A program made the translations under genes and the position numbers. A model generated the notes under the pieces. It worked only from the letters and a program-made list of their open reading frames with translations. It did no database searches and was not told the DNA's origin. Source: Mucilaginibacter psychrotolerans (lineage in GTDB: Bacteria > Bacteroidota > Bacteroidia > Sphingobacteriales > Sphingobacteriaceae). Taken from it: a stretch of 64,000 nucleotides of DNA. Positions 1 to 64,000 of the stretch are shown here, piece by piece. Where the stretch lies: positions 1-64,000 of the forward strand of contig NZ_SOZE01000024.1 of NCBI RefSeq assembly GCF_004519315.1, in the 5' to 3' direction. Position 1 is the stretch's first letter; every line of letters starts with the position of its first letter.

Positions 1-60
1 GGCAACTTATCTAAAAGAACAATTAGTGCCTATCTGGTACCATATCCAAAACAGTGGTAA
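1..60 (+). CDS. C-terminal end of an upstream gene (partial)
   Basis: The first frame is open from base 1 to a TAA at 58-60 and encodes 19 residues ending in Tyr-Pro-Lys-Gln-Trp. It may be the tail of a gene beginning before the window. It is too short to assign a family, and a chance open stretch cannot be excluded. Confidence 0.3.
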   Translation, partial: GNLSKRTISAYLVPYPKQW

Positions 61-135
61 ATACACTCCGAAAAGACTGCTTTTAAATATATAGGGCAGT
101 CGACTTATTCACCAAACCCTAAATAAGAGAGTGCT

Positions 136-633
136 ATGAAAAAGCTTGTAACTTGTATAGTGGCTATGATGATGTTTTTTGGTATAGGCTATGGCCAGGC
201 CATTAAAGGCACCTACGCTATAAAAAATGTACAAACCGGCCTGCTGCTGAGGATAAAGGATGCCAATAGTAAAAACGGTACCCCGATAGTGCTTTATGCG
301 CCTCAGGATTGGAAGTGCATGACCTGGGATTTTAAGCAGGTTGAAGGCAACACCTATCAATTAAAAAATCTTTTCAGTAACAAAACCATGGAGGCCCTTG
401 GCACCGAAGCCGGGACGGCCTTTAACGAGCAGCCACTGGAACAATTAAAGAGCAGCCAGCTGTACGATTTCGAGCCCGCTGGCAAAGATACCTACCTCAT
501 CAAATTAAAAGGCACCGAGCAATACATTACTTCGCCGGGCGATAGCGAGGTAAATACCCAGGTAATACTTGCGCCTAAAACCGGCGATAAAAGCCAGCAA
601 TGGACCATATACCAGCAATCGCCAACCATGTAA
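136..633 (+). CDS. Secreted RICIN-type beta-trefoil lectin-like protein
   Basis: 165 residues. Residues 1-20 form a signal peptide (Lys-rich start, hydrophobic core with several Met, Gly-Gln cleavage region), so the product is probably periplasmic or secreted. The rest reads as a beta-trefoil of the ricin B type: repeated Tyr-x-Ile/Leu-Lys strands ('GTYAIKNVQTG', 'NTYQLKNLFS', 'DTYLIKLKG') and a terminal Q-x-W at Q154-W156. Such domains usually bind carbohydrate, but the ligand is not predictable. No catalytic domain is attached, which is unusual because RICIN domains are often fused to hydrolases. The gene stands alone upstream of the photolyase gene. The fold call is by motif only. Confidence 0.72.
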   Translation: MKKLVTCIVAMMMFFGIGYGQAIKGTYAIKNVQTGLLLRIKDANSKNGTPIVLYAPQDWKCMTWDFKQVEGNTYQLKNLFSNKTMEALGTEAGTAFNEQPLEQLKSSQLYDFEPAGKDTYLIKLKGTEQYITSPGDSEVNTQVILAPKTGDKSQQWTIYQQSPTM

Positions 634-868
634 AGTGCTTATATAAATGAGATAGAAAATGGTTTACAGGGGTTTACAGAAATCTGTTGTCATTGTTCTC
701 AATTTCTTCTTAATGAGCTATTTGTAATTTTTATGGGGTTTGCAGTTGAACTTATGCCGGTTTATACAAATGTTAACATCCTGTCATATATCGCATCTGC
801 TTTTCAGGCTCTCATAAATAATTAGCATCTTTGAAATCAATCTAAATAGCTTTAGATTTTTCTCCCCG

Positions 869-2155
869 ATGAGCGAAAGGACTATATTGGTTTGGTTTAG
901 AAACGATTTGCGTTTACACGATAATGAAATATTATCAGAAGCACTACGCAAAGCCGATAACGTATTGCCCGTATATATCTTCGACCCCTACTATTTCAAA
1001 ACCAGTACATCAGGTTCTTTAAAAACAGGTAGTTTCAGGGCGCGTTTCCTGTTACAGTCGGTGGCCAACCTGCGGCAAAATCTGCAACAATTCGGTGCCG
1101 AGCTAATCATCCGCACCGGCGACCCTGCCCAGGTGCTTACCCAACTGGCCGAGGAGTACCAGGTATGCGAAGTGTACCACCACCGGGAGGTAGCACCTGA
1201 GGAAACTGACGCATCCGAACGCGTAGAGGCCGCCCTCTGGAAAATGAAGCTGAATCTGAAGCATTTCATCGGCCATACCATGTATCATAAGGAGGATTTA
1301 CCTTTCCCTATAAAAGATATTCCCGATAGTTTTGTAGCCTTTAAAAAGAAGGTAGAACGCGATAGCAGCGTACGCCAATGCACGGCTTATCCCGAAAATA
1401 TCACTACGCCGGCCATTACCGATGCGGGCGAATTACCAACTCTGGCCGATTTAGGCGTGCCAGAGCCTGTAGACGATCTACGTGCGACCAACTTCTTCAT
1501 AGGCGGTGAAACCGCGGGTCTTGCCCGGCTGGAGCAATATCTCATCAGCCAACAAAACTGCGGGCAAAAAAACGGCAAGAACGCCGGAGGTACATCTTCC
1601 TGTCTTTCGCCCTGGCTGGCGGTAGGCTGCATATCGCCAAGGCAGATGTATTGGGAGGCAGTAAAGCATCGCAGTAGCCTGCAAAATGGCGATGCATTGA
1701 TGTTGGAACTGCTATGGCGCGATTATTTTCGCTTTATGTTTAAAAAGCACGGGCAAAAATACTTCCGTGCCGAAGGCTTCAGCGGCGAGGCGCCGGAAGC
1801 TGCAACCAACCAGGACGAGCTTTTTGAGCATTGGAAAGCTGGTGAAACCGGCGTGCCATATATAGATGCCGCTATGCACGAGCTTAACGCTACCGGCTTC
1901 ATTAGCAATTATAGCCGTCAGGCACTGGCTACTTACCTTACCAAAGAGCTACAGGTAGATTGGACACGAGGCGCGCTTTACTTCGAAGAAAAGCTAATAG
2001 ATTACTCGCCCGCCAGCAACTGGGGCAATTGGGCCTTTGTAGCAGGCGTTGGCAACGATACGAAGAGCAACCGTTTTTTCAATGCGGCAAAGCCTGCAAA
2101 TCAGCTCGATAGTAAAAGTGATTTCATTAACACCTGGCTGCCGGTATCTGCGTAA
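869..2155 (+). CDS. DASH-family cryptochrome / deoxyribodipyrimidine photolyase
   Basis: 428 residues, the usual size for Cry-DASH. This flavoprotein family repairs UV cyclobutane dimers, preferentially in single-stranded DNA, using light. The N-terminal Rossmann-like antenna domain opens with 'LVWFRNDLRLHDN' (residues 7-19), the photolyase signature. The C-terminal FAD domain contains 'LLWRDYFRFM' and, near residues 383-405, the N-W-G-N-W / G-V-G-N-D / R-x-F-N block typical of DASH enzymes. It ends 'INTWLP'. The start is the first ATG; no strong ribosome binding site is visible, which is normal in Bacteroidota. It is separated from both neighbours and probably transcribed alone. A class I CPD photolyase is the less likely alternative. 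Confidence 0.93.
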   Translation: MSERTILVWFRNDLRLHDNEILSEALRKADNVLPVYIFDPYYFKTSTSGSLKTGSFRARFLLQSVANLRQNLQQFGAELIIRTGDPAQVLTQLAEEYQVCEVYHHREVAPEETDASERVEAALWKMKLNLKHFIGHTMYHKEDLPFPIKDIPDSFVAFKKKVERDSSVRQCTAYPENITTPAITDAGELPTLADLGVPEPVDDLRATNFFIGGETAGLARLEQYLISQQNCGQKNGKNAGGTSSCLSPWLAVGCISPRQMYWEAVKHRSSLQNGDALMLELLWRDYFRFMFKKHGQKYFRAEGFSGEAPEAATNQDELFEHWKAGETGVPYIDAAMHELNATGFISNYSRQALATYLTKELQVDWTRGALYFEEKLIDYSPASNWGNWAFVAGVGNDTKSNRFFNAAKPANQLDSKSDFINTWLPVSA

Positions 2156-2195
2156 CAAAGCAATAAAAGCCCGGTCTAATCGTATATATCCGTAT

Positions 2196-2303
2196 ATGAA
2201 CTCCTTCGAACAACTTACCATCATCATCGGCCTGCTGGCTGTGCTTTTTGAAGCGGTGGGTTATGTGCGGAGTTACCTGCACAAAGTGCTGCATCGGAAT
2301 TAA
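2196..2303 (+). CDS. Possible 35-residue membrane microprotein
   Basis: A short frame starting at ATG 2196, 40 bases after the photolyase stop. It encodes a single hydrophobic helix ('LTIIIGLLAVLFEAVGYV') followed by a basic tail (Arg, His, Lys, His, Arg). The layout (one membrane helix, positive C-terminus) is typical of small bacterial membrane proteins, but no family is recognised. The frame is open further upstream inside the photolyase gene, which weakens the case. Could be chance. Confidence 0.3.
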   Translation: MNSFEQLTIIIGLLAVLFEAVGYVRSYLHKVLHRN

Positions 2304-2655
2304 TGCAACATCCAATCAGTTTATAATGTGTAAATAGGGAGTTGAGCCGGTAGCGGCCTTTACAACCTTCCTGCTCGAAAGCGAAGAAATCATCTAACGC
2401 GTTTGTAAAGGTTGCTTAGTTCCCGGCTGCAGCAATAATCATATTCAAGTCGGTTTAACGCGGTAGGAATCTTTTTTTGAGTAACTCCGTCAAGGTTAGT
2501 TGAACACAACCAATTTTTCCATTTACAGCCTGGTATTGCATTTAACGATAATTTACCGCGTTAGCGTGAAATTACTTGCAAAGTTATAACATATAATTTG
2601 GGGCTAATTGTACTATTATGCTTAATTTTGCACTGTTTTACAAGAACGGTTTCTC
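2304..2655. other. Intergenic region upstream of the 2-oxoglutarate dehydrogenase genes
   Basis: 352 bases without a convincing gene. It holds a loose inverted repeat (CCTTTACAA near 2357 and TTGTAAAGG near 2400) and, at its right end, a Bacteroidota-type promoter for the E1 gene. Nothing else was recognised. Confidence 0.6.
2597..2630 (+). promoter_or_regulatory. Candidate sigma-ABfr-type promoter of sucA
   Basis: TTTG at 2597-2600 and TAATTTTG at 2623-2630 match the Bacteroidota -33 (TTTG) and -7 (TAnnTTTG) consensus, with 22 bases between them. Transcription would begin near 2635, giving a short leader of about 20 bases before the ATG at 2656. Confidence 0.45.
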
Positions 2656-5469
2656 ATGGATAGCCTAAATTATATTGATAGCGGAAACGCAGCATATATC
2701 GACTCATTATACGAAGCATATAAACAAGACCCGGAATCGGTAGATTACGGGTGGCAAAAGTTTTTCGAAGGCTTCGATTTCGGTAAGGAATCGCAGCCTG
2801 CAAAGGCTGCGGCCCCTGCGGCAGGCCAACTGCCCGAAAACCTGCTGAAAGAAATCAACGTGATGAACATGATTGATGGCTACCGCACGCGCGGCCATTT
2901 GTTCACCAAAACCAACCCCGTGCGCGAGCGTCGCAAGTATTTCCCTGGCAAAGAACTGGAAACTTTTGGCCTGAGCGAAAAGGACCTGGATACCGTTTTC
3001 AACGCCGGTGTAGAGGTTAATCTCGGCCCCGCCAAACTGCGCGACATACGCCAGCTTTTAGAAGATACTTACTGCCGCGCCATCGGTGCCGAATATCGCT
3101 ACATCCGCAACCCCATTAAAATAAAATGGTTCGAAGAGCGGATGGAGACCAAGCGCAACACGCCAAAATTCAGTGTTGATGAGAAGAAGATGATGCTTTC
3201 GAAGTTGAATGAGGCCGTTGTTTTCGAAAACTTTTTGGGTACCAAATTCCTCGGCCAGAAACGTTTCTCTTTAGAAGGTGCCGAAGCGCTTATTCCAGCA
3301 TTGGATTCGGTTATCAAGCAAGGTTCGGAACTGGGCATACAGGAGTTCATCATCGGTATGGCGCACCGCGGCCGTTTAAATGTGCTTACCAATATTATGG
3401 AGAAAACCTACAAAGAGGTGTTCTCTGAATTTGAAGGCAAAAATTATGATTCGGAATCTCCTTTCGGTGGCGACGTAAAGTACCACCTGGGTTTTTCTAC
3501 CGATATCACTACTAAAAGCGGCAAGAACGTGCACTTGAGCCTTTGCCCCAACCCATCGCACTTAGAGGCGGTAGACCCGGTTGTGGAAGGGATCACCCGC
3601 TCTAAAATAGATTTCAAATACAACGGCGATCACTCTAAAATAGCCCCGATATTGATACATGGCGATGCTTCTGTAGCAGGCCAGGGTATTGTTTACGAGG
3701 TGTTGCAGATGGAAAAACTCGATGGTTACCGCACGGGCGGCACCATTCACCTGGTTATCAATAACCAGATAGGTTTTACCACCAATTATAAAGATGCGCG
3801 CTCGAGTACTTATTGTACCGACGTAGCTAAAACCGTATTGTCGCCTGTTTTCCACGTAAATGGCGATGACGTAGAAGCTTTGGCTTATGTAGTTAACTTT
3901 GCTATGGAATACAGGCAGGTATTTAACGAGGATGTATTTATCGATATCCTGTGCTACCGTCGCTACGGCCATAACGAAGCAGATGAGCCTAAATTCACAC
4001 AACCTGTGTTGTACAAAGCTATCGAGGCGCATCCAAATCCATTACAGATTTACAGCAAGAAACTGATTGCAGAAGGCTCCGTTGACGAAGCATTCGTGAA
4101 AACGCTGGAGAAAGATTTCCGTGCAGAACTGCAGCAGATGCTGGATGAATCGAAAGCCGAAGATCGCTTTACCGATACCATAGCCATGTTTGAAGGTGCC
4201 TGGACCGGCTTACACTTGGCCAATCACAAGGAATTGATATCGGCTATTGACACCGCCGTGCCACAAGAAGATATTATAGCCATAGGCAACAAATTAACAA
4301 CGCTGCCAACTGATAAGCAGTTCTTCAAGAAAATTGAGAAACTGTTTGAAGACCGCAACGCCATGGTAAACAAAACCGGCGTATTCGATTGGGCAATGGG
4401 CGAGTTGCTTGCGTACGGAACTTTATTAAAAGAAGGTATCCCCGTTAGGTTGAGCGGTGAGGACGTTAAACGCGGTACATTCTCGCATCGCCATGCGGTA
4501 TTAACATTGGCAGATAGCGAGAACGAATACACACCATTAGACACTGTAAACCCAGAAACCAGACTCAGCATTTTCAATTCCCTGTTATCAGAATATGGTG
4601 TTTTAGGTTTTGAATATGGTTACGCCATGGCCAATCCTAATGCATTAACGATATGGGAAGCGCAGTTCGGCGATTTCTTCAACGGCGCGCAAATCATCGT
4701 TGACCAGTATATTGCCAGTGCCGAAACCAAATGGCAGCGCGGCAACGGTTTGGTAATGCTGCTTCCGCATGGTTATGAAGGCCAGGGCCCGGAGCACTCA
4801 TCGGCCCGTGTTGAGCGCTTTTTAGAACTTTGCGCTGATGATAACATACAGGTGGCCAATTGCACCACGCCGGCCAACTTCTTCCATATATTAAGGAGGC
4901 AGATACACCGCGATTTCCGTAAGCCGCTGATCATCTTTACGCCAAAGAGCTTATTAAGAAGTCCTAAATGTGTATCGCCGATAGAAGAATTTACTCAAGG
5001 TAAATTCCAGGAACTGATTGACGACGGCTACGCTGATGTTAAAAAAGTAAAACGCGTGTTGCTTTGTACCGGTAAGATATACTACGATCTTCAGGAAAAA
5101 CAACAGGTGGATAAACGTAAGGATGTTGCCATCGTGCGCGTAGAGCAATTGTACCCAACGCCTATACAGCAGATCATCAAGATAAAAGCCAAATACGAAA
5201 AGGCAACCGAATTTATTTGGGTGCAGGAAGAGCCCGAGAACATGGGCGCATGGCCATACATCTGCCGTAAGTTCCATAACGACAAGCACTTTAACCTGCA
5301 GGTGATATCGCGCTTAGAGGGCAGCAGTACTGCTACCGGCTTTGCCAAACAGCATGCCGCACAGCAGGCACACATTGTTGCCAAAGCCTTTGATACCCCT
5401 GCCGGCAAAACCGTAAAGGCATCGATCAAAAAGACAACCGAAAAAATGGCAAACGCGGGTGCAGATTGA
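2656..5469 (+). CDS. sucA: 2-oxoglutarate dehydrogenase E1 component
   Basis: 937 residues, the standard length of the thiamine-diphosphate-dependent E1o subunit. It decarboxylates 2-oxoglutarate and transfers the succinyl group to the lipoyl arm of E2 in the TCA cycle (cytoplasm). The N-terminus shows the short E2-binding segment ('SLYEAYKQDPESV'). The core contains 'AHRGRLNVLTN' (about residue 236), the G-D-A-S-V-A-G-Q-G block, and 'GHNEADEPKFTQP' (about residue 439). The C-terminal transketolase-like half has 'MLLPHGYEGQGPEHSSARVE', diagnostic for this enzyme family. The E2 gene follows 127 bases downstream on the same strand, so the two probably form an operon. The gap is filled by a hairpin-forming repeat. 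No E3 (lipoamide dehydrogenase) lies nearby. Confidence 0.97.
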   Translation: MDSLNYIDSGNAAYIDSLYEAYKQDPESVDYGWQKFFEGFDFGKESQPAKAAAPAAGQLPENLLKEINVMNMIDGYRTRGHLFTKTNPVRERRKYFPGKELETFGLSEKDLDTVFNAGVEVNLGPAKLRDIRQLLEDTYCRAIGAEYRYIRNPIKIKWFEERMETKRNTPKFSVDEKKMMLSKLNEAVVFENFLGTKFLGQKRFSLEGAEALIPALDSVIKQGSELGIQEFIIGMAHRGRLNVLTNIMEKTYKEVFSEFEGKNYDSESPFGGDVKYHLGFSTDITTKSGKNVHLSLCPNPSHLEAVDPVVEGITRSKIDFKYNGDHSKIAPILIHGDASVAGQGIVYEVLQMEKLDGYRTGGTIHLVINNQIGFTTNYKDARSSTYCTDVAKTVLSPVFHVNGDDVEALAYVVNFAMEYRQVFNEDVFIDILCYRRYGHNEADEPKFTQPVLYKAIEAHPNPLQIYSKKLIAEGSVDEAFVKTLEKDFRAELQQMLDESKAEDRFTDTIAMFEGAWTGLHLANHKELISAIDTAVPQEDIIAIGNKLTTLPTDKQFFKKIEKLFEDRNAMVNKTGVFDWAMGELLAYGTLLKEGIPVRLSGEDVKRGTFSHRHAVLTLADSENEYTPLDTVNPETRLSIFNSLLSEYGVLGFEYGYAMANPNALTIWEAQFGDFFNGAQIIVDQYIASAETKWQRGNGLVMLLPHGYEGQGPEHSSARVERFLELCADDNIQVANCTTPANFFHILRRQIHRDFRKPLIIFTPKSLLRSPKCVSPIEEFTQGKFQELIDDGYADVKKVKRVLLCTGKIYYDLQEKQQVDKRKDVAIVRVEQLYPTPIQQIIKIKAKYEKATEFIWVQEEPENMGAWPYICRKFHNDKHFNLQVISRLEGSSTATGFAKQHAAQQAHIVAKAFDTPAGKTVKASIKKTTEKMANAGAD

Positions 5470-5483
5470 GGGGATAGTTAAAT

Positions 5484-5555
5484 GTTGAAAGGTTGTAAGG
5501 TTGAAAAGTTCTAACGCTTAACCTTCCAACTTTTCCAACTTTCAAACCTTTCAAC
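5484..5555. repeat. Self-complementary low-complexity hairpin between sucA and sucB
   Basis: The left arm (5484-5510) is built of GTTGAAAGG / GTTGTAAGG words and the right arm (5528-5555) of their complements (AACTTTTCC, CAACTTTC, AACCTTTC). The arms pair over about 24 of 28 bases. Similar word-built hairpins with other words occur in many gaps of this window. Confidence 0.7.
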
Positions 5556-5596
5556 TTTCCAACCATTAACAAAAAAGAAACCTACAAAACTATACC

Positions 5597-7192
5597 ATGA
5601 GTTTAGAAATAAAAGTTCCGCCGGTAGGCGAATCCATAACCGAAGTAACATTATCTGCCTGGAAGAAAAAAGACGGCGACCATGTGGAAATGGACGAAGT
5701 AATAGCTGAGCTGGAATCAGACAAGGCAACTTTTGAGCTTACCGCAGAAAAAGCAGGGACTTTAAGCACCAAAGCAGCCGAAGGCGATGTATTGGCTATT
5801 GGTGTCGTAGTTGCTACTATTGAAGAAGGTGCCGACGCTGCTGCACCTGCTGCTGATAAAGCACCTGCCGCCCCGGTTGCCGCGAAAGACGTGCCTGCAA
5901 AAGCAGTTAGCCCCGAAGCACCTGCAAATGCACCTGCGCCTGCGCCAACCGAAGCTGCCTCATCACTTGAAATAAAAGTGCCAACGGTTGGGGAGTCTAT
6001 TACTGAAGTTACCCTTTCACGCTGGATGAAGAAGGATGGCGATGCCGTAGAAATGGACGAAGCCATTGCCGAACTGGAATCTGATAAAGCAACCTTCGAA
6101 CTCACCGCCGAAAAAGCAGGTACACTGAAAACCATAGCCAAAGAAGGCGATACACTGGCCATTGGCGCGGTGGTTTGCGTTATTGAAGGTGGTGGCATTA
6201 GTGGTGGAAAAGCGGCGGTTGTAACCCCGGCGGTTGCGGATGCAGTTAACGAATCGCCGCAAACGGCCCCATCTAAGGGAACAACTTATGCATCGGGCAC
6301 ACCATCGCCTGCTGCTGCAAAAATATTAGCCGAAAAAGGTGTTGATACTGCATCTGTAAACGGTACAGGCGTTGATGGCCGCATTACAAAAGGCGATGCG
6401 CTATCTGCTCAAAAACCAGCCGCCGCTACACCTGCGCCAGCGGCAAAACCAGCCGCTGCTCCCGCCGCTGCACCTTCGGGTCCGGTAGGTCCGCGTTCAG
6501 ATCGCCGCGAAAAAATGTCGTCGTTACGTAAAACCGTAGCAAGGCGTTTGGTTGCCGTGAAGAACGAAACCGCTATGCTGACTACCTTTAACGAGGTGGA
6601 CATGTCGCCAATTATGGAGCTGCGTGGCAAGTACAAAGATAAATTCAAAGAGAAACATGGTGTTGGCCTGGGCTTTATGTCGTTCTTCACCAAGGCCGTT
6701 ACCGAGGCTTTGAAAGAATGGCCTGCCGTAAACGCACGCATAGATGGCGAAGAGATTGTTTATAGCAACTTTGCTGATATCTCGATAGCTGTGTCTGCGC
6801 CGAAAGGTTTGGTGGTACCGGTTATCCGCAATGCCGAGAGCCTTAGCCTTGCCGAAATAGAGAAAGCAATAGTTGTTTTAGCAGGCAAAGCCCGCGAAAG
6901 CAAACTGACTATCGACGAAATGACAGGTGGTACCTTTACCATCACTAACGGTGGTGTGTTCGGCTCTATGATGTCTACGCCGATCATCAACTCGCCGCAA
7001 TCGGCGATATTAGGTATGCACAACATCATTGAGCGCCCTGTTGCCGTAAACGGCCAGGTAGTTATCCGCCCTATGATGTACCTTGCTTTATCTTACGACC
7101 ACCGCATCATTGATGGCCGCGAATCTGTAAGCTTCCTGGTACGTGTAAAACAATTGCTGGAAGATCCTACGAGATTATTGTTGGGTGTATAA
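5597..7192 (+). CDS. sucB: Dihydrolipoyl succinyltransferase (E2 of 2-oxoglutarate dehydrogenase) with two lipoyl domains
   Basis: 531 residues. E2o carries the succinyl group from E1 to CoA and forms the core of the complex. Domains in order: lipoyl domain 1 (about 1-76, lipoyl lysine K43 in 'ESDKA'); an Ala/Pro linker; lipoyl domain 2 (about 122-198, K164); another linker; a peripheral-subunit-binding domain (about 230-270, '[14 protein letters not shown]'); a third Ala/Pro linker; and the acyltransferase domain, ending with H502-x3-D506-G507. Enterobacterial E2o has one lipoyl domain, so this copy has an internal duplication: both domains share the pattern around '[10 protein letters not shown]' and '[17 protein letters not shown]'. 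Position after sucA supports succinyl- rather than acetyltransferase activity. A minus-strand frame inside it is a shadow. Confidence 0.95.
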
Positions 7193-7250
7193 TTTAAATC
7201 CGCTAAAGATTTGACAACTTTCAAAATTTGTCAAATTCGAGCACATATTA

Positions 7251-7279
7251 AAAAGCCTGGCGAAAGCCGGGCTTTTTTT
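7251..7279 (+). terminator. Rho-independent terminator of the sucAB unit
   Basis: AAGCCTGGC, loop GAAA, GCCGGGCTT, followed by a run of T. A nine-base-pair GC-rich stem with one G-T pair, a stable tetraloop and a seven-T tail: a textbook intrinsic terminator 59 bases after the sucB stop. Confidence 0.9.
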
Positions 7280-7302
7280 GTAATAATTTATAAATAATAT
7301 TG

Positions 7303-7326
7303 TGTAAACAAATTTGTTTACATTTG
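7303..7326 (+). promoter_or_regulatory. Palindromic operator overlapping the -7 box of the HigA-like gene
   Basis: TGTAAACAAATTTGTTTACA at 7303-7322 is a perfect 20-base palindrome. It overlaps TACATTTG (7319-7326), a match to the Bacteroidota -7 element TAnnTTTG. A repressor bound here would block the promoter of the downstream HTH gene, as in autoregulated antitoxin genes. The palindrome is seen directly; autoregulation is inferred. Confidence 0.65.
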
Positions 7327-7329
7327 TAC

Positions 7330-7818
7330 GTGCATTTACTAATAAAAAAGTACCAAGGAATTCATCCCGGACTGATATTAGAACGGGAGTTAAAAAAGCG
7401 AAACATTAAAAAGGGGCCTTTTGCGCTTTCTTTAAAGGAATACCCTCAAACTTTAAACGAGATCACTAAAGGCAGAAGAGCACTAACTCCCAGTCTATCT
7501 TTAAAAATTGATGGGGCATTGGAGTTACCCGAAGGCACTATGCTGGTACTTCAGGCCCATTATGAAATTAAAAAGGAAAAACAAAAAGCGGCATCCGCTT
7601 ACCACCCTAATTTGAGTATTTTACGGAAAATACTTTTTTGGGATACCGACATAGATAAAATAAACTGGCAAGAACAAAAAGATACGGTTATAAAGCGGGT
7701 ATTTGAGCGGGGTAACGACGAGGAAAAAAAAGAGATTATCCGCTTTTATGGACGAGATGAGGTAAATTCTGTTGTTGGCAATAGGGAAGATATTGAAGAA
7801 GCTGTTGCTAACTCATGA
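7330..7818 (+). CDS. HigA-like XRE-family antitoxin/regulator with C-terminal DUF6922-like domain
   Basis: 162 residues from GTG 7330. The frame is open from TTG 7300, but that codon lies upstream of the -7 box at 7319-7326, so a start at or after 7330 is more likely. The N-terminal part ('IHPGLILERELKKRNIKKG', then 'EITKGRRALTPSLSLKI') is the plasmid-maintenance HigA/VapI helix-turn-helix domain. The C-terminal part ('ILFWDTDIDKINWQEQKDTV', 'RVFERGNDEEKKEIIRFYG') resembles the DUF6922 domain often fused to such regulators in Bacteroidota. No toxin gene is adjacent on either side, so it appears to be an orphan. It probably represses its own promoter through the palindrome just upstream. Confidence 0.75.
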   Translation: MHLLIKKYQGIHPGLILERELKKRNIKKGPFALSLKEYPQTLNEITKGRRALTPSLSLKIDGALELPEGTMLVLQAHYEIKKEKQKAASAYHPNLSILRKILFWDTDIDKINWQEQKDTVIKRVFERGNDEEKKEIIRFYGRDEVNSVVGNREDIEEAVANS

Positions 7819-7874
7819 GGATAGTTTGCCTGATGGATCTCGGGCTTATTGTTTCGGCAATCTTGGACTAGCCT

Positions 7875-8504
7875 TTAGAATATCCCCCTCGCCTCCAGCA
7901 CTCCCTCTTTTTTCACAATAAACAGCTCCTCTACGTAATTGCCCATCAGCGCTATTGCTTTACCTCCCTCAATTTTGTAATACGGCGCGGGGTAGTATCG
8001 CTTTATATTTTCGGGGCTGATTTTTGATACGTCAAAAGTTACAGGTTCTTTAAAATCCAGTGGCACGGCTTTTACTTCGGTATCGCCCTTCTGGTCAAAA
8101 GCATAAGGATCGCCGGGACTAGCCCATCGCCCGTTTTTGGTTTGGTAAACATTGTAGAACTGGTACTTTTCATGATAAAACTTCCCGTTTTCCTTGGAGA
8201 CGAAAAGTAAGACGTACCTGTATTTTGAGAAAGGGGGCGTGCCGTAATGATCAAAAGCATCGAAATAGATAGTGTCGCTTGTTATTTTGTTAAACACGTT
8301 TTTGATAACCCTGTATTTCGCATGAAATGCTTCATCGAAGTATATCTTATTTTTTCTATTCATCGTATCGGGGTCTTCGTCGGCAGGATTATACCTGCTT
8401 ACCGCGATTTTCTCTCCTACAAATACATATAAGCTATCTGCCGTTTGAGCAACACTGTATTTGGTAATGAGAATTAAAATCAAGAGTATTAAATTTTTGT
8501 TCAT
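7875..8504 (-). CDS. Secreted protein of unknown function
   Basis: 209 residues with a clear signal peptide (residues 1-19, long Leu/Ile core, cleavage after Val-Ala). The mature part is rich in Tyr, Phe and charged residues with alternating beta-strand-like patterns ('YRYVLLFVSKENGKFYHEKY'). It has no cysteine pairs, lipobox or recognised catalytic motif. It is convergent with the HigA-like gene and divergent from the next gene. No family was recognised; likely periplasmic. Confidence 0.7.
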   Translation of the reverse strand: MNKNLILLILILITKYSVAQTADSLYVFVGEKIAVSRYNPADEDPDTMNRKNKIYFDEAFHAKYRVIKNVFNKITSDTIYFDAFDHYGTPPFSKYRYVLLFVSKENGKFYHEKYQFYNVYQTKNGRWASPGDPYAFDQKGDTEVKAVPLDFKEPVTFDVSKISPENIKRYYPAPYYKIEGGKAIALMGNYVEELFIVKKEGVLEARGIF

Positions 8505-8608
8505 GTGATAATGATTGTGTTTGGCCGGTTGGTTATACTTGTATTTCCTGTAAGATGCAACAAGTTAAGCAATTCCATAACCCTGTAATACATTTATTCT
8601 TTAATCGT

Positions 8609-8616
8609 TACATTTG
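8609..8616 (+). promoter_or_regulatory. -7 promoter box (TACATTTG) that argues for a downstream start codon
   Basis: TACATTTG matches TAnnTTTG. It overlaps the TTG at 8614 that opens the next reading frame. If the box is used, the transcript starts near 8620 and translation should begin at GTG 8638. No clear TTTG -33 box was found at the right spacing. Confidence 0.35.
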
Positions 8617-8637
8617 AATACAATCAAGCAAATCAAA

Positions 8638-9906
8638 GTGATTAAACCACTATACAAATATCTTTTAGCTTTTACCTTTCTGCTTTTACCTTTCTGCTTA
8701 AAGGCAGCCTCCATCCTCATCCCAATGGACGAGGAGCAGAAAGATCACCTGAAATCGTACGGGATTGCCTTTTGGGTGTTGAAAGAGCAGCAGGAGGTTG
8801 ATTGGCTACTGAACTACCGCGGCGGTAGCTTCATGATGAAGTATGATAAACGTATCGAAGATGAGTGCAAGATACGCGGTGTAAGCTACCAGGTAATTGC
8901 CGATGCCGCCGCTACACAGATTATCAACGAAGTGAGCGATCCATCGGTAAACATGGATTTGGTGAAGCTGCAGAAAGCACCCAAAATGGCGGTTTATTCG
9001 CCCAAGAGCAAGCTGCCCTGGGATGATGCCGTTACCCTGGTTTTGAAATATGCCGAGATACCTTACGATGTTTTATACGACGAGGAAGTGATAAAGGGCG
9101 ACCTACCCAAGTACGATTGGTTGCACCTGCACCACGAGGATTTTACGGGGCAGTTCAGCAAGTTTTATGCAGCTTACCGTTACGCGCAATGGTATAACGA
9201 TGATGTAAAGGCGCAGAACGCTATGGCCAGGAAGCTGGGCTTTCAAAAGGTATCGCAAATGAAGCTGGCGGTGGCGCAGCATATCCGCGATTTTTGCGCG
9301 GGAGGGGGCTTTCTGTTTGCCATGTGCAGCGGTACCGATACCTTCGATATTGCACTGGCAGCCTCCAATACTGATATTTGCGGGGCGATGTTCGATGGCG
9401 ATGCCGTAGATCCCGCCGCGCAAAGCAAGCTCGATTACAGCCAAACCTTCGCCTTTCAGGGTTTCCAGCTGGATATGAACCCCGAATCGCACCAGTTCAG
9501 CAATATAGATGTTACGCCAACGCGGCAGATAGAGCGGACGCGCGATTTCTTCACGCTGTTCGATTTTTCGGCCAAGTGGGATGTGGTGCCCAGCATGCTT
9601 ACCCAAAACCATGATAAGGTGATCAAAGGCTTTATGGGCCTCACCACGGCCTACAACAAAAATCGCCTGAAACCCGGCGTTACCATTATGGGCGAAATGA
9701 AAACCGCTAATGAGGCCCGTTATATACACGGCGAATTTGGCAAAGGCCAGTGGACCTTCTACGGAGGCCACGACCCCGAAGATTACCAGCACGCTGTTGG
9801 CGACCCGCCTACCGACCTTAAGCTACACCCTAATTCGCCTGGATACAGGTTGATATTGAACAACGTGTTGTTCCCGGCGGCAAATAAGAAGAAACAGAAA
9901 ACGTAA
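8638..9906 (+). CDS. Secreted protein of the Bacteroidota family often labelled asparagine synthetase B (function uncertain)
   Basis: 422 residues from GTG 8638 (430 if TTG 8614 is used). The N-terminus is a signal peptide with two Leu/Phe-rich runs and cleavage after Lys-Ala-Ala. The mature protein has blocks that look conserved: 'KMAVYSPKSKLPWDDAVTLV', 'YDWLHLHHEDFTGQ', 'FCAGGGFLFAMCSGTDTFDI', 'GKGQWTFYGGHDPEDYQH' and 'LHPNSPGYRLILNNVLFP'. The GGGFLFAMCSGTD segment resembles the nucleophile elbow of DJ-1/glutamine-amidotransferase-like folds, with a possible Cys. I recall homologues being annotated as asparagine synthetase B, but neither an N-terminal catalytic Cys nor a PP-loop (SGGxDS) is present and the protein is exported. 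That name is therefore doubtful. Confidence 0.7.
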   Translation: MIKPLYKYLLAFTFLLLPFCLKAASILIPMDEEQKDHLKSYGIAFWVLKEQQEVDWLLNYRGGSFMMKYDKRIEDECKIRGVSYQVIADAAATQIINEVSDPSVNMDLVKLQKAPKMAVYSPKSKLPWDDAVTLVLKYAEIPYDVLYDEEVIKGDLPKYDWLHLHHEDFTGQFSKFYAAYRYAQWYNDDVKAQNAMARKLGFQKVSQMKLAVAQHIRDFCAGGGFLFAMCSGTDTFDIALAASNTDICGAMFDGDAVDPAAQSKLDYSQTFAFQGFQLDMNPESHQFSNIDVTPTRQIERTRDFFTLFDFSAKWDVVPSMLTQNHDKVIKGFMGLTTAYNKNRLKPGVTIMGEMKTANEARYIHGEFGKGQWTFYGGHDPEDYQHAVGDPPTDLKLHPNSPGYRLILNNVLFPAANKKKQKT

Positions 9907-9917
9907 TAGCCAGTTGG

Positions 9918-10080
9918 CAGTTTGCGGTGGGCAGTTTGCAGTGGATTTAGTGCTCAGTTTGCAGTAGGCGAATAGCAGGATATAGTTTTCAGTTGACTGT
10001 TAACATGCATATTGCGGTGGTGTGTTGCCTGCCAAGATAATTCTCACTTATCAAACTAAACTGCCCACCGCACACTGCCT
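9918..10080. repeat. Long-armed inverted repeat between convergent genes
   Basis: GGCAGTTTGCGGTGGGCAG (starting at 9917) pairs with CTGCCCACCGCACACTGCC (from 10061) at all but a few positions. The interval also holds more CAGTTTGC words. It lies between two converging genes and could act as a bidirectional terminator. A similar pair of the same words flanks 56909-56987. Confidence 0.65.
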
Positions 10081-10089
10081 ACTGTAAAC

Positions 10090-12186
10090 TTAATTATAGA
10101 ACGTCCACGCTACCCCAAATTTCAAAGCGGCATCTTGTTGGGGATATCTGTTTACCGTGTAGTACCCCTTGCTAAAAAGACCTTGGTTGGCATAATCGTA
10201 CTGGAGGAATATGTTGGTGCGTTGCAGTGTAGCTTTGAAAAACACGCTGGCAATAGGGTAGGAGGTGAAGGTTACGTTTGCCCCGTTGTAAAACTGGCCC
10301 AGGCCAACGGCATAGGAGGGTGCGGTGTATGCGGTGTTGTAACGCAGGCTGACACCGTACTCTGATTTCAGCACATCAAAGAAGGTGGAGTTATGGTACA
10401 AACTGGTGTAAACGTAAACCTCGGGCGTGCGCAACAGCGTAAGGTTATCAGATTTTTGGTAAACCACATAATTGTCGAAATGGAATTTATGCCAGGTAAG
10501 GTTTTTACTTGCGCTAAGCTTTATCATGTTGATGGCCGTGCCGTATTGCTGTGGTGTGGCGTCAACCCCGCCCTTGGATGCGGCAAAGTACAGATAATCG
10601 TTTATCAGGAAGTACTCGGCTTTTAGTTCCACCTTCAATAGATCGTTGATGTAATTAAACGATAGGTTGGTTATCTTCTGGTTGTTAAAATCGGTATGGA
10701 AGATGTAGTGGTTGCTTACCCAATCGGAATAAGCCAGCCCGGGCGAACTGCTTTGAATATAAGCACCTAAGACAATCTTCCCCGCTTTTTGGCCGCCGGC
10801 AAGGGTAAGTTTGGCATCGTACAGTAAATCGCCAAAGTTGCGGCCCTGCACTATCTGGCGAATATCGCCATCCAGGTTTATCCTGTCGCTAAAACGGTAA
10901 CCAAGGCGGGCCTTGAGTGTAATATTTTGGAAGCTGGAATTTTGCACCCTCACCTGTTTCATCACCTTACGCCCAAACTCGTTGATGGTGGTATCGCTTA
11001 CGTACTGGTTGTATTTATAGTAATCCTGTACCAGCCCAACATCCAGCTTCAGTTCGTTTTTGATCATTTTTACCGATTTGCCACGCAGGTAAAAACTGTA
11101 CGAGAAATCGTTCTGCAGATGCGTAACGCTCAGTGAGTCGCGCGAGCGGCCCGCGCTGAAGTAATAATCTGGGAACACACCGTAGGTATCCAAATCATTT
11201 TGCAGGTATTCGTAACGGCGGGTGTTATAGTAAAAGGTGTAAGCCACGCGCTGGGTAGGCAATACGTTGGTGCTGCCGGTGCCCTTCTTAAGGCTGTCTA
11301 TATGCCCTATGTAGTAAAACTGCTTCAAGTAAAGCCCGGTATTTTTCCAGCTACTATAGCTGCTGGGCAGTTTTACGGGTTCAGTAACCTTGCTGAACGA
11401 TGTTGTGGCGAAAATATCCTCGTTTTGTAGTGATCCGGTCTCGGGCGTTTTAAGGTTGTTGAAAAGCAGGTTGCCCAACAGGTTGTACCGTTGGTTGAGC
11501 GAATGGTACCAGGTAAACACCCCCGCGTTTAGTCCGGCTACGTTTTGCCTGAGCACGTTATTACTGCTGTAGTACCCGCGCGAACCGTTGAAATTCATGA
11601 TGAAGCCTACATTCCAGTTGGGTTTTACGTTTTGGGTATGCAGCGTTTTAAAATATTGTTCCTTGGTGCTTCCTAGCGTATTAGATAAGGAAAGCAGCGT
11701 GTATGGCACCCGCGCGTTGAAATAATTCATGTCCTGCGGGTTTATCAGGTAGGCATCAAGCATGTGCAAGCCTTCATCGAAGCCGATAGTTTTGCGCGGG
11801 TTGAAAAGCAAATCGCGCTGCGGAGTACCCAGGTAGCCTAGGTGTATCTTGGGGTTGCGCGGCTGATTCAGCGGGCTGTAGTTCTCGAAATTTACCAGCC
11901 CGGTATCCAACGGGAACAGCTGCGTACTATCTGCTAACAAACGTTCGCTGGTTACTTTGATAAATTTGGATGTGAATACCACCGAATCCTTGCGGTTAGC
12001 TTCACGCTTGCGGATAGAATCGATGTTCTGCGAATCTCCGGGACGACCGCTTCTGGTGCGGGTGGTATCGCGGCTGTAAACTGGTTCAGTTTGCTGCCCC
12101 GGATAGGTGGTGCGCACCTGCCCTAATGCCGCCTGTACCGAAGCGCAAATCAATACCAGCAGTATATATTTTAGCTTAACTGCCAT
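10090..12186 (-). CDS. Putative porin (Porin_10-like outer-membrane beta-barrel)
   Basis: 698 residues. Signal peptide in residues 1-22 (cleavage near Ala-Leu-Gly-Gln), a disordered Thr/Arg/Asp-rich region to about 65, then a long series of alternating amphipathic strands rich in Tyr, Asn, Phe and Leu, ending in an aromatic residue near the C-terminus ('WTFYN'), as outer-membrane barrels do. The length and the position directly after a purine nucleoside phosphorylase gene fit the Bacteroidota putative-porin family (Porin_10). Its ATG follows the phosphorylase TAA with no gap, so the two are translationally coupled in an lpxK-phosphorylase-porin operon. Substrate unknown; a nucleoside is a guess from context only. 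Confidence 0.82.
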   Translation of the reverse strand: MAVKLKYILLVLICASVQAALGQVRTTYPGQQTEPVYSRDTTRTRSGRPGDSQNIDSIRKREANRKDSVVFTSKFIKVTSERLLADSTQLFPLDTGLVNFENYSPLNQPRNPKIHLGYLGTPQRDLLFNPRKTIGFDEGLHMLDAYLINPQDMNYFNARVPYTLLSLSNTLGSTKEQYFKTLHTQNVKPNWNVGFIMNFNGSRGYYSSNNVLRQNVAGLNAGVFTWYHSLNQRYNLLGNLLFNNLKTPETGSLQNEDIFATTSFSKVTEPVKLPSSYSSWKNTGLYLKQFYYIGHIDSLKKGTGSTNVLPTQRVAYTFYYNTRRYEYLQNDLDTYGVFPDYYFSAGRSRDSLSVTHLQNDFSYSFYLRGKSVKMIKNELKLDVGLVQDYYKYNQYVSDTTINEFGRKVMKQVRVQNSSFQNITLKARLGYRFSDRINLDGDIRQIVQGRNFGDLLYDAKLTLAGGQKAGKIVLGAYIQSSSPGLAYSDWVSNHYIFHTDFNNQKITNLSFNYINDLLKVELKAEYFLINDYLYFAASKGGVDATPQQYGTAINMIKLSASKNLTWHKFHFDNYVVYQKSDNLTLLRTPEVYVYTSLYHNSTFFDVLKSEYGVSLRYNTAYTAPSYAVGLGQFYNGANVTFTSYPIASVFFKATLQRTNIFLQYDYANQGLFSKGYYTVNRYPQQDAALKFGVAWTFYN

Positions 12187-13002
12187 TTACAGCCCTGCTA
12201 TTAGTTCTTTAAGGATGTGCGTCATTTTTGGTTCCGCTTCGCGCGCAGTTGCCAATATTTCATCAAGCGATACTGGTTTCAGTTCTTCGGGGAAGCCTTC
12301 ATCTGTAAGCACTGATATGGCGAATACCGGCAGACCCATATGGTTGGCTACGATTACCTCGGGCACGGTGCTCATGCCTACGGCATCACCGCCTATAATG
12401 CGCAGGTATTTGTATTCGGCACGGGTCTCTAAATTGGGGCCGGTTACGGCTACGTACACACCTTTATGACAGGTGATATTGTTGGCCTCCGCAATTTTTA
12501 AGGCTTTGTCGATTAGTTCATGCTTATAAGGTTCGCTCATATCCGGGAAACGCGGGCCCATCTCCGAATCGTTGCGGCCGATGAGCGGGTTCATGGGCTG
12601 CAGGTTGATATGGTCTTCAATTACCATCAAATCGCCTTTTCTGAAGGCCGGGTTTAGCGAGCCGCTGGCGTTTGATACGAAGAGTGTTTTAATGCCCAAT
12701 AGTTTCATTACCCTTACCGGCAGGGTTATCTGCTGCATGGTGTAACCCTCATAGTAGTGCAGGCGGCCCTGCATGGCAACCACTTTTTTGCCCGCCAGCG
12801 TACCGAATATCAACTTGCCCGAATGGAACTCCAGAGTCGACATCGGAAAATCTGGTATGTTGCTGTACATCAGCTGTTTTTCTACCTCAATCTCGTTCAC
12901 CAATGCGCCAAGGCCTGTGCCAAGGATTATGCCGCACTCGGGCACGAAATCGCCGATGCGTTTTTTGATATAATTGGTGCTATTTTGAATACTTTCTAAC
13001 AT
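12187..13002 (-). CDS. punA: Purine nucleoside phosphorylase
   Basis: 271 residues, the length of trimeric PNPs (PNP/MTAP family). It cleaves inosine and guanosine with phosphate to free base and ribose-1-phosphate in purine salvage (cytoplasm). Visible signatures: '[12 protein letters not shown]' (phosphate loop), '[11 protein letters not shown]', '[19 protein letters not shown]', '[20 protein letters not shown]' with the base-binding Glu, and '[18 protein letters not shown]'. The start overlaps the end of lpxK by 23 bases and the stop abuts the porin ATG, placing it in the middle of a three-gene minus-strand operon. Confidence 0.95.
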
Positions 13003-14029
13003 AATCTGTTATTAACTTATCGAAGTTGTGCTGCCCATCGCCCAGAAAACTAATGCCTATCGGTATCACCAAAATAAACAGTCGCGACACCTCGGGGAGC
13101 AGGTCATGTACCCCTAAACGCTGCGCATCCTTTTCTGTTGTGATAATTACTTTTTTTTGTGCTTTGCAGGCAGCAAACTCAGCAGCAAGTTTAGCGATAT
13201 TTTTTAAGGTAAAGGGGTGATGGTCGGGATAATTATGGTGGATGATATGCTGCGTAGCCATTTTTAAGTGCGTTACCAATGGCTTGGGGTTAGCAATGCC
13301 GGTAAGCAGGAATACGGTGGTATCAGCCTCTATTTTATAGCCCAATTGGCGCTGCTGCATATCCTGTAGAGGCAGGTAGTTGATGGTGCTGAAGAACAAG
13401 GGCTGAAAGCTTTGCGGATTAACGCGGTAATAGCAGCGGGTCATTTCTTCTTCGGTTAGGGCAGGGGGGCATTTGGTGATCACCATGATATCGGCCCGCC
13501 ATTTGCCGCTGAACGGCTCGCGCAGGTTGCCGGCTGGTAATACGAAACGCGTATCATAAAGCTTGTTATAATCGAACAGCAGGATGCTGAGCCCTGGCTT
13601 TACCGCGCGATGCTGGTAGGCATCATCCAGGATAATCAAATTGTGTGATGTTTTGAGCTGTTCAATACCAGCAACCCTGTCCTCGCAAACGGCAACAGTA
13701 ACCTCCGGAAATTTATGGCTGAACTGAGCCGGCTCGTCGCCAATATCGGTGGCAGTGGCACTTGCGGCGGCAGTCAGGAATCCCTTAGTTTTTCTTCCGT
13801 AGCCACGGCTGAGGGTGGCCAGTTGGTGTTCATTTTTCAGTAGGCGGATGAGGTACTCCGTCATAGGGCTTTTGCCCGCGCCGCCAACATCCAGGTTGCC
13901 TACGGATATGACGGGCATATCAAACTCAAGGCTTTTAAACAGCCCGGCATCGTAGAACCAATTGCGCAAGAGCACAACCAGGGCATAAATCAACGAAAAC
14001 GGAAGCAAAAGCCAGCGCAGGTATTTCAT
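12980..14029 (-). CDS. lpxK: Tetraacyldisaccharide 4'-kinase
   Basis: 349 residues. LpxK phosphorylates the 4' position of the lipid A disaccharide at the inner face of the cytoplasmic membrane. A hydrophobic N-terminal membrane helix (residues about 5-25) is followed by the P-loop-like 'GGAGKSP' (49-55) and 'LDDAYQHR' (134-141), both characteristic of LpxK. It is the first gene of the minus-strand operon with purine nucleoside phosphorylase and porin. Length and motifs are normal. A 36-base gap separates it from the toxin-antitoxin pair upstream. Confidence 0.95.
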
Positions 14030-14065
14030 AGAGAGGGCAAAGATAGGGAATTGGGGGGAGGAGTT

Positions 14066-14392
14066 TTAAGCGATGATAATAACAGTGGACTGCCTCGTAC
14101 TTTCGCCATCCAAGTGCGCTTTAACTTTAGGGCTGAGTTTGGTGAGTTCGTTATAGGTATTGATTGATGCTGTCAAAACAAATACAGTTATAGTGTATTT
14201 TTTGAAATTCTGTTGGTATTGCAAATTTTTATCAAACGTAAATAATGCGTCAAAGCCCTCAAGCAGAAGCAATTTTAAAAGTTCACCATTTTTTATACCG
14301 CTCCAGCCTTTATCGGCGACAGTATAGATTTCGTGTTCAGTAAAATCGAGCTTAAGTTTTTTCGGCAGATTCTCATCAAGCAACAGCTTCAT
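14066..14392 (-). CDS. DUF5615 PIN-like toxin
   Basis: 108 residues. It begins 'MKLLLDENLPKKL', the acidic D-E-N start of DUF5615/Mut7-C PIN-like proteins (the VapC45-type toxin group), with a second acidic patch at 'ALFTFDKNLQYQQNF'. PIN-like toxins are RNases whose clustered Asp/Glu bind metal. The gene overlaps the upstream DUF433 gene by 17 bases, the usual arrangement for this toxin-antitoxin type. RNase activity is known of the family rather than shown here. Confidence 0.85.
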   Translation of the reverse strand: MKLLLDENLPKKLKLDFTEHEIYTVADKGWSGIKNGELLKLLLLEGFDALFTFDKNLQYQQNFKKYTITVFVLTASINTYNELTKLSPKVKAHLDGESTRQSTVIIIA

Positions 14393-14621
14393 AAAGTTTC
14401 ATGATATCTTTTGAAGTAACAATTTTGTTGGCCACATCTAAAAGCGCAACCGCCTGTTCCCTAGAAACAGATGGGAAATCCTCTAGGAATTCATCTAAAG
14501 TAACACCGGCTTCAAGGTGGTCGAAGAGGGATTCAACTGGCACACGGGTTCCTGTAAAAACAGGTTGCCCGCTTAAAATATCCTGATCGATATTGATTAC
14601 CTCTTGAATTTGCATACTCAA
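14376..14621 (-). CDS. DUF433 antitoxin
   Basis: 81 residues. The pattern 'ILSGQPVFTGTRVPVESLFD', then 'EFLEDFPSVSREQAVALLDV', is the DUF433 family (VapB45-like, a small winged-helix DNA-binding antitoxin). It precedes and overlaps the DUF5615 toxin gene. It probably neutralises the toxin and represses the shared promoter in the 57-base gap to the divergent beta-lactamase gene. The start could be Met1 or Met3. Confidence 0.88.
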   Translation of the reverse strand: MSMQIQEVINIDQDILSGQPVFTGTRVPVESLFDHLEAGVTLDEFLEDFPSVSREQAVALLDVANKIVTSKDIMKLYEAVA

Positions 14622-14678
14622 ATTTACAAAATTTATTTAATTTAGTTTGCTGCTATCAAAATCAAACCCATTCCCTCC

Positions 14679-15587
14679 ATGAAACATCTTTTACTCGCCA
14701 TCTTCCTATTCTTCGCAACCGCTTCCTTCGCCCAAACCGATAAAAAGCTAACCGCCCAATTGCAAACTGCAGTACAAGGTTTTAAAGGGCAAGTGGGCAT
14801 TTACGTGCAGAACTTAAAAACCGGCAAAACGGTGGCCATAAACCAGGATACACTTTTCCCCACCGCAAGCATGATTAAAGTGAGCATACTGAGCGGGCTG
14901 ATGGATAAATTGGAGAAAGGCGAGCTGAAGTACAACCAGAAACTGGCCTATCGCGACTCGTTGCTGTACGCTGGTGAAGACATACTGGGTTCGTTTAAAG
15001 ATAAGGACACCATCCAATTGAGCAAGGTAGCTATGCTGATGATTACCATGAGCGATAATACCGCCAGCCTTTGGTTGCAAAAGCTGGTAACGGGTACCCA
15101 TATCAACAATTGGCTGGATAGCAACGGTTTCAAAAGCATGCGGGTAAACTCGCGCACGCCCGGCCGTGAAGCCTTTCGCAAAGTATACGGCTGGGGTGTT
15201 ACCACGCCTTATGAAATGTGTAGGTTGTTTACCATGATACGCAACGGGCAGGTGGTAAGCCCTGCTGCCAGCGAGCGCATGAGCCGCACGCTTAATAGGA
15301 TTTATTGGGACAATACTGCCCTCTCGCAAGTACCGCCATACGTGCAATGCCTGTCTAAACAGGGAGCGGTTGACGACAGTCGCTCAGAAACGGTGCTGGT
15401 GCACGCCCCGCATGGCGACTACGTTTTCTCCGTCATCACCAAAAATAACAAAGACCAAAGCTGGACACCCAACAACGAGGCCGACGTGCTCATCCGCAAG
15501 GTATCGGCCCTGCTTTGGCACTATTACGAACCAAAGGACAAGTGGCAACCTGCCCCTGGCATCGATAAATACATGCTTAACGAATAG
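14679..15587 (+). CDS. Class A beta-lactamase-like serine hydrolase
   Basis: 302 residues with a signal peptide (1-19, cleavage at Phe-Ala-Gln). The penicillin-recognising fold is shown by S64-x-x-K67 ('TASMIKVS'), S125-D126-N127 and K227-Q228-G229, where classical enzymes have K-T/S-G. E164 lies in the expected omega-loop stretch, but no clear E-x-x-x-N is seen. The altered third motif and omega loop leave true beta-lactamase activity uncertain; a peptidoglycan-related or other serine hydrolase role is possible. Its stop directly abuts the stop of the convergent VOC gene. Confidence 0.85.
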   Translation: MKHLLLAIFLFFATASFAQTDKKLTAQLQTAVQGFKGQVGIYVQNLKTGKTVAINQDTLFPTASMIKVSILSGLMDKLEKGELKYNQKLAYRDSLLYAGEDILGSFKDKDTIQLSKVAMLMITMSDNTASLWLQKLVTGTHINNWLDSNGFKSMRVNSRTPGREAFRKVYGWGVTTPYEMCRLFTMIRNGQVVSPAASERMSRTLNRIYWDNTALSQVPPYVQCLSKQGAVDDSRSETVLVHAPHGDYVFSVITKNNKDQSWTPNNEADVLIRKVSALLWHYYEPKDKWQPAPGIDKYMLNE

Positions 15588-16079
15588 TTATTTTAGTTCG
15601 GCAAGTAGGCCTTGTATATCGAGGCTTCGGGTGTACATGGTCATTTCACCGGCATCGTTTACGGGCCATTTATCTTTCGGGCGGTCCCAGTATAGTTCCA
15701 CGCCGTTGCCGTCGGGGTCGTCAAGATAAATTGCCTCAGACACGCCATGGTCTGATGCTCCGGTGATGGGATATTTGGCATCTATCAGGCGTTGCAGTAT
15801 GGCGGCCAGGTCCTTCCTCTCAGGATATAAAATTGCCGTATGATATAAACCCGGCGCGTACTCTGGTGCTGGTGATGCGCCTTTACTGTGCCAGGTATTT
15901 AACCCGATGTGGTGATGGTAGCCCCCGGCGGATATAAAAGCCGCCTGGTCGCCGTACATCATCTGTACTTCGAAACCCAGTAAGCCACCGTAAAAAGCTA
16001 ACGATTTTTGTATATCGCTGACTTTTAAATGCACATGCCCTATGCGGGTTTGTGCGGGTATCTTGTAATCGCTCATCAT
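15588..16079 (-). CDS. VOC-family (glyoxalase/ring-cleavage dioxygenase-like) protein
   Basis: 163 residues with two beta-alpha-beta-beta-beta modules. The first begins 'GHVHLKVSDIQKSLAFYGGL'; the second contains 'GLYHTAILYPER' and ends 'DPDGNGVELYWDRP'. Candidate metal ligands are the His in HVHLKV, the His in GLYHTAI and the Glu in GVELYWD. The pattern is close to CatE-like catechol-2,3-dioxygenase relatives. Substrate not predictable. The start may be Met1 or Met2. It is convergent with the beta-lactamase-like gene, with no bases between the stops. Confidence 0.85.
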   Translation of the reverse strand: MMSDYKIPAQTRIGHVHLKVSDIQKSLAFYGGLLGFEVQMMYGDQAAFISAGGYHHHIGLNTWHSKGASPAPEYAPGLYHTAILYPERKDLAAILQRLIDAKYPITGASDHGVSEAIYLDDPDGNGVELYWDRPKDKWPVNDAGEMTMYTRSLDIQGLLAELK

Positions 16080-16286
16080 CTTTTTTTTGTGTTGTAAAGT
16101 TACAAGGTTTAAAGGTTGATATTGTTGAGGATAAGTAAAATTACGTGTTTAAACATATATTTGTAAATTGGCGTTGGTGTAACTTTACTGTTAATGTTGT
16201 TTAATTATAGTTAAGGAATGTTAACGCGTGGGCATAATCCGAAAGATTTTGTACATTTTTAAGCGTTGAACATTTGCCTGAACTGT

Positions 16287-19016
16287 ATGCATAAAACGCT
16301 ATCTTTTTTCATCTTCTTTATCCTGATAACTGTTACTTCCTTAGCGCAAAATAGAGCTAACGTAAAGGGTAGGGTAGTAGATTCGTTAAGCGCGAAACCT
16401 ATCGAATTTGCCACCGTTGCCGTCCTGGATAACCGCGATACAGCATCACACCTGTTATCATACACCATTACTGATAAAAACGGCGATTTTACCCTACACA
16501 ATATCCCGCAGGGCATCTCTGTAAAGGTGTTTATATCGTTTGTAGCTTATCAGCCATACCGGAAAATAGTAACGCTGAAAACCGCTGCGCTTGACCTGGG
16601 TATTATCAAATTGAATATAAAAGAACTTAATGAAGTGCTTGTAAAAGGCGAACGCCTGCCCATCGTCATCAAAAAAGACACCATTGAATTTAATGCCGAA
16701 GCCTTTAAGGTGCGCCCCAATGCCGTGGTGGAAGACCTGCTGAAAAAACTACCCGGGCTGGAGATTAGGGCCGATGGCGGCATTACCGTAATGGGTAAGA
16801 CTGTAAATAAAGTTTTGGTTGATGGGCATGAGTTTTTCTCGTCGGACATTCGCATGGCTACCAAAAATATCGATGCCGATATGATTGATAAGATACAGGT
16901 TTACGACGACAGGGATAACGACCCCGACCACCTGATACCCGATTCGAAAGTGGATAAGATCATCAACCTGAAATTTAAAAAGGCATTTAAAAAGAGCATA
17001 TTTGGTAAAACCTACGCCGGGGCGGGCACAAAAGGCTACTACCAGGCAGGCGGGCTGATTAATGCATTCAGGGATACGTTGCAGATTAGCCTATTAGGGT
17101 CCTCAAATAATCTCAACAATACCGGCTTCGATTTTAACGACCTTTATACTTCAGGCGGTTTAAACCGAGGAGGAGAAGCCATTTCGCGCTCGGGAATTGC
17201 TTTTGGCGGCGGCGGCGGCGGTAAGCAAACTACCACAAACCTGGGGATTAATATTAATACTGATTATGGAAAAAAACTAAAGGTAAACTTTGCCTATTTG
17301 TACAAAAAAGATGTTTATGAGTTTAATAGTGTTGCCAAAAAGCAGCAATATTTAAACGATACAACGGTGTTTACAAACTCGGCAACCAAGCGTAATAGCG
17401 ATAATACAGGTCACTCCCTTAGCAGTACAGTGGCCTGGAAACCAAATGATAAAACCAGCCTACGCTATACGCCCTATATCAATATCAGCGACAACATCGC
17501 AACAAATGCAAGCGAAAGTAACAGCTACAGCAATTTTATAAACCCCATCAATAATTCGGCAAATACCAACAGTACTAGCGGCAGCACTGTGCGATTCTCG
17601 CAGCAGTTTAACTATAACCGGCAGTTGAAAAAGAAGGGGGCGTCTTTTAACATCGACCATAATCTTAGCGTAAGTCCGCGCAATAGTATTAATTACGATA
17701 GTACCCGGCTGGCATCGTATGTGGCGGCGCTGCCATCATACGGCTACCGGCAGCTTGGCGATAACAGGTCACGCGGTACCGATGCAAGCTTAGCTGCAAG
17801 CATAAATTACCCGCTAAGTAAAAAAATCACGGCCGATGTTGCCGCGCAGGGAGGATACAGCCATAACCTTGACAAGGTTACTTTCAACAATTACAACCCG
17901 ATTAGCGGCCAATACGATAGCTATTTATTTGACAAGAGCAACGACCTACGGCGCGATAAATGGACCCAAGGTATTAACCCCGGCCTTAGCTTTACCTCAT
18001 CAAACAATATTAATTTGCGGGTGCATTTCAATACGCAATTTCAGCAGGTGAAAAACACATTTGGGCGGGGATCGGCGGCTTTAGATCGGCAATACGTATT
18101 TTTTATGCCGTCGTTTAATTTCAACATAAAAAACTTCTCGGTCGATTATTCGCGCTACACTTACCTGCCCAATATTGGCGATATGGTGCCTTATACCGTT
18201 GTGTTTAGTCCCTCGTACTCGGTTACTGGTAACCCGGGGCTTAAGCCTACCACAAACAACAGCTTCAACATACATTATGCAAAGTTCAATTTTCAAAACC
18301 GCACCAGCTATAATGTAAGGGCCTCTGCAACATTTTACCAGAACAGCGTTTTTAGGCAACGCACGCAGGATGCACAATTAGTAGAAACCAGTACGCCGAT
18401 AAACCGCAATGGCAGGTACAATATTAACATGTGGAGCAATGTAAACAAGCGGTTCATCAATAAAGATGATGTAGAATTAGACGCCGCTACTAATTTTAAT
18501 CTCACGAAAAATCACGATTTTTTTGTGCTGAACCGGGTGAATGGTTATCAGGACTCGTACCAGTTTAGTGTTAGCGAACACATTACTTTTAATTATAAAG
18601 ACAAGTTTGAGATAGACCCGCAGTACACCTTAAATCAAACCTATACAACCTATAGCGGCGTAGATTACAGCAACCAAAAGTTTATTACGCACAGCTTGGA
18701 TACGCATTTTTTGGTTTATCTGCCGGCTAAAATGAATATCAATAGTAATTATAACTATAGCTACAACCCGCAGGTGCCGCACGGTTTTCAAAAAAGCAGC
18801 AATTTACTCAACATCAGCATAGCCCGCCAGTTTTTGAAAAAGGATAAGGGCGAGATAAAGCTATCCTGTTACGACCTGCTGAATCAGAATATCGATACTT
18901 ATCGTTCTGTGGTACAAAACACCGTTACCGATACCCAGTCGCAAATCATCAGGCGGTATTTTCTGTTGACGCTGCAATATAAATTTACAAAATCCACGGG
19001 TAAGGGGAAGTTGTAA
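16287..19016 (+). CDS. TonB-dependent receptor-like outer-membrane barrel protein with carboxypeptidase-regulatory-like domain
   Basis: 909 residues from ATG 16287. The open frame extends to TTG 16266, but the signal peptide fits Met-His-Lys at 16287. Order: signal peptide (1-20, cleavage at Leu-Ala-Gln); a carboxypeptidase-regulatory-like beta domain ('NVKGRVVDSLSAKPIEFATV'); a plug-like domain ('VVEDLLKKLPGLEIRADGGI', 'VNKVLVDGHEFF'); then a large barrel with many Tyr/Asn-rich strands. No SusD partner is adjacent, so this is the single-gene outer-membrane beta-barrel class rather than a SusCD pair. A GGC tandem tract near 17206-17222 encodes six consecutive Gly. Substrate unknown. Confidence 0.88.
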   Translation: MHKTLSFFIFFILITVTSLAQNRANVKGRVVDSLSAKPIEFATVAVLDNRDTASHLLSYTITDKNGDFTLHNIPQGISVKVFISFVAYQPYRKIVTLKTAALDLGIIKLNIKELNEVLVKGERLPIVIKKDTIEFNAEAFKVRPNAVVEDLLKKLPGLEIRADGGITVMGKTVNKVLVDGHEFFSSDIRMATKNIDADMIDKIQVYDDRDNDPDHLIPDSKVDKIINLKFKKAFKKSIFGKTYAGAGTKGYYQAGGLINAFRDTLQISLLGSSNNLNNTGFDFNDLYTSGGLNRGGEAISRSGIAFGGGGGGKQTTTNLGININTDYGKKLKVNFAYLYKKDVYEFNSVAKKQQYLNDTTVFTNSATKRNSDNTGHSLSSTVAWKPNDKTSLRYTPYINISDNIATNASESNSYSNFINPINNSANTNSTSGSTVRFSQQFNYNRQLKKKGASFNIDHNLSVSPRNSINYDSTRLASYVAALPSYGYRQLGDNRSRGTDASLAASINYPLSKKITADVAAQGGYSHNLDKVTFNNYNPISGQYDSYLFDKSNDLRRDKWTQGINPGLSFTSSNNINLRVHFNTQFQQVKNTFGRGSAALDRQYVFFMPSFNFNIKNFSVDYSRYTYLPNIGDMVPYTVVFSPSYSVTGNPGLKPTTNNSFNIHYAKFNFQNRTSYNVRASATFYQNSVFRQRTQDAQLVETSTPINRNGRYNINMWSNVNKRFINKDDVELDAATNFNLTKNHDFFVLNRVNGYQDSYQFSVSEHITFNYKDKFEIDPQYTLNQTYTTYSGVDYSNQKFITHSLDTHFLVYLPAKMNINSNYNYSYNPQVPHGFQKSSNLLNISIARQFLKKDKGEIKLSCYDLLNQNIDTYRSVVQNTVTDTQSQIIRRYFLLTLQYKFTKSTGKGKL

Positions 19017-19018
19017 GG

Positions 19019-19168
19019 TTTGAATGTTGAAATGTTTAGAAGTTGGAAATTAAGTTGGTTCCAACCTTTCTATTCGAACGCATGGCCAACCTTCAAACCT
19101 TACAACTTTTCAACCTTTTAACTCATGCAACCTTCTAACTTTACAACATTTCAACCTTTCAACAATAA
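19019..19168. repeat. Low-complexity self-complementary words upstream of engB
   Basis: The left half carries GTTTGAATGTTGAAATGTTT and AAGTTGG words; the right half carries the complementary CAACCTTCAAACC, ACAACTTTTCAACC and CAACATTTCAACC. The same word class lies between sucA and sucB. Confidence 0.65.
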
Positions 19169-19173
19169 TACCC

Positions 19174-19181
19174 TACCTTTG
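19174..19181 (+). promoter_or_regulatory. -7 promoter box directly before engB
   Basis: TACCTTTG matches TAnnTTTG and ends only four bases before the engB ATG at 19186. Transcription would start almost at the initiation codon, implying a leaderless or nearly leaderless mRNA. Confidence 0.45.
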
Positions 19182-19185
19182 CGGC

Positions 19186-19818
19186 ATGATTATCAAATCG
19201 GCCGATTTTATTTGCAGCAACACCCAGATATCGCGGTTGCCCATACCTATTAAGCCCGAATTCGCGTTTATAGGGCGATCAAACGTAGGCAAGTCGTCGC
19301 TTATCAACATGTTGGTGCAAAAGAAAGGGCTTGCCAAAACCTCACAAACGCCGGGCAAAACCCAACTCATCAACCATTTCATGGTGAATGAACTGTGGTA
19401 CATTGTAGATTTGCCGGGCTACGGCTACGCCAGGATATCGAAAAGCAAAAAGGAAGACTGGAACAAATTTATCCGTAGCTACCTGGATAAGCGTGAAAGC
19501 CTGCAGTGCGTAATGGTGCTGATAGATAGCCGTTTGGAACCCCAGAAGATAGACCTGGAGTTTTGCAACTGGCTGGGCGAAAAGGGTTTGCCCTTTGTAT
19601 TGGTGTTTACCAAGGCCGATAAGCAAAGCAACGTAAAGACCGACCAAAACGTGGCGAAGTTCCGCAAAGCGATATTGACCACCTTTGAAGAGGCACCGCA
19701 GCATTTCGTCACCTCGTCTGAAACGCTCAGTGGGCGGGATGAGTTGCTGGAATTTATAGATGGTATAAACCGCAGCTTTACGCCTCCGCCTTTTGATGAA
19801 GAATACTATAAAAGCTAA
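19186..19818 (+). CDS. engB: Ribosome biogenesis GTP-binding protein EngB/YihA/YsxC
   Basis: 210 residues, the usual length. An essential GTPase assisting assembly of the large ribosomal subunit. G1 loop 'GRSNVGKSS' (30-38), G2 'TSQTPGKTQ', G3 'DLPGYGYA', G4 'TKAD' in 'LVFTKADKQS' and a G5-like 'VTSSE' are all present. The start is supported by the -7 box just upstream. The next gene on the same strand is a prenyltransferase, separated by a hairpin-like repeat. Confidence 0.96.
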   Translation: MIIKSADFICSNTQISRLPIPIKPEFAFIGRSNVGKSSLINMLVQKKGLAKTSQTPGKTQLINHFMVNELWYIVDLPGYGYARISKSKKEDWNKFIRSYLDKRESLQCVMVLIDSRLEPQKIDLEFCNWLGEKGLPFVLVFTKADKQSNVKTDQNVAKFRKAILTTFEEAPQHFVTSSETLSGRDELLEFIDGINRSFTPPPFDEEYYKS

Positions 19819-19914
19819 AGGATATATTGAACACCGAACGTAGCATAATAAATATTGATGGAAAAAACTCCATCATTCATTATTCGGCATTCGATATTCG
19901 AAATTCAAACTAAA

Positions 19915-20769
19915 ATGAAAAAGTACCTTTCTCTCGTAACTTTTACGCACACCATATTTGCCATGCCCTTTGCCTTTATCGGCTTCTTTTTGGCGGTAAC
20001 CACTACCGACCATCAATTCGAGTGGCAAAAACTGGTGATGATGCTGTTGTGTATGGTATTTGCCCGTAACTCGGCCATGGCATTCAACCGTTACCTGGAT
20101 AGGAACATCGATGCAAAAAACCCCCGTACCAAACAGCGCGATATCCCCGCCGGGCGAATAAGCCCTGCAGCCGCCTTAACTTTTACGTTAAGCAACTGTG
20201 CGCTGTTTATGCTCACCACCTGGTTTATCAACCCGCTTTGCTTTTACCTTTCGCCAATTGCCTTATTGGTGGTATTGGGCTACAGTGCTACCAAGCGTTT
20301 CACAGCGCTTTGTCATATGGTATTGGGCCTGGGCCTCTCTTTGGCGCCTATAGGCGCTTATCTGGTAGTAACCGGGGCTTTTGCGCTAACGCCTGTGTTC
20401 TTCTCCTTATCGGTATTGTTTTGGGTTAGCGGCTTTGATATTATCTACGCAATGCAGGATGAAGACTTCGACCGCAACGAGAACCTGCACTCTATCCCTG
20501 CCTGGCTGGGCAAGGTAAATGCATTAAGGCTATCAACGGTACTGCATGTATTTTCGGCGGCGTTTATTGTGATGCCTGTATTCGATACGAATGTGGGTTT
20601 CCTTTATTATATCGGTATCGCGTTTTTCTGCGCCATGCTTATCTATCAGCACCTGCTGGTAAAACCCAACGACCTTAGCCGCGTAAACATCGCCTTCATG
20701 ACCACCAACGGCATCGCCAGTGTGGTGTTTGCGGCCTTCTTTTTGCTGGATAGGGTATGGATGCGCTAA
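19915..20769 (+). CDS. UbiA-family prenyltransferase (4-hydroxybenzoate polyprenyltransferase-like / MqnP-like)
   Basis: 284 residues from ATG 19915. The frame is open from 19855, but the extra 20 residues are encoded by an intergenic repeat of ATTCGATATTCG words, so the later ATG is preferred. About eight membrane helices. The two Asp-rich motifs of aromatic prenyltransferases are visible: 'NRYLDRNIDAKNPRTKQRDI' (N-x3-D-x3-D) and 'DIIYAMQDEDFDRNENLHSI'. The enzyme attaches a polyprenyl chain to an aromatic acid in quinone synthesis. This subgroup includes the putative UbiA homologues of menaquinone-makers (MqnP of the futalosine route). The exact substrate cannot be decided here. It overlaps the Crp/Fnr gene by 13 bases. 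Confidence 0.88.
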   Translation: MKKYLSLVTFTHTIFAMPFAFIGFFLAVTTTDHQFEWQKLVMMLLCMVFARNSAMAFNRYLDRNIDAKNPRTKQRDIPAGRISPAAALTFTLSNCALFMLTTWFINPLCFYLSPIALLVVLGYSATKRFTALCHMVLGLGLSLAPIGAYLVVTGAFALTPVFFSLSVLFWVSGFDIIYAMQDEDFDRNENLHSIPAWLGKVNALRLSTVLHVFSAAFIVMPVFDTNVGFLYYIGIAFFCAMLIYQHLLVKPNDLSRVNIAFMTTNGIASVVFAAFFLLDRVWMR

Positions 20770-21368
20770 CATCGGCACAACTCGCAGCCTTGCGCAAAGG
20801 CATGGAGCCTTACGTGGTATTCAACGAGGCCGAATGGATCGTATTTATCCAGCACATCAGCCTACATAATTTTAAAAAGAAGCAGCTTTTTGCCGAGGCC
20901 GGTAAAGTGTGCAGCCATTTTGGTTTTGTGCTGAAGGGTTCGGTACGGTATTACCATATAAAGGATGGTACCGATATTACCGGCTATTTCAGTTTCGAGA
21001 ACGAGTATGTAAGCAGCTACACTAGCTTCCTTACGGGCGAGCCGGCCATAAACTACATCGAGGCTTTAGAACCAACCCAGATCATCGTCATCAGCAAAAA
21101 AAATATGGACGCGATGCTGGCCAACCCCATGCTTGCCTACAAAATGGAGCGCTTCGGTCGCCTGCTGGCCGAGCATTACCTCATTTGTTACGAGGACCGA
21201 ATGTCGTCCTTTATTACCCAAACGCCCGAAGAGCGATATCTTAAACTGCTGCAAACAGGCCGCGATATCTTACGCCGTATGCCACAGCATTATGTAGCCA
21301 ATTTTTTGGGGATAACACCTGTATCGCTCTCCAGGATACGGAAACGGATCTTGGTGGAGCATAAATAA
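20757..21368 (+). CDS. Crp/Fnr-family transcriptional regulator
   Basis: 203 residues. The N-terminal cyclic-nucleotide-binding-like jelly roll (about 25-130) contains 'FKKKQLFAEAGKVCSHFGFV' and 'GSVRYYHIKDGTD'. The C-terminal part carries a helix-turn-helix ('ANFLGITPVSLSRIRKRI', about 180-197). There is no Fnr-type N-terminal cysteine cluster, so oxygen sensing by Fe-S is unlikely, and the effector is unknown. Start ATG 20757 overlaps the upstream prenyltransferase gene. It is followed by an NAD-dependent epimerase gene with its own promoter, which it might control. Confidence 0.9.
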   Translation: MDALTSAQLAALRKGMEPYVVFNEAEWIVFIQHISLHNFKKKQLFAEAGKVCSHFGFVLKGSVRYYHIKDGTDITGYFSFENEYVSSYTSFLTGEPAINYIEALEPTQIIVISKKNMDAMLANPMLAYKMERFGRLLAEHYLICYEDRMSSFITQTPEERYLKLLQTGRDILRRMPQHYVANFLGITPVSLSRIRKRILVEHK

Positions 21369-21461
21369 ACGCTATAGTTCTGCCCATCGCTTAGTTTTTC
21401 AACCCTTCTAACTTTTTTAACCTTTCTAACTCTTTTAACTTTTCTTATCTTAAGTTAACGT

Positions 21462-21489
21462 TTTGACTTTCAAGCCTGGCATACTTTTG
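21462..21489 (+). promoter_or_regulatory. Candidate promoter of the epimerase gene
   Basis: TTTG at 21462-21465 and TACTTTTG at 21482-21489, 16 bases apart, resemble the Bacteroidota -33/-7 pair. Transcription would start near 21495, about 20 bases before ATG 21514. It lies after a tract of TTCTAACTTTTTTAACC words. Confidence 0.45.
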
Positions 21490-21513
21490 TATCATACTTA
21501 AAAACAAAAAGAT

Positions 21514-22440
21514 ATGCATACTATATTAGGAGCAGGCGGCACGGTAGCCAACGCGCTAACCCGCCAGTTAGAAAACAACAACAATACCATCCGCCTGGTA
21601 AGCCGGCGCGAAGTACAAACAGGCAAAAACACCACCTGGAAAAAAGCCGACCTTTTTAATCTGGACGAATTGCGCGAGGCGACTAAAGGCTCAACGATAA
21701 TTTATCTGTGCGCAGGCATTGTTTATGATGCCGAAATATGGAAGGTGCAGTGGCCCATTATTATCAAAAACGTTATTGCCGTTGCCAAAGAGAACAAAGC
21801 AAGGCTGATATTCTTCGATAACGTTTACATGTATGGCCTGGTGGATGGCGCTATGAAAGAAACCACCCCTTACAACCCCGTCAGCGAAAAAGGCGAGGTA
21901 CGCGTAGCTGTTGCCAACGCCATTATGGACGAAGTAAAAGCCGGTACCTTGCAGGCCAGTATTGCCCGCGCACCCGATTTTTACGGTACCCATAACTCAA
22001 ACAGCTTTTTTGATATGATGGTGCTTGCCAAATACGCCAAAAAGGAAATGGCTCAATGGATAGGCGATGCCAACAAAAAGCACTGCTTTATTTATATAGA
22101 AGATGCAGGCAAAGCGATGTACCTGCTTGGCCAAAACCCCGATAGCGATAACAAGATTTGGCATTTGCCAACAGCCCCCGCGCTTACCGGCAAGGAGTTT
22201 ATAAAAATGACAGCCGATATTTACAACACTAAACCCAGCTATTTCAGCCTCAAAAAATGGATGCTTTGGGTGATAGGTAAATTTATGAAATTTGTTGCCG
22301 GAGCAGTGGAAATGTACTATCAATACGACCATGATTACGAGTTCGATTCCAGCAAATTCGAGCAGCGTTTTAACTTTAAGCCAACGCCGTATGCAGAGGG
22401 GATTAAAAAAATGTCGGAGACGTTGTACAAGGCGGTATAG
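21514..22440 (+). CDS. NAD-dependent epimerase/dehydratase family protein (extended SDR)
   Basis: 308 residues. The N-terminal Rossmann nucleotide-binding loop is 'LGAGGTVANAL' (5-15). The mid-region 'IFFDNVYMYG' contains the Tyr of an SDR-type active site, though the usual Y-x-x-x-K is not intact (Tyr-Met-Tyr-Gly follows the Asp-Asn). An atypical, NmrA-like or dehydratase-like role is therefore possible. The C-terminal part has a substrate-domain pattern ('KEFIKMTADIYNTKPSYFSL'). It follows the Crp/Fnr gene and probably has its own promoter. Substrate unknown. Confidence 0.85.
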   Translation: MHTILGAGGTVANALTRQLENNNNTIRLVSRREVQTGKNTTWKKADLFNLDELREATKGSTIIYLCAGIVYDAEIWKVQWPIIIKNVIAVAKENKARLIFFDNVYMYGLVDGAMKETTPYNPVSEKGEVRVAVANAIMDEVKAGTLQASIARAPDFYGTHNSNSFFDMMVLAKYAKKEMAQWIGDANKKHCFIYIEDAGKAMYLLGQNPDSDNKIWHLPTAPALTGKEFIKMTADIYNTKPSYFSLKKWMLWVIGKFMKFVAGAVEMYYQYDHDYEFDSSKFEQRFNFKPTPYAEGIKKMSETLYKAV

Positions 22441-22554
22441 CGCTTTTCTTGGCCCGATTTTTTCATTAGTTTAGCCATACTAAACTTTTGGCCCTTTTAA
22501 AGGCCTTAATGCTATGTTGGATACGTTATTGCTAAACTTTAAAGGGCACAATAA

Positions 22555-23418
22555 ATGAGCCTCTACGTGCTTTCACTGGTGCTTTCTGCGGCTGTAATAC
22601 ACGCTTTCTGGAATTTGCTTTCCAAAAAAGCTAATGGCAAAGCGCCGTTTATCTGGCTTATTTATATTGCCAGCGTGGTTTTTTACCTGCCTATGCTGTT
22701 ATACATGTATATACAGGGCGACATTGTTTTGTCGGCGCCGGTGCTTTGGTTATCACTAAGCAGTGCATTACTGCATGTAGGCTATTTTTTGGTATTGCAG
22801 AAGGGGTACCGCAGTGCCGACCTTTCGGTAGTGTACCCGCTAGCCCGCGGTATGGGGCCGCTTTTTTCATCGGCTGCCGCCATCCTGTTCCTGCATGAGG
22901 CATTCAAGTTGAAGACGACGTTAGGCTTGTTCCTCATCCTCATCGGCGTGGTCGTCATCACAGGCCTCAGCTTTAAAAAAGCCAACAATACCGGGATAAT
23001 GACCGGCGTTTTCTGGGGCGTGCTTACCGGTTTGTTCATTGCGCTGTACACCTTTAACGATGCTATTGCTATAAAAAACTACGCCATATCGCCTCTTACG
23101 ATCACCTTCGTTGCCAATGTATTCAATACGGTTTTGCTGTTGCCCCTGGTTGTCGGGCAAAAGAGCGAGATAAAGAGAGAGGTAGCACAGCACAAATGGT
23201 TGATTGTAGGGGTGGGATTGCTTAGTCCGCTTGCTTACATTTTAGTGCTACAGGCCCTCAAGTTTGCGCCGCTTACGGTTGTTGCCCCGGCGCGCGAAAC
23301 CAGCATTTTGCTGGGCGTATTCATGGGCTCGCGCGTGCTTAACGAAGACGACGGTCGACGGAGGCTTATAGCCAGTGCGCTGATATTGGGCGGAATAATT
23401 GCATTGAGTTTGAATTAA
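22555..23418 (+). CDS. EamA/DMT-family transporter
   Basis: 287 residues with about ten membrane helices in two repeats of five, the drug/metabolite transporter layout. The first EamA repeat ends near 'ILFLHEAFKLKTTLGLFLIL' and the second near 'TSILLGVFMGSRVLNEDDGR', both carrying the typical loop-then-helix pattern with an acidic residue. Likely an inner-membrane exporter of small metabolites; the substrate is not predictable. The 114 bases upstream include an imperfect AGTTTAG...CTAAACT inverted repeat. Confidence 0.9.
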   Translation: MSLYVLSLVLSAAVIHAFWNLLSKKANGKAPFIWLIYIASVVFYLPMLLYMYIQGDIVLSAPVLWLSLSSALLHVGYFLVLQKGYRSADLSVVYPLARGMGPLFSSAAAILFLHEAFKLKTTLGLFLILIGVVVITGLSFKKANNTGIMTGVFWGVLTGLFIALYTFNDAIAIKNYAISPLTITFVANVFNTVLLLPLVVGQKSEIKREVAQHKWLIVGVGLLSPLAYILVLQALKFAPLTVVAPARETSILLGVFMGSRVLNEDDGRRRLIASALILGGIIALSLN

Positions 23419-23444
23419 AATTGTACTTCTAATCGATTTCCAAA

Positions 23445-23488
23445 TTTTAAATCATCTGCACATCAGCACATTTGTAATCAGCACATCT
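23445..23488. repeat. Left copy of a 44-bp direct repeat flanking the RES-Xre module
   Basis: Matches 24528-24571 at 41 of 44 positions. It is composed of ATCTGCACATC / TTTGTAATC words, reaches the last bases of the RES gene and lies just after the EamA gene. Confidence 0.75.
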
Positions 23489-23939
23489 ACATGAGCCTAT
23501 CATCCCAAAAGTAATCTTTGGTACGTACCAGGGATACCTTCGATTTGAAGTCGGGGTGCTGGGTGTTGATGATGTAATTGTATTCTTTTGGCATAACTGC
23601 CGAGGGTACCTTCAATACCAGCGACCGCTTGCTCACATACCAATCGCTTCCCAAAGCCTGCAAATCGGGATAGGCCATCATGCTTCGCCACGCTTTCGGC
23701 AGGTCTTTTTGCAGGATATATGTGAACAGGTTTTCCTCGTCGGCAATAGAAATTACCATTACCTTATATTTAGAAGCAGGCGAAATGGCGTTTTTATGGA
23801 CAATGAGTTCCAGCGACGAAAGTGAGCGTGAACCGCCTGTGTATATGGTAAACTGGTCGTCGAGGTTCCAGCGATTGGCCCGACCGGAAGCCGTCAGTTT
23901 TTTGGAGAACGATTCATGGGAAATCCTGAACACCTCCAT
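23487..23939 (-). CDS. RES-domain toxin
   Basis: 150 residues from the ATG ending at 23939. A longer frame exists but runs back into the antitoxin gene. RES toxins deplete cellular NAD+. The domain signature is visible: R5 in 'MEVFRIS', 'TASGRANRWN' (17-25), and 'YTGGSRSLSSLELIVH' with E44. A C-terminal stretch ('YPDLQALGSDWYVSKRSLVL', 'VPSAVMPKEYNYIINTQHPD') is typical of the family. The gene starts two bases after the stop of the Xre/ParS antitoxin gene, giving the standard antitoxin-toxin order and a coupled operon. Confidence 0.92.
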   Translation of the reverse strand: MEVFRISHESFSKKLTASGRANRWNLDDQFTIYTGGSRSLSSLELIVHKNAISPASKYKVMVISIADEENLFTYILQKDLPKAWRSMMAYPDLQALGSDWYVSKRSLVLKVPSAVMPKEYNYIINTQHPDFKSKVSLVRTKDYFWDDRLM

Positions 23940-23941
23940 AC

Positions 23942-24364
23942 TTAAGCATTGTCGCCGTAAGCCAAAGCAGTCAGGCGGTCGTCGATAAACTTGATACCGC
24001 TGTTGGTATCCATAAAATCTATGGGTGCCTTTTTGTCGAAAAAAAAGTTTTCTTTTTGTAGCCACTCCAAAAAGTTCTCGCTGCTACCAAAAACCTCGAT
24101 ACCATGTTTTATCAGCGAAAGGGCCATTATGGCGTGCTCTTTTATCCGGGCTTTGATAATGCTGTGTGGTTTTTTGTATAAACGGTAAGTTTTAACGCTG
24201 ATATCCAGCCAGTCGGATATTTTCTCATCATTAAAAGCGGTTATATTTTTGATGGCCTGCAAATGCTGGGGCCCAACATTCCCGGTTTTAATCAATCCCA
24301 ATGTTTTACTGGCATCTACTCGTGAAGGGATTGTTTTCAAAATATTAGCATCTACAGTTGTCAT
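23942..24364 (-). CDS. Xre/MbcA/ParS-family antitoxin
   Basis: 140 residues. An N-terminal Xre-like DNA-binding part ('NITAFNDEKISDWLDISVKT') is followed by the toxin-binding ParS/MbcA domain (DUF2384): 'ALSLIKHGIEVFGSSENFLE' and 'NSGIKFIDDRLTALAYGD'. It neutralises the RES toxin encoded next and probably autorepresses the operon. The pair sits between two near-identical 44-bp repeats. Confidence 0.92.
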   Translation of the reverse strand: MTTVDANILKTIPSRVDASKTLGLIKTGNVGPQHLQAIKNITAFNDEKISDWLDISVKTYRLYKKPHSIIKARIKEHAIMALSLIKHGIEVFGSSENFLEWLQKENFFFDKKAPIDFMDTNSGIKFIDDRLTALAYGDNA

Positions 24365-24472
24365 AGTACAAGTTTAGGTAAAAGTTCCTCAATTAACAAG
24401 GACTTTCTTCCTTTAATAGAAGCTACTTAACGCAGAAAAGTTTCGTTTGATATTTTAACACTTAAGTTACTA

Positions 24473-24571
24473 ATCTGCATCTCTGCACATTTGCATATCT
24501 GCGCATCTAATCCGTAATTTGCACATCTTTTAAATCATCTGCACATCTGCATATTTGTAATCTGCACATCT
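24473..24571. repeat. CTGCACAT word tract with the right copy of the 44-bp direct repeat
   Basis: A tract of ATCTGCATCTCTGCACATTTGCATATCTGCG-like words. Positions 24528-24571 repeat 23445-23488 with three mismatches. It ends ten bases before the M3 peptidase start. Confidence 0.75.
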
Positions 24572-24580
24572 GAAAACATC

Positions 24581-26281
24581 ATGATCCACAAAAAAACACG
24601 ACACTATATCCCTGCCGACCTCGAAATTAAATGGGAAACGCTGGAGCCGATTTACCAGGAACTAACCAACCGCGCCATCAATTCGGTAGAAGAATTAGAG
24701 CAATGGCTTAAGGATGGCAGCGAACTGCAGGCCGCTCTGGAGGAGGATTTTGCCTGGCGATACATCCGCATGACCTGCGATACCATGAACCCCGACTTGC
24801 TCGAGAGCTTTCAGTACTTTGCTACCGAAATTGAACCTAAAACCGCACCGTACAATAATGAGCTGAACAAAAAACTGGTTGCCAGCGAATATGTTAGCGA
24901 ATTGAACGAAGAGAAATTCTTCATTATGCTGCGCGCGGTGAAGAAATCGCTCGAGCTTTTCCGCGAGGAGAATATACCACTGCAAACCGAGATACAGGTA
25001 GAGCAGCAGAAGTACCAGGGCATCTCGGGTGCCATGTCGGTACATATCGACGATAAAGAATATACGCTTGAGCAGGCGTCGGTATTTTTGAAGGGTACCG
25101 ACCGAGCGAAACGCCAGGAAGTATGGGAAAAGATCACTGCCCGCCGTCTGCAGGAGAAAACAGTGCTGGATACGCTTTTCGACCACCTGCGCGCTTTGCG
25201 CCATAAGGTTGCCCTGAACGCGGGCTTCGAGAACTTCCGCGATTACATGTTCCAGGCACTGGGCCGTTTCGACTATACGCCGCAGGATTGCTACGCTTTC
25301 CACGCTGCTATCGAAACCGAGATCGTGCCGATCCTGCGCGAACAGGCCGAGATACGCCGCCTGGCCCTTGATGTGGATACCCTGAAGCCATGGGATATGG
25401 ACGTAGATATATCCGGCAAGCCAGCCTTGAAGCCTTTCAACAGCGGTGCCGAACTGGTGGAGAAATCTATCCAATGCTTCAGTAACATCAGCCGTTACCT
25501 GGGCGAGCGTTTGGAAATAATGAAAGATAACAACCTGTTCGATGTGGAAAGCCGCAAGGGCAAGGCACCGGGCGGGTACAACTATCCGCTAAGCGAAACC
25601 GGCGCGCCGTTCATCTTCATGAATTCGGCCAACACCTTCCGCGACCTCACCACCATGGTGCACGAAGGCGGCCACGCCGTGCACACTTTTTTAACTGCCG
25701 ACCTTGAGCTGAACGATTTTAAGCATTGCCCAAGCGAAGTGGCCGAACTAGCGTCTATGTCGATGGAGCTGATATCCATGGATAACTGGGATGTTTATTT
25801 CGATAACGAGGAAGACCTGAAACGCGCCAAACGCGATCAGCTTTTCGATGTGCTGAAAACCCTGCCATGGGTAGCCGTGGTAGACCAGTTTCAACATTGG
25901 ATATACACCAACCCTGAGCATACCGCTGCCGAGCGCACCGAAGCCTGGCTGAAGATATATGAGCCATTTGGTGCAGGCTTTGTAGATTGGAGCGTAAATC
26001 CGCAAGCAGAGCAAAACCTTTGGCAAAAACAGCTGCACATTTTCGAGGTGCCGTTTTACTACATTGAATACGGCATGGCCCAGCTAGGTGCTATTGCGGT
26101 ATGGAAGAATTACAAAGAAAACCCCGAAAAAGGCCTGCAGCAATACTTGGATGCCTTGAAACTAGGCTACACCAAAACCATTACCGAGATATACGAAACC
26201 GCCGGTATCAAATTCGATTTCAGCGCGGCATACGTAAAAGAGCTGGCCGAATTCGTGAAGGCGGAGATGGAGAAGATATAA
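24581..26281 (+). CDS. M3-family oligoendopeptidase
   Basis: 566 residues, the size of the oligoendopeptidase F / M3B group. A cytoplasmic zinc peptidase degrading short peptides. The catalytic helix is 'MVHEGGHAVHTF', with H361-E362-G-G-H365 (HExxH); the third zinc ligand is the Glu in 'ELASMSMELISMD', about 25 residues later. The C-terminal block 'YYIEYGMAQLGAIAVWKNY' is also typical of M3B. No signal peptide. The gene starts just after a repeat tract and is followed by a small inverted-repeat element. Confidence 0.94.
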   Translation: MIHKKTRHYIPADLEIKWETLEPIYQELTNRAINSVEELEQWLKDGSELQAALEEDFAWRYIRMTCDTMNPDLLESFQYFATEIEPKTAPYNNELNKKLVASEYVSELNEEKFFIMLRAVKKSLELFREENIPLQTEIQVEQQKYQGISGAMSVHIDDKEYTLEQASVFLKGTDRAKRQEVWEKITARRLQEKTVLDTLFDHLRALRHKVALNAGFENFRDYMFQALGRFDYTPQDCYAFHAAIETEIVPILREQAEIRRLALDVDTLKPWDMDVDISGKPALKPFNSGAELVEKSIQCFSNISRYLGERLEIMKDNNLFDVESRKGKAPGGYNYPLSETGAPFIFMNSANTFRDLTTMVHEGGHAVHTFLTADLELNDFKHCPSEVAELASMSMELISMDNWDVYFDNEEDLKRAKRDQLFDVLKTLPWVAVVDQFQHWIYTNPEHTAAERTEAWLKIYEPFGAGFVDWSVNPQAEQNLWQKQLHIFEVPFYYIEYGMAQLGAIAVWKNYKENPEKGLQQYLDALKLGYTKTITEIYETAGIKFDFSAAYVKELAEFVKAEMEKI

Positions 26282-26289
26282 GGTATCAG

Positions 26290-26361
26290 GAGGCTGTGTC
26301 ATCAACCTGGTTTATTACAACCAATCAGGATAAGCTTAGGCTTTGGTTTTGATACAGCCTC
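26290..26361. repeat. 72-bp element with GAGGCTGTRTCA inverted ends
   Basis: GAGGCTGTGTCATCAA at the left is matched by TTGATACAGCCTC at the right, 72 bases end to end. The ends resemble terminal inverted repeats of small non-autonomous elements. It could equally work as a terminator for the M3 gene. No target-site duplication is evident. Confidence 0.5.
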
Positions 26362-26398
26362 ATTTGATTATTACCCGGCGGTGGGGGCCTTTTAAAAA

Positions 26399-27001
26399 TC
26401 AGTCGTTATCCTGGTCGGAATGGATAGCGATAGCTATGTCAGCCGGTAAATGGTAGAGCGTTTCGGTAGGCAACATCGCCGTAGCTTCGGTAAGTTTATT
26501 TGCTTTTACCAACTGATGAATGTTGCTGCAATAGTCGGTAATGTCTTTTATTTCCACTATCCAGTCATTTAGGTACTGATGGACGGCTATACCCGATAGT
26601 CCGATTTGTACTGATTTATAATTTAATGGCCTTAGCAATATATCTTTCTCCGGATCCCACTGTACACGCACCGGGGAAGTTTTAAGGGCATGGTGCCAGG
26701 CATCGTACGATAGGTGTGCCGAAGCATCGAAGGCTGTTAAACATGCTGTTTTCAAAGCATCATTAAAGCCGGTTATTTTCATTTTTACAGCTAAAATCCT
26801 TTCCTGGTTTTCTTTAGTCCCCCAACCCGAGCGGTACATCATCCATAAAAACGACGGCTTTATCCAGGTCATTCGTTCCGTTTTAAAAGGCGCAGTAAAT
26901 GTTTGGTACTTAACCGCTGCGGTTGCTATCCCGCTATTGTAAGCCTGGTAAACGGTTATCGTTTCTTCATCATAGCTTGCTCTTATTACTTTCAGTTTCA
27001 T
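26399..27001 (-). CDS. DUF4291-family protein
   Basis: 200 residues. The block 'TITVYQAYNSGIA' followed by 'ERMTWIKPSFLWMMYRSGW' and 'NQERILAVKM' is the highly conserved DUF4291 core, followed by 'VRVQWDPEKD' and 'RSIQIGL'-like strands ('KSVQIGLSGIAVHQYL'). The function of the family is not established. Cytoplasmic, no signal. Stands alone between convergent and divergent neighbours. Confidence 0.88.
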   Translation of the reverse strand: MKLKVIRASYDEETITVYQAYNSGIATAAVKYQTFTAPFKTERMTWIKPSFLWMMYRSGWGTKENQERILAVKMKITGFNDALKTACLTAFDASAHLSYDAWHHALKTSPVRVQWDPEKDILLRPLNYKSVQIGLSGIAVHQYLNDWIVEIKDITDYCSNIHQLVKANKLTEATAMLPTETLYHLPADIAIAIHSDQDND

Positions 27002-27099
27002 AGTTAATCATATGTAATTTCATATAGTAATATAAGCATTTTTTACCACATGTAAAAAGCTCATTTAAAACTTATTTGTGTTTTTAAGGTTAAACTAAT

Positions 27100-27762
27100 A
27101 TGAAAAAGATAATGATAAGCTTAAGCTTGTTGCTGTTATCGGCAGCGGGCTTTGCGCAGGCACCACTTAAGCCTGTTAAGATAGATAGCCTCGTCACGGT
27201 ATCTTTACCGGAGACTTTTAGTAAGAAAGATACGCTGGGTCAGCAAATATATTCAGGCAACTCCAATTTGGGTTATATGGTGGTGATCAGGCAGCCAAAC
27301 GCGGCAAATAACACACCGCTGAAAAAAGAGCGCGACCTGAACCAAGTAATGAAGGATTACATCAAAGGCATTAAGGGGCAGGCAGCAGGGTCTGATGCGT
27401 TGAACGTGCGCGATACCACTATGGGGCACCTTAAAGCAAAAACCTTTACCCTTTCTACAGACCAGGGTGGGGGTGTACAATTGCGTAACTTTATATTGCT
27501 TTACACTCAGGATGTTACCTACACCTTTGAGTATTTCTATCAGCAAAACAGAGCCGAACTGGTGAAGGATGAATACAAACAATTTTCAAGTGCGATAGTG
27601 ATATCACCGGAATTGAAACGTACCGACCAATACCTTTCTAATGCTAAAGGGATAGCCCCGGGTTTAATATATGGTGTGATAGGAGGAGTGGCCTTTATCG
27701 GTATCATCATATTTTACATAACGCGCCGCAACCGTAAGTTAAAAGAGCAGTTCGAGAGCTAA
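27100..27762 (+). CDS. Secreted, C-terminally membrane-anchored protein of unknown function
   Basis: 220 residues. Signal peptide 1-19 (cleavage at Phe-Ala-Gln), an extracytoplasmic domain of about 165 residues with alternating strands, then one membrane helix near residues 190-211 ('LIYGVIGGVAFIGIIIFYIT') and a short basic tail (Arg-Arg-Asn-Arg-Lys). Type I membrane topology with the bulk in the periplasm. No family recognised. Overlaps the end of the convergent PAP2 gene by four bases. Confidence 0.7.
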   Translation: MKKIMISLSLLLLSAAGFAQAPLKPVKIDSLVTVSLPETFSKKDTLGQQIYSGNSNLGYMVVIRQPNAANNTPLKKERDLNQVMKDYIKGIKGQAAGSDALNVRDTTMGHLKAKTFTLSTDQGGGVQLRNFILLYTQDVTYTFEYFYQQNRAELVKDEYKQFSSAIVISPELKRTDQYLSNAKGIAPGLIYGVIGGVAFIGIIIFYITRRNRKLKEQFES

Positions 27763-28436
27763 ACTGCCCAACGTTTTATAATCCCCCTATGCCAACGGGG
27801 GGATTTTATGAATTTTTTGCTGTCGATAAAACTTAGCCAGGCCACGGTTACAAACACGCCAATTACAGAGCCTGCCGTAACATCCTCAAAAAAGTGCTGG
27901 CTAAGGTACATGCGCGAGTAACCTACCAGTATGGCCACGAGCAGCAAGGCCATTCCCCACAATTTATTCTGGATAAGGTAAGCAATTGCCACCCCTGCCG
28001 AGAAAGCAGTAACGGTGTGCCCCGAGGGGAAGCTTTGGATGCCGCCCACTACATACACATCTTTTACGAAACGCAGCTTATCTATTTGATCCTCAAAATA
28101 TATGCGGGGCCGGGGACTGTAAACGCTGTATTTGATGGCCTGCGCTACAATAGAGGTTACTAAATAACTGCTGGCCAGCAAAAATGCGCTACGGTAGCTG
28201 AAGAATAAAAGTATAGCCGATAAGAGAATAATGCTGAGGCCATCTCCTATATCGGTAACGTAGGGGGCCAGGAAATCGAAAAGGCTGTTATAGATGCCAT
28301 TTACGGCGAAATAAATTTGCTCCTTACTGTAAAGCAGCTTAATTACCAAACAGGCGCATAAAACGGCGAGGTAGGGTATAAAAAAGTATCTAATCTTGAA
28401 CAAAACCTCTTTAAAGCCTGTTTTCATTGGCCACAA
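27759..28436 (-). CDS. PAP2-family membrane phosphatase
   Basis: 225 residues with about six membrane helices. All three PAP2 motifs are present: 'KYSVYSPRP' (K-x6-R-P), 'FPSGHT' and 'SRMYLSQHFFEDV' (S-R-x5-H-x3-D). Members dephosphorylate lipid phosphates such as undecaprenyl pyrophosphate, phosphatidic acid or lipid A. Which one applies here cannot be told. Convergent with the preceding secreted protein gene, with a 4-bp overlap. Confidence 0.92.
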   Translation of the reverse strand: MWPMKTGFKEVLFKIRYFFIPYLAVLCACLVIKLLYSKEQIYFAVNGIYNSLFDFLAPYVTDIGDGLSIILLSAILLFFSYRSAFLLASSYLVTSIVAQAIKYSVYSPRPRIYFEDQIDKLRFVKDVYVVGGIQSFPSGHTVTAFSAGVAIAYLIQNKLWGMALLLVAILVGYSRMYLSQHFFEDVTAGSVIGVFVTVAWLSFIDSKKFIKSPRWHRGIIKRWAV

Positions 28437-28510
28437 AGTAACGGATATAGTTTTTCAATGCAAAAAAATGGTTATGTTTGGTTTAAAGAACTCAAAACTG
28501 ATCGAACCAT

Positions 28511-30220
28511 ATGTCTAAAAGCATATTCCGCAAAAAGTCTGTATCCAAAATTTTAGCCGATGTAGAATGCGGTTTCAGCGATGCCGAGCATCCCGGCAGC
28601 GCCTCCCAACTAAAAAAAGAACTTAATGTAAAAGACCTTACCCTGATGGGTATAGCCGCCGTGGTGGGGGCGGGCATATTCTCCACCATCGGCGAAGCTT
28701 CCTTTTACGGCGGCCCGGGGGTGTCTATATTATTTGTTATAACCGCTGTTACCTGCGGTTTCTCCGCCTTGTGCTACGCCGAATTTGCCTCGCGCATACC
28801 GGTGGCAGGCAGCGCTTACACTTATGCTTACGCGTCCTTCGGTGAGTTAATTGCCTGGATCATCGGCTGGGATTTGCTGATGGAATACGCCATAGGCAAT
28901 ATAGCGGTGGCCATATCGTGGAGCACCTACTTTGTAAACCTGCTCGAAGGTTTCCACATCCATATGCCCGAATACCTTACGATGGATTACTTTTCGGCTT
29001 TCCGTGCCCATGAAAAAATACAGGAGCTTACGGCAGCCGGCAAGCTTGGAGAAATCACCGATAATATGAAAAGTGCGGCTGTCGCCTGGGCAAATGCACC
29101 GGGCGCGGGCAATATCAAATTTATTGCCAATCTGCCCGCCCTACTTATCGTGATTATCATTACTTACCTGGTTTATATCGGCATACGCGAAACCAAGAAG
29201 GCCACCAATGCCATGGTGGTTTTAAAGGTGCTCATTGTTATTGCCGTTATTGCAATCGGCTTTTTTTACGTAACGCCGGCTAACTGGCATCCTTTTATGC
29301 CCAATGGATTTAAAGGCGTAATGAAGGGCGTTTCGGGCGTGTTCTTTGCCTATATCGGTTTCGATGCGATATCCACCACTGCCGAAGAATGCCAGAACCC
29401 GCAAAAGGATTTACCTCGTGGCATGATCTATTCCCTGCTGATATGTACCGTTTTGTACATCCTCATCTCGCTGGTGTTAACCGGTATGGTGAACTATAAA
29501 GACCTGCAGGTAGGCGACCCGCTGGCATTTGTATTTGCTAAAGTAGGGTTAAAGAACATCAGCTATGTAATATCCATCAGCGCGGTTATTGCAACCGCCA
29601 GCGTATTGCTCATCTTCCAACTGGGGCAGCCGCGTATCTGGATGAGCATGAGCCGCGACGGCCTGCTGCCGAAAGCATTCTCGCGCATACACCCTAAGTT
29701 CCATACGCCATCGTTCGCGACTATTGTTACCGGCTTTGTAGTGGCCGTGCCTGCTTTGTTTTTAAACCTTACCGAAGTTACCGACCTGACTAGCATCGGT
29801 ACCCTATTCGCTTTTGTACTGGTTTGTGGCGGCGTTTTGCTGATGCCGAGGGAAGCGGCCGTGAAAGGTAAATTTCACCTGCCGTATATTAATGCCAAGT
29901 ATGTGGTGCCGTTTATATTTATGGGGATGATATACCTGTTTTGGAAACCTTTCCTGGATATACTGGCAGGGCAAAATATACACGAAAAATTCCCTTTCTT
30001 CCTGTTTATCTTATTATCTGCCGCGCTAACTGTTGCCGCTGTGGTACGCAACTTGTCGCTGATACCCGTATTGGGCTTGCTGAGCTGCTTTTACCTGATG
30101 ACCGAACTAACCTACCAAAGCTGGATACGATTCCTGGCCTGGCTTTTAATAGGGCTGGTGATATACATATTCTACGGTTATAAGCATAGTTTAATTGGCA
30201 AGGCAGAAAACGCACGGTAA
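28511..30220 (+). CDS. APC-superfamily amino acid permease
   Basis: 569 residues and about 12-14 membrane helices. The first helix contains 'GIAAVVGAGIFSTIGEASF', the G-x-G-I-F hallmark of amino acid-polyamine-organocation transporters. 'SGVFFAYIGFDAISTTAEEC' is the conserved helix 6 region and 'MSRDGLLPKAFSRIHPKFHT' the loop before helix 9. The organisation resembles CAT-type cationic amino acid transporters. Substrate inferred only at the level of amino acids. Transcribed alone. Confidence 0.93.
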   Translation: MSKSIFRKKSVSKILADVECGFSDAEHPGSASQLKKELNVKDLTLMGIAAVVGAGIFSTIGEASFYGGPGVSILFVITAVTCGFSALCYAEFASRIPVAGSAYTYAYASFGELIAWIIGWDLLMEYAIGNIAVAISWSTYFVNLLEGFHIHMPEYLTMDYFSAFRAHEKIQELTAAGKLGEITDNMKSAAVAWANAPGAGNIKFIANLPALLIVIIITYLVYIGIRETKKATNAMVVLKVLIVIAVIAIGFFYVTPANWHPFMPNGFKGVMKGVSGVFFAYIGFDAISTTAEECQNPQKDLPRGMIYSLLICTVLYILISLVLTGMVNYKDLQVGDPLAFVFAKVGLKNISYVISISAVIATASVLLIFQLGQPRIWMSMSRDGLLPKAFSRIHPKFHTPSFATIVTGFVVAVPALFLNLTEVTDLTSIGTLFAFVLVCGGVLLMPREAAVKGKFHLPYINAKYVVPFIFMGMIYLFWKPFLDILAGQNIHEKFPFFLFILLSAALTVAAVVRNLSLIPVLGLLSCFYLMTELTYQSWIRFLAWLLIGLVIYIFYGYKHSLIGKAENAR

Positions 30221-30459
30221 GGCATCTTTGGCACCGTTCCGCTTCTGTAGGTGGAACACCCTGAAAAGCTATCTTTTTGATTGCTAGTAGTTTAGTTAAT
30301 TTAGTGGGACGGATTGGAACATGCCTGTTGTTTAGGTAATGGCTGTAATTTGTTGTAAATCAAATTACTATGCGAAAGTGAATTTTTGTTAAAAAACAGG
30401 ATTGAACACATTTTCTGAGCAGGTGAAACACTTTTCAAACACTAATCCGGCTATAGGTT

Positions 30460-30467
30460 TATATTTG
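30460..30467 (+). promoter_or_regulatory. -7 promoter box upstream of the 121-residue gene
   Basis: TATATTTG matches TAnnTTTG, 27 bases before the ATG at 30494. An AAGGAG ribosome-binding-like hexamer follows at about 30473-30478. A clear -33 TTTG was not found at the usual spacing. Confidence 0.4.
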
Positions 30468-30493
30468 GACTGAAGGAGTTCGGTTATAATGCC

Positions 30494-30859
30494 ATGAGAT
30501 ATTTAACAAGCGAACAGCTTAGCGCAAATCTGTCATTGGGGAAATCTGTAGAACAATGGTTAGCACCCAAAGAAGAGGATACCTACGTTGTATTACGATG
30601 GTTAAGGATTGATAAAGAGAAAGACCTAACCTACACCACTTGCTACATAGAATGCTTTGATGAAGGCGATGAACAATTTGCAGACATCTATGAATTTTCT
30701 CCTATTGACCCTGACGAGCCGGAAGTACTGAATAATTTTGCTTCCGCTGATGAAGCTATACTTTTTGTGAAAGATGCTTATGCTGCCTCGTTAGATAAGT
30801 TTGTAAACGCCGGACTCATTCAGGATGAGTACAGGAATTTTATCATGAAAAAAGGATAA
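30494..30859 (+). CDS. Small acidic protein of unknown function
   Basis: 121 residues, strongly acidic, with no signal peptide or membrane helix. It reads as alternating strands then helices ('EEDTYVVLRWLRIDKEKDLT', then 'ADEAILFVKDAYAASLDKFV'). The out-of-frame ATG at 30489 stops at once, so the start at 30494 is preferred. No family recognised. It begins an accessory stretch (30.5-33 kb) of unrecognised small genes and repeats. Possibly part of a lineage-specific set such as polymorphic-toxin immunity proteins, but nothing nearby proves that. Confidence 0.6.
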   Translation: MRYLTSEQLSANLSLGKSVEQWLAPKEEDTYVVLRWLRIDKEKDLTYTTCYIECFDEGDEQFADIYEFSPIDPDEPEVLNNFASADEAILFVKDAYAASLDKFVNAGLIQDEYRNFIMKKG

Positions 30860-30886
30860 TTCTTTTGTGTCGGGCAGGGATAACGC

Positions 30887-30985
30887 CTAACACAGGCTGA
30901 ATTTTTGGAAAGAATTAATAAGTACGCCCCCAATCACGCCCAGCGCCGAATACGCGCCCAACGGGAAGTTTACCCACGTTAACAT
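30887..30985 (-). pseudogene. Possible gene remnant or 32-residue membrane peptide
   Basis: The minus strand encodes 32 residues from an ATG ending at 30985 to a TAG at 30887: 'LTWVNFPLGAYSALGVIGGV' followed by an Ile-Asn-Ser-Phe-Gln-Lys segment. It reads like the last helix of a multi-spanning membrane protein, with codon use like real genes. It starts two bases from the divergent plus-strand gene. A decayed gene end or a microprotein are both possible. Confidence 0.3.
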
Positions 30986-30986
30986 T

Positions 30987-31391
30987 ATGTTTAAAATCAG
31001 CTTTTTCAAAACCGTTTATTACCTGCTGGTAAAATATATTGTATTCTTTTTTATTCTTGCATTTATGGAGGATAGATTTAAGAACATCGTTATTGATAAA
31101 GCAGAAACAACACGGGAGTTAGTGGAGCTTACTTTTGGATATATATTATACGTTTTGTATTATGTTGCCTTTCTGGTATTCTTGTTTTGTGGCCCTTTAT
31201 ATTATGTTTTGAAAATAAAAGACGGGAGTTATTTCCTGCCTTTACTAATGGTATTTTATATCGCTGAATTTTTTGTAAATCGTTTTTTTTCATTATCTGA
31301 TCAACTTTCGGGTATTTACAATTTAGTAATAGGGGTGCTCTTTTTATTCTTGTTTTTCTATAAGCAAGTAAAAATAAAGTTTGCTTTCTGA
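30987..31391 (+). CDS. Small membrane protein of unknown function
   Basis: 134 residues with about four hydrophobic helices (near 8-26, 45-68, 75-90 and 105-125) separated by short loops. Low GC compared with its neighbours (many TTT, TTA and ATA codons), consistent with acquired DNA. No recognised family. It lies in the accessory block with hairpin repeats and toxin-antitoxin genes. Confidence 0.55.
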   Translation: MFKISFFKTVYYLLVKYIVFFFILAFMEDRFKNIVIDKAETTRELVELTFGYILYVLYYVAFLVFLFCGPLYYVLKIKDGSYFLPLLMVFYIAEFFVNRFFSLSDQLSGIYNLVIGVLFLFLFFYKQVKIKFAF

Positions 31392-31819
31392 AATAATCGA
31401 AGCCCCTAGTTTGGCGCTAGAATGAGGAGTTGGGGAAGTAAGTAAATGCGTCTCGGGCTTAACCATTTGCAAGTCACTCGTACACCTTCGATCTTTTCCA
31501 GTGCTACATACCTCGCGCAAGGTTACAATTACGCTAAAAAACACCTTCGTTTTTCTCCGTTTTTCTTCGGTTTTTTAGGTTCTTTAATCAAAAAAATGGC
31601 GGAAATCCTCCATATTCGGGGCGGATTTTTAACCGATATAGATGAAAAACTTGAGCGCTTTTGTCTTATTAGTGTTCGAAAACATCTTTAGCGGAACGCT
31701 AACAAAAGCCTGCTGACACGGTAGCGTCCCCCACCGGGCGCGATGCAGCGCAAGCCATGTACGCGGCGTACCTCGTGGCTAAACCGTTACGTCAGCGGGA
31801 CGCTGACATGCGTGTAGGT
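31392..31819. other. Non-coding stretch with hairpin repeats
   Basis: 428 bases without a gene I can support. The left part contains a Phe-rich open frame (31446-31691) over T-rich DNA that I reject as coding. The right part holds hairpins with the shared core AGCG-GRA-CGCT (31688-31702 and 31791-31807, a third at 31817-31839). Confidence 0.55.
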
Positions 31820-31839
31820 TCAAGCGGGACGCTTGAACC
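31688..31839. repeat. Three hairpins with a common AGCG-GRA-CGCT core and different arms
   Basis: TTAGCG-GAA-CGCTAA (31688-31702), GTCAGCG-GGA-CGCTGAC (31791-31807) and GGTTCAAGCG-GGA-CGCTTGAACC, whose two 10-base arms lie at 31817-31826 and 31830-31839. Core and three-base loop are shared; the outer arms differ but are fully self-complementary in each copy. Confidence 0.8.
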
Positions 31840-32332
31840 GGCGAGTTTCATAATCTCTATATTCTGCCAATCGTTTTTTAACCACTTTTTCCAATTCCGG
31901 GAAAATGGTAAAATCACCTCTTAAAATATCAAAAGCATATTTATTTAGATTAACAGCATAGTCATTAATATAAAACGAATATCCATTTAATGGATCGTGA
32001 TAATTGGATTCCTTGGGAAATTGATAAATGGAACCGATAAGAGCAGATGGGTTTTTTAAAAGAATAACATCATCAAGGCCATAGCCCTGCAAAACGGTAT
32101 CTTCTCTTATTATCACGGGATCATCGATAAACACGCCATTAACTAACTGATATAGCATAACGAATAAATAAGATTCCCTGCGTTCGAAAACAAGTTTTAC
32201 TGCAGTCACCGTGTTCATATATAAAATTGATTGCCAAGCTGAATCTTTCTTGCTTTTAATCAATTTAAAACTATACTCTGTTTCCAAAAAGCGGAACGCG
32301 TCCGTCATAATTAGTTTTAAATTGTCAGCCAT
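31820..32332 (-). CDS. Protein of unknown function
   Basis: 170 residues, no signal peptide or membrane helix, mixed alpha/beta pattern ('AFRFLETEYSFKLIKSKKDS', 'TAVKLVFERRESYLFVMLYQ'). The last six codons (Arg-Phe-Lys-Arg-Pro-Ala) and the TGA lie inside the hairpin repeat at 31817-31839, so the present C-terminus was probably supplied by the repeat. No family recognised. Could be an immunity-type protein, but no partner is visible. Confidence 0.6.
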   Translation of the reverse strand: MADNLKLIMTDAFRFLETEYSFKLIKSKKDSAWQSILYMNTVTAVKLVFERRESYLFVMLYQLVNGVFIDDPVIIREDTVLQGYGLDDVILLKNPSALIGSIYQFPKESNYHDPLNGYSFYINDYAVNLNKYAFDILRGDFTIFPELEKVVKKRLAEYRDYETRRFKRPA

Positions 32333-32465
32333 GTTTCAATTATAAATTAATGTTAGATACCCTTATTTGGCGCCGATGCAGTGTTGACAAATAAGGGGCG
32401 TGTTGCCAAGCATTTGCGAGGTTGCGCTCCCGTCTGCGCAGCATGTGTCAGCAGTTGAGTCAATC

Positions 32466-32810
32466 CTATAAATCCTTAAGCACGTTAGCCAACTTCTTAA
32501 TAGCATCCGCCTTAGATATGCTGGATTTTTCTGATTTGTCGAATATGGTGAGGAGCAAGATCTCAATCCCAGCCTCAGTCTTGATGAGATGATAATACAT
32601 CACCCTGAAACCACCGCTTTTGCCGCTGCCTTTACTCTTATCGGCTAACCGGACTTTAAATAACTTATCCCCATAGGGAACCCCTAAATAAGGATTTTCG
32701 ATAAGATTTTCAATGAGGGTATTTATAGACTGTTTTAGCGTGTGATACTTTTTTAATAGGGTCTTGGCATCCTTAATAAACGCTTTGGATACCGATACAG
32801 AATTATTCAT
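32466..32810 (-). CDS. RelE/ParE-superfamily toxin
   Basis: 114 residues. The pattern fits the RelE/ParE fold: two N-terminal helices ('KAFIKDAKTLLKKYHTLKQS', then a second helix), then strands 'GDKLFKVRLADKSKGSGKSG' and 'GFRVMYYHLIKT', and a final strand 'IEILLLTIFDKSE'. RelE-type toxins cut mRNA at the ribosome, while ParE types poison gyrase; which applies is not decidable. The start overlaps the end of the antitoxin gene by eight bases. Confidence 0.85.
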   Translation of the reverse strand: MNNSVSVSKAFIKDAKTLLKKYHTLKQSINTLIENLIENPYLGVPYGDKLFKVRLADKSKGSGKSGGFRVMYYHLIKTEAGIEILLLTIFDKSEKSSISKADAIKKLANVLKDL

Positions 32811-33027
32811 CCCACATTTCTGAGGCGGGAGTTGCCTTTGCTAAACCCTTTTTAATCAGCACGGCCTCTTCGCAAGCCCTTTGCAACGCTTTTAATTCAT
32901 CTTCGCCAAGGCCATCATCATCATCGTTGTCAATAACGATTGAAAGCCCGGCTTTTTTAGTGATTTCTGATATAGCAGATATGATGGAGCTTTGGCTATC
33001 AGGTATCTGGATGGTTAATGTCGTCAT
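32803..33027 (-). CDS. Antitoxin partner of the RelE/ParE-type toxin
   Basis: 74 residues from the ATG ending at 33027 (the longer frame to 33078 lacks a better start context). An N-terminal strand ('TTLTIQIPDSQSSI') and helix precede a very acidic hinge (Asn-Asp-Asp-Asp-Asp-Asp), then a helical toxin-binding tail ending 'PASEMWDE'. Size, acidity and the 8-bp overlap with the toxin gene support the antitoxin role. The DNA-binding type is unclear. Confidence 0.78.
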   Translation of the reverse strand: MTTLTIQIPDSQSSIISAISEITKKAGLSIVIDNDDDDGLGEDELKALQRACEEAVLIKKGLAKATPASEMWDE

Positions 33028-33128
33028 AAATCTGTTTTTATGTCTATTACAAATATAGTGCAATTGTTTCCTAAACAAAAAAAGCCGCCGTATCCCGGCA
33101 GCCCTTGCTATATCATTATAAATGCTGA

Positions 33129-35090
33129 TTACAACACCCTTGTCAGGGTCACCGCATCGGGAGAGGTAAGCATCAGCGGTACTTTTTCTATGGTTACGAA
33201 GCTCAGGTCGAGGCCAAAGTTGCGCTCTTCGGATAAGCTTATCTTTTTGAGGTGCGAGTAGATGAACATCACCACCTTTTCATAAAACGACAGGTTATGC
33301 GAGCGCGACAACACCTTCTCTATCACCACAAACCTGAAATCGCCTACGATCTTGTGCTTGTTCAATGATTTATAGGTGCTGGTGATATCCACTTCGCCGT
33401 TCTTTACCAAATCTTCTACCACCTTGCGGAACAGCAGGTTGATCTGTTGCTCTACGCGGAAGCCCAGCTTAAAGTCTACACGGATGAGCTTGCCAGGTAT
33501 TAGGAAGTCTACCTCGTATTCGCTTTTGTAAGGCTCATCCACCACATCCACGTGTACCAGCCAGTAAACATCGGCGCGTTTGGGCTGTTTTTGCAGTATA
33601 GAGTAAATGATCTTCGATTCCACCTCGGAGTTGAAGTTGGCACTGGTAAGGTAAATAAGCTGTGAGGCGTATTTGGGTACGCTTTCGTCTTCGCTCATCT
33701 CTTTGATGATGTTGAAGTAATCATCAATCTCGATGAATTTAACATAGCGATTCTTGATTTTGCGCGCCATGTGCCAGGTCCACATAATAACGAACAGGCC
33801 GGCACCTATAGATAACGTAAACCAACCACCATGAATGAATTTCACCAGGTTACCCAGTAAAAAGGTTCCTTCTATCACCAGGTATAGCGTAAGGAAGGTA
33901 GCGATGATATAGGTTGGTACCTTTTTACGCTGCAAAAATTTGGATACCAGTATGGTAGTCATGAGCATGGCTACAGTAATACTTAAGCCGTAGGCCGCTT
34001 CCATTTTTGCAGAGTGGCGGAACAACACCACCACGCCAATACAGCCGAAGCAAAGCAGCCAGTTTACGCTGGGCACATATAATTGCCCTTTTTGCTCGCT
34101 TGGGTAGTTTATCTTCACTTTTGGCCATAAGTTAAGCCTAACGGCTTCGGCAATCAGCGTAAACGAACCAGATATAAGCGCCTGCGAGGCTATAACCGCC
34201 GCAACTGTAGCTATACCTATACCGAATGGCAGGAACCAGGTTGGCATAATGGTGTAGAACGGGTTCAGCTTGTTTAGGTCTATCGACTGGCCGCTGCGTT
34301 GCAGCAACCAAACCGCCTGGCCCAGGTAATTGAGTATAAGGCAGGTTTTTACGTATATCCAGCTTATTTGTATGTTTTTGCGGCCGCAGTGGCCCAAATC
34401 TGAGTATAAAGCTTCGGCTCCGGTGGTACACAGGAACACCGCACCTAAAATAATAAAGGCATTGTAGTTGCTGGTAAGTAATTGGTAAGCATAGTAAGGG
34501 TTTAGTGCCCTTAATATAGATGGCATTTGCGCAATGTAGAAGATACCCAAAACGCCCATCATACTAAACCAGATGAACATGATAGGCCCGAAAGCCTTAC
34601 CCACCAGGGAGGTGCCGAATTGTTGAATGATGAACAGGCCGGCGATGATAGCGATTACGATCTTCACCGTAGGCAGCTCGGGGTAGTAGGTTTTTAAGCC
34701 TTCAATGGCTGATGAAATAGTGATTGGCGGGGTAATGATACCATCGGCAAGTAGCGCGCAGCCACCTATTACTGCTGGAATGATGAGCCATTTGGCTTTA
34801 CGGCGTACCAGCGAGAAGAGGGAAAAGATGCCACCTTCGCCTTTGTTATCGGCCCGGAGTGTGATTACTACATATTTCAGTGTGGTTTGGAGGGTTAGCG
34901 TCCAAAAGATGAGGGAAACGCCCCCCAGCACCAGTGTTTCTGAAATACGTTGAGAAAAGTTTGAATGTTCTGAACCAACGATGGCTTTGAAAACATAGAG
35001 GGGGGATGTACCAATATCCCCGTAGATAATTCCTAAACTAATAAGGAGCCCAGCGGCCGTTAGTTTTTGCAGATCTTTATGATTTGACAC
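33129..35090 (-). CDS. kup: KUP-family potassium uptake transporter
   Basis: 653 residues with about 12 membrane helices followed by a cytoplasmic C-terminal domain of roughly 200 residues. The N-terminal 'GIIYGDIGTSPLYVFKAIVG' is the invariant KUP signature (D and Y in G-D-x-G-T-S-P-L-Y), and 'IIFADGIITPPITISSA'-like sequence ('LLADGIITPPITISSAIEGL') is the second. It imports K+ by proton symport in homologues. Starts within about 10 bases of an AT-rich 477-base gap that should contain its promoter. Confidence 0.95.
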   Translation of the reverse strand: MSNHKDLQKLTAAGLLISLGIIYGDIGTSPLYVFKAIVGSEHSNFSQRISETLVLGGVSLIFWTLTLQTTLKYVVITLRADNKGEGGIFSLFSLVRRKAKWLIIPAVIGGCALLADGIITPPITISSAIEGLKTYYPELPTVKIVIAIIAGLFIIQQFGTSLVGKAFGPIMFIWFSMMGVLGIFYIAQMPSILRALNPYYAYQLLTSNYNAFIILGAVFLCTTGAEALYSDLGHCGRKNIQISWIYVKTCLILNYLGQAVWLLQRSGQSIDLNKLNPFYTIMPTWFLPFGIGIATVAAVIASQALISGSFTLIAEAVRLNLWPKVKINYPSEQKGQLYVPSVNWLLCFGCIGVVVLFRHSAKMEAAYGLSITVAMLMTTILVSKFLQRKKVPTYIIATFLTLYLVIEGTFLLGNLVKFIHGGWFTLSIGAGLFVIMWTWHMARKIKNRYVKFIEIDDYFNIIKEMSEDESVPKYASQLIYLTSANFNSEVESKIIYSILQKQPKRADVYWLVHVDVVDEPYKSEYEVDFLIPGKLIRVDFKLGFRVEQQINLLFRKVVEDLVKNGEVDITSTYKSLNKHKIVGDFRFVVIEKVLSRSHNLSFYEKVVMFIYSHLKKISLSEERNFGLDLSFVTIEKVPLMLTSPDAVTLTRVL

Positions 35091-35567
35091 AGCGTTTTTA
35101 AAAAGTTTACAAATTTATAAAAATTACATTAGCACAACAGTAATTTTAAAATAGGGCATAATACCGCCGCATATTTACACAATTGCATCAAAAGCCAATC
35201 ATTATTTGCATAATTTATAAACGGCATTATTAAAAAGCCTTATGATTTATTAAACTTTCAAATTATATTTAGTTTTTAAATGGCGTGGCGGGCTGATGCT
35301 CAGGTAGGTGAACTGGATTTTCTGCGTGCGGAAAAGGTTTTTTGCCCATGAGTGGCTGTTGCCGATTTATAGCACGGATATATAAAATAAACGCTGCTTA
35401 TTAAATAAGCATGCAGTAACTTAAACCATTGTGCGCCGTATAAGTCAATAGCTGCAATAACGCATAAAAAATGCTTAAATTGTTAAAAATTGTTAAAAGC
35501 ATTTAATAATTGATGATTTGACAGTTTATCGCGTACAATATTTATACTTTTGCAGGTAATATCTATT
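35091..35567. other. Divergent intergenic region between kup and the T9SS-sorted protein gene
   Basis: 477 bases, AT-rich, with no supported gene. It must contain the promoters of both divergent genes; one candidate is listed for the plus strand. No riboswitch-like (for example ydaO/c-di-AMP) structure was recognised by eye, although one would be plausible upstream of kup. Confidence 0.55.
35517..35552 (+). promoter_or_regulatory. Candidate promoter of the T9SS-sorted protein gene
   Basis: TTTG at 35517-35520 and TACTTTTG at 35545-35552 (24 bases between, slightly long). The -7 box overlaps the first in-frame ATG (35550), which favours the ATG at 35568 as the start. Confidence 0.4.
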
Positions 35568-36098
35568 ATGAGGAGAAAATTTACGAAGCTTAATTCCTGG
35601 TTTACTATCGCACTGCTTGCAGTGATGGTAAACGTTGCCTTTGCAAAGGGGATAGCCGAGCAAAAATCAGACACCTCGTACCTGAAGTATCTTAAAAGTA
35701 AACCCAAAACGGGTAGCAAAAGCATCCTGCATTTATCCCTGCCGCCCATAAAACCGGCTGCTATATCTTCTACAAAAATAGTTTTCGCGAAGCCTGTTGT
35801 TGACAAGTACCCCGGGCCGCCAATGCAGTCAGATAAAGTATTATCTAACGTGCAGGTGTACCCAAACCCGGTAAACGATGTGCTCAACGTAAAATACACC
35901 GTATCGCGCGGCGCGTTTGTGAATGTAAAAGTGATGGATGTATTGGGCAACGATGTACTTACCCTCTATTCGCAGCGTTCAGAGGCCGGCGACCAAAACA
36001 TTACCTACAACATCAACAACAAGCTATCTCGCGGTTTTTACTTCCTGCGGATAAACGTGGGTACCGAATCTATCAACAAAAGGATATCGGTACTGTAA
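35568..36098 (+). CDS. Secreted protein with type IX secretion C-terminal sorting domain
   Basis: 176 residues from ATG 35568. A signal peptide with a basic start (Arg-Arg-Lys) and hydrophobic core ends near Ala-Phe-Ala (about 28). A short linker region with Lys/Ser precedes the type A T9SS sorting domain in the last 80 residues: 'VQVYPNPVNDVLNVKYTV' then 'VKVMDVLGNDVLTLYSQRSE' and 'LSRGFYFLRINVGTESINKR'. There is almost no passenger domain between signal and sorting signal, so the mature secreted part is tiny or the protein is a reduced version of a larger one. Confidence 0.85.
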   Translation: MRRKFTKLNSWFTIALLAVMVNVAFAKGIAEQKSDTSYLKYLKSKPKTGSKSILHLSLPPIKPAAISSTKIVFAKPVVDKYPGPPMQSDKVLSNVQVYPNPVNDVLNVKYTVSRGAFVNVKVMDVLGNDVLTLYSQRSEAGDQNITYNINNKLSRGFYFLRINVGTESINKRISVL

Positions 36099-36128
36099 GG
36101 CCAGCCCCCCTGTTAAATTTCGAACACC

Positions 36129-36197
36129 GAATGCTGAATATCGAATGATGAAGTGAAAACTTCGATATTGGATAGTCGAAATTCATTATTCGATATT
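36129..36197. repeat. Self-complementary GAATATCGAAT word tract
   Basis: ATGCTGAATATCGAATGATG on the left is answered by AATTCATTATTCGATATT on the right. Same word class as 36931-37016 and as the stretch before the prenyltransferase gene (19860-19905). Confidence 0.6.
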
Positions 36198-36308
36198 AAA
36201 TCCCTTCCGCTTTATTAAACTACGAACAGAATTTTTACACTGCAATTTTCTTTCAATCGCTTTTCTAAGGGCGTATATTTTTTAGCTTTGGGGTTATTAC
36301 TGTAATGT

Positions 36309-36920
36309 ATGAAAATCATCGCCATTGGCCGCAATTATGCCGAGCATGCCAAAGAACTCAATAACCCCGTGCCCAGCGTGCCCGTTGTTTTTATGAAGCC
36401 CGATACCGCGCTACTAAAAGATAATAAACCCTTTTACCACCCCGATTTTTCGCAGGATATACACCACGAGATTGAAGTGGTACTGAAAATTTGTAAAGAG
36501 GGCAAGCACATCAGCGAGAAATTTGCCGCCAACTATTACGACGAGATTGCCCTTGGGGTAGATTTTACCGCCCGCGATATACAGGCCCGCCATAAAGAAA
36601 AAGGCCTGCCCTGGGAACTGGCCAAGGCTTTCGACAATTCGGCGCCGGTAAGTAATTTTGTACCGAAAGCGCAATTCGCGGATTTGTACCAGCTGAGCTT
36701 CAACCTGGATGTAAATGGCGAAACCCGCCAGCAAGGCAACACCAAAGATTTGCTTTTTTCTTTTGAACGCATCATCGCCTTCGTATCGCAATACATCACC
36801 CTCAAAAAAGGCGACCTGATATTCACCGGCACTCCGCAGGGTGTAGGCAAGGTTAGCATAGGCGATAAGCTTGAGGGCTACCTGGAAGGGGAGAAGATGC
36901 TTGATTTTGAGGTGAAATAG
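36309..36920 (+). CDS. Fumarylacetoacetate hydrolase (FAH) family protein
   Basis: 203 residues, the short FAH form (YcgM-like acylpyruvase/isomerase size). Metal ligands are visible: E54 and E56 in 'HHEIEVVL' and D85 in 'GVDFTARD'. 'IGRNYAEHAKELNNP' and 'GDLIFTGTPQGVGKV' are the other family blocks. Members hydrolyse or decarboxylate beta-diketo acids; a role as oxaloacetate/acylpyruvate hydrolase is likely but not certain. Precedes the M23 peptidase gene across a hairpin repeat. Confidence 0.92.
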   Translation: MKIIAIGRNYAEHAKELNNPVPSVPVVFMKPDTALLKDNKPFYHPDFSQDIHHEIEVVLKICKEGKHISEKFAANYYDEIALGVDFTARDIQARHKEKGLPWELAKAFDNSAPVSNFVPKAQFADLYQLSFNLDVNGETRQQGNTKDLLFSFERIIAFVSQYITLKKGDLIFTGTPQGVGKVSIGDKLEGYLEGEKMLDFEVK

Positions 36921-36930
36921 GAGGATTTAG

Positions 36931-37016
36931 AATATCGAATAGCGAATGCCGAATTTCCAATGATGAAGTGTTTTTCCCTTCATTATTCGATATTCAATAT
37001 TCGGTGTTCGCTATTT
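36931..37016. repeat. Strong inverted repeat of GAATATCG words between FAH and M23 genes
   Basis: Left arm 36931-36968 and right arm 36978-37016 pair over most of their length (AATAGCGAA / TTCGCTATT outside, ATGAAG / CTTCAT inside), loop about nine bases. Could form a long imperfect hairpin and act as a terminator. Confidence 0.75.
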
Positions 37017-37086
37017 ATCCAGACTATACAGATATCCCCCTAACAAAACCACCCGGTAGTGGTTATCTAAAAAATTTTAAAGAAGT

Positions 37087-38844
37087 ATGCCAGTTCGACC
37101 GTGTAGTAAGAAGAGATCGATAAAAACGAATTGTAGAACTTGCGCAGTAATCATCCTGCTACTGGTTTGCGGCAAAGCATCTCTGGCCCAGCAAACCATC
37201 CAAAGCAAACAATACCCTAAAGATGCGTTCCGTTACCCGCTCGATCTGCCACCGGTTACCGCAGGCTCCTTCGGCGAGTTGAGGCCTGCGCATTTCCACT
37301 CGGGTTTAGATTTTAAAACCATGCAGCGCACCGGGTTCCCGGTACATGCTGTTGGCGATGGCTACGTGTCGCGGATGCGCATACAATTCGGCGGCTTTGG
37401 GCAGGCCATTTATGTTACGCATCCAAACGGCTACACTTCGGTTTACGGGCATATCCAAAGTTTTACGCCGGAGGAGTTTAAATACATACGCGATTACCAG
37501 TACAAAAACCAAACCTTTGAGGCCGATATTGCCGTACCCAAAGGCATGTTCAAGGTGCTTAAGGGCGATGTGATAGCCATGTCGGGCAACGAAGGTGCAT
37601 CTGCCGGTCCGCACGTGCACTTTGAGCTGCGCGATACCCTCACTCAGGAAACCATCAACCCGCAGCTTTTCGGGCTCACGATACCTGATGAGGTGCCGCC
37701 AACCATTACCGCCATCGGCATTTATCATTTAAACGGCAACCCCTTCAGCGAGAAAACGCCCAAAGAATTCCTCAGCGTAACCGGCTCGGCGGGCAACTAT
37801 CATCTTTTGAAGCCCCAGGTACTGCAGCTTAGTGGCAACACCGGCTTCGGCATTGCCGTTACCGATCAAAACAGCGCATCTAATAATCACAATGGCGTAT
37901 ATTCCATCCAAATGAAGCTGGATGGGCAAACGGTTTACACCTTTGCCGTAGAACGTTTCGCCTTCGACCAAACGCACGCCGTAAACGCCTATACCGATTA
38001 CCCCGCATTTTTGCTTTCCCGCAGAATGATACAGAAATGCTTCATACTGCCCGGCAGCCGTATATCGCTTTATCCGCAATCGATCAACAGGGGTATCATC
38101 CCTTTCAACGATAACCAACTGCACGATGTGGAGTTCATCTGCAAGGATGTGATGGGCAATACCTCCACCGTGAAACTGAAGGTTCAGTCGAACACATCGG
38201 CAAACAACATTGCCCCGTTGAAGCCCCTGGGCACGCTGATGCATTACGACGATAATAACGACTTTTACAATGGCAAGGTGCGCGTGCAGATAATGCCCGG
38301 CAATTTGTACGATGACCTGGACTTTATGTACGATACCCAGCCCATGAAGCCCGGCGCGTATTCGGTAACGCATCGCATCCACAATAAGTTTACACCCATA
38401 CACGATGAGTACGAACTTTGGATAAAGCCCGATATGGACCTGGGCAAGTATGCCGATAAGGCGGTAATAGTAAACGCAGCTACCGGCAGCATAGGCGGCC
38501 AGTACGATGGCGGCTTTGTGAAAGCCACCGCCCATGCCTTCGGCGATTTTTATATCAAGGTCGATTCCGTGCCGCCTGTTATCACGCCCATCAACATCCG
38601 CAACGGCAGCAACCTAAAGGCCATCAGCGCGATAAAGCTGCGCATGAGCGATAATTTGTCGGGCGTGAAAAGTTTTGCCGGGAAGATTGATGGTAAATGG
38701 GTGTTGGTAGAGCGGAACTACAAAACAAAAATATTAAGTTATACTTTTACTGCCGATATTGTGCCCGGAAAACATAATTTTGAATTTACGGTGATAGATG
38801 CTAAAAACAATATCGCCACCTTTACGGCTCAATTTACACGATAA
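37087..38844 (+). CDS. M23-family metallopeptidase (peptidoglycan endopeptidase-like)
   Basis: 585 residues. A hydrophobic N-terminal export segment (about 19-35) precedes the LytM/M23 domain near 55-185: zinc ligands H71-x3-D75 in 'HFHSGLDFK', catalytic H122 in 'SVYGHI', and H176-x-H178 in 'GPHVHFELRD'. All key residues are kept, so it should be active on peptidoglycan cross-links. The remaining 400 residues form several beta-sandwich-like extracytoplasmic domains. The last codons and stop are duplicated 572 bases downstream (see the 28-bp direct repeat). Confidence 0.92.
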   Translation: MPVRPCSKKRSIKTNCRTCAVIILLLVCGKASLAQQTIQSKQYPKDAFRYPLDLPPVTAGSFGELRPAHFHSGLDFKTMQRTGFPVHAVGDGYVSRMRIQFGGFGQAIYVTHPNGYTSVYGHIQSFTPEEFKYIRDYQYKNQTFEADIAVPKGMFKVLKGDVIAMSGNEGASAGPHVHFELRDTLTQETINPQLFGLTIPDEVPPTITAIGIYHLNGNPFSEKTPKEFLSVTGSAGNYHLLKPQVLQLSGNTGFGIAVTDQNSASNNHNGVYSIQMKLDGQTVYTFAVERFAFDQTHAVNAYTDYPAFLLSRRMIQKCFILPGSRISLYPQSINRGIIPFNDNQLHDVEFICKDVMGNTSTVKLKVQSNTSANNIAPLKPLGTLMHYDDNNDFYNGKVRVQIMPGNLYDDLDFMYDTQPMKPGAYSVTHRIHNKFTPIHDEYELWIKPDMDLGKYADKAVIVNAATGSIGGQYDGGFVKATAHAFGDFYIKVDSVPPVITPINIRNGSNLKAISAIKLRMSDNLSGVKSFAGKIDGKWVLVERNYKTKILSYTFTADIVPGKHNFEFTVIDAKNNIATFTAQFTR

Positions 38845-38845
38845 A
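38818..38845. repeat. First copy of an exact 28-bp direct repeat
   Basis: Covers the last eight codons and stop of the M23 gene. Identical to 39390-39417. The two copies bracket the orphan membrane gene. Confidence 0.95.
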
Positions 38846-38857
38846 CTGAACTAATCG

Positions 38858-39373
38858 TTGAGGCAAATAATAATTGACAAAAGTATTGAGCGGGGCCGAT
38901 TGGTTTATAAATTCGACCGAAAGCTGGTAGGCGATTATACAATGAGCTTTATTTTAGGGATAGGTTTCCCAATAGTTCTTTTCATCTGGTCTTTAATAAA
39001 TCCTTACGTTTTCCGGAATGCTCCCGGTGCCGGATTTTTACTTTGCGTTATTACATGGACGCTAATAAACTACTATTATAGCATCAAGTTGGTGAAGGTT
39101 CGCATGAGGAATCCTGGCGAAAATAAAGAACAGATAATAGGCATAGTACAGCATTACTACCCCAAAGTTAATTTCACTTCCGGAATGCTATCGCTGATAA
39201 GAGGGCAAAAGCCTGAAGGCTGGGGAGGAAGAGGTAAGGTCGTTAGTATCATTATAAATGGCGACTATCTATACATAAACGTCGTGAGCACCTTTCGTGG
39301 TGGACAATTCGATGTTTTGTTCTGCGGACTCCTCAACCACCTCGAAGCTAAAGATTTGGCGAGAGCGTTCTAA
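38858..39373 (+). CDS. Membrane-associated protein of unknown function in an inserted segment
   Basis: 171 residues if the TTG at 38858 is the start (a later ATG at residue 29 would give 143). It has two adjacent hydrophobic helices (about 30-50 and 55-73), then a basic linker and a C-terminal alpha/beta segment ('VVSIIINGDYLYINVVSTFR', 'LFCGLLNHLEAKDLARAF'). No family recognised, though the layout resembles YcxB-like proteins. The gene lies between two exact 28-bp copies of the M23 gene end, so it appears to be inserted between M23 and bcp. Codon use is more AT-rich than in the flanking genes. Confidence 0.6.
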   Translation: MRQIIIDKSIERGRLVYKFDRKLVGDYTMSFILGIGFPIVLFIWSLINPYVFRNAPGAGFLLCVITWTLINYYYSIKLVKVRMRNPGENKEQIIGIVQHYYPKVNFTSGMLSLIRGQKPEGWGGRGKVVSIIINGDYLYINVVSTFRGGQFDVLFCGLLNHLEAKDLARAF

Positions 39374-39389
39374 AGGATTGAAATTTTAT

Positions 39390-39417
39390 ACCTTTACGGC
39401 TCAATTTACACGATAAA
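39390..39417. repeat. Second copy of the 28-bp direct repeat
   Basis: Identical to 38818-38845 (M23 gene end) and placed one base before the bcp start codon. No reading frame of M23 enters it here. Confidence 0.95.
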
Positions 39418-39418
39418 T

Positions 39419-39880
39419 ATGGCAACTCTTCAACCAGGCGACAAAGCCCCCGATTTTACCGCTAAGGATCAGAATGGCAAGGAAGTATCCTTGTCAGATT
39501 ATAAAGGCAAAAACCTTATCCTTTACTTTTACCCAAAGGACGATACCCCCGGTTGCACGGCAGAATCATGCGATTTCAGAGATAACTACCAATCGTTGTT
39601 GGGCCAGGGTTTCGATGTGATAGGCGTTAGTGTCGACGATGAAAAATCACACAAAAAATTCGAGACCAAATACAGCCTGCCCTTTACGCTGATAGCCGAT
39701 ACCGACCACAGCATTGTAGAAGCATATGATGTTTGGAAGGAAAAGAATATGTACGGCAAAAAGTATATGGGCACCGCGCGCACTACATTTGTGATTAATG
39801 CGGATGGCGTTATAGACCATGTGATTGATAAGGTAGATACCAAAGCCTCATCGCAGCAGGTGCTGGAGCTGGTAAAATAA
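39419..39880 (+). CDS. bcp: Thioredoxin-dependent thiol peroxidase (Bcp/PrxQ peroxiredoxin)
   Basis: 153 residues. The motif 'DDTPGCTAESCDFRD' holds peroxidatic C46 and resolving C51, the five-residue spacing of Bcp/PrxQ enzymes. The thioredoxin fold is complete ('NLILYFYPKD' at 32-41, 'TTFVINADGVIDHVI' near the end). It reduces peroxides with electrons from thioredoxin (cytoplasm). The upstream bases are a duplicate of the M23 gene end, so its original promoter context may have been the M23 gene. Confidence 0.96.
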   Translation: MATLQPGDKAPDFTAKDQNGKEVSLSDYKGKNLILYFYPKDDTPGCTAESCDFRDNYQSLLGQGFDVIGVSVDDEKSHKKFETKYSLPFTLIADTDHSIVEAYDVWKEKNMYGKKYMGTARTTFVINADGVIDHVIDKVDTKASSQQVLELVK

Positions 39881-39942
39881 CCCTGCGCCAAACATATTGA
39901 TGCAAAAAAGCTTTATATTTATTTAAAGATAAATTTTAATAG

Positions 39943-40497
39943 ATGGCCATACAGGCAGAAGACGAAGAGATTCTCAGTAAGTTTAGGGAAGATAAAACCC
40001 GCAACGAGGCATTCAACATGCTGCTGAAGAAGTATCAGCAAAAAATATACTGGCACGTGCGCCGTATGGTGATAGACCACGACGATGCCGACGACCTTAC
40101 GCAGGACGTTTTTATTAAAGTGTGGAAAAACCTGCCGGGCTTTCGTAACGATGCGCAGTTATACACCTGGATGTACCGCATTGCCACCAACGAGTGCATC
40201 ACCTTTTTAAATAAAAAGAAGCAAAAGAACAATATTTCGCTGGATGATGTGGATTACGAGTTGGCGGATACCCTATCAAGCTCTGACCAGTTCACGGGCG
40301 ACCAGATACAGCGCAAACTGCAGGAAGCCATACTTACCCTGCCCGATAAACAACGCCTTGTGTTTAACATGAAGTACTTCGACGATATGAAGTACGAGGA
40401 GATGAGCGAGGTGCTGGGCACCAGCGTCGGGGCGCTGAAAGCATCGTTTCACCTGGCTGTGAAAAAAATAGAGGCGTTTGTTACGAATACCGATTAA
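39943..40497 (+). CDS. ECF-type RNA polymerase sigma factor
   Basis: 184 residues. Region 2 ('DADDLTQDVFIKVWKNLPGF', about 47-66, then 'LYTWMYRIATNECITFL') and region 4 ('LPDKQRLVFNMKYFDDMKYE', followed by 'EVLGTSVGALKASFHLAVKK') are both present; no region 3 and no fused sensor. First gene of an apparent operon with the repeat membrane protein (51-base gap) and the Spy-like protein. The middle protein is the likely anti-sigma factor, so the sigma factor may respond to an envelope signal. Confidence 0.95.
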   Translation: MAIQAEDEEILSKFREDKTRNEAFNMLLKKYQQKIYWHVRRMVIDHDDADDLTQDVFIKVWKNLPGFRNDAQLYTWMYRIATNECITFLNKKKQKNNISLDDVDYELADTLSSSDQFTGDQIQRKLQEAILTLPDKQRLVFNMKYFDDMKYEEMSEVLGTSVGALKASFHLAVKKIEAFVTNTD

Positions 40498-40548
40498 TTA
40501 CTAAATTAGCATTAAACCTTTTGAAGTATTATTCATCTATAACAGCGT

Positions 40549-41565
40549 ATGGAAAGCGATATGGACAATAGGGAATGGGGGGACGAAGAAATGTCACTAA
40601 AACGGTTTACTAAAAATAACCCGTTCACGGTGCCGTCTGCCTATTTTGAAGAAGCCGGTCAGCGCATTTTATCATTGGTTAAATTAGATGAATTAAAAAG
40701 TATAGACCCGGCTAACGGTTTTACGGTACCTGCAAATTATTTTGACGAGCTTACGGGCAACGTTACCAGCAGGATAAATATAGGTGTAGAGGCAGATACA
40801 GCACACAGCGGCTTTGCTTTGCCCGCAAATTACTTTGACCAACTTACGGCAAACATTACCGGCAGGATAAACATAGGAATGGCTGAGGCTACCGAAGATA
40901 ACGGTTTTGCCCTGCCAGCAAACTATTTTGAGCAGCTGAGCAATAACATCACCAGCCGCATCAGTATTGAAGCTGAAGCTGACGAAGATATGGGCTATGC
41001 CCTGCCGGCAGGTTACTTCGACGAGTTGACCAGCAAGATAGAAAGCCGTATTGCGGTAGAAGAGCTTGCCAACAGAGAGGAGTTTTTTGCCGTGCCCGAG
41101 GGTTACTTTAACGATATGCAGCAGCAGATTGCCGCCCGCATTGCTGTTGAAGAGATACTTGCCGAAAAAACAACAGGCTTTACCGTGCCGGATAACTATT
41201 TCGATGTGCTAAATCGAAATATTCTTAACAAAACGGTAAACAAAGAGGTAGTTATCCGTAAAACCATTATCAGGAAGCTGTTCGCCAGCAATTCGTTTAA
41301 ATACGCAACTGCCGCTTGCCTGGCCTTGATGATTGGTACAGGCGTAATTCTACAGCAGAACGGTACTGTGGTTGTTGTTCCGGAAGCAGCGCATCAAAAG
41401 TCCTTGCTACACAACGAACTGTCTACCGTACCAGTTGACGAAATTAAAGATTACCTTGAACTGAACGTAGATGCCGGCGATGCAACCGGTATGATACAGG
41501 ATGATAAACAAATCAATACCAAAGCGCTCGCCGATGATCTGAGCGATTATATTGATGCTAACTAA
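40549..41565 (+). CDS. Membrane protein with seven PxxYF repeats, probable anti-sigma partner of the ECF sigma factor
   Basis: 338 residues. The N-terminal 230 residues contain seven copies of a unit whose core reads F-x-V/L-P-x-x-Y-F-D/E-x-L, starting at about 26, 58, 89, 120, 150, 180 and 211 (period 30-32). Most copies end with a helical I-x-x-R-I-x-I/V segment. Copies 2 to 4 are close in DNA sequence, suggesting recent tandem duplication. One membrane helix follows near 250-268 ('YATAACLALMIGTGVIL'), then about 70 acidic residues. With no signal peptide, the repeats should be cytoplasmic and the tail periplasmic, the topology of anti-sigma factors. No zinc-binding ZAS motif is present. 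Function is inferred from position. Confidence 0.75.
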   Translation: MESDMDNREWGDEEMSLKRFTKNNPFTVPSAYFEEAGQRILSLVKLDELKSIDPANGFTVPANYFDELTGNVTSRINIGVEADTAHSGFALPANYFDQLTANITGRINIGMAEATEDNGFALPANYFEQLSNNITSRISIEAEADEDMGYALPAGYFDELTSKIESRIAVEELANREEFFAVPEGYFNDMQQQIAARIAVEEILAEKTTGFTVPDNYFDVLNRNILNKTVNKEVVIRKTIIRKLFASNSFKYATAACLALMIGTGVILQQNGTVVVVPEAAHQKSLLHNELSTVPVDEIKDYLELNVDAGDATGMIQDDKQINTKALADDLSDYIDAN

Positions 41566-41578
41566 CGCGACACTTTTG

Positions 41579-42070
41579 ATGGCTAAATTGCTCAGATATA
41601 TTTTTATTTTATTGGTTATTGCCATTGCAACCGGCTATGAAGTATCTGCGCAGGCTACCAATTTAAAGCAAACCAATGATAACCGGCCCGCATTGCAGCC
41701 AGCTGGCCGAGCCAGGGCTAACGGCAAAAAAATAGAAGCTGCCCGCGACAAATTCCTGGCCCAGCAGCTTGATCTTACAGACGAAGAAGCCAAAGCTTTT
41801 TGGCCCCTTTATCATACCTATCAGGAAGAACTGAAAGCCGTACGCATTTTGAAAAGATTAAACAGTACCAGTTCATCAACAGGTGCTGCGCAGATAGACA
41901 AGGAATTGTATTACGATAATCAGATGCTTACCATCAAAAGGAAATATCTGGATGAATTCCTCAAGATAGTCCCTTCATCTAAAATAAGCATCCTTTACAA
42001 AAGCGAACGGGCCTTCAACGATGAAGTAATCAAGCAACTCAGCGAGCGCAGTATACGTGCCGGGAACTAG
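41579..42070 (+). CDS. Secreted Spy/CpxP-like (LTxxQ-type) protein
   Basis: 163 residues from ATG 41579, 13 bases after the previous stop (the earlier ATG 41552 overlaps that gene). A signal peptide (1-24) ends near Val-Ser-Ala-Gln. The mature helical protein contains 'AARDKFLAQQLDLTDEEAKA' and 'FWPLYHTYQEELKAV', a pattern like the Spy/CpxP/zinc-resistance-associated family, which are periplasmic chaperones or stress sensors. Third gene of the ECF sigma operon; the set looks like an envelope-stress regulon controlling itself. Confidence 0.8.
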   Translation: MAKLLRYIFILLVIAIATGYEVSAQATNLKQTNDNRPALQPAGRARANGKKIEAARDKFLAQQLDLTDEEAKAFWPLYHTYQEELKAVRILKRLNSTSSSTGAAQIDKELYYDNQMLTIKRKYLDEFLKIVPSSKISILYKSERAFNDEVIKQLSERSIRAGN

Positions 42071-42190
42071 TTGGCGCATTGAGTCATTAGGTCATTTGTA
42101 ATTTAAAGAGTCGAATAATTAGCAAGCTTTCTTTTTTACCCTTAGTTTTGCTCTTGTCGTAGGGCAATGACCCAGTGACACAATGACCCA

Positions 42191-42577
42191 ATGACACAAA
42201 GTACCTTCAAAGAAAAAGACATGCAGGCCATCATCGGCTGGATACTCCGCGCCGGGGTGCTCATCTCCATGTCCGTGGTATTTATTGGTGGCATTTTATT
42301 TCTATACCGGCACGGACACGACATTCCCGATTACCATACCTTTAAAGGTGTTCCCGATTTTGTGCATAACGCATCGGGCATCATCAACGGCATATTTACA
42401 TTAAGGGGCAGGGCCATTATACAGGCCGGCATTATCCTGCTCATTGCCACCCCGGTTATCCGCGTGGTGTTTTCGGCCATTGGTTTCGTGCTGGAGAAGG
42501 ATTATCTGTACGTCGGCATCACTCTTATCGTTTTGCTGATCATCTTCGTCAGCATGTTCAGCGGGCACGCGGGCTGA
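42191..42577 (+). CDS. DUF1634-family membrane protein
   Basis: 128 residues with three membrane helices (about 13-34, 72-98, 104-124). 'IIGWILRAGVLISMSVVFIG' and 'GRAIIQAGIILLIATPVIRV' are characteristic of DUF1634. In other bacteria the gene normally follows a TauE/SafE-type sulfite/anion exporter gene, which is absent here. The 115 bases upstream contain repeats of AATGACCCA words. Function unknown. Confidence 0.85.
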   Translation: MTQSTFKEKDMQAIIGWILRAGVLISMSVVFIGGILFLYRHGHDIPDYHTFKGVPDFVHNASGIINGIFTLRGRAIIQAGIILLIATPVIRVVFSAIGFVLEKDYLYVGITLIVLLIIFVSMFSGHAG

Positions 42578-42618
42578 TCTTTTTTAAAACCAATCTTCAT
42601 TTGCCTTGCTATATAGAT

Positions 42619-42834
42619 ATGCACAGGCAGACCGTTCAATCATCGGCTCTACAAAGTATCGGCTATGATGCCCAAACCCACACCCTCGAACTGGAGTTTA
42701 AGGAACACAGCGGCGTATGGCAATATTTCGGTTTCAAGCCTTCTGCCTATAAAAAATTCATCAAAAGCGAATCCTTAGGCAACTTTTTCGTCACTAAAAT
42801 TAAAGGGAAGTATAAGGAAAAGAAAGTAGGTTAA
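42619..42834 (+). CDS. KTSC-domain protein
   Basis: 71 residues from ATG 42619. It matches the small KTSC domain: 'SSALQSIGYDAQTHTLELEF', 'GVWQYFGFKPSAYKKFIKSE' and a basic tail. Domains of this type are found alone or fused to nucleic-acid-related proteins; their function is not settled. It may share a transcript with the DUF1634 gene (41 bases upstream). Confidence 0.85.
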   Translation: MHRQTVQSSALQSIGYDAQTHTLELEFKEHSGVWQYFGFKPSAYKKFIKSESLGNFFVTKIKGKYKEKKVG

Positions 42835-42889
42835 AATATCTTTCTTAATCAGCACATTTGAAATCTAAAATCTGCACATCTGCAGCTAC

Positions 42890-42957
42890 GTTAATTCGCT
42901 CCCTTCCGCATCCTCTCCTGCTCCAACTCGGTACCGGTTTGGTGTTTGGTAGCAGTC
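42890..42957 (-). pseudogene. Relic of the 3-prime end of an outer-membrane receptor gene
   Basis: 68 bases matching 43974-44041 at 64 positions. On the minus strand it encodes 'TKHQTGTELEQERMRKGAN' and a TAA, the tail of the receptor whose intact gene ends at 43975. The differences are one Asp-to-Glu change, one Ala-to-Thr change, a synonymous Leu codon and TAG to TAA, as expected for a paralogue tail rather than random decay. Confidence 0.8.
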
Positions 42958-42959
42958 AA

Positions 42960-43254
42960 GGCGCGAAGTATCGCGTCTCTACGGAGAATTACGATGATTA
43001 TTGTAGAGACGCGATACATCGCGTCTCCCATAGGATGGGTCAAATGGCATTTCGTAATTTGCATCGGTAAGACGCGAAGTATCGCGTCTTACTCTACGGA
43101 GAATTACGATGATTATTGTAGAGATGCGATACATCGCGTCTCCCAAGGATGGGTCAAATGGCATTTCGTAATTTGCATCGGTAAGACGCGAAGTATCGCG
43201 TATCTACGGAGAATGATGATGGTTTTTCGTAGAGACGCGACACATCGCGTCTCC
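42960..43254. repeat. Tandem array of three REPINs
   Basis: Three copies (42960-43028, 43071-43143, 43185-43254) with a period of 111-114 bases. Each is a pair of inverted REP hairpins: GACGCGA-AGTA-TCGCGTC followed by CTAC, about 20 bases, then GTAG followed by AGACGCGA-TACA-TCGCGTCT. The conserved GTAG tetranucleotide beside the palindrome is the hallmark of RAYT-associated REPs. The spacers between copies are nearly identical (GGATGGGTCAAATGGCATTT...). The cognate transposase gene follows directly. Confidence 0.9.
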
Positions 43255-43336
43255 AGTAGGACAGGCAACCAAATTAATATACGCTCAAGAAGTTATGAGT
43301 CTCGTTTCTTCACGCAAATCCCTAAATTGCATTTCT

Positions 43337-43870
43337 ATGGACGACATCTATAAAAACAAATATCGCATTTCGCCCGCGCGATTGAAGGGCTGGGATTATG
43401 GCTCTCATGGATTATACTACATTACGATATGTACAAAAAACCGCAGCCACTATTTCGGTGAAATAGAAAAAGGAGAAAACGAAACTGCTTTCTTGAATAG
43501 AACGGAAATTGCAGATGTGGCGGAAAGCAATTGGTTTAGTATCCCTGAATTTCACCCTTATGTTGAGGTAGATTCATTTGTTTTAATGCCAAATCATTTA
43601 CATGGCATTTTATTTATCAACAGGCCAGATAAATTAACATGGTCAACCAACAAATTTGGCCCTCAATCAAAAAATTTAGCGTCGATATTGAGGGGATATA
43701 AATCATCAGTAACGCAGTACGCGAAAGAAAATGCAATAGAATTTGTTTGGCAACCCCGTTATTACGACCATATAATCAGGAATCAAAAGGAATATGAAAA
43801 TATAGTGGGGTATATTTATAATAATCCTCATAACTGGTTGCTTAACGGCGATGTTATCGAAGACATGTAA
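43337..43870 (+). CDS. REP-associated tyrosine transposase (RAYT)
   Basis: 177 residues from ATG 43337. Y1-transposase fold with the HUH motif as H87-Leu-H89 in 'DSFVLMPNHLHGI'. 'LASILRGYKSSVTQYA' and 'FVWQPRYYDHIIRN' follow, holding the candidate catalytic tyrosines (Y121 or Y142/Y143; not decided by eye). 'YENIVGYIYNNPHNW' ends the domain. RAYTs are single-copy relatives of IS200/IS605 transposases thought to mobilise REP/REPIN sequences. GTAG-headed REPs lie on both sides, supporting a self-associated unit. Its AT content is higher than that of neighbouring genes. Confidence 0.93.
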   Translation: MDDIYKNKYRISPARLKGWDYGSHGLYYITICTKNRSHYFGEIEKGENETAFLNRTEIADVAESNWFSIPEFHPYVEVDSFVLMPNHLHGILFINRPDKLTWSTNKFGPQSKNLASILRGYKSSVTQYAKENAIEFVWQPRYYDHIIRNQKEYENIVGYIYNNPHNWLLNGDVIEDM

Positions 43871-43888
43871 ATAGTGCTGCCCGGCTAA

Positions 43889-43963
43889 ATACATCGCGTC
43901 TCCCGTAAGACATGTAAGGGGCTGATATGCATTGTCAAGACGCGAAGTATCGCGTCTCTACGG
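43889..43963. repeat. REP copies downstream of the RAYT gene
   Basis: A truncated half REP (ATACATCGCGTCTCC, 43889-43903) and a complete hairpin with its tail (GACGCGA-AGTA-TCGCGTCTCTAC, about 43939-43961). These close the right side of the RAYT unit. Confidence 0.85.
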
Positions 43964-43974
43964 TGATTATTTTG

Positions 43975-46425
43975 CTAATTCGCTCCCTTCCGCATCCTGT
44001 CCTGCTCCAGCTCGGTACCGGTTTGGTGTTTGGTAGCAGCCTTCACGGTCGATTTGCCGAAACGGTAGGTAAAGGCCAGGCGGGCTATGCGTGTTTCGGG
44101 TTTGCCGTTGATGCGTAAATCGATGTTTTGGTACAGGGTGTAGGCCCTATCGCGGTTGGTGTTGAATATATCTGCCACGTTGAGGCTAAGCTTGCCGCGC
44201 TTACCAAATATGGGGGTGCTCATCCCGGCGTTAACGTAATAGTTGGGGCTAAACCTGCGAATGCCGTACTGGTTGGCCGTTTCGTAAAAGCCGGTTATCT
44301 CCAGCGCCAGGCTTTTGCTCAGGCTGATGTTTTGCGTGGTATTGAAGATGATATCGGCAGCACCTTTATCCAGGTTACCGTTTTCGGGGTAGGTAGTGTA
44401 ATGATAGTAGCCTGCGTTTACGTCAATCTCGCCCTTCCAGCATTTGGCCACAGTATAAGGCGTCATCACTTGCAGGCCTATGTCCTTTACATCGCCCAGG
44501 TTGCGCGTGGTAGTAAGGTTAACCTTGGTGGCATCGTTTTGGCTGTAGAAGGCGAAGTTAGCGTCCGTAGTTTTCCCGGCATACAACGCTATCGAAAGGC
44601 TTTGGTTATAAGTATAGGTTAAGGTGATCGTGTTGCTGTACTCGGGCTTCAGGTAGGGGTTGCCGCTCTGGAAATCGTAAGGATCTATATAATACAAAAA
44701 GGGGTTGAGGCTCTCGTAATCGGGCCTTAGAATTCCCCGCGTAAAGCTTAAGGCGTAATCGTGCTGTTCACTTTGCGCATAATGGAGCAACAGGTTGGGG
44801 AACAGCTTGAAGTAGTTGGAAACATTTATGGTGCTCATGGTAGATGCTGCGCCCATAGAACTACCCTGCGAATGGGTGTACTCTCCGCGCAGCCCGGCCA
44901 CCATATCAAATTTGCCAAAGGCCGCTGTATAGTTTAAATAACCGGCATTTACTTCTTCTTTATAAGAAAAGTTATTGCTGAAGGTAGGGTCGACCGTGTA
45001 GGCACCATTTACCAGCGGGCCGAATATAAGGTTGTTATCACTTTTAGTATGGCTAAATTTAAAGCCGATTTCCAGTTTAGATGTTTTATTGAGCGGGTTG
45101 GCATAATCCAGCATCCCCGTCCAGTTCCGGCGCTGAGATGGCGAAAGGTTCTGTAATGATTGAGGCTGGCGGTACACCGAGCCGGCTGCATCGAAAAAAG
45201 TATTATTGATGTACTCGGCCGAATGCCTGGTATAAGGCAGGTAAGTTAAACTGGCGGCTAAGGTGCGCCCCGCATCATCAAGCTTGCCGCTGTAGTTGAT
45301 ATTGTAGTTGATGTTGCGTAGGTCGCGATCCACACGGCTGTTTACCAGTATTACCGAATCAAGGTGCCCCTGGTTGGCAATTTTAAGGCTATTGTTTTTG
45401 GTGAAATTGTTATCTGTTACAAATCCATAAACCTGTACGCCGAGGGTATGGTTGGGTGCGAGCGTGAAATCGGCCCCGAGGCGGTAATTGTGGCTGTAGG
45501 TTTCCTGCTGACCGTAGTAGTTGAGGTTATAGCTGCTTAATGCGCCGGCATCATTTACGTTACGGTTGCTGGTGAAGCCCCGATAGGTTTTGTTGGCGTT
45601 GATATTATACAGGCCAAACACATTTACATACTTGCTGCGGCTGTTAAAGGTAAGGCCGGCTATGCCTTTATAAAACTTCCCGTAGCCGGCAGTTAAGTTG
45701 AAGGTGCCGTTTGTACCGATGTTCTTGCCCTTCTTCATCACGATATTGATGACCCCGCCGGCAGATGCATCGTACCTTGCCGAGCCCCCCGTGATGAGTT
45801 CGATCCGGTCTACATTGCTGCCCTGGGTGCTCCGCAGGAGTGCCGCCAGGTCGGCCCCGGTGATGTTGGTAGGGCGGCCATCTATTAGTATCAAAGCTTT
45901 TTGCCTGCCGCTGATGCTGATGTTATCGCCATCGGCAACCTTTACGCCGGGCGTTTGGGTTAAAATATCCAATACGTTCTTGCCATCGGCGGTGATGCTG
46001 GCTGCCGGGTTTACAATCGTTTTGCCCGGGCGAACCTCTACGAATGCTTTCTTGCCCACGATAGCTACTTCTTTCAGCTGAGTATCGGCCGGCTGCAGAT
46101 ATATAGGCTGTGCAGTAAGCTGCTGCCCGGCAGCTAGCTGGAACGCAGGCGAGTAAGCTTTAAGGTATCCGAGGCGGAAAGCCGCCACGATGTAGCTGCC
46201 CGATGGCACGTTGCGGAAGGTATAAGCACCTAAGTGATCAACCAGAGCCGACATTACTATCGAAGAGTCGCGTTGGTTAAGCAAAATGGCCGTAGCGGCT
46301 TCGGCAGCCGTATTATTTGGTATATATATATTACCCTTGATTGTTGCGAGCGTGGTTTGGGCGTTACAAAAACCAAAAAAGCCCGCTGTGAATACAAGCA
46401 GTAAACATCCTGTTTTAAAACTCAT
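43975..46425 (-). CDS. TonB-dependent receptor-like outer-membrane barrel protein
   Basis: 816 residues. Signal peptide 1-22 (cleavage at Cys-Asn-Ala-Gln), a carboxypeptidase-regulatory-like domain (about 28-110, 'AYTFRNVPSGSYIVAAFRLG'), a plug domain (about 125-235: 'GKNVLDILTQTPGVKVADGD', 'LILIDGRPTNI', 'IELITGGSARYDASAGGVIN') and a barrel to the end. No N-terminal TonB box is obvious and no SusD gene is adjacent. The final 68 bases are duplicated at 42890-42957, on the other side of the RAYT unit. Substrate unknown. Confidence 0.9.
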   Translation of the reverse strand: MSFKTGCLLLVFTAGFFGFCNAQTTLATIKGNIYIPNNTAAEAATAILLNQRDSSIVMSALVDHLGAYTFRNVPSGSYIVAAFRLGYLKAYSPAFQLAAGQQLTAQPIYLQPADTQLKEVAIVGKKAFVEVRPGKTIVNPAASITADGKNVLDILTQTPGVKVADGDNISISGRQKALILIDGRPTNITGADLAALLRSTQGSNVDRIELITGGSARYDASAGGVINIVMKKGKNIGTNGTFNLTAGYGKFYKGIAGLTFNSRSKYVNVFGLYNINANKTYRGFTSNRNVNDAGALSSYNLNYYGQQETYSHNYRLGADFTLAPNHTLGVQVYGFVTDNNFTKNNSLKIANQGHLDSVILVNSRVDRDLRNINYNINYSGKLDDAGRTLAASLTYLPYTRHSAEYINNTFFDAAGSVYRQPQSLQNLSPSQRRNWTGMLDYANPLNKTSKLEIGFKFSHTKSDNNLIFGPLVNGAYTVDPTFSNNFSYKEEVNAGYLNYTAAFGKFDMVAGLRGEYTHSQGSSMGAASTMSTINVSNYFKLFPNLLLHYAQSEQHDYALSFTRGILRPDYESLNPFLYYIDPYDFQSGNPYLKPEYSNTITLTYTYNQSLSIALYAGKTTDANFAFYSQNDATKVNLTTTRNLGDVKDIGLQVMTPYTVAKCWKGEIDVNAGYYHYTTYPENGNLDKGAADIIFNTTQNISLSKSLALEITGFYETANQYGIRRFSPNYYVNAGMSTPIFGKRGKLSLNVADIFNTNRDRAYTLYQNIDLRINGKPETRIARLAFTYRFGKSTVKAATKHQTGTELEQDRMRKGAN

Positions 46426-46629
46426 TAACTATTGGTAGATTTTTATTCGATATAGTGCGTTTAGGACGTGGCAAATTTAATAAAATATTAATTTGATGTA
46501 TTGTTAATATGCTTTTTACGCATCATAAAAATAAATGTTGCGTGTAGTTATTAGATATAGCAAATTAAAAGCTTTTAAATTTTATTAAATTCGCCCAAAA
46601 GTATCTCCAAAATAACAGGTTAACCCCGG

Positions 46630-47916
46630 ATGAAAAGAATATACATTTTAGCACTCGCCCTTTTTTTTACGGCAAATGCCATGGCGCAAACCGTGCCGGC
46701 CAACTTTGCGCCGGTGCTGGCTAAGTTTAAGCAGTTTTATAATAACGCACAACCCGATAGCATCTACGCCATGTTTGCGCCCGAAATGAAAACGGCTATG
46801 CCGTTGGATAAATGGAACGCCACCACCATACAGCTAAAAACCCAGCTGGGTAATCTGGTGAAAGCCGATGCAGACCGCTACGTTGCGCCAACGGCTATAT
46901 ACAAGGCAACTTTTGCCAACGCAGTGTTCTTTTTGAACCTATCGCTCAACAGTCAAAACAAACTGGTAGGCGTGTTTTTTACCCCTTACCAGGAACCTAC
47001 TAAAACCATACAAATGGATGCCTCAATTACCGAGGAGCCCGTGCTGTTCAAGATGTTTACAGGCACCATCCCCGGTACGTTAAGCATACCTAAGGATGCT
47101 AAAGGTAAAGTGCCGGTGGTGCTCATCATCCCCGGATCGGGCCCTACCGACCGCGACGGTAACAGCCCTAAACTGGGCCTAAACGGCAATACTTATAAAA
47201 TGCTGGCTAACGAACTGGGCAAAAACGGCATAGCCGTACTGCGTTACGATAAACGCCTGGTGGGCCAGAGCGTAACTTCTACCAAGGAAAAAGAACTGCG
47301 TTTTACCGATTATGTAGACGATGCAGTGGGCCTGATCAACATGTTGAATGAGGATCCACGTTTTTCTAAAGTTATCGTGTTAGGGCATAGCGAAGGCTCA
47401 CTGGTTGGTTTGCTTTCGCTGCGCGATCAGCCCGTTAAAGCCTTTATATCGGTTGCCGGTGCCGGTCGCTCTGCTGAGAAAATAGTATTAGAGCAGGTAG
47501 AAAAAGAACAGCCCAAGTTTTTGGTAGATCAGTATAAAACCATGGTGGATAGCTTGCGCAAAGGTAAAACTACCGACTATATGGATCCGCAATTGTATTA
47601 CATCGCCCGGCCAAGCATCCAGCCGTACCTCATGTCGTGGTACAGGTACGACCCTTACAACATTATGAAGAGGGTGAAAATTCCTACGCTGATATTGCAA
47701 GGCACAACCGATATACAGGTACCGGTAGATGATGCGGATAAACTGAAGAAAGCAAATTCTGATGCGAAACTGGTTATCATTACCGGCATGAACCATATCC
47801 TGAAAGAAGCCCCCGCCGACCGACAACAGAATAAAGCCACCTATAGCAACCCCGCCCTCCCCTTAAAACCAGAATTGGTAACGGCGATAGTGGAATTTGT
47901 GAATGGGGTGAAGTAG
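46630..47916 (+). CDS. Secreted alpha/beta hydrolase with N-terminal DUF3887-like domain
   Basis: 428 residues. Signal peptide 1-19 (Met-Ala-Gln cleavage). Residues about 22-120 form a DUF3887-like alpha+beta domain. The alpha/beta hydrolase domain starts near 'VPVVLIIPGSGPTDRDGNSP'. The nucleophile elbow is 'LGHSEGSLVG' with S254. The acid is probably in 'LQGTTDIQVPVDDADK' and the His in 'ITGMNHILKEA'. A periplasmic esterase or peptidase-like enzyme; substrate unknown. Convergent with the DinB gene, with a long inverted repeat in between. Confidence 0.9.
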   Translation: MKRIYILALALFFTANAMAQTVPANFAPVLAKFKQFYNNAQPDSIYAMFAPEMKTAMPLDKWNATTIQLKTQLGNLVKADADRYVAPTAIYKATFANAVFFLNLSLNSQNKLVGVFFTPYQEPTKTIQMDASITEEPVLFKMFTGTIPGTLSIPKDAKGKVPVVLIIPGSGPTDRDGNSPKLGLNGNTYKMLANELGKNGIAVLRYDKRLVGQSVTSTKEKELRFTDYVDDAVGLINMLNEDPRFSKVIVLGHSEGSLVGLLSLRDQPVKAFISVAGAGRSAEKIVLEQVEKEQPKFLVDQYKTMVDSLRKGKTTDYMDPQLYYIARPSIQPYLMSWYRYDPYNIMKRVKIPTLILQGTTDIQVPVDDADKLKKANSDAKLVIITGMNHILKEAPADRQQNKATYSNPALPLKPELVTAIVEFVNGVK

Positions 47917-48155
47917 GACCGTTGATTTTTCGCGATTATTTTTTTTAAGGTGCTCCAGGGCTTCGTCGTTTTAATGATTACGTTGATTTCGCTGATTATT
48001 TCTGAACCTTGATTTACTTGATTGGAGGATTTCTTGATTGCACAATATGTTGATTATGTATCGGCCTTAATCCTAAATCAGGGAATCCTATAATCTAAAA
48101 AATCAAGGTTTCAGACAATCAGCGCAATCCTTTAAATCATTGAAATCAACGGTCC
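47916..48155. repeat. Long-armed inverted repeat filling the gap between convergent genes
   Basis: Outer arms GGACCGTTGATTT (47916-47928) and AAATCAACGGTCC (48143-48155) are exact complements and touch both gene ends. Inner arms of about 43 bases (around 47974-48016 and 48096-48139) pair imperfectly; both strands carry GCTGATT and CCTTGATTT words. The whole gap can fold on itself. Confidence 0.75.
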
Positions 48156-48619
48156 CATATCCCCAGCAACCTCCGCAACAAAACAATCTCTGCCGTGTGG
48201 TAGGCATTATGATCGGCTACCTGCAGGGCTTCGCGCAGGATGTTTTGACCGTTACCATGGGGGATGGGTTTGTAAATATCTTCGCTCTTTAATAAATTCA
48301 GGAATTCGGTGCGATCAGCATTGATCTGTTCGATGTTTTTTTCCCATGCGGCATCTTTGGGTTCGGCATCTTTGGGCCAGTAATCATCGGGCCAGTTGGG
48401 CGATTGGTGGTTGCCATCTTTGCTGAACTCCAGCATATCCCATTGCGCAATACGTATATGCTCGGCAAGCTGCCATATGCTGTAAGGCAGGCTATCAGGT
48501 TTCTTCCCCCTGAATTCGGCGGGGATATCCTTTACGGCCTCGGCTAATGTAGCATGGGCGCTGCCGCCCTCAAGCAGTTTTACCAATTCGGCAATTAATA
48601 GCTTATGTTCTTCGTTCAT
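48146..48619 (-). CDS. DinB-family protein
   Basis: 157 residues forming a four-helix bundle. Metal-binding histidines are suggested by 'IWQLAEHIRIAQWDMLEF' and 'VADHNAYHTAEIVLLRRLLG', the usual DinB/YfiT-type H...H-x3-H arrangement. Members are metal-dependent thiol transferases or of unknown function. The last two codons lie within the inverted repeat shared with the convergent hydrolase gene. Confidence 0.88.
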   Translation of the reverse strand: MNEEHKLLIAELVKLLEGGSAHATLAEAVKDIPAEFRGKKPDSLPYSIWQLAEHIRIAQWDMLEFSKDGNHQSPNWPDDYWPKDAEPKDAAWEKNIEQINADRTEFLNLLKSEDIYKPIPHGNGQNILREALQVADHNAYHTAEIVLLRRLLGIWDR

Positions 48620-48716
48620 AACTAAGGTGTTTCACTTTGCAACAAAATCGCCGCAGATTTGATTTATATGCGTCAAATTATCTAAGTTTAGCAACCAAAG
48701 CAAATCTGGTAAAACA

Positions 48717-50501
48717 GTGATAAAAAAACTACTATTACTCGCCCTGTACGTGGCCGCATTCTCGGCCTGTAAAAAAGACGGGCAATCTATGGAGCCATTA
48801 TCGGCTAAAGATGATGCCGCTTTCCAACAATATGAAGAGCGTTTCCTCGACGATTATTGGAAAGAGAACCCGCAGGCTGCTACCGCTGCGGGCTACCATA
48901 AATACGATAGCCTGCTAACGATACCGAGCGACGACAGCCGCAAAAAAGCCATCAAATTCTCTAAAGTGCAAATGGATTCGCTGAGCCGGTTTGAGGTTGG
49001 CACGCTGTCTGATGCCAACAAGATAGACCACCGCATGATGCAGAATGAAATGGAAGGCATGCAGTGGAAGCTGGAGCAATTGCGCGAGTACCAATGGAAC
49101 CCTGCATCTTACAACGTTATCAGCAGCTTTGCGGTTATGCTTACCGAAAATTACGCACCACTTGAAAAACGCCTGCGCAGCTTTTACCAGCGCATGAGTT
49201 TTGTGCCAGCCTATTATAAAGAAGCCCAAAAGCAGCTTAAGAATCCGGTACAGGAGCTTACCGACCTGGCCATTGACCAAAACCTGAACGGCCTTAGCGT
49301 GATAGATAAGGATTTTGCCGATTCGCTTAAAAAAACCAGGATACCTGATGCCGAACAGCGGCAGATGTTGGATAGGGCCCGTATTGCCACAGATGCTATT
49401 AAAGCCTACGCAACGTTTTTAAAGGCCATGAAGAACGACAAGCCACGCAGCTTCCGTTTGGGTAAAGAATATTACGAAAACAAATTTAAATACGATATAC
49501 AAGCCGAGGGTACCGCACAGCAAACCTACAACGCAGCCATGGAGCGCAAAAAGTCCTTGCACCGCGAAATGGCCAAAATAAGCAAAACGCTTTGGCCCAA
49601 ATACTTCGGTACCAAACCCATGCCCGCCGATTCGTTGGAGATGATAGGGCAGATGATAGATACCTTATCGGCCAAACATGTTGCGCCCGATGCTTTCCAA
49701 GCGGCTATAGAGCAGCAATTGCCTAAGCTAACCGCCTTCATCAAAACTAAGGATTTGCTTACGCTTGACCCAACCAAGCCTTTAGTGGTACGTAAAGAGC
49801 CTGGCTATATGGCTGGCGTGGCTGGTGCATCCATAACTGCGCCCGGGCCATATGATAAAACGGGTAATACCTATTATAACGTAGGCAGCCTTGCCGGATG
49901 GGCACCTGCCCGGGCAGAAAGCTACCTGCGCGAATACAACGACTATATTTTGCAGATACTGAATATACATGAAGCTATACCGGGGCATTATACGCAACTG
50001 GTTTATGCTAATAAATCACCGAGTATGGTCAAATCGGTATTTGGTAACGGTGCCATGATAGAAGGCTGGGCGGTTTATACCGAGCAGATGATGCTGGATG
50101 CCGGCTATGGCGATAACGCACCCGAAATGCGCCTGATGTGGTATAAATGGAACCTGCGTTCGGTTTGCAACGCTATATTAGATTACAGCGTCCATGCCAG
50201 TGGCATGACTAAAGAGCAAGCTATAAAAATGCTCACCCACGAAGCCTTTCAGCAGCAGGCCGAAGCTGACGGCAAATGGAAACGCGTTAGTGTGAGCAGT
50301 GTGCAGCTCACCAGTTATTACACCGGCTTTAAAGAAATCACCGAACTGCAGCAAGCCTGGAAAAAGAAGCAAGGCGATAAGTACCGCTTAAAAGAATTTA
50401 ACGAGAAATTCCTGGGCTATGGCAGCGCGCCAATCAAGTTGATAAAAGAAGCCATGTTTGCCGTACCAAAAATTGATACGCAGCCGGGGACGGGGGGATA
50501 G
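48717..50501 (+). CDS. DUF885-family lipoprotein (putative metallopeptidase)
   Basis: 594 residues from GTG 48717. The N-terminus is a lipoprotein signal with a Ser-Ala-Cys lipobox (Cys18). The DUF885 core contains H418-E-A-I-P-G-H424, the HExxxGH-type metal site, followed by 'GNGAMIEGWAVYTEQMM' with the expected downstream Glu. DUF885 proteins are thought to be zinc peptidases, often periplasmic. Probably anchored in a membrane facing the periplasm. No operon partners. Confidence 0.9.
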   Translation: MIKKLLLLALYVAAFSACKKDGQSMEPLSAKDDAAFQQYEERFLDDYWKENPQAATAAGYHKYDSLLTIPSDDSRKKAIKFSKVQMDSLSRFEVGTLSDANKIDHRMMQNEMEGMQWKLEQLREYQWNPASYNVISSFAVMLTENYAPLEKRLRSFYQRMSFVPAYYKEAQKQLKNPVQELTDLAIDQNLNGLSVIDKDFADSLKKTRIPDAEQRQMLDRARIATDAIKAYATFLKAMKNDKPRSFRLGKEYYENKFKYDIQAEGTAQQTYNAAMERKKSLHREMAKISKTLWPKYFGTKPMPADSLEMIGQMIDTLSAKHVAPDAFQAAIEQQLPKLTAFIKTKDLLTLDPTKPLVVRKEPGYMAGVAGASITAPGPYDKTGNTYYNVGSLAGWAPARAESYLREYNDYILQILNIHEAIPGHYTQLVYANKSPSMVKSVFGNGAMIEGWAVYTEQMMLDAGYGDNAPEMRLMWYKWNLRSVCNAILDYSVHASGMTKEQAIKMLTHEAFQQQAEADGKWKRVSVSSVQLTSYYTGFKEITELQQAWKKKQGDKYRLKEFNEKFLGYGSAPIKLIKEAMFAVPKIDTQPGTGG

Positions 50502-50565
50502 GTTGGATGTGCAGATTTCAGATGTGCAGATGATGGGAAATGTGCAGATTTCAGATGTGCAGATA

Positions 50566-50760
50566 AATGTCGTTTACTTAAGCGATTTCGAAGTGCGCCA
50601 TAGGTGCAAACGGTCGGTAGCTAATCGATAATCAGCTACTCGCATGCCATAGGTATGCTACATCGCCAGTGTTGTACCTACGGCATATAGGTGGTTTTTG
50701 CTTGTTTGCTACCGACATTTGGCCCCGATGGGGCCGGGGCTTCCTTAAGTAAACGACATT
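50566..50760. mobile_element. MITE-like element, 195 bp, 17-bp terminal inverted repeats
   Basis: AATGTCGTTTACTTAAG at the left end (50566-50582) is exactly complementary to CTTAAGTAAACGACATT at the right (50744-50760). The element is too short to encode a transposase. GATGTGCAGAT lies on both outer flanks and may be a target duplication, though the same word is repeated nearby. The interior has further palindromic pieces (GGCCCCGATGGGGCC). Confidence 0.7.
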
Positions 50761-50824
50761 GATGTGCAGATGTGCAGATGGAGTTCGGAACTTCGGATGA
50801 GGACACTATGCTGATGCTTAGCGT

Positions 50825-50893
50825 AGCCCCATGGCGGCCAAATGTCGGTAGCAAGGTAAGTAGAATGATAATTTGTGCCGTAGGTACAAAACC
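50825..50893. repeat. Inverted, diverged copy of the MITE interior
   Basis: GGCCAAATGTCGGTAGCAA (about 50836-50854) and TGCCGTAGGTACAA (about 50877-50890) occur in the same order and spacing as on the reverse strand of 50673-50725, where TTGTACCTACGGCA and GCTACCGACATTTGGCC lie. The two copies face each other. Confidence 0.65.
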
Positions 50894-50934
50894 TCTCTGT
50901 GTTTTATGTCTGCGAATAAAAAAATTTCTCAACT

Positions 50935-51144
50935 ATGAGCGATATGGATAAGAGCGAAGCTGCCCATTGGATATGGGGCATCATCTACTACAACCCCGAT
51001 GACCCCAAATTTTTTGTGCCCAAGCGTTTTGGCTTGGGCTATACTTTCAATTTTGCCGATAGGCGCACCTGGATACTTTTCGCGGCGATAGCAGCCATCG
51101 CAATCGTCATCAAAGTGATGAAACATAAGGCAGTGAAAGGGTAA
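50935..51144 (+). CDS. DUF5808-family small membrane protein
   Basis: 69 residues. 'WGIIYYNPDDPKFFVPKRFG' followed by 'GYTFNFADRRTW' is the DUF5808 signature. One membrane helix near 47-62 ('ILFAAIAAIAIVIKVM') and a basic tail. Function unknown; often fused to or adjacent to small membrane proteins. Monocistronic here. Confidence 0.82.
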   Translation: MSDMDKSEAAHWIWGIIYYNPDDPKFFVPKRFGLGYTFNFADRRTWILFAAIAAIAIVIKVMKHKAVKG

Positions 51145-51189
51145 GTATTACCAGTTTTCAACTGACGATGCTATTCAAAAGCTCCCCCT

Positions 51190-52374
51190 TCAGGGGGCTT
51201 GGGGGGCTTGGGCTTTCGCCGTCAACCTCGCTACAAACATCGTATCGGCTTTGCGTTCGTAACCTTTCAATACCTGCATCTCTTCCAGCTTTAGGCCAAG
51301 TTGTTTTACCATAAAATCCACGGCATCTTCGTTCTCCGCTTTAAATGCCGAGCAGGTGATGTAGATAATGGGTTTGCCCGGTTTTAAATGCTTTGTTACG
51401 TTGGGGATGATGCTTTGCTGCAGGCGTTTAAAAAAGTCGGCTTTGTGTAGCTCAAACTGGCTGATCATCTCGGGTGTGCGGCCCCAGGTACCGCTGCCAC
51501 TGCAGGGCGCATCTAAAATAATCCCGTCGAATTCGTATTGGTATAAAAGCTGCTCGTTGTTCTCGGTAAGGTCCAGCAGTTTTTTTTGGTATTTGCGCAG
51601 GCCCGCCAGTTGGAACCGCTCGTCCAGGTTGGCCAGGATAGATTCGCGGATGTCTGATACCACCAGTTTGATATCGGGCTGCATGCTGTGCAGCAATAAG
51701 GATTTACCGCCAGATGCGGCGCAGGCATCCCACCAGCTATCCCATTTGTTTGGCCTGAAGTAATTGGCGGTTTGTTGCGACGAATAATCCTGCACCTCGT
51801 ACCAATGCTGTTTCTGGAAGATGGTTTCCAGCCTGGTGCCGTTGGGCAGGCTCAGGCAGTTATTGCCCTCATCCTTGAAAATAACTCCTGCCTTGTTTAG
51901 TTCAGCTTTAACAGCTGCCTCCATGCCCTTGGCCATCCGGATATACAGATCCGGCTGCACGAAAAATGATTTGAGGAAAGCCTCTTTGTCGATGCCCGCC
52001 GATAGCTGCGCGCTCCAGGGGAAAACATCCTCCAGCTTAAAATCGGGGTGGGAAGTTTTTACGATGTTGATTTTCTCATCGATGCCGAAACTTATGCAGG
52101 CCGCCCATTCGGGCTTAAAGTGCTGTAAAAAAGAATTAGTTTGCGTATTGCAAAGGAACTCGGCTACCATTAGCCTATCCTCGGTAGGGGCATTATATAG
52201 TGCTTTGCCCAGCCGGAAGTAATTGTATATCAGTCGGCCTGCAACCTTGCGGTCGGTGCTGCCCATTTGTTTGTTTTGCCGGTAAAAGCCGGGGAGGAAC
52301 TTACCTAAGGGCGTATCTGCCGGATAATCGCCCAGGATGCGTTGAAAGGTTTTTAGCTGGTTTATAGCTTTCAT
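51190..52374 (-). CDS. RsmB/NOP-family 16S rRNA (cytosine-5) methyltransferase
   Basis: 394 residues. The C-terminal methyltransferase domain has the SAM loop 'DACAASGGKSLLLHS', 'LDAPCSGSGTWGRTPE' with the release cysteine, and 'IIYITCSAFKAENEDAV' with the catalytic cysteine of m5C methyltransferases. The N-terminal part is helical, as in RsmB. The classic 'DxCAAPGGKT' reads D-A-C-A-A-S-G-G-K-S here, a mild change seen in Bacteroidota members. Last gene of the guaA / lipoprotein / methyltransferase operon, overlapping the lipoprotein stop by four bases. Confidence 0.9.
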   Translation of the reverse strand: MKAINQLKTFQRILGDYPADTPLGKFLPGFYRQNKQMGSTDRKVAGRLIYNYFRLGKALYNAPTEDRLMVAEFLCNTQTNSFLQHFKPEWAACISFGIDEKINIVKTSHPDFKLEDVFPWSAQLSAGIDKEAFLKSFFVQPDLYIRMAKGMEAAVKAELNKAGVIFKDEGNNCLSLPNGTRLETIFQKQHWYEVQDYSSQQTANYFRPNKWDSWWDACAASGGKSLLLHSMQPDIKLVVSDIRESILANLDERFQLAGLRKYQKKLLDLTENNEQLLYQYEFDGIILDAPCSGSGTWGRTPEMISQFELHKADFFKRLQQSIIPNVTKHLKPGKPIIYITCSAFKAENEDAVDFMVKQLGLKLEEMQVLKGYERKADTMFVARLTAKAQAPQAP

Positions 52375-53624
52375 TGCACGGGTTTAAGTTCAAAGTCCTG
52401 GTAGCGCAGGATATCTACATGCGTGTTTACCCAACCCAGCCCGGGTTTCTTCTCAAAATGGAAGCTGTTGTGCAGCCCGATGAAATCATTTTGCTCTACG
52501 CGGCGGTAGCTGTCATCCTCGCGGGCCATCAGCTGCGCAAAGTAAAGCCCCTCGTCGAAGCCTTTAATGGCAAAATCGGTTGGGTCGGTATGGTAGGCCC
52601 TGCGGTAGATGCGTATAAAGGTATTCACCTCCGGCGATTTGTAATCTATGTTATCCGTACTGGTGATATGCGTCTTCAGGCGTTGCAGCAGGTTAGCCTT
52701 CAAAAAGGCGAATTTCTCCCAGTTGGGGTGACCAAAAAGCGTAACCGGGAATTTCCTGGATAGAGTATCTAAGGATTTTAATGTCACCATTAGAAAAGCT
52801 TGCTTTGTTGAGGGCACCAGGAAAACATTCTCCACCTTATTGTTCAATTGAGCCACCAGCGGCGTTAGGTTGCCACGCACTACAGTGAATGGTACAACTT
52901 GTATCTTACGCTTGCTTAAACTATCAATGGTGCGTTTAAAGGGGGCTGTATATAGCTTTTCATCGCTGAAACCCGAGTTGAGAATGAACACCTTCTTAGG
53001 CCTAAGCTTGTTGACGGTGTAAGTAGCTGCGCCTTTGGCATGATACTCCAGCGGCGGGGTCATGGTAACGATGTTCTGGTTATTGAACAGCGTAGGCGAA
53101 GCCGGCGACAGCGGTGACACAATTGGCTTGCGCGAATAGTTGAACATCGATGCAAAAATCCTGATATCCTCGGGGAAGATAGGGCCCACAATAAGGTCGC
53201 CGTTTTTTACCTGCGGATTCTGTGCCAGGCTGTGTATGGCGGCATCGTCTTTACTATCAAAAACTTGTAGTTTAAAGTTGGCGCCCTGCCCTGCAACAGA
53301 ATCCAGGGCCAGTTTAAAGCCCTGGTAATACTCTGCCGACATGTTGGCCTTGCTTAATGCTGCCGCGCTGTAGCTTTGGCCAGGCACAAGCTTATCAAGC
53401 CCCAAAGGCAAAATAAGCGATACCACCGAGAATTTAGGCTCGGGCGGCTTAACAGGCGGTGGTATCGGCTTTTCGGGCTTTGCTACGGGTGCTGTTGGTA
53501 CAGGTTTGGCAGCAACGGGTACAGTACGCACTTTAGGCGAGCATGCGCCCACCACCAATGCTAATACAAGTATGAACCACTTATTCCCACTCAATAGTGG
53601 CCGGTGGTTTCGAACTGATGTCAT
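52371..53624 (-). CDS. Lipoprotein with type 1 periplasmic-binding-protein fold
   Basis: 417 residues if started at the ATG ending at 53624, which lies inside guaA. The alternative TTG at 53594 leaves a tighter signal sequence. The lipobox is Val-Gly-Ala-Cys after '[13 protein letters not shown]'. A Pro/Val/Ala/Lys linker (about 33-65) precedes a ligand-binding domain of the branched-chain amino acid ABC receptor type (Peripla_BP_6-like): '[20 protein letters not shown]', '[20 protein letters not shown]'. No ABC transporter genes are near, so it may be a sensor or an LpoA-like cell-wall factor rather than a transport component. That is an inference from the missing partners. Confidence 0.82.
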
Positions 53625-55116
53625 ATACTACCCGGTTAATTCCTTTTACGTTGTTGATGATCTCGTTAGAGATTTTGGCCAGCAGGCTATACGGCAAGTG
53701 GCACCAATCGGCCGTCATCCCGTCTAACGATTCTACCGCGCGGAGGCAAATTACGTTCTCGTAAGTGCGCTCATCGCCCATAACACCTACCGATTGTACC
53801 GGTAAGTAAATAGCGCCTGCCTGCCAAACCTTATCGTAAACACCTGCACTGCGCAAATTGTTGATATAAATCGCATCGGCCTGTTGTAAAATATCAACTT
53901 TCTCGGGTGTAATGTCGCCTAATATCCTGATAGCCAGGCCGGGACCCGGGAAAGGGTGGCGGCCAAGAATATTCGGGTCGATGCCTAAAGCGGCACCTAC
54001 GCGGCGCACTTCGTCTTTAAACAAAGTGTTCAAAGGCTCAACTACCTTCAGTTTCATAAAATCGGGCAAGCCGCCAACGTTATGGTGCGATTTGATGGTG
54101 GCCGATGGCCCCTTCACCGAAACCGATTCGATAACATCCGGGTAAATGGTACCCTGGCCTAGCCAGCTTACGCCTTGTACTTCGTGCGCGGCATCATCAA
54201 ATACTTCAATGAACACGCGGCCGATGGCTTTACGTTTCTTTTCCGGGTCGGTAAGGCCGGCCAGCGCATCGTAAAAACGCTGCTTGGCATCTATGCCTTT
54301 TATGTTGAGGCCCATGTGCTGGTACGAATCCAATACAGATTGGTATTCGTCTTTACGCAGCAGGCCGTTATCTACAAATATACAATGCAGGTTAGCGCCA
54401 ATGGCCTGGTGCAGCAATACCGCCGCAACCGACGAATCTACACCGCCTGATAAGCCTAGTACAACTTTATCATCACCCAGCTTAGCTTTCAGTTCGGCAA
54501 TAGTGGTTTCTATGAACGAATCGGGCGTCCAGTCCTGGCTGCATCCGCAAATGTCAACCAAAAAGTTCTGCAGCAATTGCTTGCCGTCTGTACTATGCGT
54601 AACCTCCGGGTGAAACTGGATAGCATAGGTTTGCGTTCCGGTGATCTGATAAGCCGCAACCTCAACACTATCGGTACTGGCAATAATCTCAAAATTATCT
54701 GCTATGCGGGCAATCGTGTCCCCGTGCGACATCCACACCTGTGAACCTTTAAGCACATCTTTAAAAAGCGGGTTGCCTTCTTTAATGTAATCCAAATTGG
54801 CACGGCCATATTCGCGCGTGCTGGAGGCCAAAACCTCGCCGCCATGGAAATGGGCAATGTATTGTGCACCGTAGCAAACGCCCAAAATAGGCAGGGTGGT
54901 ATGGTGTTTTACGAAATCGAAATGAGGCGCATCTTCCTGGCGTACAGAGTACGGACTGCCCGAAAGGATGATGCCTTGTACACTTTCGTCTATTACAGGA
55001 ACTTTATTGAATGGGTGAATCTCGCAGTAGATGTTGAGTTCCCTGACACGGCGCGCGATAAGCTGGGTAAACTGCGAACCGAAGTCAAGAATGAGGATTT
55101 TTTCTTGCATGGGCAA
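53581..55116 (-). CDS. guaA: GMP synthase (glutamine-hydrolysing)
   Basis: 511 residues, normal length. It converts XMP to GMP with glutamine and ATP. The N-terminal class I amidotransferase has C81 ('GVCYGAQ'), H169 and E171 ('FHPEVTHS'). The ATP pyrophosphatase domain has the PP-loop 'GLSGGVDSS' (221-229). The C-terminal dimerisation domain ends '[15 protein letters not shown]', conserved to the last residue. First gene of a minus-strand operon; the following lipoprotein frame overlaps its end by 44 bases if its ATG is used. Confidence 0.97.
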
Positions 55117-55503
55117 AGATAGGTTTTTACGGGGAATTTCGGAATTCGGATGTTCGATTTCGGATTTTTTAGGATGGATGGTTACCAGGCTTATTTTTCG
55201 AATATTGATTACTTAATACTTATTTGGATTTTTGCGTCTTTTACCACAATGAGCAGTCGGTAATTTAGTCAAGATGTAGTGAATCAACAGATAAATAATT
55301 TGGGCGATGCCTGCGGCCCGGGCTTTCCGTTTCAACTCCTCATTCCGCGTCGCTGATAGAAGCGACGCTGCATTCCGGGGTTTCCACTGCAATCCCTATC
55401 GCTTGCCATGTGGTGGGTTGGTTGCCGTGTTACATAGCAACCAGGGTATGGGTTTAATTACGAAATCGGCACTAATTATTCTAGCGGTGAAAGATTTCCT
55501 GCA
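55117..55503. other. Intergenic region upstream of guaA with a GC-rich conserved-looking segment
   Basis: 387 bases with no supported gene. About 55305-55420 is GC-rich against an AT-rich background. It contains the hairpin GCGTCGCT-GATAGA-AGCGACGC, the arms at 55347-55354 and 55361-55368, within a CGGCCCGGGCTTTCCG... context. Looks like a repeat or structured element rather than a gene. Confidence 0.5.
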
Positions 55504-55695
55504 TTAAAATTCAGCAATGTTCCGTTCCCACTCATCTCTCATCTTCTTTTGAATAACTAAAGCGTCTTCCAGGAAAGGCATAATCCCATTATATTTTTTT
55601 GCATCAAAGCCGCCCTTAGATTTTTTTTGAAAGAATTTTTTCTCTATTTTAGAGATATCTTCTTTGGTGGCACCTTCTTTCAATACTAATACCAT
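55504..55695 (-). CDS. Small basic/acidic protein, possible orphan antitoxin
   Basis: 63 residues, highly charged and helical ('MVLVLKEGATKEDISKIEKK', 'GFDAKKYNGIMPFLEDALVI'), ending in a long charged helix (Met-Arg-Asp-Glu-Trp-Glu-Arg-Asn). Size, charge and lack of signals fit an antitoxin-like or small regulatory protein. No toxin gene is adjacent. The A/T-rich start region contains a plausible promoter. Family not firmly recognised. Confidence 0.5.
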   Translation of the reverse strand: MVLVLKEGATKEDISKIEKKFFQKKSKGGFDAKKYNGIMPFLEDALVIQKKMRDEWERNIAEF

Positions 55696-55788
55696 AACAG
55701 CTTTATTGATAAATAAATTTAACTAAAATTTTGCTTTAAATCATGTCCTTGTATCTTGATGTAAATTCTCTTATATAATTTGCGGGGC

Positions 55789-56331
55789 ATGAGATTAGCA
55801 AATTCAAACGACATTCCTACTTTACAGCGGCTGATTGCTCTCTCGGTACGTGGGTTAAGCAAAGGCTACTATACCGATGCGCAGATAGAAAGCGCCATCA
55901 AATACATTTTTGGGGTGGATAGCCAATTGCTGGTAGATGGCACCTATTATCTTACTGAAAAGGACGGGGTAATCACCGGTTGTGGCGGCTGGAGCAAACG
56001 TAACACCCTCTACGGCGGCGACCAACACAAAGCCATAGAAGACCCCTTGCTCGACCCACTGAAGGATGCCGCCCGCATCCGCGCATTCTTTGTTCACCCC
56101 GATTATGCCCGGCAGGGGATAGGCCGCCAATTAATCAATACCTGCGAAGCCGCTGCGCAAGCCAACGGATTTAATACCATGGAACTTGGCGCAACCTTGC
56201 CCGGCGTGCCGCTGTATGAGGCCCTGGGCTATACTGCTGTTGAGCGCATTGTTGCACCCTTGCCCGATGGCGAGGTGCTGGGGATTGTACGGATGAGGAA
56301 GGTTACATTAAAGTTGGGGATAACGAGATAA
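55789..56331 (+). CDS. GNAT-family N-acetyltransferase
   Basis: 180 residues from ATG 55789 (TTG 55780 also in frame). The acetyl-CoA-binding motif A is 'FVHPDYARQGIGRQLINTCE' (Q/R-x-x-G-x-G/A), preceded by 'ITGCGGWSKRNTLYGG' strands. It transfers acetyl from CoA to an amine; substrate unknown. A perfect 32-base palindrome lies 31 bases past the stop, between it and the convergent VOC gene. Confidence 0.9.
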   Translation: MRLANSNDIPTLQRLIALSVRGLSKGYYTDAQIESAIKYIFGVDSQLLVDGTYYLTEKDGVITGCGGWSKRNTLYGGDQHKAIEDPLLDPLKDAARIRAFFVHPDYARQGIGRQLINTCEAAAQANGFNTMELGATLPGVPLYEALGYTAVERIVAPLPDGEVLGIVRMRKVTLKLGITR

Positions 56332-56362
56332 GATGAAACCAAAATAGTAAGCAATCCCACTC

Positions 56363-56394
56363 TCATTGCCGTTGACTTAAGTCAACGGCAATGA
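56363..56394. repeat. Perfect 32-bp palindrome
   Basis: TCATTGCCGTTGACTT immediately followed by its exact complement, no loop. It sits between two convergent genes. Could be a REP-like element, a binding site for a dimeric protein, or a terminator. Confidence 0.85.
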
Positions 56395-56441
56395 AGGTGG
56401 CGTAGCCATATAATAGCATCGAAATTATAATTGCAAAACGC

Positions 56442-56846
56442 TTACTCCTCACCCATCCCCACCGGCACCGAATGCAGGGCCACCCTGTTCCCTTCGCTAT
56501 CGATGAATACGGCCATAAAACCGTACTCGGGCGATATTTCTGTTTTGGGTACGATGATTTTGCCGCCTGCAGCTTCAATTTTATCCAGGGTTATCTGCAC
56601 ATCGGGGTTGGCGTTGAGGTAAACTACCGGGCCGCTTTCAGTTGATGGTTTATAGAAATCGCCACTTTTGCAAATGGCACCGCCTACATGCTCCATCGGG
56701 TTTTCTATTGGGAACATCCGCATCTCGAAGCCAGGCATCTCCATCGGTATCATCTCAATATCGAAGATGGTTTCGTAAAACTTTTGGGCGCGGCTGATAT
56801 CCTCTGCGGGGATTTCGAACCAGCTGATTGCATTTTTGAATATCAT
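56442..56846 (-). CDS. VOC-family protein (glyoxalase/bleomycin resistance-like)
   Basis: 134 residues. It opens 'AISWFEIPAEDISRAQKFYE' and has the second half 'VYLNANPDVQITLDKIEAAG' followed by 'YGFMAVFIDSEGNRVALHS', the two-module VOC layout of small Bacteroidota proteins. The usual metal ligands are mostly absent, as in many members of this subgroup, so an enzymatic role is uncertain. Monocistronic. Confidence 0.88.
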   Translation of the reverse strand: MIFKNAISWFEIPAEDISRAQKFYETIFDIEMIPMEMPGFEMRMFPIENPMEHVGGAICKSGDFYKPSTESGPVVYLNANPDVQITLDKIEAAGGKIIVPKTEISPEYGFMAVFIDSEGNRVALHSVPVGMGEE

Positions 56847-56908
56847 GATTTGTTTAGTTTTGGTACTATAAATTTAGCGGATAATTCCGGGATAATCCAA
56901 ATGCTTTT

Positions 56909-56987
56909 CAGTTTGCGGTGTGCAGTAGGCAGCTTACTAGTGTATGCAGTTTTAAATTTTTAACTGTGAACTGCCTACCGCAAACTG
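56909..56987. repeat. Inverted repeat of CAGTTTGCGGT words
   Basis: CAGTTTGCGGTGTGCAGTAG... (left arm, 56909-56932) pairs with CTGCCTACCGCAAACTG (56971-56987) around a short bulge. Same words as 9918-10080, 47 kb away. Confidence 0.7.
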
Positions 56988-56997
56988 CCAACTGGTT

Positions 56998-59454
56998 TTA
57001 AAAACTCAAACCAATCCGCACCGCATTATCCACCTTGCCGCCCTGGTTAAAGGCCATGCCATACATTACCCTGATGCCGGTATTAGTCTGTAAGCCGAAA
57101 CCCAGTTCGGTATAATGTTTTAGGGTTGGCGTGTACAGGTAATTCACATCAATTATCTCTTGTAGTTTCAGTTTGCGTATGAGCGGTATCTTATTGGTGA
57201 TGAAGCCCGAGAAGTTGTGCTCCAGGTGGCCCTCCAGGTATTTGTCGCCGGTGCTGTAGCGGTAATAATCTAACAACAGGAAGTGGTTGATGCCCGAACT
57301 GTAAAACAGTACCTGGTTGCCCGAGAAGTGCTTGTAATCGGTATAAAACAGGCTGTTGGCGTTGAAGAATTTGCCTGCACCTATATAAAAACTGGTTTTG
57401 CCATAAAAGCCTAGCGGTATATCTGTTTTGGAGATATCGGCCGATAACAGCGTATAATCCACATCTGATCCTAACACATCCTTAATGCCCTTTGTGATGT
57501 TGAAGCCGATAGTAGGGTATTTGGATGGCAAATAGCGACGGCCGTTGGGATAAGTTTCGTACTTGTTGCTGAAATCGTAGCTGGTACGCAGACTCAGCTT
57601 GAACGACTGGTTCTGCGGAAACAAAGGCGCATCCAGCGCTGGGTTCAGCGGGTTGTTAGAGGTAAACTCATTTCCCTTGGGGTGGAACAGGCTGTAATTG
57701 GCGGTGTTGGGCAGCCATTTCCGGTCGGCCCATTCTATCGTTCCGCTGGCCAGCCAGCCGCCGCTGATGCGGGTAGAGAGGCTTGCCGAGGCAAACTTTT
57801 TCTGATAAAGTTTCTGGTAGTTCTCGCGATCGAGAAGCGTATAGACTGTATTCTCAAAACGGGTAACGGGCTCGCGGGTGTTCATATCCACTACATCCGA
57901 ACCTCCGGCTACGTTCAGGGTAAAAGGCCCGGCAGGCAAGGTTATGCCGCCGCTGCCGTAAAACAACTTATTGCCAAAACCGTATCCGGCCCTGCCGTAA
58001 ATCGAAAGGTATTTGTTGTTCACGCTATCAATCTGTTTGGTGTACGAGCCGCCGTAATGCAGCGCGAAGCCCTGCACGGTATTATAAAACACCGAGCCTA
58101 ATACCGAATTAAGGTTGTAATACTCGTGCTCATATCGGTTGCGGTGCTGGTAGCCGCTCAGCAGCAGCTTATTTAAACTTACTTTGTTGTTCTCGCGGTC
58201 CAGCGAATCCAGGTAGGGTTTCGATTCGCGCTTGGCGGCTAAAACGGCCTTGCGGGTATAATCTACCTTCTCTTCATTGGTGAGCGGTATGGGGCGTTGT
58301 TGGTCCCAAAAGGCCGAATCTTTTTTGTTTACGCCTTTGGTAATGCGCAATACCTCGGCAAACTGCTTCCTGTCCAGCTTGGGGTCTATGTCGTAATCTT
58401 TGTATATCGATATAAAATACCCGCCGATACGGAAGCCGAACAAGCCGCCAGTAAATTCGAATTTAATAGAGGCCGGCATCCAAACATTGTTGGTGACCGG
58501 TACGAATTGCTGATTTACCTTAAGCGTATCTACGAAGTTGATATTGCTTTTTTTGGTAATGGATAGGCCGAGGCTCTGCAAGCGCCAGCTATCTTCCAAT
58601 ATATAGATGTACCCGCTGAAGCAGGGGTCATACTCGCGGCGGGGAGTGACCTTTATCTTGTTGATGGTTTCGCCGTTCTCTATCGAGATGCCCATCCACT
58701 GGTATTTATAGTAAAACAGTGCATTATCGGCAATGGGCGATACCAGCGGGCGGTTGCTCAGGCCTTCCCACACCTGGGTGTTTTCGTAGAAATTCACCCG
58801 AAGGTCTGATGCTCGGTTAAAGCTGAATGCCTTATTACTGCCCGATACCTTGGACGAGATGAGTTCCTCGTGGATGTTATCCGGCCGCATATAGCTGAGT
58901 TTGGATTGCGACTCGGAAAGGTAGACGATCCCCGTGCGGTTGCTGTCCAGCCCCGCTTCTCGGGTGGCCTTCTGCACATCAAACATCAGGAACTTTTTTG
59001 GGGCCGCAAGCAGCTTTTGCAGGCCTTTGATATACACCTCGCAGGTATAAGCATTCACTGCATTGAGGTAGCCCTTACGCTTTTTGATGGCCTTGCGGAT
59101 AATCCCATAAGCAGGATCCTCTGCGCCGGAGCGTATAGTTACCTCCTTTATCTGGTACTCCTCGTTTTTTAGGGTGATGCTGATGCTTTGGTTAGCTTTT
59201 AAATCCAGCGTGCGGCTCTCCTGTCGGTAGCCCAAGGCCCTGAACTGCAGTTCGTAAGTGCCGGTCTTCAGGTTGATGCTGTATTCGCCCTCGCTGTTGG
59301 CCGATGTGCCCTTGGTGGTATTCTTCACATAAACCGTTGCAAAGGGGATGGGCTTGCCATCATCAGCCGTTATTTTGCCGCTGAGCGTAACTTCCTGGGC
59401 GGACAATTTGAGCGTAAATAGGGTTATTAGGACGAGGAGTAGGGTTTGTTTCAT
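56998..59454 (-). CDS. DUF5686 protein with carboxypeptidase-regulatory-like domain (outer-membrane)
   Basis: 818 residues from the ATG ending at 59454 (the longer frame to 59541 lacks a signal peptide). Signal peptide 1-20 ('LLLVLITLFTLKLSAQ'), then a carboxypeptidase-regulatory-like domain with a TonB-receptor-style pattern (about 22-100, 'TVYVKNTTKGTSANSEGEYS'), then the DUF5686 region ending in barrel-like strands. This family is common in Bacteroidota outer membranes; its role is not defined. A strong terminator and a palindrome lie upstream, separating it from the aldo/keto reductase gene. Confidence 0.88.
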   Translation of the reverse strand: MKQTLLLVLITLFTLKLSAQEVTLSGKITADDGKPIPFATVYVKNTTKGTSANSEGEYSINLKTGTYELQFRALGYRQESRTLDLKANQSISITLKNEEYQIKEVTIRSGAEDPAYGIIRKAIKKRKGYLNAVNAYTCEVYIKGLQKLLAAPKKFLMFDVQKATREAGLDSNRTGIVYLSESQSKLSYMRPDNIHEELISSKVSGSNKAFSFNRASDLRVNFYENTQVWEGLSNRPLVSPIADNALFYYKYQWMGISIENGETINKIKVTPRREYDPCFSGYIYILEDSWRLQSLGLSITKKSNINFVDTLKVNQQFVPVTNNVWMPASIKFEFTGGLFGFRIGGYFISIYKDYDIDPKLDRKQFAEVLRITKGVNKKDSAFWDQQRPIPLTNEEKVDYTRKAVLAAKRESKPYLDSLDRENNKVSLNKLLLSGYQHRNRYEHEYYNLNSVLGSVFYNTVQGFALHYGGSYTKQIDSVNNKYLSIYGRAGYGFGNKLFYGSGGITLPAGPFTLNVAGGSDVVDMNTREPVTRFENTVYTLLDRENYQKLYQKKFASASLSTRISGGWLASGTIEWADRKWLPNTANYSLFHPKGNEFTSNNPLNPALDAPLFPQNQSFKLSLRTSYDFSNKYETYPNGRRYLPSKYPTIGFNITKGIKDVLGSDVDYTLLSADISKTDIPLGFYGKTSFYIGAGKFFNANSLFYTDYKHFSGNQVLFYSSGINHFLLLDYYRYSTGDKYLEGHLEHNFSGFITNKIPLIRKLKLQEIIDVNYLYTPTLKHYTELGFGLQTNTGIRVMYGMAFNQGGKVDNAVRIGLSF

Positions 59455-59532
59455 CAGGCGCGGTATTGTTTTGCTAAGATGTAGCTTATCTGTTAAACTT
59501 TTTAGACGCGCTTTGTTAATTATTGTTAAAGC

Positions 59533-59574
59533 AAAGGGCATATTTAAGTTTTTAACTTAAATATGCCCTTTTTT
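59533..59574. terminator. Bidirectional terminator-like hairpin
   Basis: A perfect 18-base-pair stem (59533-59550 with 59554-59571) around a TTT loop, outer sequence AAAGGGCAT...ATGCCCTTT, followed by T on the plus strand and by short T runs on the minus strand. It lies between the aldo/keto reductase stop and the DUF5686 start on the minus strand. Confidence 0.8.
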
Positions 59575-59577
59575 GGC

Positions 59578-59608
59578 TATAGCGATGGGTTTAAAACCCA
59601 TCGCTATA
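59578..59608. repeat. Perfect 31-nt palindrome next to the terminator
   Basis: TATAGCGATGGGTTT and its exact complement separated by one A (59593). The core GCGATGGGTTT...AAACCCATCGC has no loop and would fold as a cruciform or as a double-stranded protein site. Confidence 0.85.
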
Positions 59609-59639
59609 ATAGCTTTCGCTAAACTGAAAACTTTACCGT

Positions 59640-60647
59640 TTAAGCCTGTGTTCTATAGTCACCCAGTATCACCTCTATTTTCGCCAGTTCATCTGCCGAA
59701 AATTCGATATTATCCAAAGCCTTCAACGAATCTGCCAGTTGCGCGGCTTTGCTGGCACCGATGAGTACCGAGGTTACGCGACTGTCTTTCAGCAACCAGG
59801 CCAATGCCATTTGCGCCAAAGTTTGGCCGCGTTGTAAAGCCAGTTCATTAAGTGCTTTTATTTTGCTAATCACTTCGTCGGTTACCGAACTGGTTTGCAA
59901 AAAGCCGGTTGATTTTGCGGCGCGCGAATCTTCGGGGATGCCGTGCAGGTATTTGTCGGTGAGCATACCCTGCGCCAATGGCGAAAAGGGGATGCAGCCC
60001 ACGCCCTCGTTGCCCAAAACATCCAGCAGGCCTTCTTCGGCATCGCGCACAAACATGGAGTACTTAGGCTGATGGATGAGGCATGGGGTACCCAGTTGTT
60101 TCAGTATATCTATGGCTTTAGCAGCTTCTTCTGCGTTGTAGTTAGAGATACCGGCATATAATGCCTTGCCCTGGCGCACGATCAGGTCTAATGCCGACAT
60201 GGTTTCTTCCAGCGGGGTGTCCGGATCCGGGCGGTGGTGGTAAAATATGTCTACATAATCCAGTCCCATGCGTTTCAGGCTTTGGTCCAGGCTGCTTACC
60301 AGGTATTTTTTGGATCCCCATTCACCGTAAGGGCCTGCCCACATATGGTAGCCTGCCTTGGTAGAGATGATCATCTCGTCGCGGTAACCGGCGAAATCTT
60401 CTTTCAATAGCTTACCGAAGTTGGTTTCGGCAGAGCCGGGGGGCGGACCGTAATTGTTGGCCAGGTCGAAATGGGTGATGCCGCTATCGAAAGCGAGGTG
60501 CAGTATCTGGCGAAAGTTCTCCATTACATCTACATGCCCGAAATTGTGCCAAAGGCCGAGAGAAATTGCGGGTAGTTTGATGCCACTATTACCGCAGCGG
60601 CGGTATTGCATTTTATCGTAACGTTGCGGTGAGGGTTGGTACGTCAT
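59640..60647 (-). CDS. Aldo/keto reductase (L-glyceraldehyde-3-phosphate reductase / YghZ-type)
   Basis: 335 residues. TIM-barrel AKR with D61 and Y66 ('FDLANNYGPPPGSAE'), K97 ('ISTKAGYH') and H138 ('FYHHRPD') as the tetrad. The N-terminal 'RRCGNSGIKLPAISLGLWHN' and the SAE block after Y66 are characteristic of the YghZ/GpR group, which reduces L-glyceraldehyde 3-phosphate and methylglyoxal with NADPH. Membership is clear; the physiological substrate is inferred. A stem-loop-rich gap separates it from the DUF5686 gene. Confidence 0.93.
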   Translation of the reverse strand: MTYQPSPQRYDKMQYRRCGNSGIKLPAISLGLWHNFGHVDVMENFRQILHLAFDSGITHFDLANNYGPPPGSAETNFGKLLKEDFAGYRDEMIISTKAGYHMWAGPYGEWGSKKYLVSSLDQSLKRMGLDYVDIFYHHRPDPDTPLEETMSALDLIVRQGKALYAGISNYNAEEAAKAIDILKQLGTPCLIHQPKYSMFVRDAEEGLLDVLGNEGVGCIPFSPLAQGMLTDKYLHGIPEDSRAAKSTGFLQTSSVTDEVISKIKALNELALQRGQTLAQMALAWLLKDSRVTSVLIGASKAAQLADSLKALDNIEFSADELAKIEVILGDYRTQA

Positions 60648-60679
60648 GGTATTTAGTTTGTGGGGCTAAGGTAGGGGAT

Positions 60680-60820
60680 TTTGTCAGAATCAGAATTTAC
60701 AGAATGAGAGAATTTTCAGAATAACAACAATGTCAGGTCCTGCCGCCAACGTTATGGGTTTGTCAATAATTCTGTTAATTTTAAAATTCTGTAAACGGCG
60801 CAGCCTTCTTGAGCGCCGTT
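60680..60820. repeat. CAGAATTT word tract and GC hairpin
   Basis: AATCAGAATTTACAGAAT on the left is answered by AATTCTGTTAATTTT and AAATTCTGTAAA on the right. At 60794-60820 there is AACGGCGC-(11 bases)-GCGCCGTT. Lies between divergent genes, so the GC hairpin may be a repeat rather than a terminator. Confidence 0.5.
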
Positions 60821-60855
60821 GCAAGCAATTAACCGAAAAATCCTGATTCAGACTT

Positions 60856-61377
60856 ATGCAAATCTTCGCCGAAACCCCACGCCTCATCCTTCGCGAACTG
60901 CTCCCTAACGATGTAGCCGGTATGTTTGAACTTGATAGCGACCCAGAGGTGCACCGTTACCTGGGCAATAAGCCCATCAAAACCATGCAGGAAGCCGCTG
61001 ATATGATTGCTTACGTAAGGCAGCAGTATGCCGATTATGGCATAGGCCGCTGGGCCGTAATAGAAAAGGCCACCGGCGACTTCACCGGCTGGGCCGGACT
61101 CAAATTCACCACCGAGGAGCGCAACGGGCACAGCAACTATTACGATGTGGGCTACCGTTTCATCAAACGTTATTGGGGCAAAGGTTACGCCACCGAAGCC
61201 GCAATAGCCTCGGTTCAGTATGGGTTTGAGGTATTAAAACTCGATGAAATATTCGGCATGGCCGATGTGGAGAATATCGCATCAAACAAAGCACTGCAAA
61301 AGGCCGGGCTAAAGTATGTGGAGGATTTTGATTATGCGGGGATAAGGCATAGCTGGTATTGTTTGCTTTCTTTATGA
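60856..61377 (+). CDS. GNAT-family N-acetyltransferase (RimJ/RimL-like)
   Basis: 173 residues. 'ETPRLILRELLPNDVAGMFE' is the typical RimL/RimJ-like start; 'KRYWGKGYATEAAIASVQYG' is motif A with the acetyl-CoA-binding G-K-G-Y-A-T-E; 'VENIASNKALQKAGLKYVED' follows. This group acetylates N-terminal or side-chain amines (ribosomal proteins or small molecules). Target unknown. Transcribed alone. Confidence 0.93.
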   Translation: MQIFAETPRLILRELLPNDVAGMFELDSDPEVHRYLGNKPIKTMQEAADMIAYVRQQYADYGIGRWAVIEKATGDFTGWAGLKFTTEERNGHSNYYDVGYRFIKRYWGKGYATEAAIASVQYGFEVLKLDEIFGMADVENIASNKALQKAGLKYVEDFDYAGIRHSWYCLLSL

Positions 61378-61549
61378 TAACTCACCTTATGAACAACATC
61401 GCAAAAAGCTATATCAGGCCAAATTTTTAAAAAAGAATGTCACAAATTATTTAGATGTGTTTGCTTTGGTTTATTACCAATTAAGTTTGTTTTAGGTGCA
61501 AATCTTCATTAAAATTGAAGGTTGCTTACCCATTTAAAACCCACGTTAA

Positions 61550-64000
61550 ATGATAACATCTATCAAACAACATTTAAAACAAATAATAGAATCTCCCGAG
61601 GTTAGTACTGCCGAATACCGCAGTGCCAAAATGATGTATGTCAATGGCAATTGCCAAATTTTAAGCCGCTCGGCAAATGGTTTCGATGTTTTGGTTGATG
61701 ATGAAGATGGCGAGGGTCTTGAACTCCGCATCATAGCGCATGAGGACGCGCCCCTCCAATATTTAATCAATGGCAAACCTGCCGCATGGGATAGTTATGG
61801 TGTTGCCGCACTAATGCAAATTGACGAGGAACTGGAAAAAACAAATCCAAAGCCCATACCCGAAGGTAAAGCATATACCCGTGAAGGAATGGTGAAGCGG
61901 GTATTGGCCGAGCGCCGGGCCAAGGCTTTAAAGGCTAAATACACCATTGATTTTGCCGATAATATTTATGGCGAGCACGTGCTAATTACAGAGAAAGGCG
62001 TCCGCTACAAAATAACACTCCGCGATTTTAAAAACGAGACGGGATACATTGATAACCCCGACCTGAAATCAAATAAATTAGGAGTTACCAAACACCTGAT
62101 GTTTGCTTTTGCCGCACTAAAAGCAGATACCCGGCTTTATAAAAAACTGAAAAAGGTTTACCCCTTTGTGGAGATTTACCTCGATCCGCTGAACAACTAC
62201 CAAATTACCTGGCATTATCCGCACCAGTTGAAGCCCGCTGTAGCGCAGCTTATGGATACATATTTTAAAGGTAAAACTTATATAGAGGAACAGGCCACCG
62301 GCGATTTTCTGAATTTTATAGTAAGTGCCCGCGAATTTCCGCACATTATGGTTCGGCCGGAAGTAGACGAGAAAGTGAAGCGCCATTGGGATAAAGAAAT
62401 GCTTGTACTGGCACAAAAGGAAGGCGATTTGGATTTTTCGCTGCTGAAAACAAGCCTGTTTCCATACCAGGAAGAGGGCGTAGCTTTTGCTACCTTTAAA
62501 GAAGGTGCCATTATAGCCGATGAAATGGGTTTGGGAAAAACCATACAGGCCATTGCTACTGCAGTAATGAAAAAGAAACTTTTTGGCTTTACCCGCACCC
62601 TTATTATCTGCCCGGCTTCGCTAAAGGAACAATGGAAACAGGAAATTGAAAAATTTTGTTACGAGGAAGCGGTAATTGCCGATGGCCTGCCCGAGCAACG
62701 TTTTAGCGTTTACCGTGATAGCAAGGCTTATTTCATTATTGTGAATTATGAAACCGTATTGCGCGACTGGCGGGAAATGAACCGTATGGAAACCGATTTC
62801 ATCATTTTAGATGAGGCGCAAAAAATAAAAAACTTCACAACCATCACATCACAAAGCATTAAGCTGCTTGAGAAAAAGCATGCCCTGGTGATTACAGGTA
62901 CGCCGATAGAAAACCGGCTGATCGATCTTTATTCCATCGTGCAATTTATAGATCCGCAGTACCTGGCTCCTTTATGGGAGTTTTCGTATCAATATTGTTA
63001 TTTTGATGAAACTAAAGCTGATAAGATAACTGGATATTACAACCTGCAGCAACTGAATGAGCGCCTGAAACCCATACTACTGCGGCGGGAAAAGAGAAAG
63101 GTGATAAAGGAGTTGCCAAAAGTAACGGAGATAACCGTGCCGGTGGATATGCACCCGGAGCAGGCGATGTATCATGGCAGTTACGCAAAAGGGATAGCAA
63201 CTATATTGCGAAAAAAATTTATTTCGCCGTTTGATCTGCAAAAGTTGATGCTACTGATGAGCAACATGCGCATGGTTTGCGATTCTACTTTTTTGGTAGA
63301 TAAAGAATCCTATATATCGCCTAAGCTTCACGAACTGAAACATATCCTGCTTGAAAAATTAGACCTGCCAAATAACAAAAAAAAGGTAATCATTTTTTCG
63401 GAATGGGTTACCATGTTAAACCTTATAGGCAAAATGCTGCACGAGTGCGGCATCGGTTTCTCGCAGTTGAGCGGGCAGGTGGCTATTCGTAACCGGGATA
63501 AACTGGTGAAAAAATTTGAAAGCGAAGACGAATGCCAGGTGTTTCTTTCAACCGAAGCCGGTGGTGCCGGGCTAAATCTGCAAGTGGCAGATACGGTTAT
63601 TAATTTTGAAGTGCCCTGGAACCCCGCAAAGAAAAACCAGCGGATAGGCCGGATAGACAGGCTTGGGCAGCTTAGCAAACACTTAACGGTTATTAACCTC
63701 ATTACCAAAAACTCTATCGAAGTAAAAATTGCATCGGGCCTAACGCTTAAGCAAAACCTGTTTGATGGGGTACTGAACAATGATAATGGCATAGATGAAG
63801 TAGATTTTTCAGCATCAGGGAAGTCGCAATTTTTAAAAGAAATGGAAAGCGTGATAGAAGGCTTTGCCGCCGCGCCGACTGAAGACCTGGTGCCTGATGA
63901 AATAGAAGCGGTGCCTGAAACTATGGATGCCATTATTGCCGATGAAGGCGACCCGCAATTGCAAATTGCTGATGAAGTGACCGAAACAGCACAGCGGTTG
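61550..64000 (+). CDS. SNF2-family DEAD/DEAH-box helicase (3-prime end outside the window)
   Basis: 817 residues visible, no stop before 64000. Residues 1-300 form an uncharacterised N-terminal region. The SNF2 motor follows: motif I 'ADEMGLGKTIQAI' (D324 to T331), motif Ia 'ICPASLKEQW', motif II 'LDEAQ' (421-424), 'ITGTPIENRLIDLYSI', then the second lobe with 'KVIIFSEWVTMLN', 'FLSTEAGGAGLNLQVADTVI' and motif VI 'NQRIGRIDRLGQ' (about 696-707). ATP-driven remodelling or translocation on DNA is expected. SNF2 proteins of this kind are housekeeping-like or part of mobile defence sets. No defence partner lies upstream within the window, and what follows is not visible. Confidence 0.92.
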   Translation, partial: MITSIKQHLKQIIESPEVSTAEYRSAKMMYVNGNCQILSRSANGFDVLVDDEDGEGLELRIIAHEDAPLQYLINGKPAAWDSYGVAALMQIDEELEKTNPKPIPEGKAYTREGMVKRVLAERRAKALKAKYTIDFADNIYGEHVLITEKGVRYKITLRDFKNETGYIDNPDLKSNKLGVTKHLMFAFAALKADTRLYKKLKKVYPFVEIYLDPLNNYQITWHYPHQLKPAVAQLMDTYFKGKTYIEEQATGDFLNFIVSAREFPHIMVRPEVDEKVKRHWDKEMLVLAQKEGDLDFSLLKTSLFPYQEEGVAFATFKEGAIIADEMGLGKTIQAIATAVMKKKLFGFTRTLIICPASLKEQWKQEIEKFCYEEAVIADGLPEQRFSVYRDSKAYFIIVNYETVLRDWREMNRMETDFIILDEAQKIKNFTTITSQSIKLLEKKHALVITGTPIENRLIDLYSIVQFIDPQYLAPLWEFSYQYCYFDETKADKITGYYNLQQLNERLKPILLRREKRKVIKELPKVTEITVPVDMHPEQAMYHGSYAKGIATILRKKFISPFDLQKLMLLMSNMRMVCDSTFLVDKESYISPKLHELKHILLEKLDLPNNKKKVIIFSEWVTMLNLIGKMLHECGIGFSQLSGQVAIRNRDKLVKKFESEDECQVFLSTEAGGAGLNLQVADTVINFEVPWNPAKKNQRIGRIDRLGQLSKHLTVINLITKNSIEVKIASGLTLKQNLFDGVLNNDNGIDEVDFSASGKSQFLKEMESVIEGFAAAPTEDLVPDEIEAVPETMDAIIADEGDPQLQIADEVTETAQRL

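Follow-up and report, generated by a model that had tools for sequence, protein, structure and literature searches.

A widespread three-gene ECF sigma locus in Mucilaginibacter psychrotolerans, with a probable membrane anti-sigma factor that appears to multiply a single class I-type helix

Mucilaginibacter is a soil bacterium, and the window analysed here is a stretch of 64,000 nucleotides from M. psychrotolerans. It holds an operon of three genes on the forward strand, encoding an ECF sigma factor, a membrane protein with seven PxxYF units and a secreted helical protein (Table 1); gene order and coordinates had been given correctly in a preliminary description made from the sequence. The best named relative is M. 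pankratovii, whose repeat protein is 78% identical.

Table 1. Genes of the operon and features of the repeat protein (coordinates within the window)
Feature	Coordinates	Strand	Basis
ECF sigma factor, 184 aa (sigma2 + sigma4)	39943..40497	+	Pfam, PDB matches
Repeat protein, 338 aa, probable cognate membrane anti-sigma factor	40549..41565	+	sigma adjacency, profile homology
Unit 1 FTVPSAYFEEAGQRILSLV, divergent first unit	40624..40680	+	
Unit 2 FTVPANYFDELTGNVTSRI	40720..40776	+	
Unit 3 FALPANYFDQLTANITGRI	40813..40869	+	
Unit 4 FALPANYFEQLSNNITSRI	40906..40962	+	
Unit 5 YALPAGYFDELTSKIESRI	40996..41052	+	
Unit 6 FAVPEGYFNDMQQQIAARI	41086..41142	+	
Unit 7 FTVPDNYFDVLNRNILNKT, membrane-proximal; position matches the single unit of class I-type relatives	41179..41235	+	
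Single transmembrane helix, residues about 250-271	41296..41361	+	hydropathy
Short periplasmic tail, conserved (V/I)P.DEI..YL..N.D and conserved C-terminal end	41362..41562	+	alignments
Secreted Spy/CpxP/CnrX-like helical protein	41555..42070, alternative start 41579	+	Pfam in relatives, model fold

The sigma factor is recognised by Pfam as Sigma70_r2 (1.3e-17) and Sigma70_r4_2 (1.9e-14), and its relatives in the PDB include sigma-H (6in7, 6.9e-22), SigW (3.3e-20) and CnrH (1.2e-7). Against the NCBIfam model NF058625 (GFO_1088/PG0214 family ECF sigma) it scores 93 bits, below the curated cut-off of 130.

The repeat protein carries P-x-x-Y-F motifs at residues 29, 61, 92, 123, 153, 183 and 214, that is, with a spacing of 30-32 residues, as expected from the seven near-regular units of about 31 residues proposed earlier. 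Such an array cannot be due to chance: 20,000 shuffles of the protein gave a mean of 0.019 motifs and a maximum of 2. The longer core first suggested, F-x-V/L-P-x-x-Y-F-D/E-x-L, needs small corrections: PxxYF occurs in all seven units, but the core of unit 5 begins with Y, unit 6 has N directly behind YF, and the L three residues past F is replaced by A in unit 1 and by M in unit 6. Units 2-4, already singled out as the most alike, are pairwise 62-65% identical, against 19-54% for the remaining pairs, and Tandem Repeats Finder reports a 93-nt period across 40713-40931. The units are predicted to be cytoplasmic, again in line with the earlier placing, because they lie N-terminal to a single hydrophobic helix preceded by KTIIRKLFASNSFK; they are N-terminal of the membrane helix in all 168 homologues. 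As stated in the preliminary description, the window protein has no ZAS, FecR or RskA signature (no Pfam match to zf-HC2, FecR or RskA), and 21 aligned family members likewise gave no match to zf-HC2 or any other anti-sigma Pfam model. The family is matched by no Pfam or NCBIfam model, and no match to a known non-regulatory family turned up, although such a match had been named beforehand as one that would speak against a regulatory role.

The third open reading frame is listed from a TTG at 41552, the ATGs at 41555 and 41579 being the likelier starts; from 41555 it overlaps the end of the repeat gene. Its product has a signal peptide and no lipobox Cys. No significant Pfam match was obtained for the window protein itself, and a PDB profile search with its family retrieved neither Spy nor CnrX by sequence. 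Within the family, at E<=1, 12 of 26 members match PF13801 (Metal_resist; best 2.8e-6) and 7 of 26 match PF07813 (LTXXQ; best 6.5e-5). The predicted model (pLDDT 79) has four helices and matches CnrX chains with Foldseek probabilities of 0.66-0.90 at E >0.1 and VIA Z scores of 7.2-7.6, which is moderate for a helical protein; ZraP and CpxP are matched more weakly, and the top two rows are the Bacteroides proteins 3g6i and 3kdw. Thus, judging from the model, the third protein looks CnrX/CpxP-like, short of family membership, which agrees with its first description as a Spy/CpxP-like periplasmic protein.

The association of the three genes holds across relatives. In all 192 loci fetched at genus and family level the repeat gene directly follows a sigma gene, and in 191 a Spy-like gene comes directly after it, repeat gene and third gene being mostly no more than 20 bases apart or overlapping; at the lone exception (L048) the contig ends there. 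A profile search of the phylum led further afield within the class, to 54 more loci, and every one of them has the complete trio. Given these counts, the trio is no accident. The repeat protein was found in 94 of 101 genomes of the genus, including 80/80 near-complete congeneric genomes, and in 113 of 121 near-complete genomes of the family, covering 20 of its 22 genera. The probable three-gene switch is spread over a large part of Bacteroidota, a phylum in which many switches of this kind have lacked their partners. The concern that homologues might sit mostly away from sigma genes is not borne out, all 192 and all 54 loci examined being sigma-adjacent.

Upstream of the operon, a conserved ECF-type (autoregulatory) promoter was not seen among 111 genus-level loci. 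In five loci (L013, L056, L061, L070, L073) the sigma gene follows closely the end of an open reading frame resembling a transketolase C-terminus (..LDAEHIVAA.KKVI.RK), which suggests read-through from a housekeeping gene and not a promoter of its own.

The number of units varies considerably. Using a unit profile, 1-8 units were counted per protein in 168 distinct proteins: one unit in 2 proteins, two in 3, three in 43, four in 25, five in 22, six in 50, seven in 22 and eight in 1. On a tree of the sigma factor and the third protein this corresponds to at least 36 changes, so that the copy-number variation anticipated among relatives does exist. One array (L119) contains 3.8 copies of a 90-base unit with 93% matches, several proteins have two units more than 90% identical, and middle units resemble others of their own protein (identity 0.62) more than those of other species (0.53), while the first or last unit shares about 0.37-0.39 identity with its own middle units. 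From these changes, near-identical units and within-protein likeness it follows that arrays grow, shrink and homogenise through tandem duplication, by which expansion had indeed been proposed. The dN/dS values are 0.14-0.16 for unit cores and 0.07-0.12 for spacers; the cores are not more constrained as a whole, and their key positions are.

Some further variation has been observed in the units. Comparing 40549-41562 with L031, L002 and L128 gives a synonymous divergence of 0.70-1.07 for unit cores against a higher 1.35-2.11 for spacers, for which the units converting one another or some constraint on the nucleotide sequence itself is a possible reason. In the family f2 (L201, L202, L205, L209, L219, L244, L246), a pre-unit part LxxLSPLLxxIxKxxPF repeats together with PxxYF as a longer two-part unit; by analogy with CnrY, this part might be a sigma4-binding helix. 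In the lineage f3 (L220, L249, L256, L259), PxxYF is replaced by PxxLF/PxxMF, apparently in two units in L259.

The nature of the unit can be approached through one family (f30) from another class of the phylum, the entry point to which was two weak profile matches. At the position of the repeat gene, f30 loci encode a class I-type anti-sigma domain followed by one PxxYF unit and then a membrane helix, flanked by a sigma gene of the type seen in the trio and by a Spy-like gene; a match was found in 22 of 22 genomes. Both members tested exceed the zf-HC2 gathering threshold (37.3 and 26.1 against 22.2). Y and F are invariant in the 22 f30 proteins, which share with the repeats hydrophobic residues at +7, +11 and +15, counted from the proline. 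The domain of one of them (L267) aligns with RsiW at 1e-5, its PxxYF segment PENYFSSLVPRIRERL falling on RsiW residues APADFTANVMAKLPKEK, with few identical residues in the helix-4 part; in the PDB the f30 profile finds RsiW (2e-4) and, more weakly, 3hug, ChrR and the DdvA anti-sigma. By hhalign, the repeat family matches f30 with a probability of 96.8 and an E of 2.9e-10 over 87 columns comprising unit, membrane helix and tail, and the one-unit relatives, which have about 12-30 residues ahead of the unit, match it with 96.4 and 1.2e-9. A PDB profile search with the repeat family itself gave no anti-sigma match by sequence. Weak phylum-level profile matches outside the trio, to FecR, TonB-C and TPR proteins around the membrane helix, were discarded. 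In a quick tree with long outgroup branches, one branch separates the trio sigmas, f30 included, from FecR-linked and other ECFs.

RsiW has been solved with SigW, and its L4'-alpha4' part binds sigmaW2 (PMC5358783); a coevolution study has shown helix 4 in contact with sigma regions 2.1/2.2, the RNA-polymerase-binding face, throughout class I (PMC7406223). As far as sequence comparison can tell, the PxxYF unit is very probably the counterpart of this sigma2-binding helix 4 and not a novel motif. Regarding the other class I features, the RsiW-type context (adjoining ECF sigma, single membrane helix) is present and the helix 4 element is recognisable by hhalign and in the RsiW alignment, whereas the N-terminal three-helix bundle (zf-HC2/ZAS or zinc-less), which binds sigma4 in class I factors, has no match in the window protein. 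The repeat protein is thus very probably related to class I anti-sigma factors, with the sigma2-binding helix kept and multiplied and the zinc/three-helix domain gone; the domain composition of f30, the RsiW alignment and the hhalign link also make it very probably the cognate anti-sigma factor. We infer that the domain was lost rather than gained, because class I domains occur widely in bacteria. In several f30 proteins (L271-L280, L282, L283) the zinc ligands are gone and the anti-sigma domain and PxxYF unit are kept; these are possible intermediates.

Several known systems can be compared with this locus. With RsiW of B. subtilis it shares the pairing of an ECF sigma with a protein that crosses the membrane once, and a unit at the alpha-4 position (P-x-x-F-x-x-x-V-x-x-x-L vs P-x-x-Y-x-x-x-L-x-x-x-I), and the f30 relatives carry the whole ZAS-type class I domain of RsiW and of ChrR from R. 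sphaeroides; unlike these, the window protein has neither zinc ligands nor the three-helix bundle, and has the helix-4 element seven times. The CnrH/CnrY/CnrX system of Cupriavidus metallidurans also combines an ECF sigma, a single-pass anti-sigma (CnrY, class II) and a periplasmic sensor, with short helices in place of a folded domain, and the third protein resembles CnrX moderately in its modelled fold and also through the PF13801 matches of its relatives. However, gene order differs, CnrY has two short helices and no tandem array, and CnrX is a membrane-anchored metal sensor, whereas the third protein here has a cleavable-type signal peptide. The repeat family gave no sequence match to CnrY in the PDB search, CnrY being short and divergent. 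As for Spy, CpxP and ZraP, they are likewise small four-helix periplasmic proteins, and some relatives match their families (PF13801/PF07813), but the window protein does not do so significantly; in E. coli, Spy and CpxP are under two-component systems. Finally, Dma1/Dma2 and Reo are Bacteroides anti-sigmas of ECF factors, encoded next to the sigma gene, which span both membranes, running from the cytoplasm as far as the outer membrane, with a long tether and a C-terminal beta-barrel domain in the case of Dma (PMC13088901, PMC13114119). They share with the repeat protein the Bacteroidota membrane anti-sigma type and the gene position, but the latter ends about 67 residues past its single membrane helix and has no C-terminal domain reaching the outer membrane.

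Taking together the gene trio, the topology, the homology to a class I anti-sigma protein in unit, membrane helix and tail and the variation in unit number, all of them observed, the locus is likely to be a three-gene envelope-stress switch, with the repeat protein as anti-sigma, its alpha-4 units on sigma2, and a CnrX/CpxP-like sensor. The repeat protein would hold the ECF sigma factor at the inner membrane, each PxxYF unit forming a short amphipathic helix similar to class I helix alpha-4 and covering sigma region 2 (2.1/2.2) on the face that binds RNA polymerase. The lineage would have lost the three-helix/zinc part and multiplied the alpha-4 helix (seven copies here, 1-8 in relatives). The third protein, as a periplasmic sensor, may read out the periplasmic tail of the repeat protein, and under stress the anti-sigma would be inactivated, by conformational change or proteolysis, and the sigma released; extra units might make binding more avid, or let one anti-sigma molecule hold more sigma molecules. 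Such a working mode, modelled on RsiW/SigW and CnrY/CnrX/CnrH, is probable by analogy. The circuit of sigma, anti-sigma and periplasmic protein put forward in the preliminary description has therefore gained support from the invariant trio, the class I homology and the CnrX/CpxP-like third protein. Its further idea, that repeat number sets binding capacity, is to be taken as a conjecture, since relatives outside the family have for the most part just one or two units. On the other side, an AlphaFold model of sigma factor and repeat protein as one chain, read through in-frame intergenic stops and with an input of 30 partial rows from 19 loci, had a pLDDT of 48.5 and a pTM of 0.21 and gave no readable interface, and in 242 pairs (Neff 81) the last unit's mutual information with sigma was spread evenly, with no concentration in sigma2. 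The lack of a conserved promoter in the loci surveyed, the small number of identities in the RsiW helix-4 match, and spacers under as much constraint as the units likewise count against this reading.

The repeat protein could also act as a FecR-like regulator, whose units bind sigma and which is needed for sigma activity (as pro-sigma or activator) and not just for sequestration. Sigma adjacency and single-pass topology would be the same, and FecR proteins encoded in these genomes resemble it along the membrane-helix stretch, which accounts for their weak pick-up by the profile; however, the FecR domain (PF04773) is absent from the window protein, while the positive controls L223, L224 and L226 match it, and homology points to anti-sigmas of class I (RsiW type), whose action is inhibitory, so that this role seems improbable. 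A scaffold with several clients, in which separate units bind separate ECF sigmas and one membrane protein couples several regulons, would fit the consistently distinct first, middle and last units, but the homogenised middle units fit one client and it is always one conserved sigma that adjoins the repeat protein, making such coupling improbable as well.

It is rather unlikely, too, that sigma is bound by a single working unit, either the first or the one nearest the membrane, with the rest as spacers or neutral copies in tandem. There is one unit in the class I-type relatives, proteins outside the family have mostly one or two, and unit number changes frequently on the tree, all in favour of a single working unit; against it, P, Y and F show 98-99% conservation when every unit of the 168 proteins is counted, and the window protein agrees with its nearest relatives at 45-46 of 49 key positions. 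Within the preferred reading of an anti-sigma switch, a multivalent mode can be put forward tentatively, as a possibility we would not yet favour: each alpha-4 unit would hold one sigma (or two units clamp one), one protein would store several, and unit number would be an evolvable dial. If so, unit number, easily changed by tandem duplication, would tune the threshold and burst size of the envelope-stress response across a bacterial class.

According to a survey, only 6% of the ECF sigma factors in Bacteroidetes have class I anti-sigma domains as neighbours, compared with 32% overall, and it was left open whether another anti-sigma class acts in this group (PMC7406223). Because of this low proportion the repeat family is useful, and it offers an answer for one widespread ECF lineage, namely an anti-sigma reduced to its putative sigma2-binding helix, which was then multiplied. 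It thereby provides a testable model of anti-sigma shrinking to one helix, and its 1-8 units are a natural copy-number series for asking about the effect of valency in sigma sequestration. ECF/anti-sigma pairing itself is already known, and what is new is the proposed reduction to helix 4 and its multiplication. No published description of the repeat family was found in the literature searched, whose coverage left out most subscription journals; the EcfO-Reo and Dma papers were considered as such and set aside, since they deal with different anti-sigmas.

Immediately behind the operon, at 42892-44039, there is a palindromic repeat array of the AGACGCGAAGTATCGCGTCT type, with four direct-repeat copies and inverted pairs. 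An open reading frame inside it (43295-43870) resembles a REP-associated tyrosine transposase (LMPNHLHGIL motif), and the whole reads like a REP/RAYT-like element.
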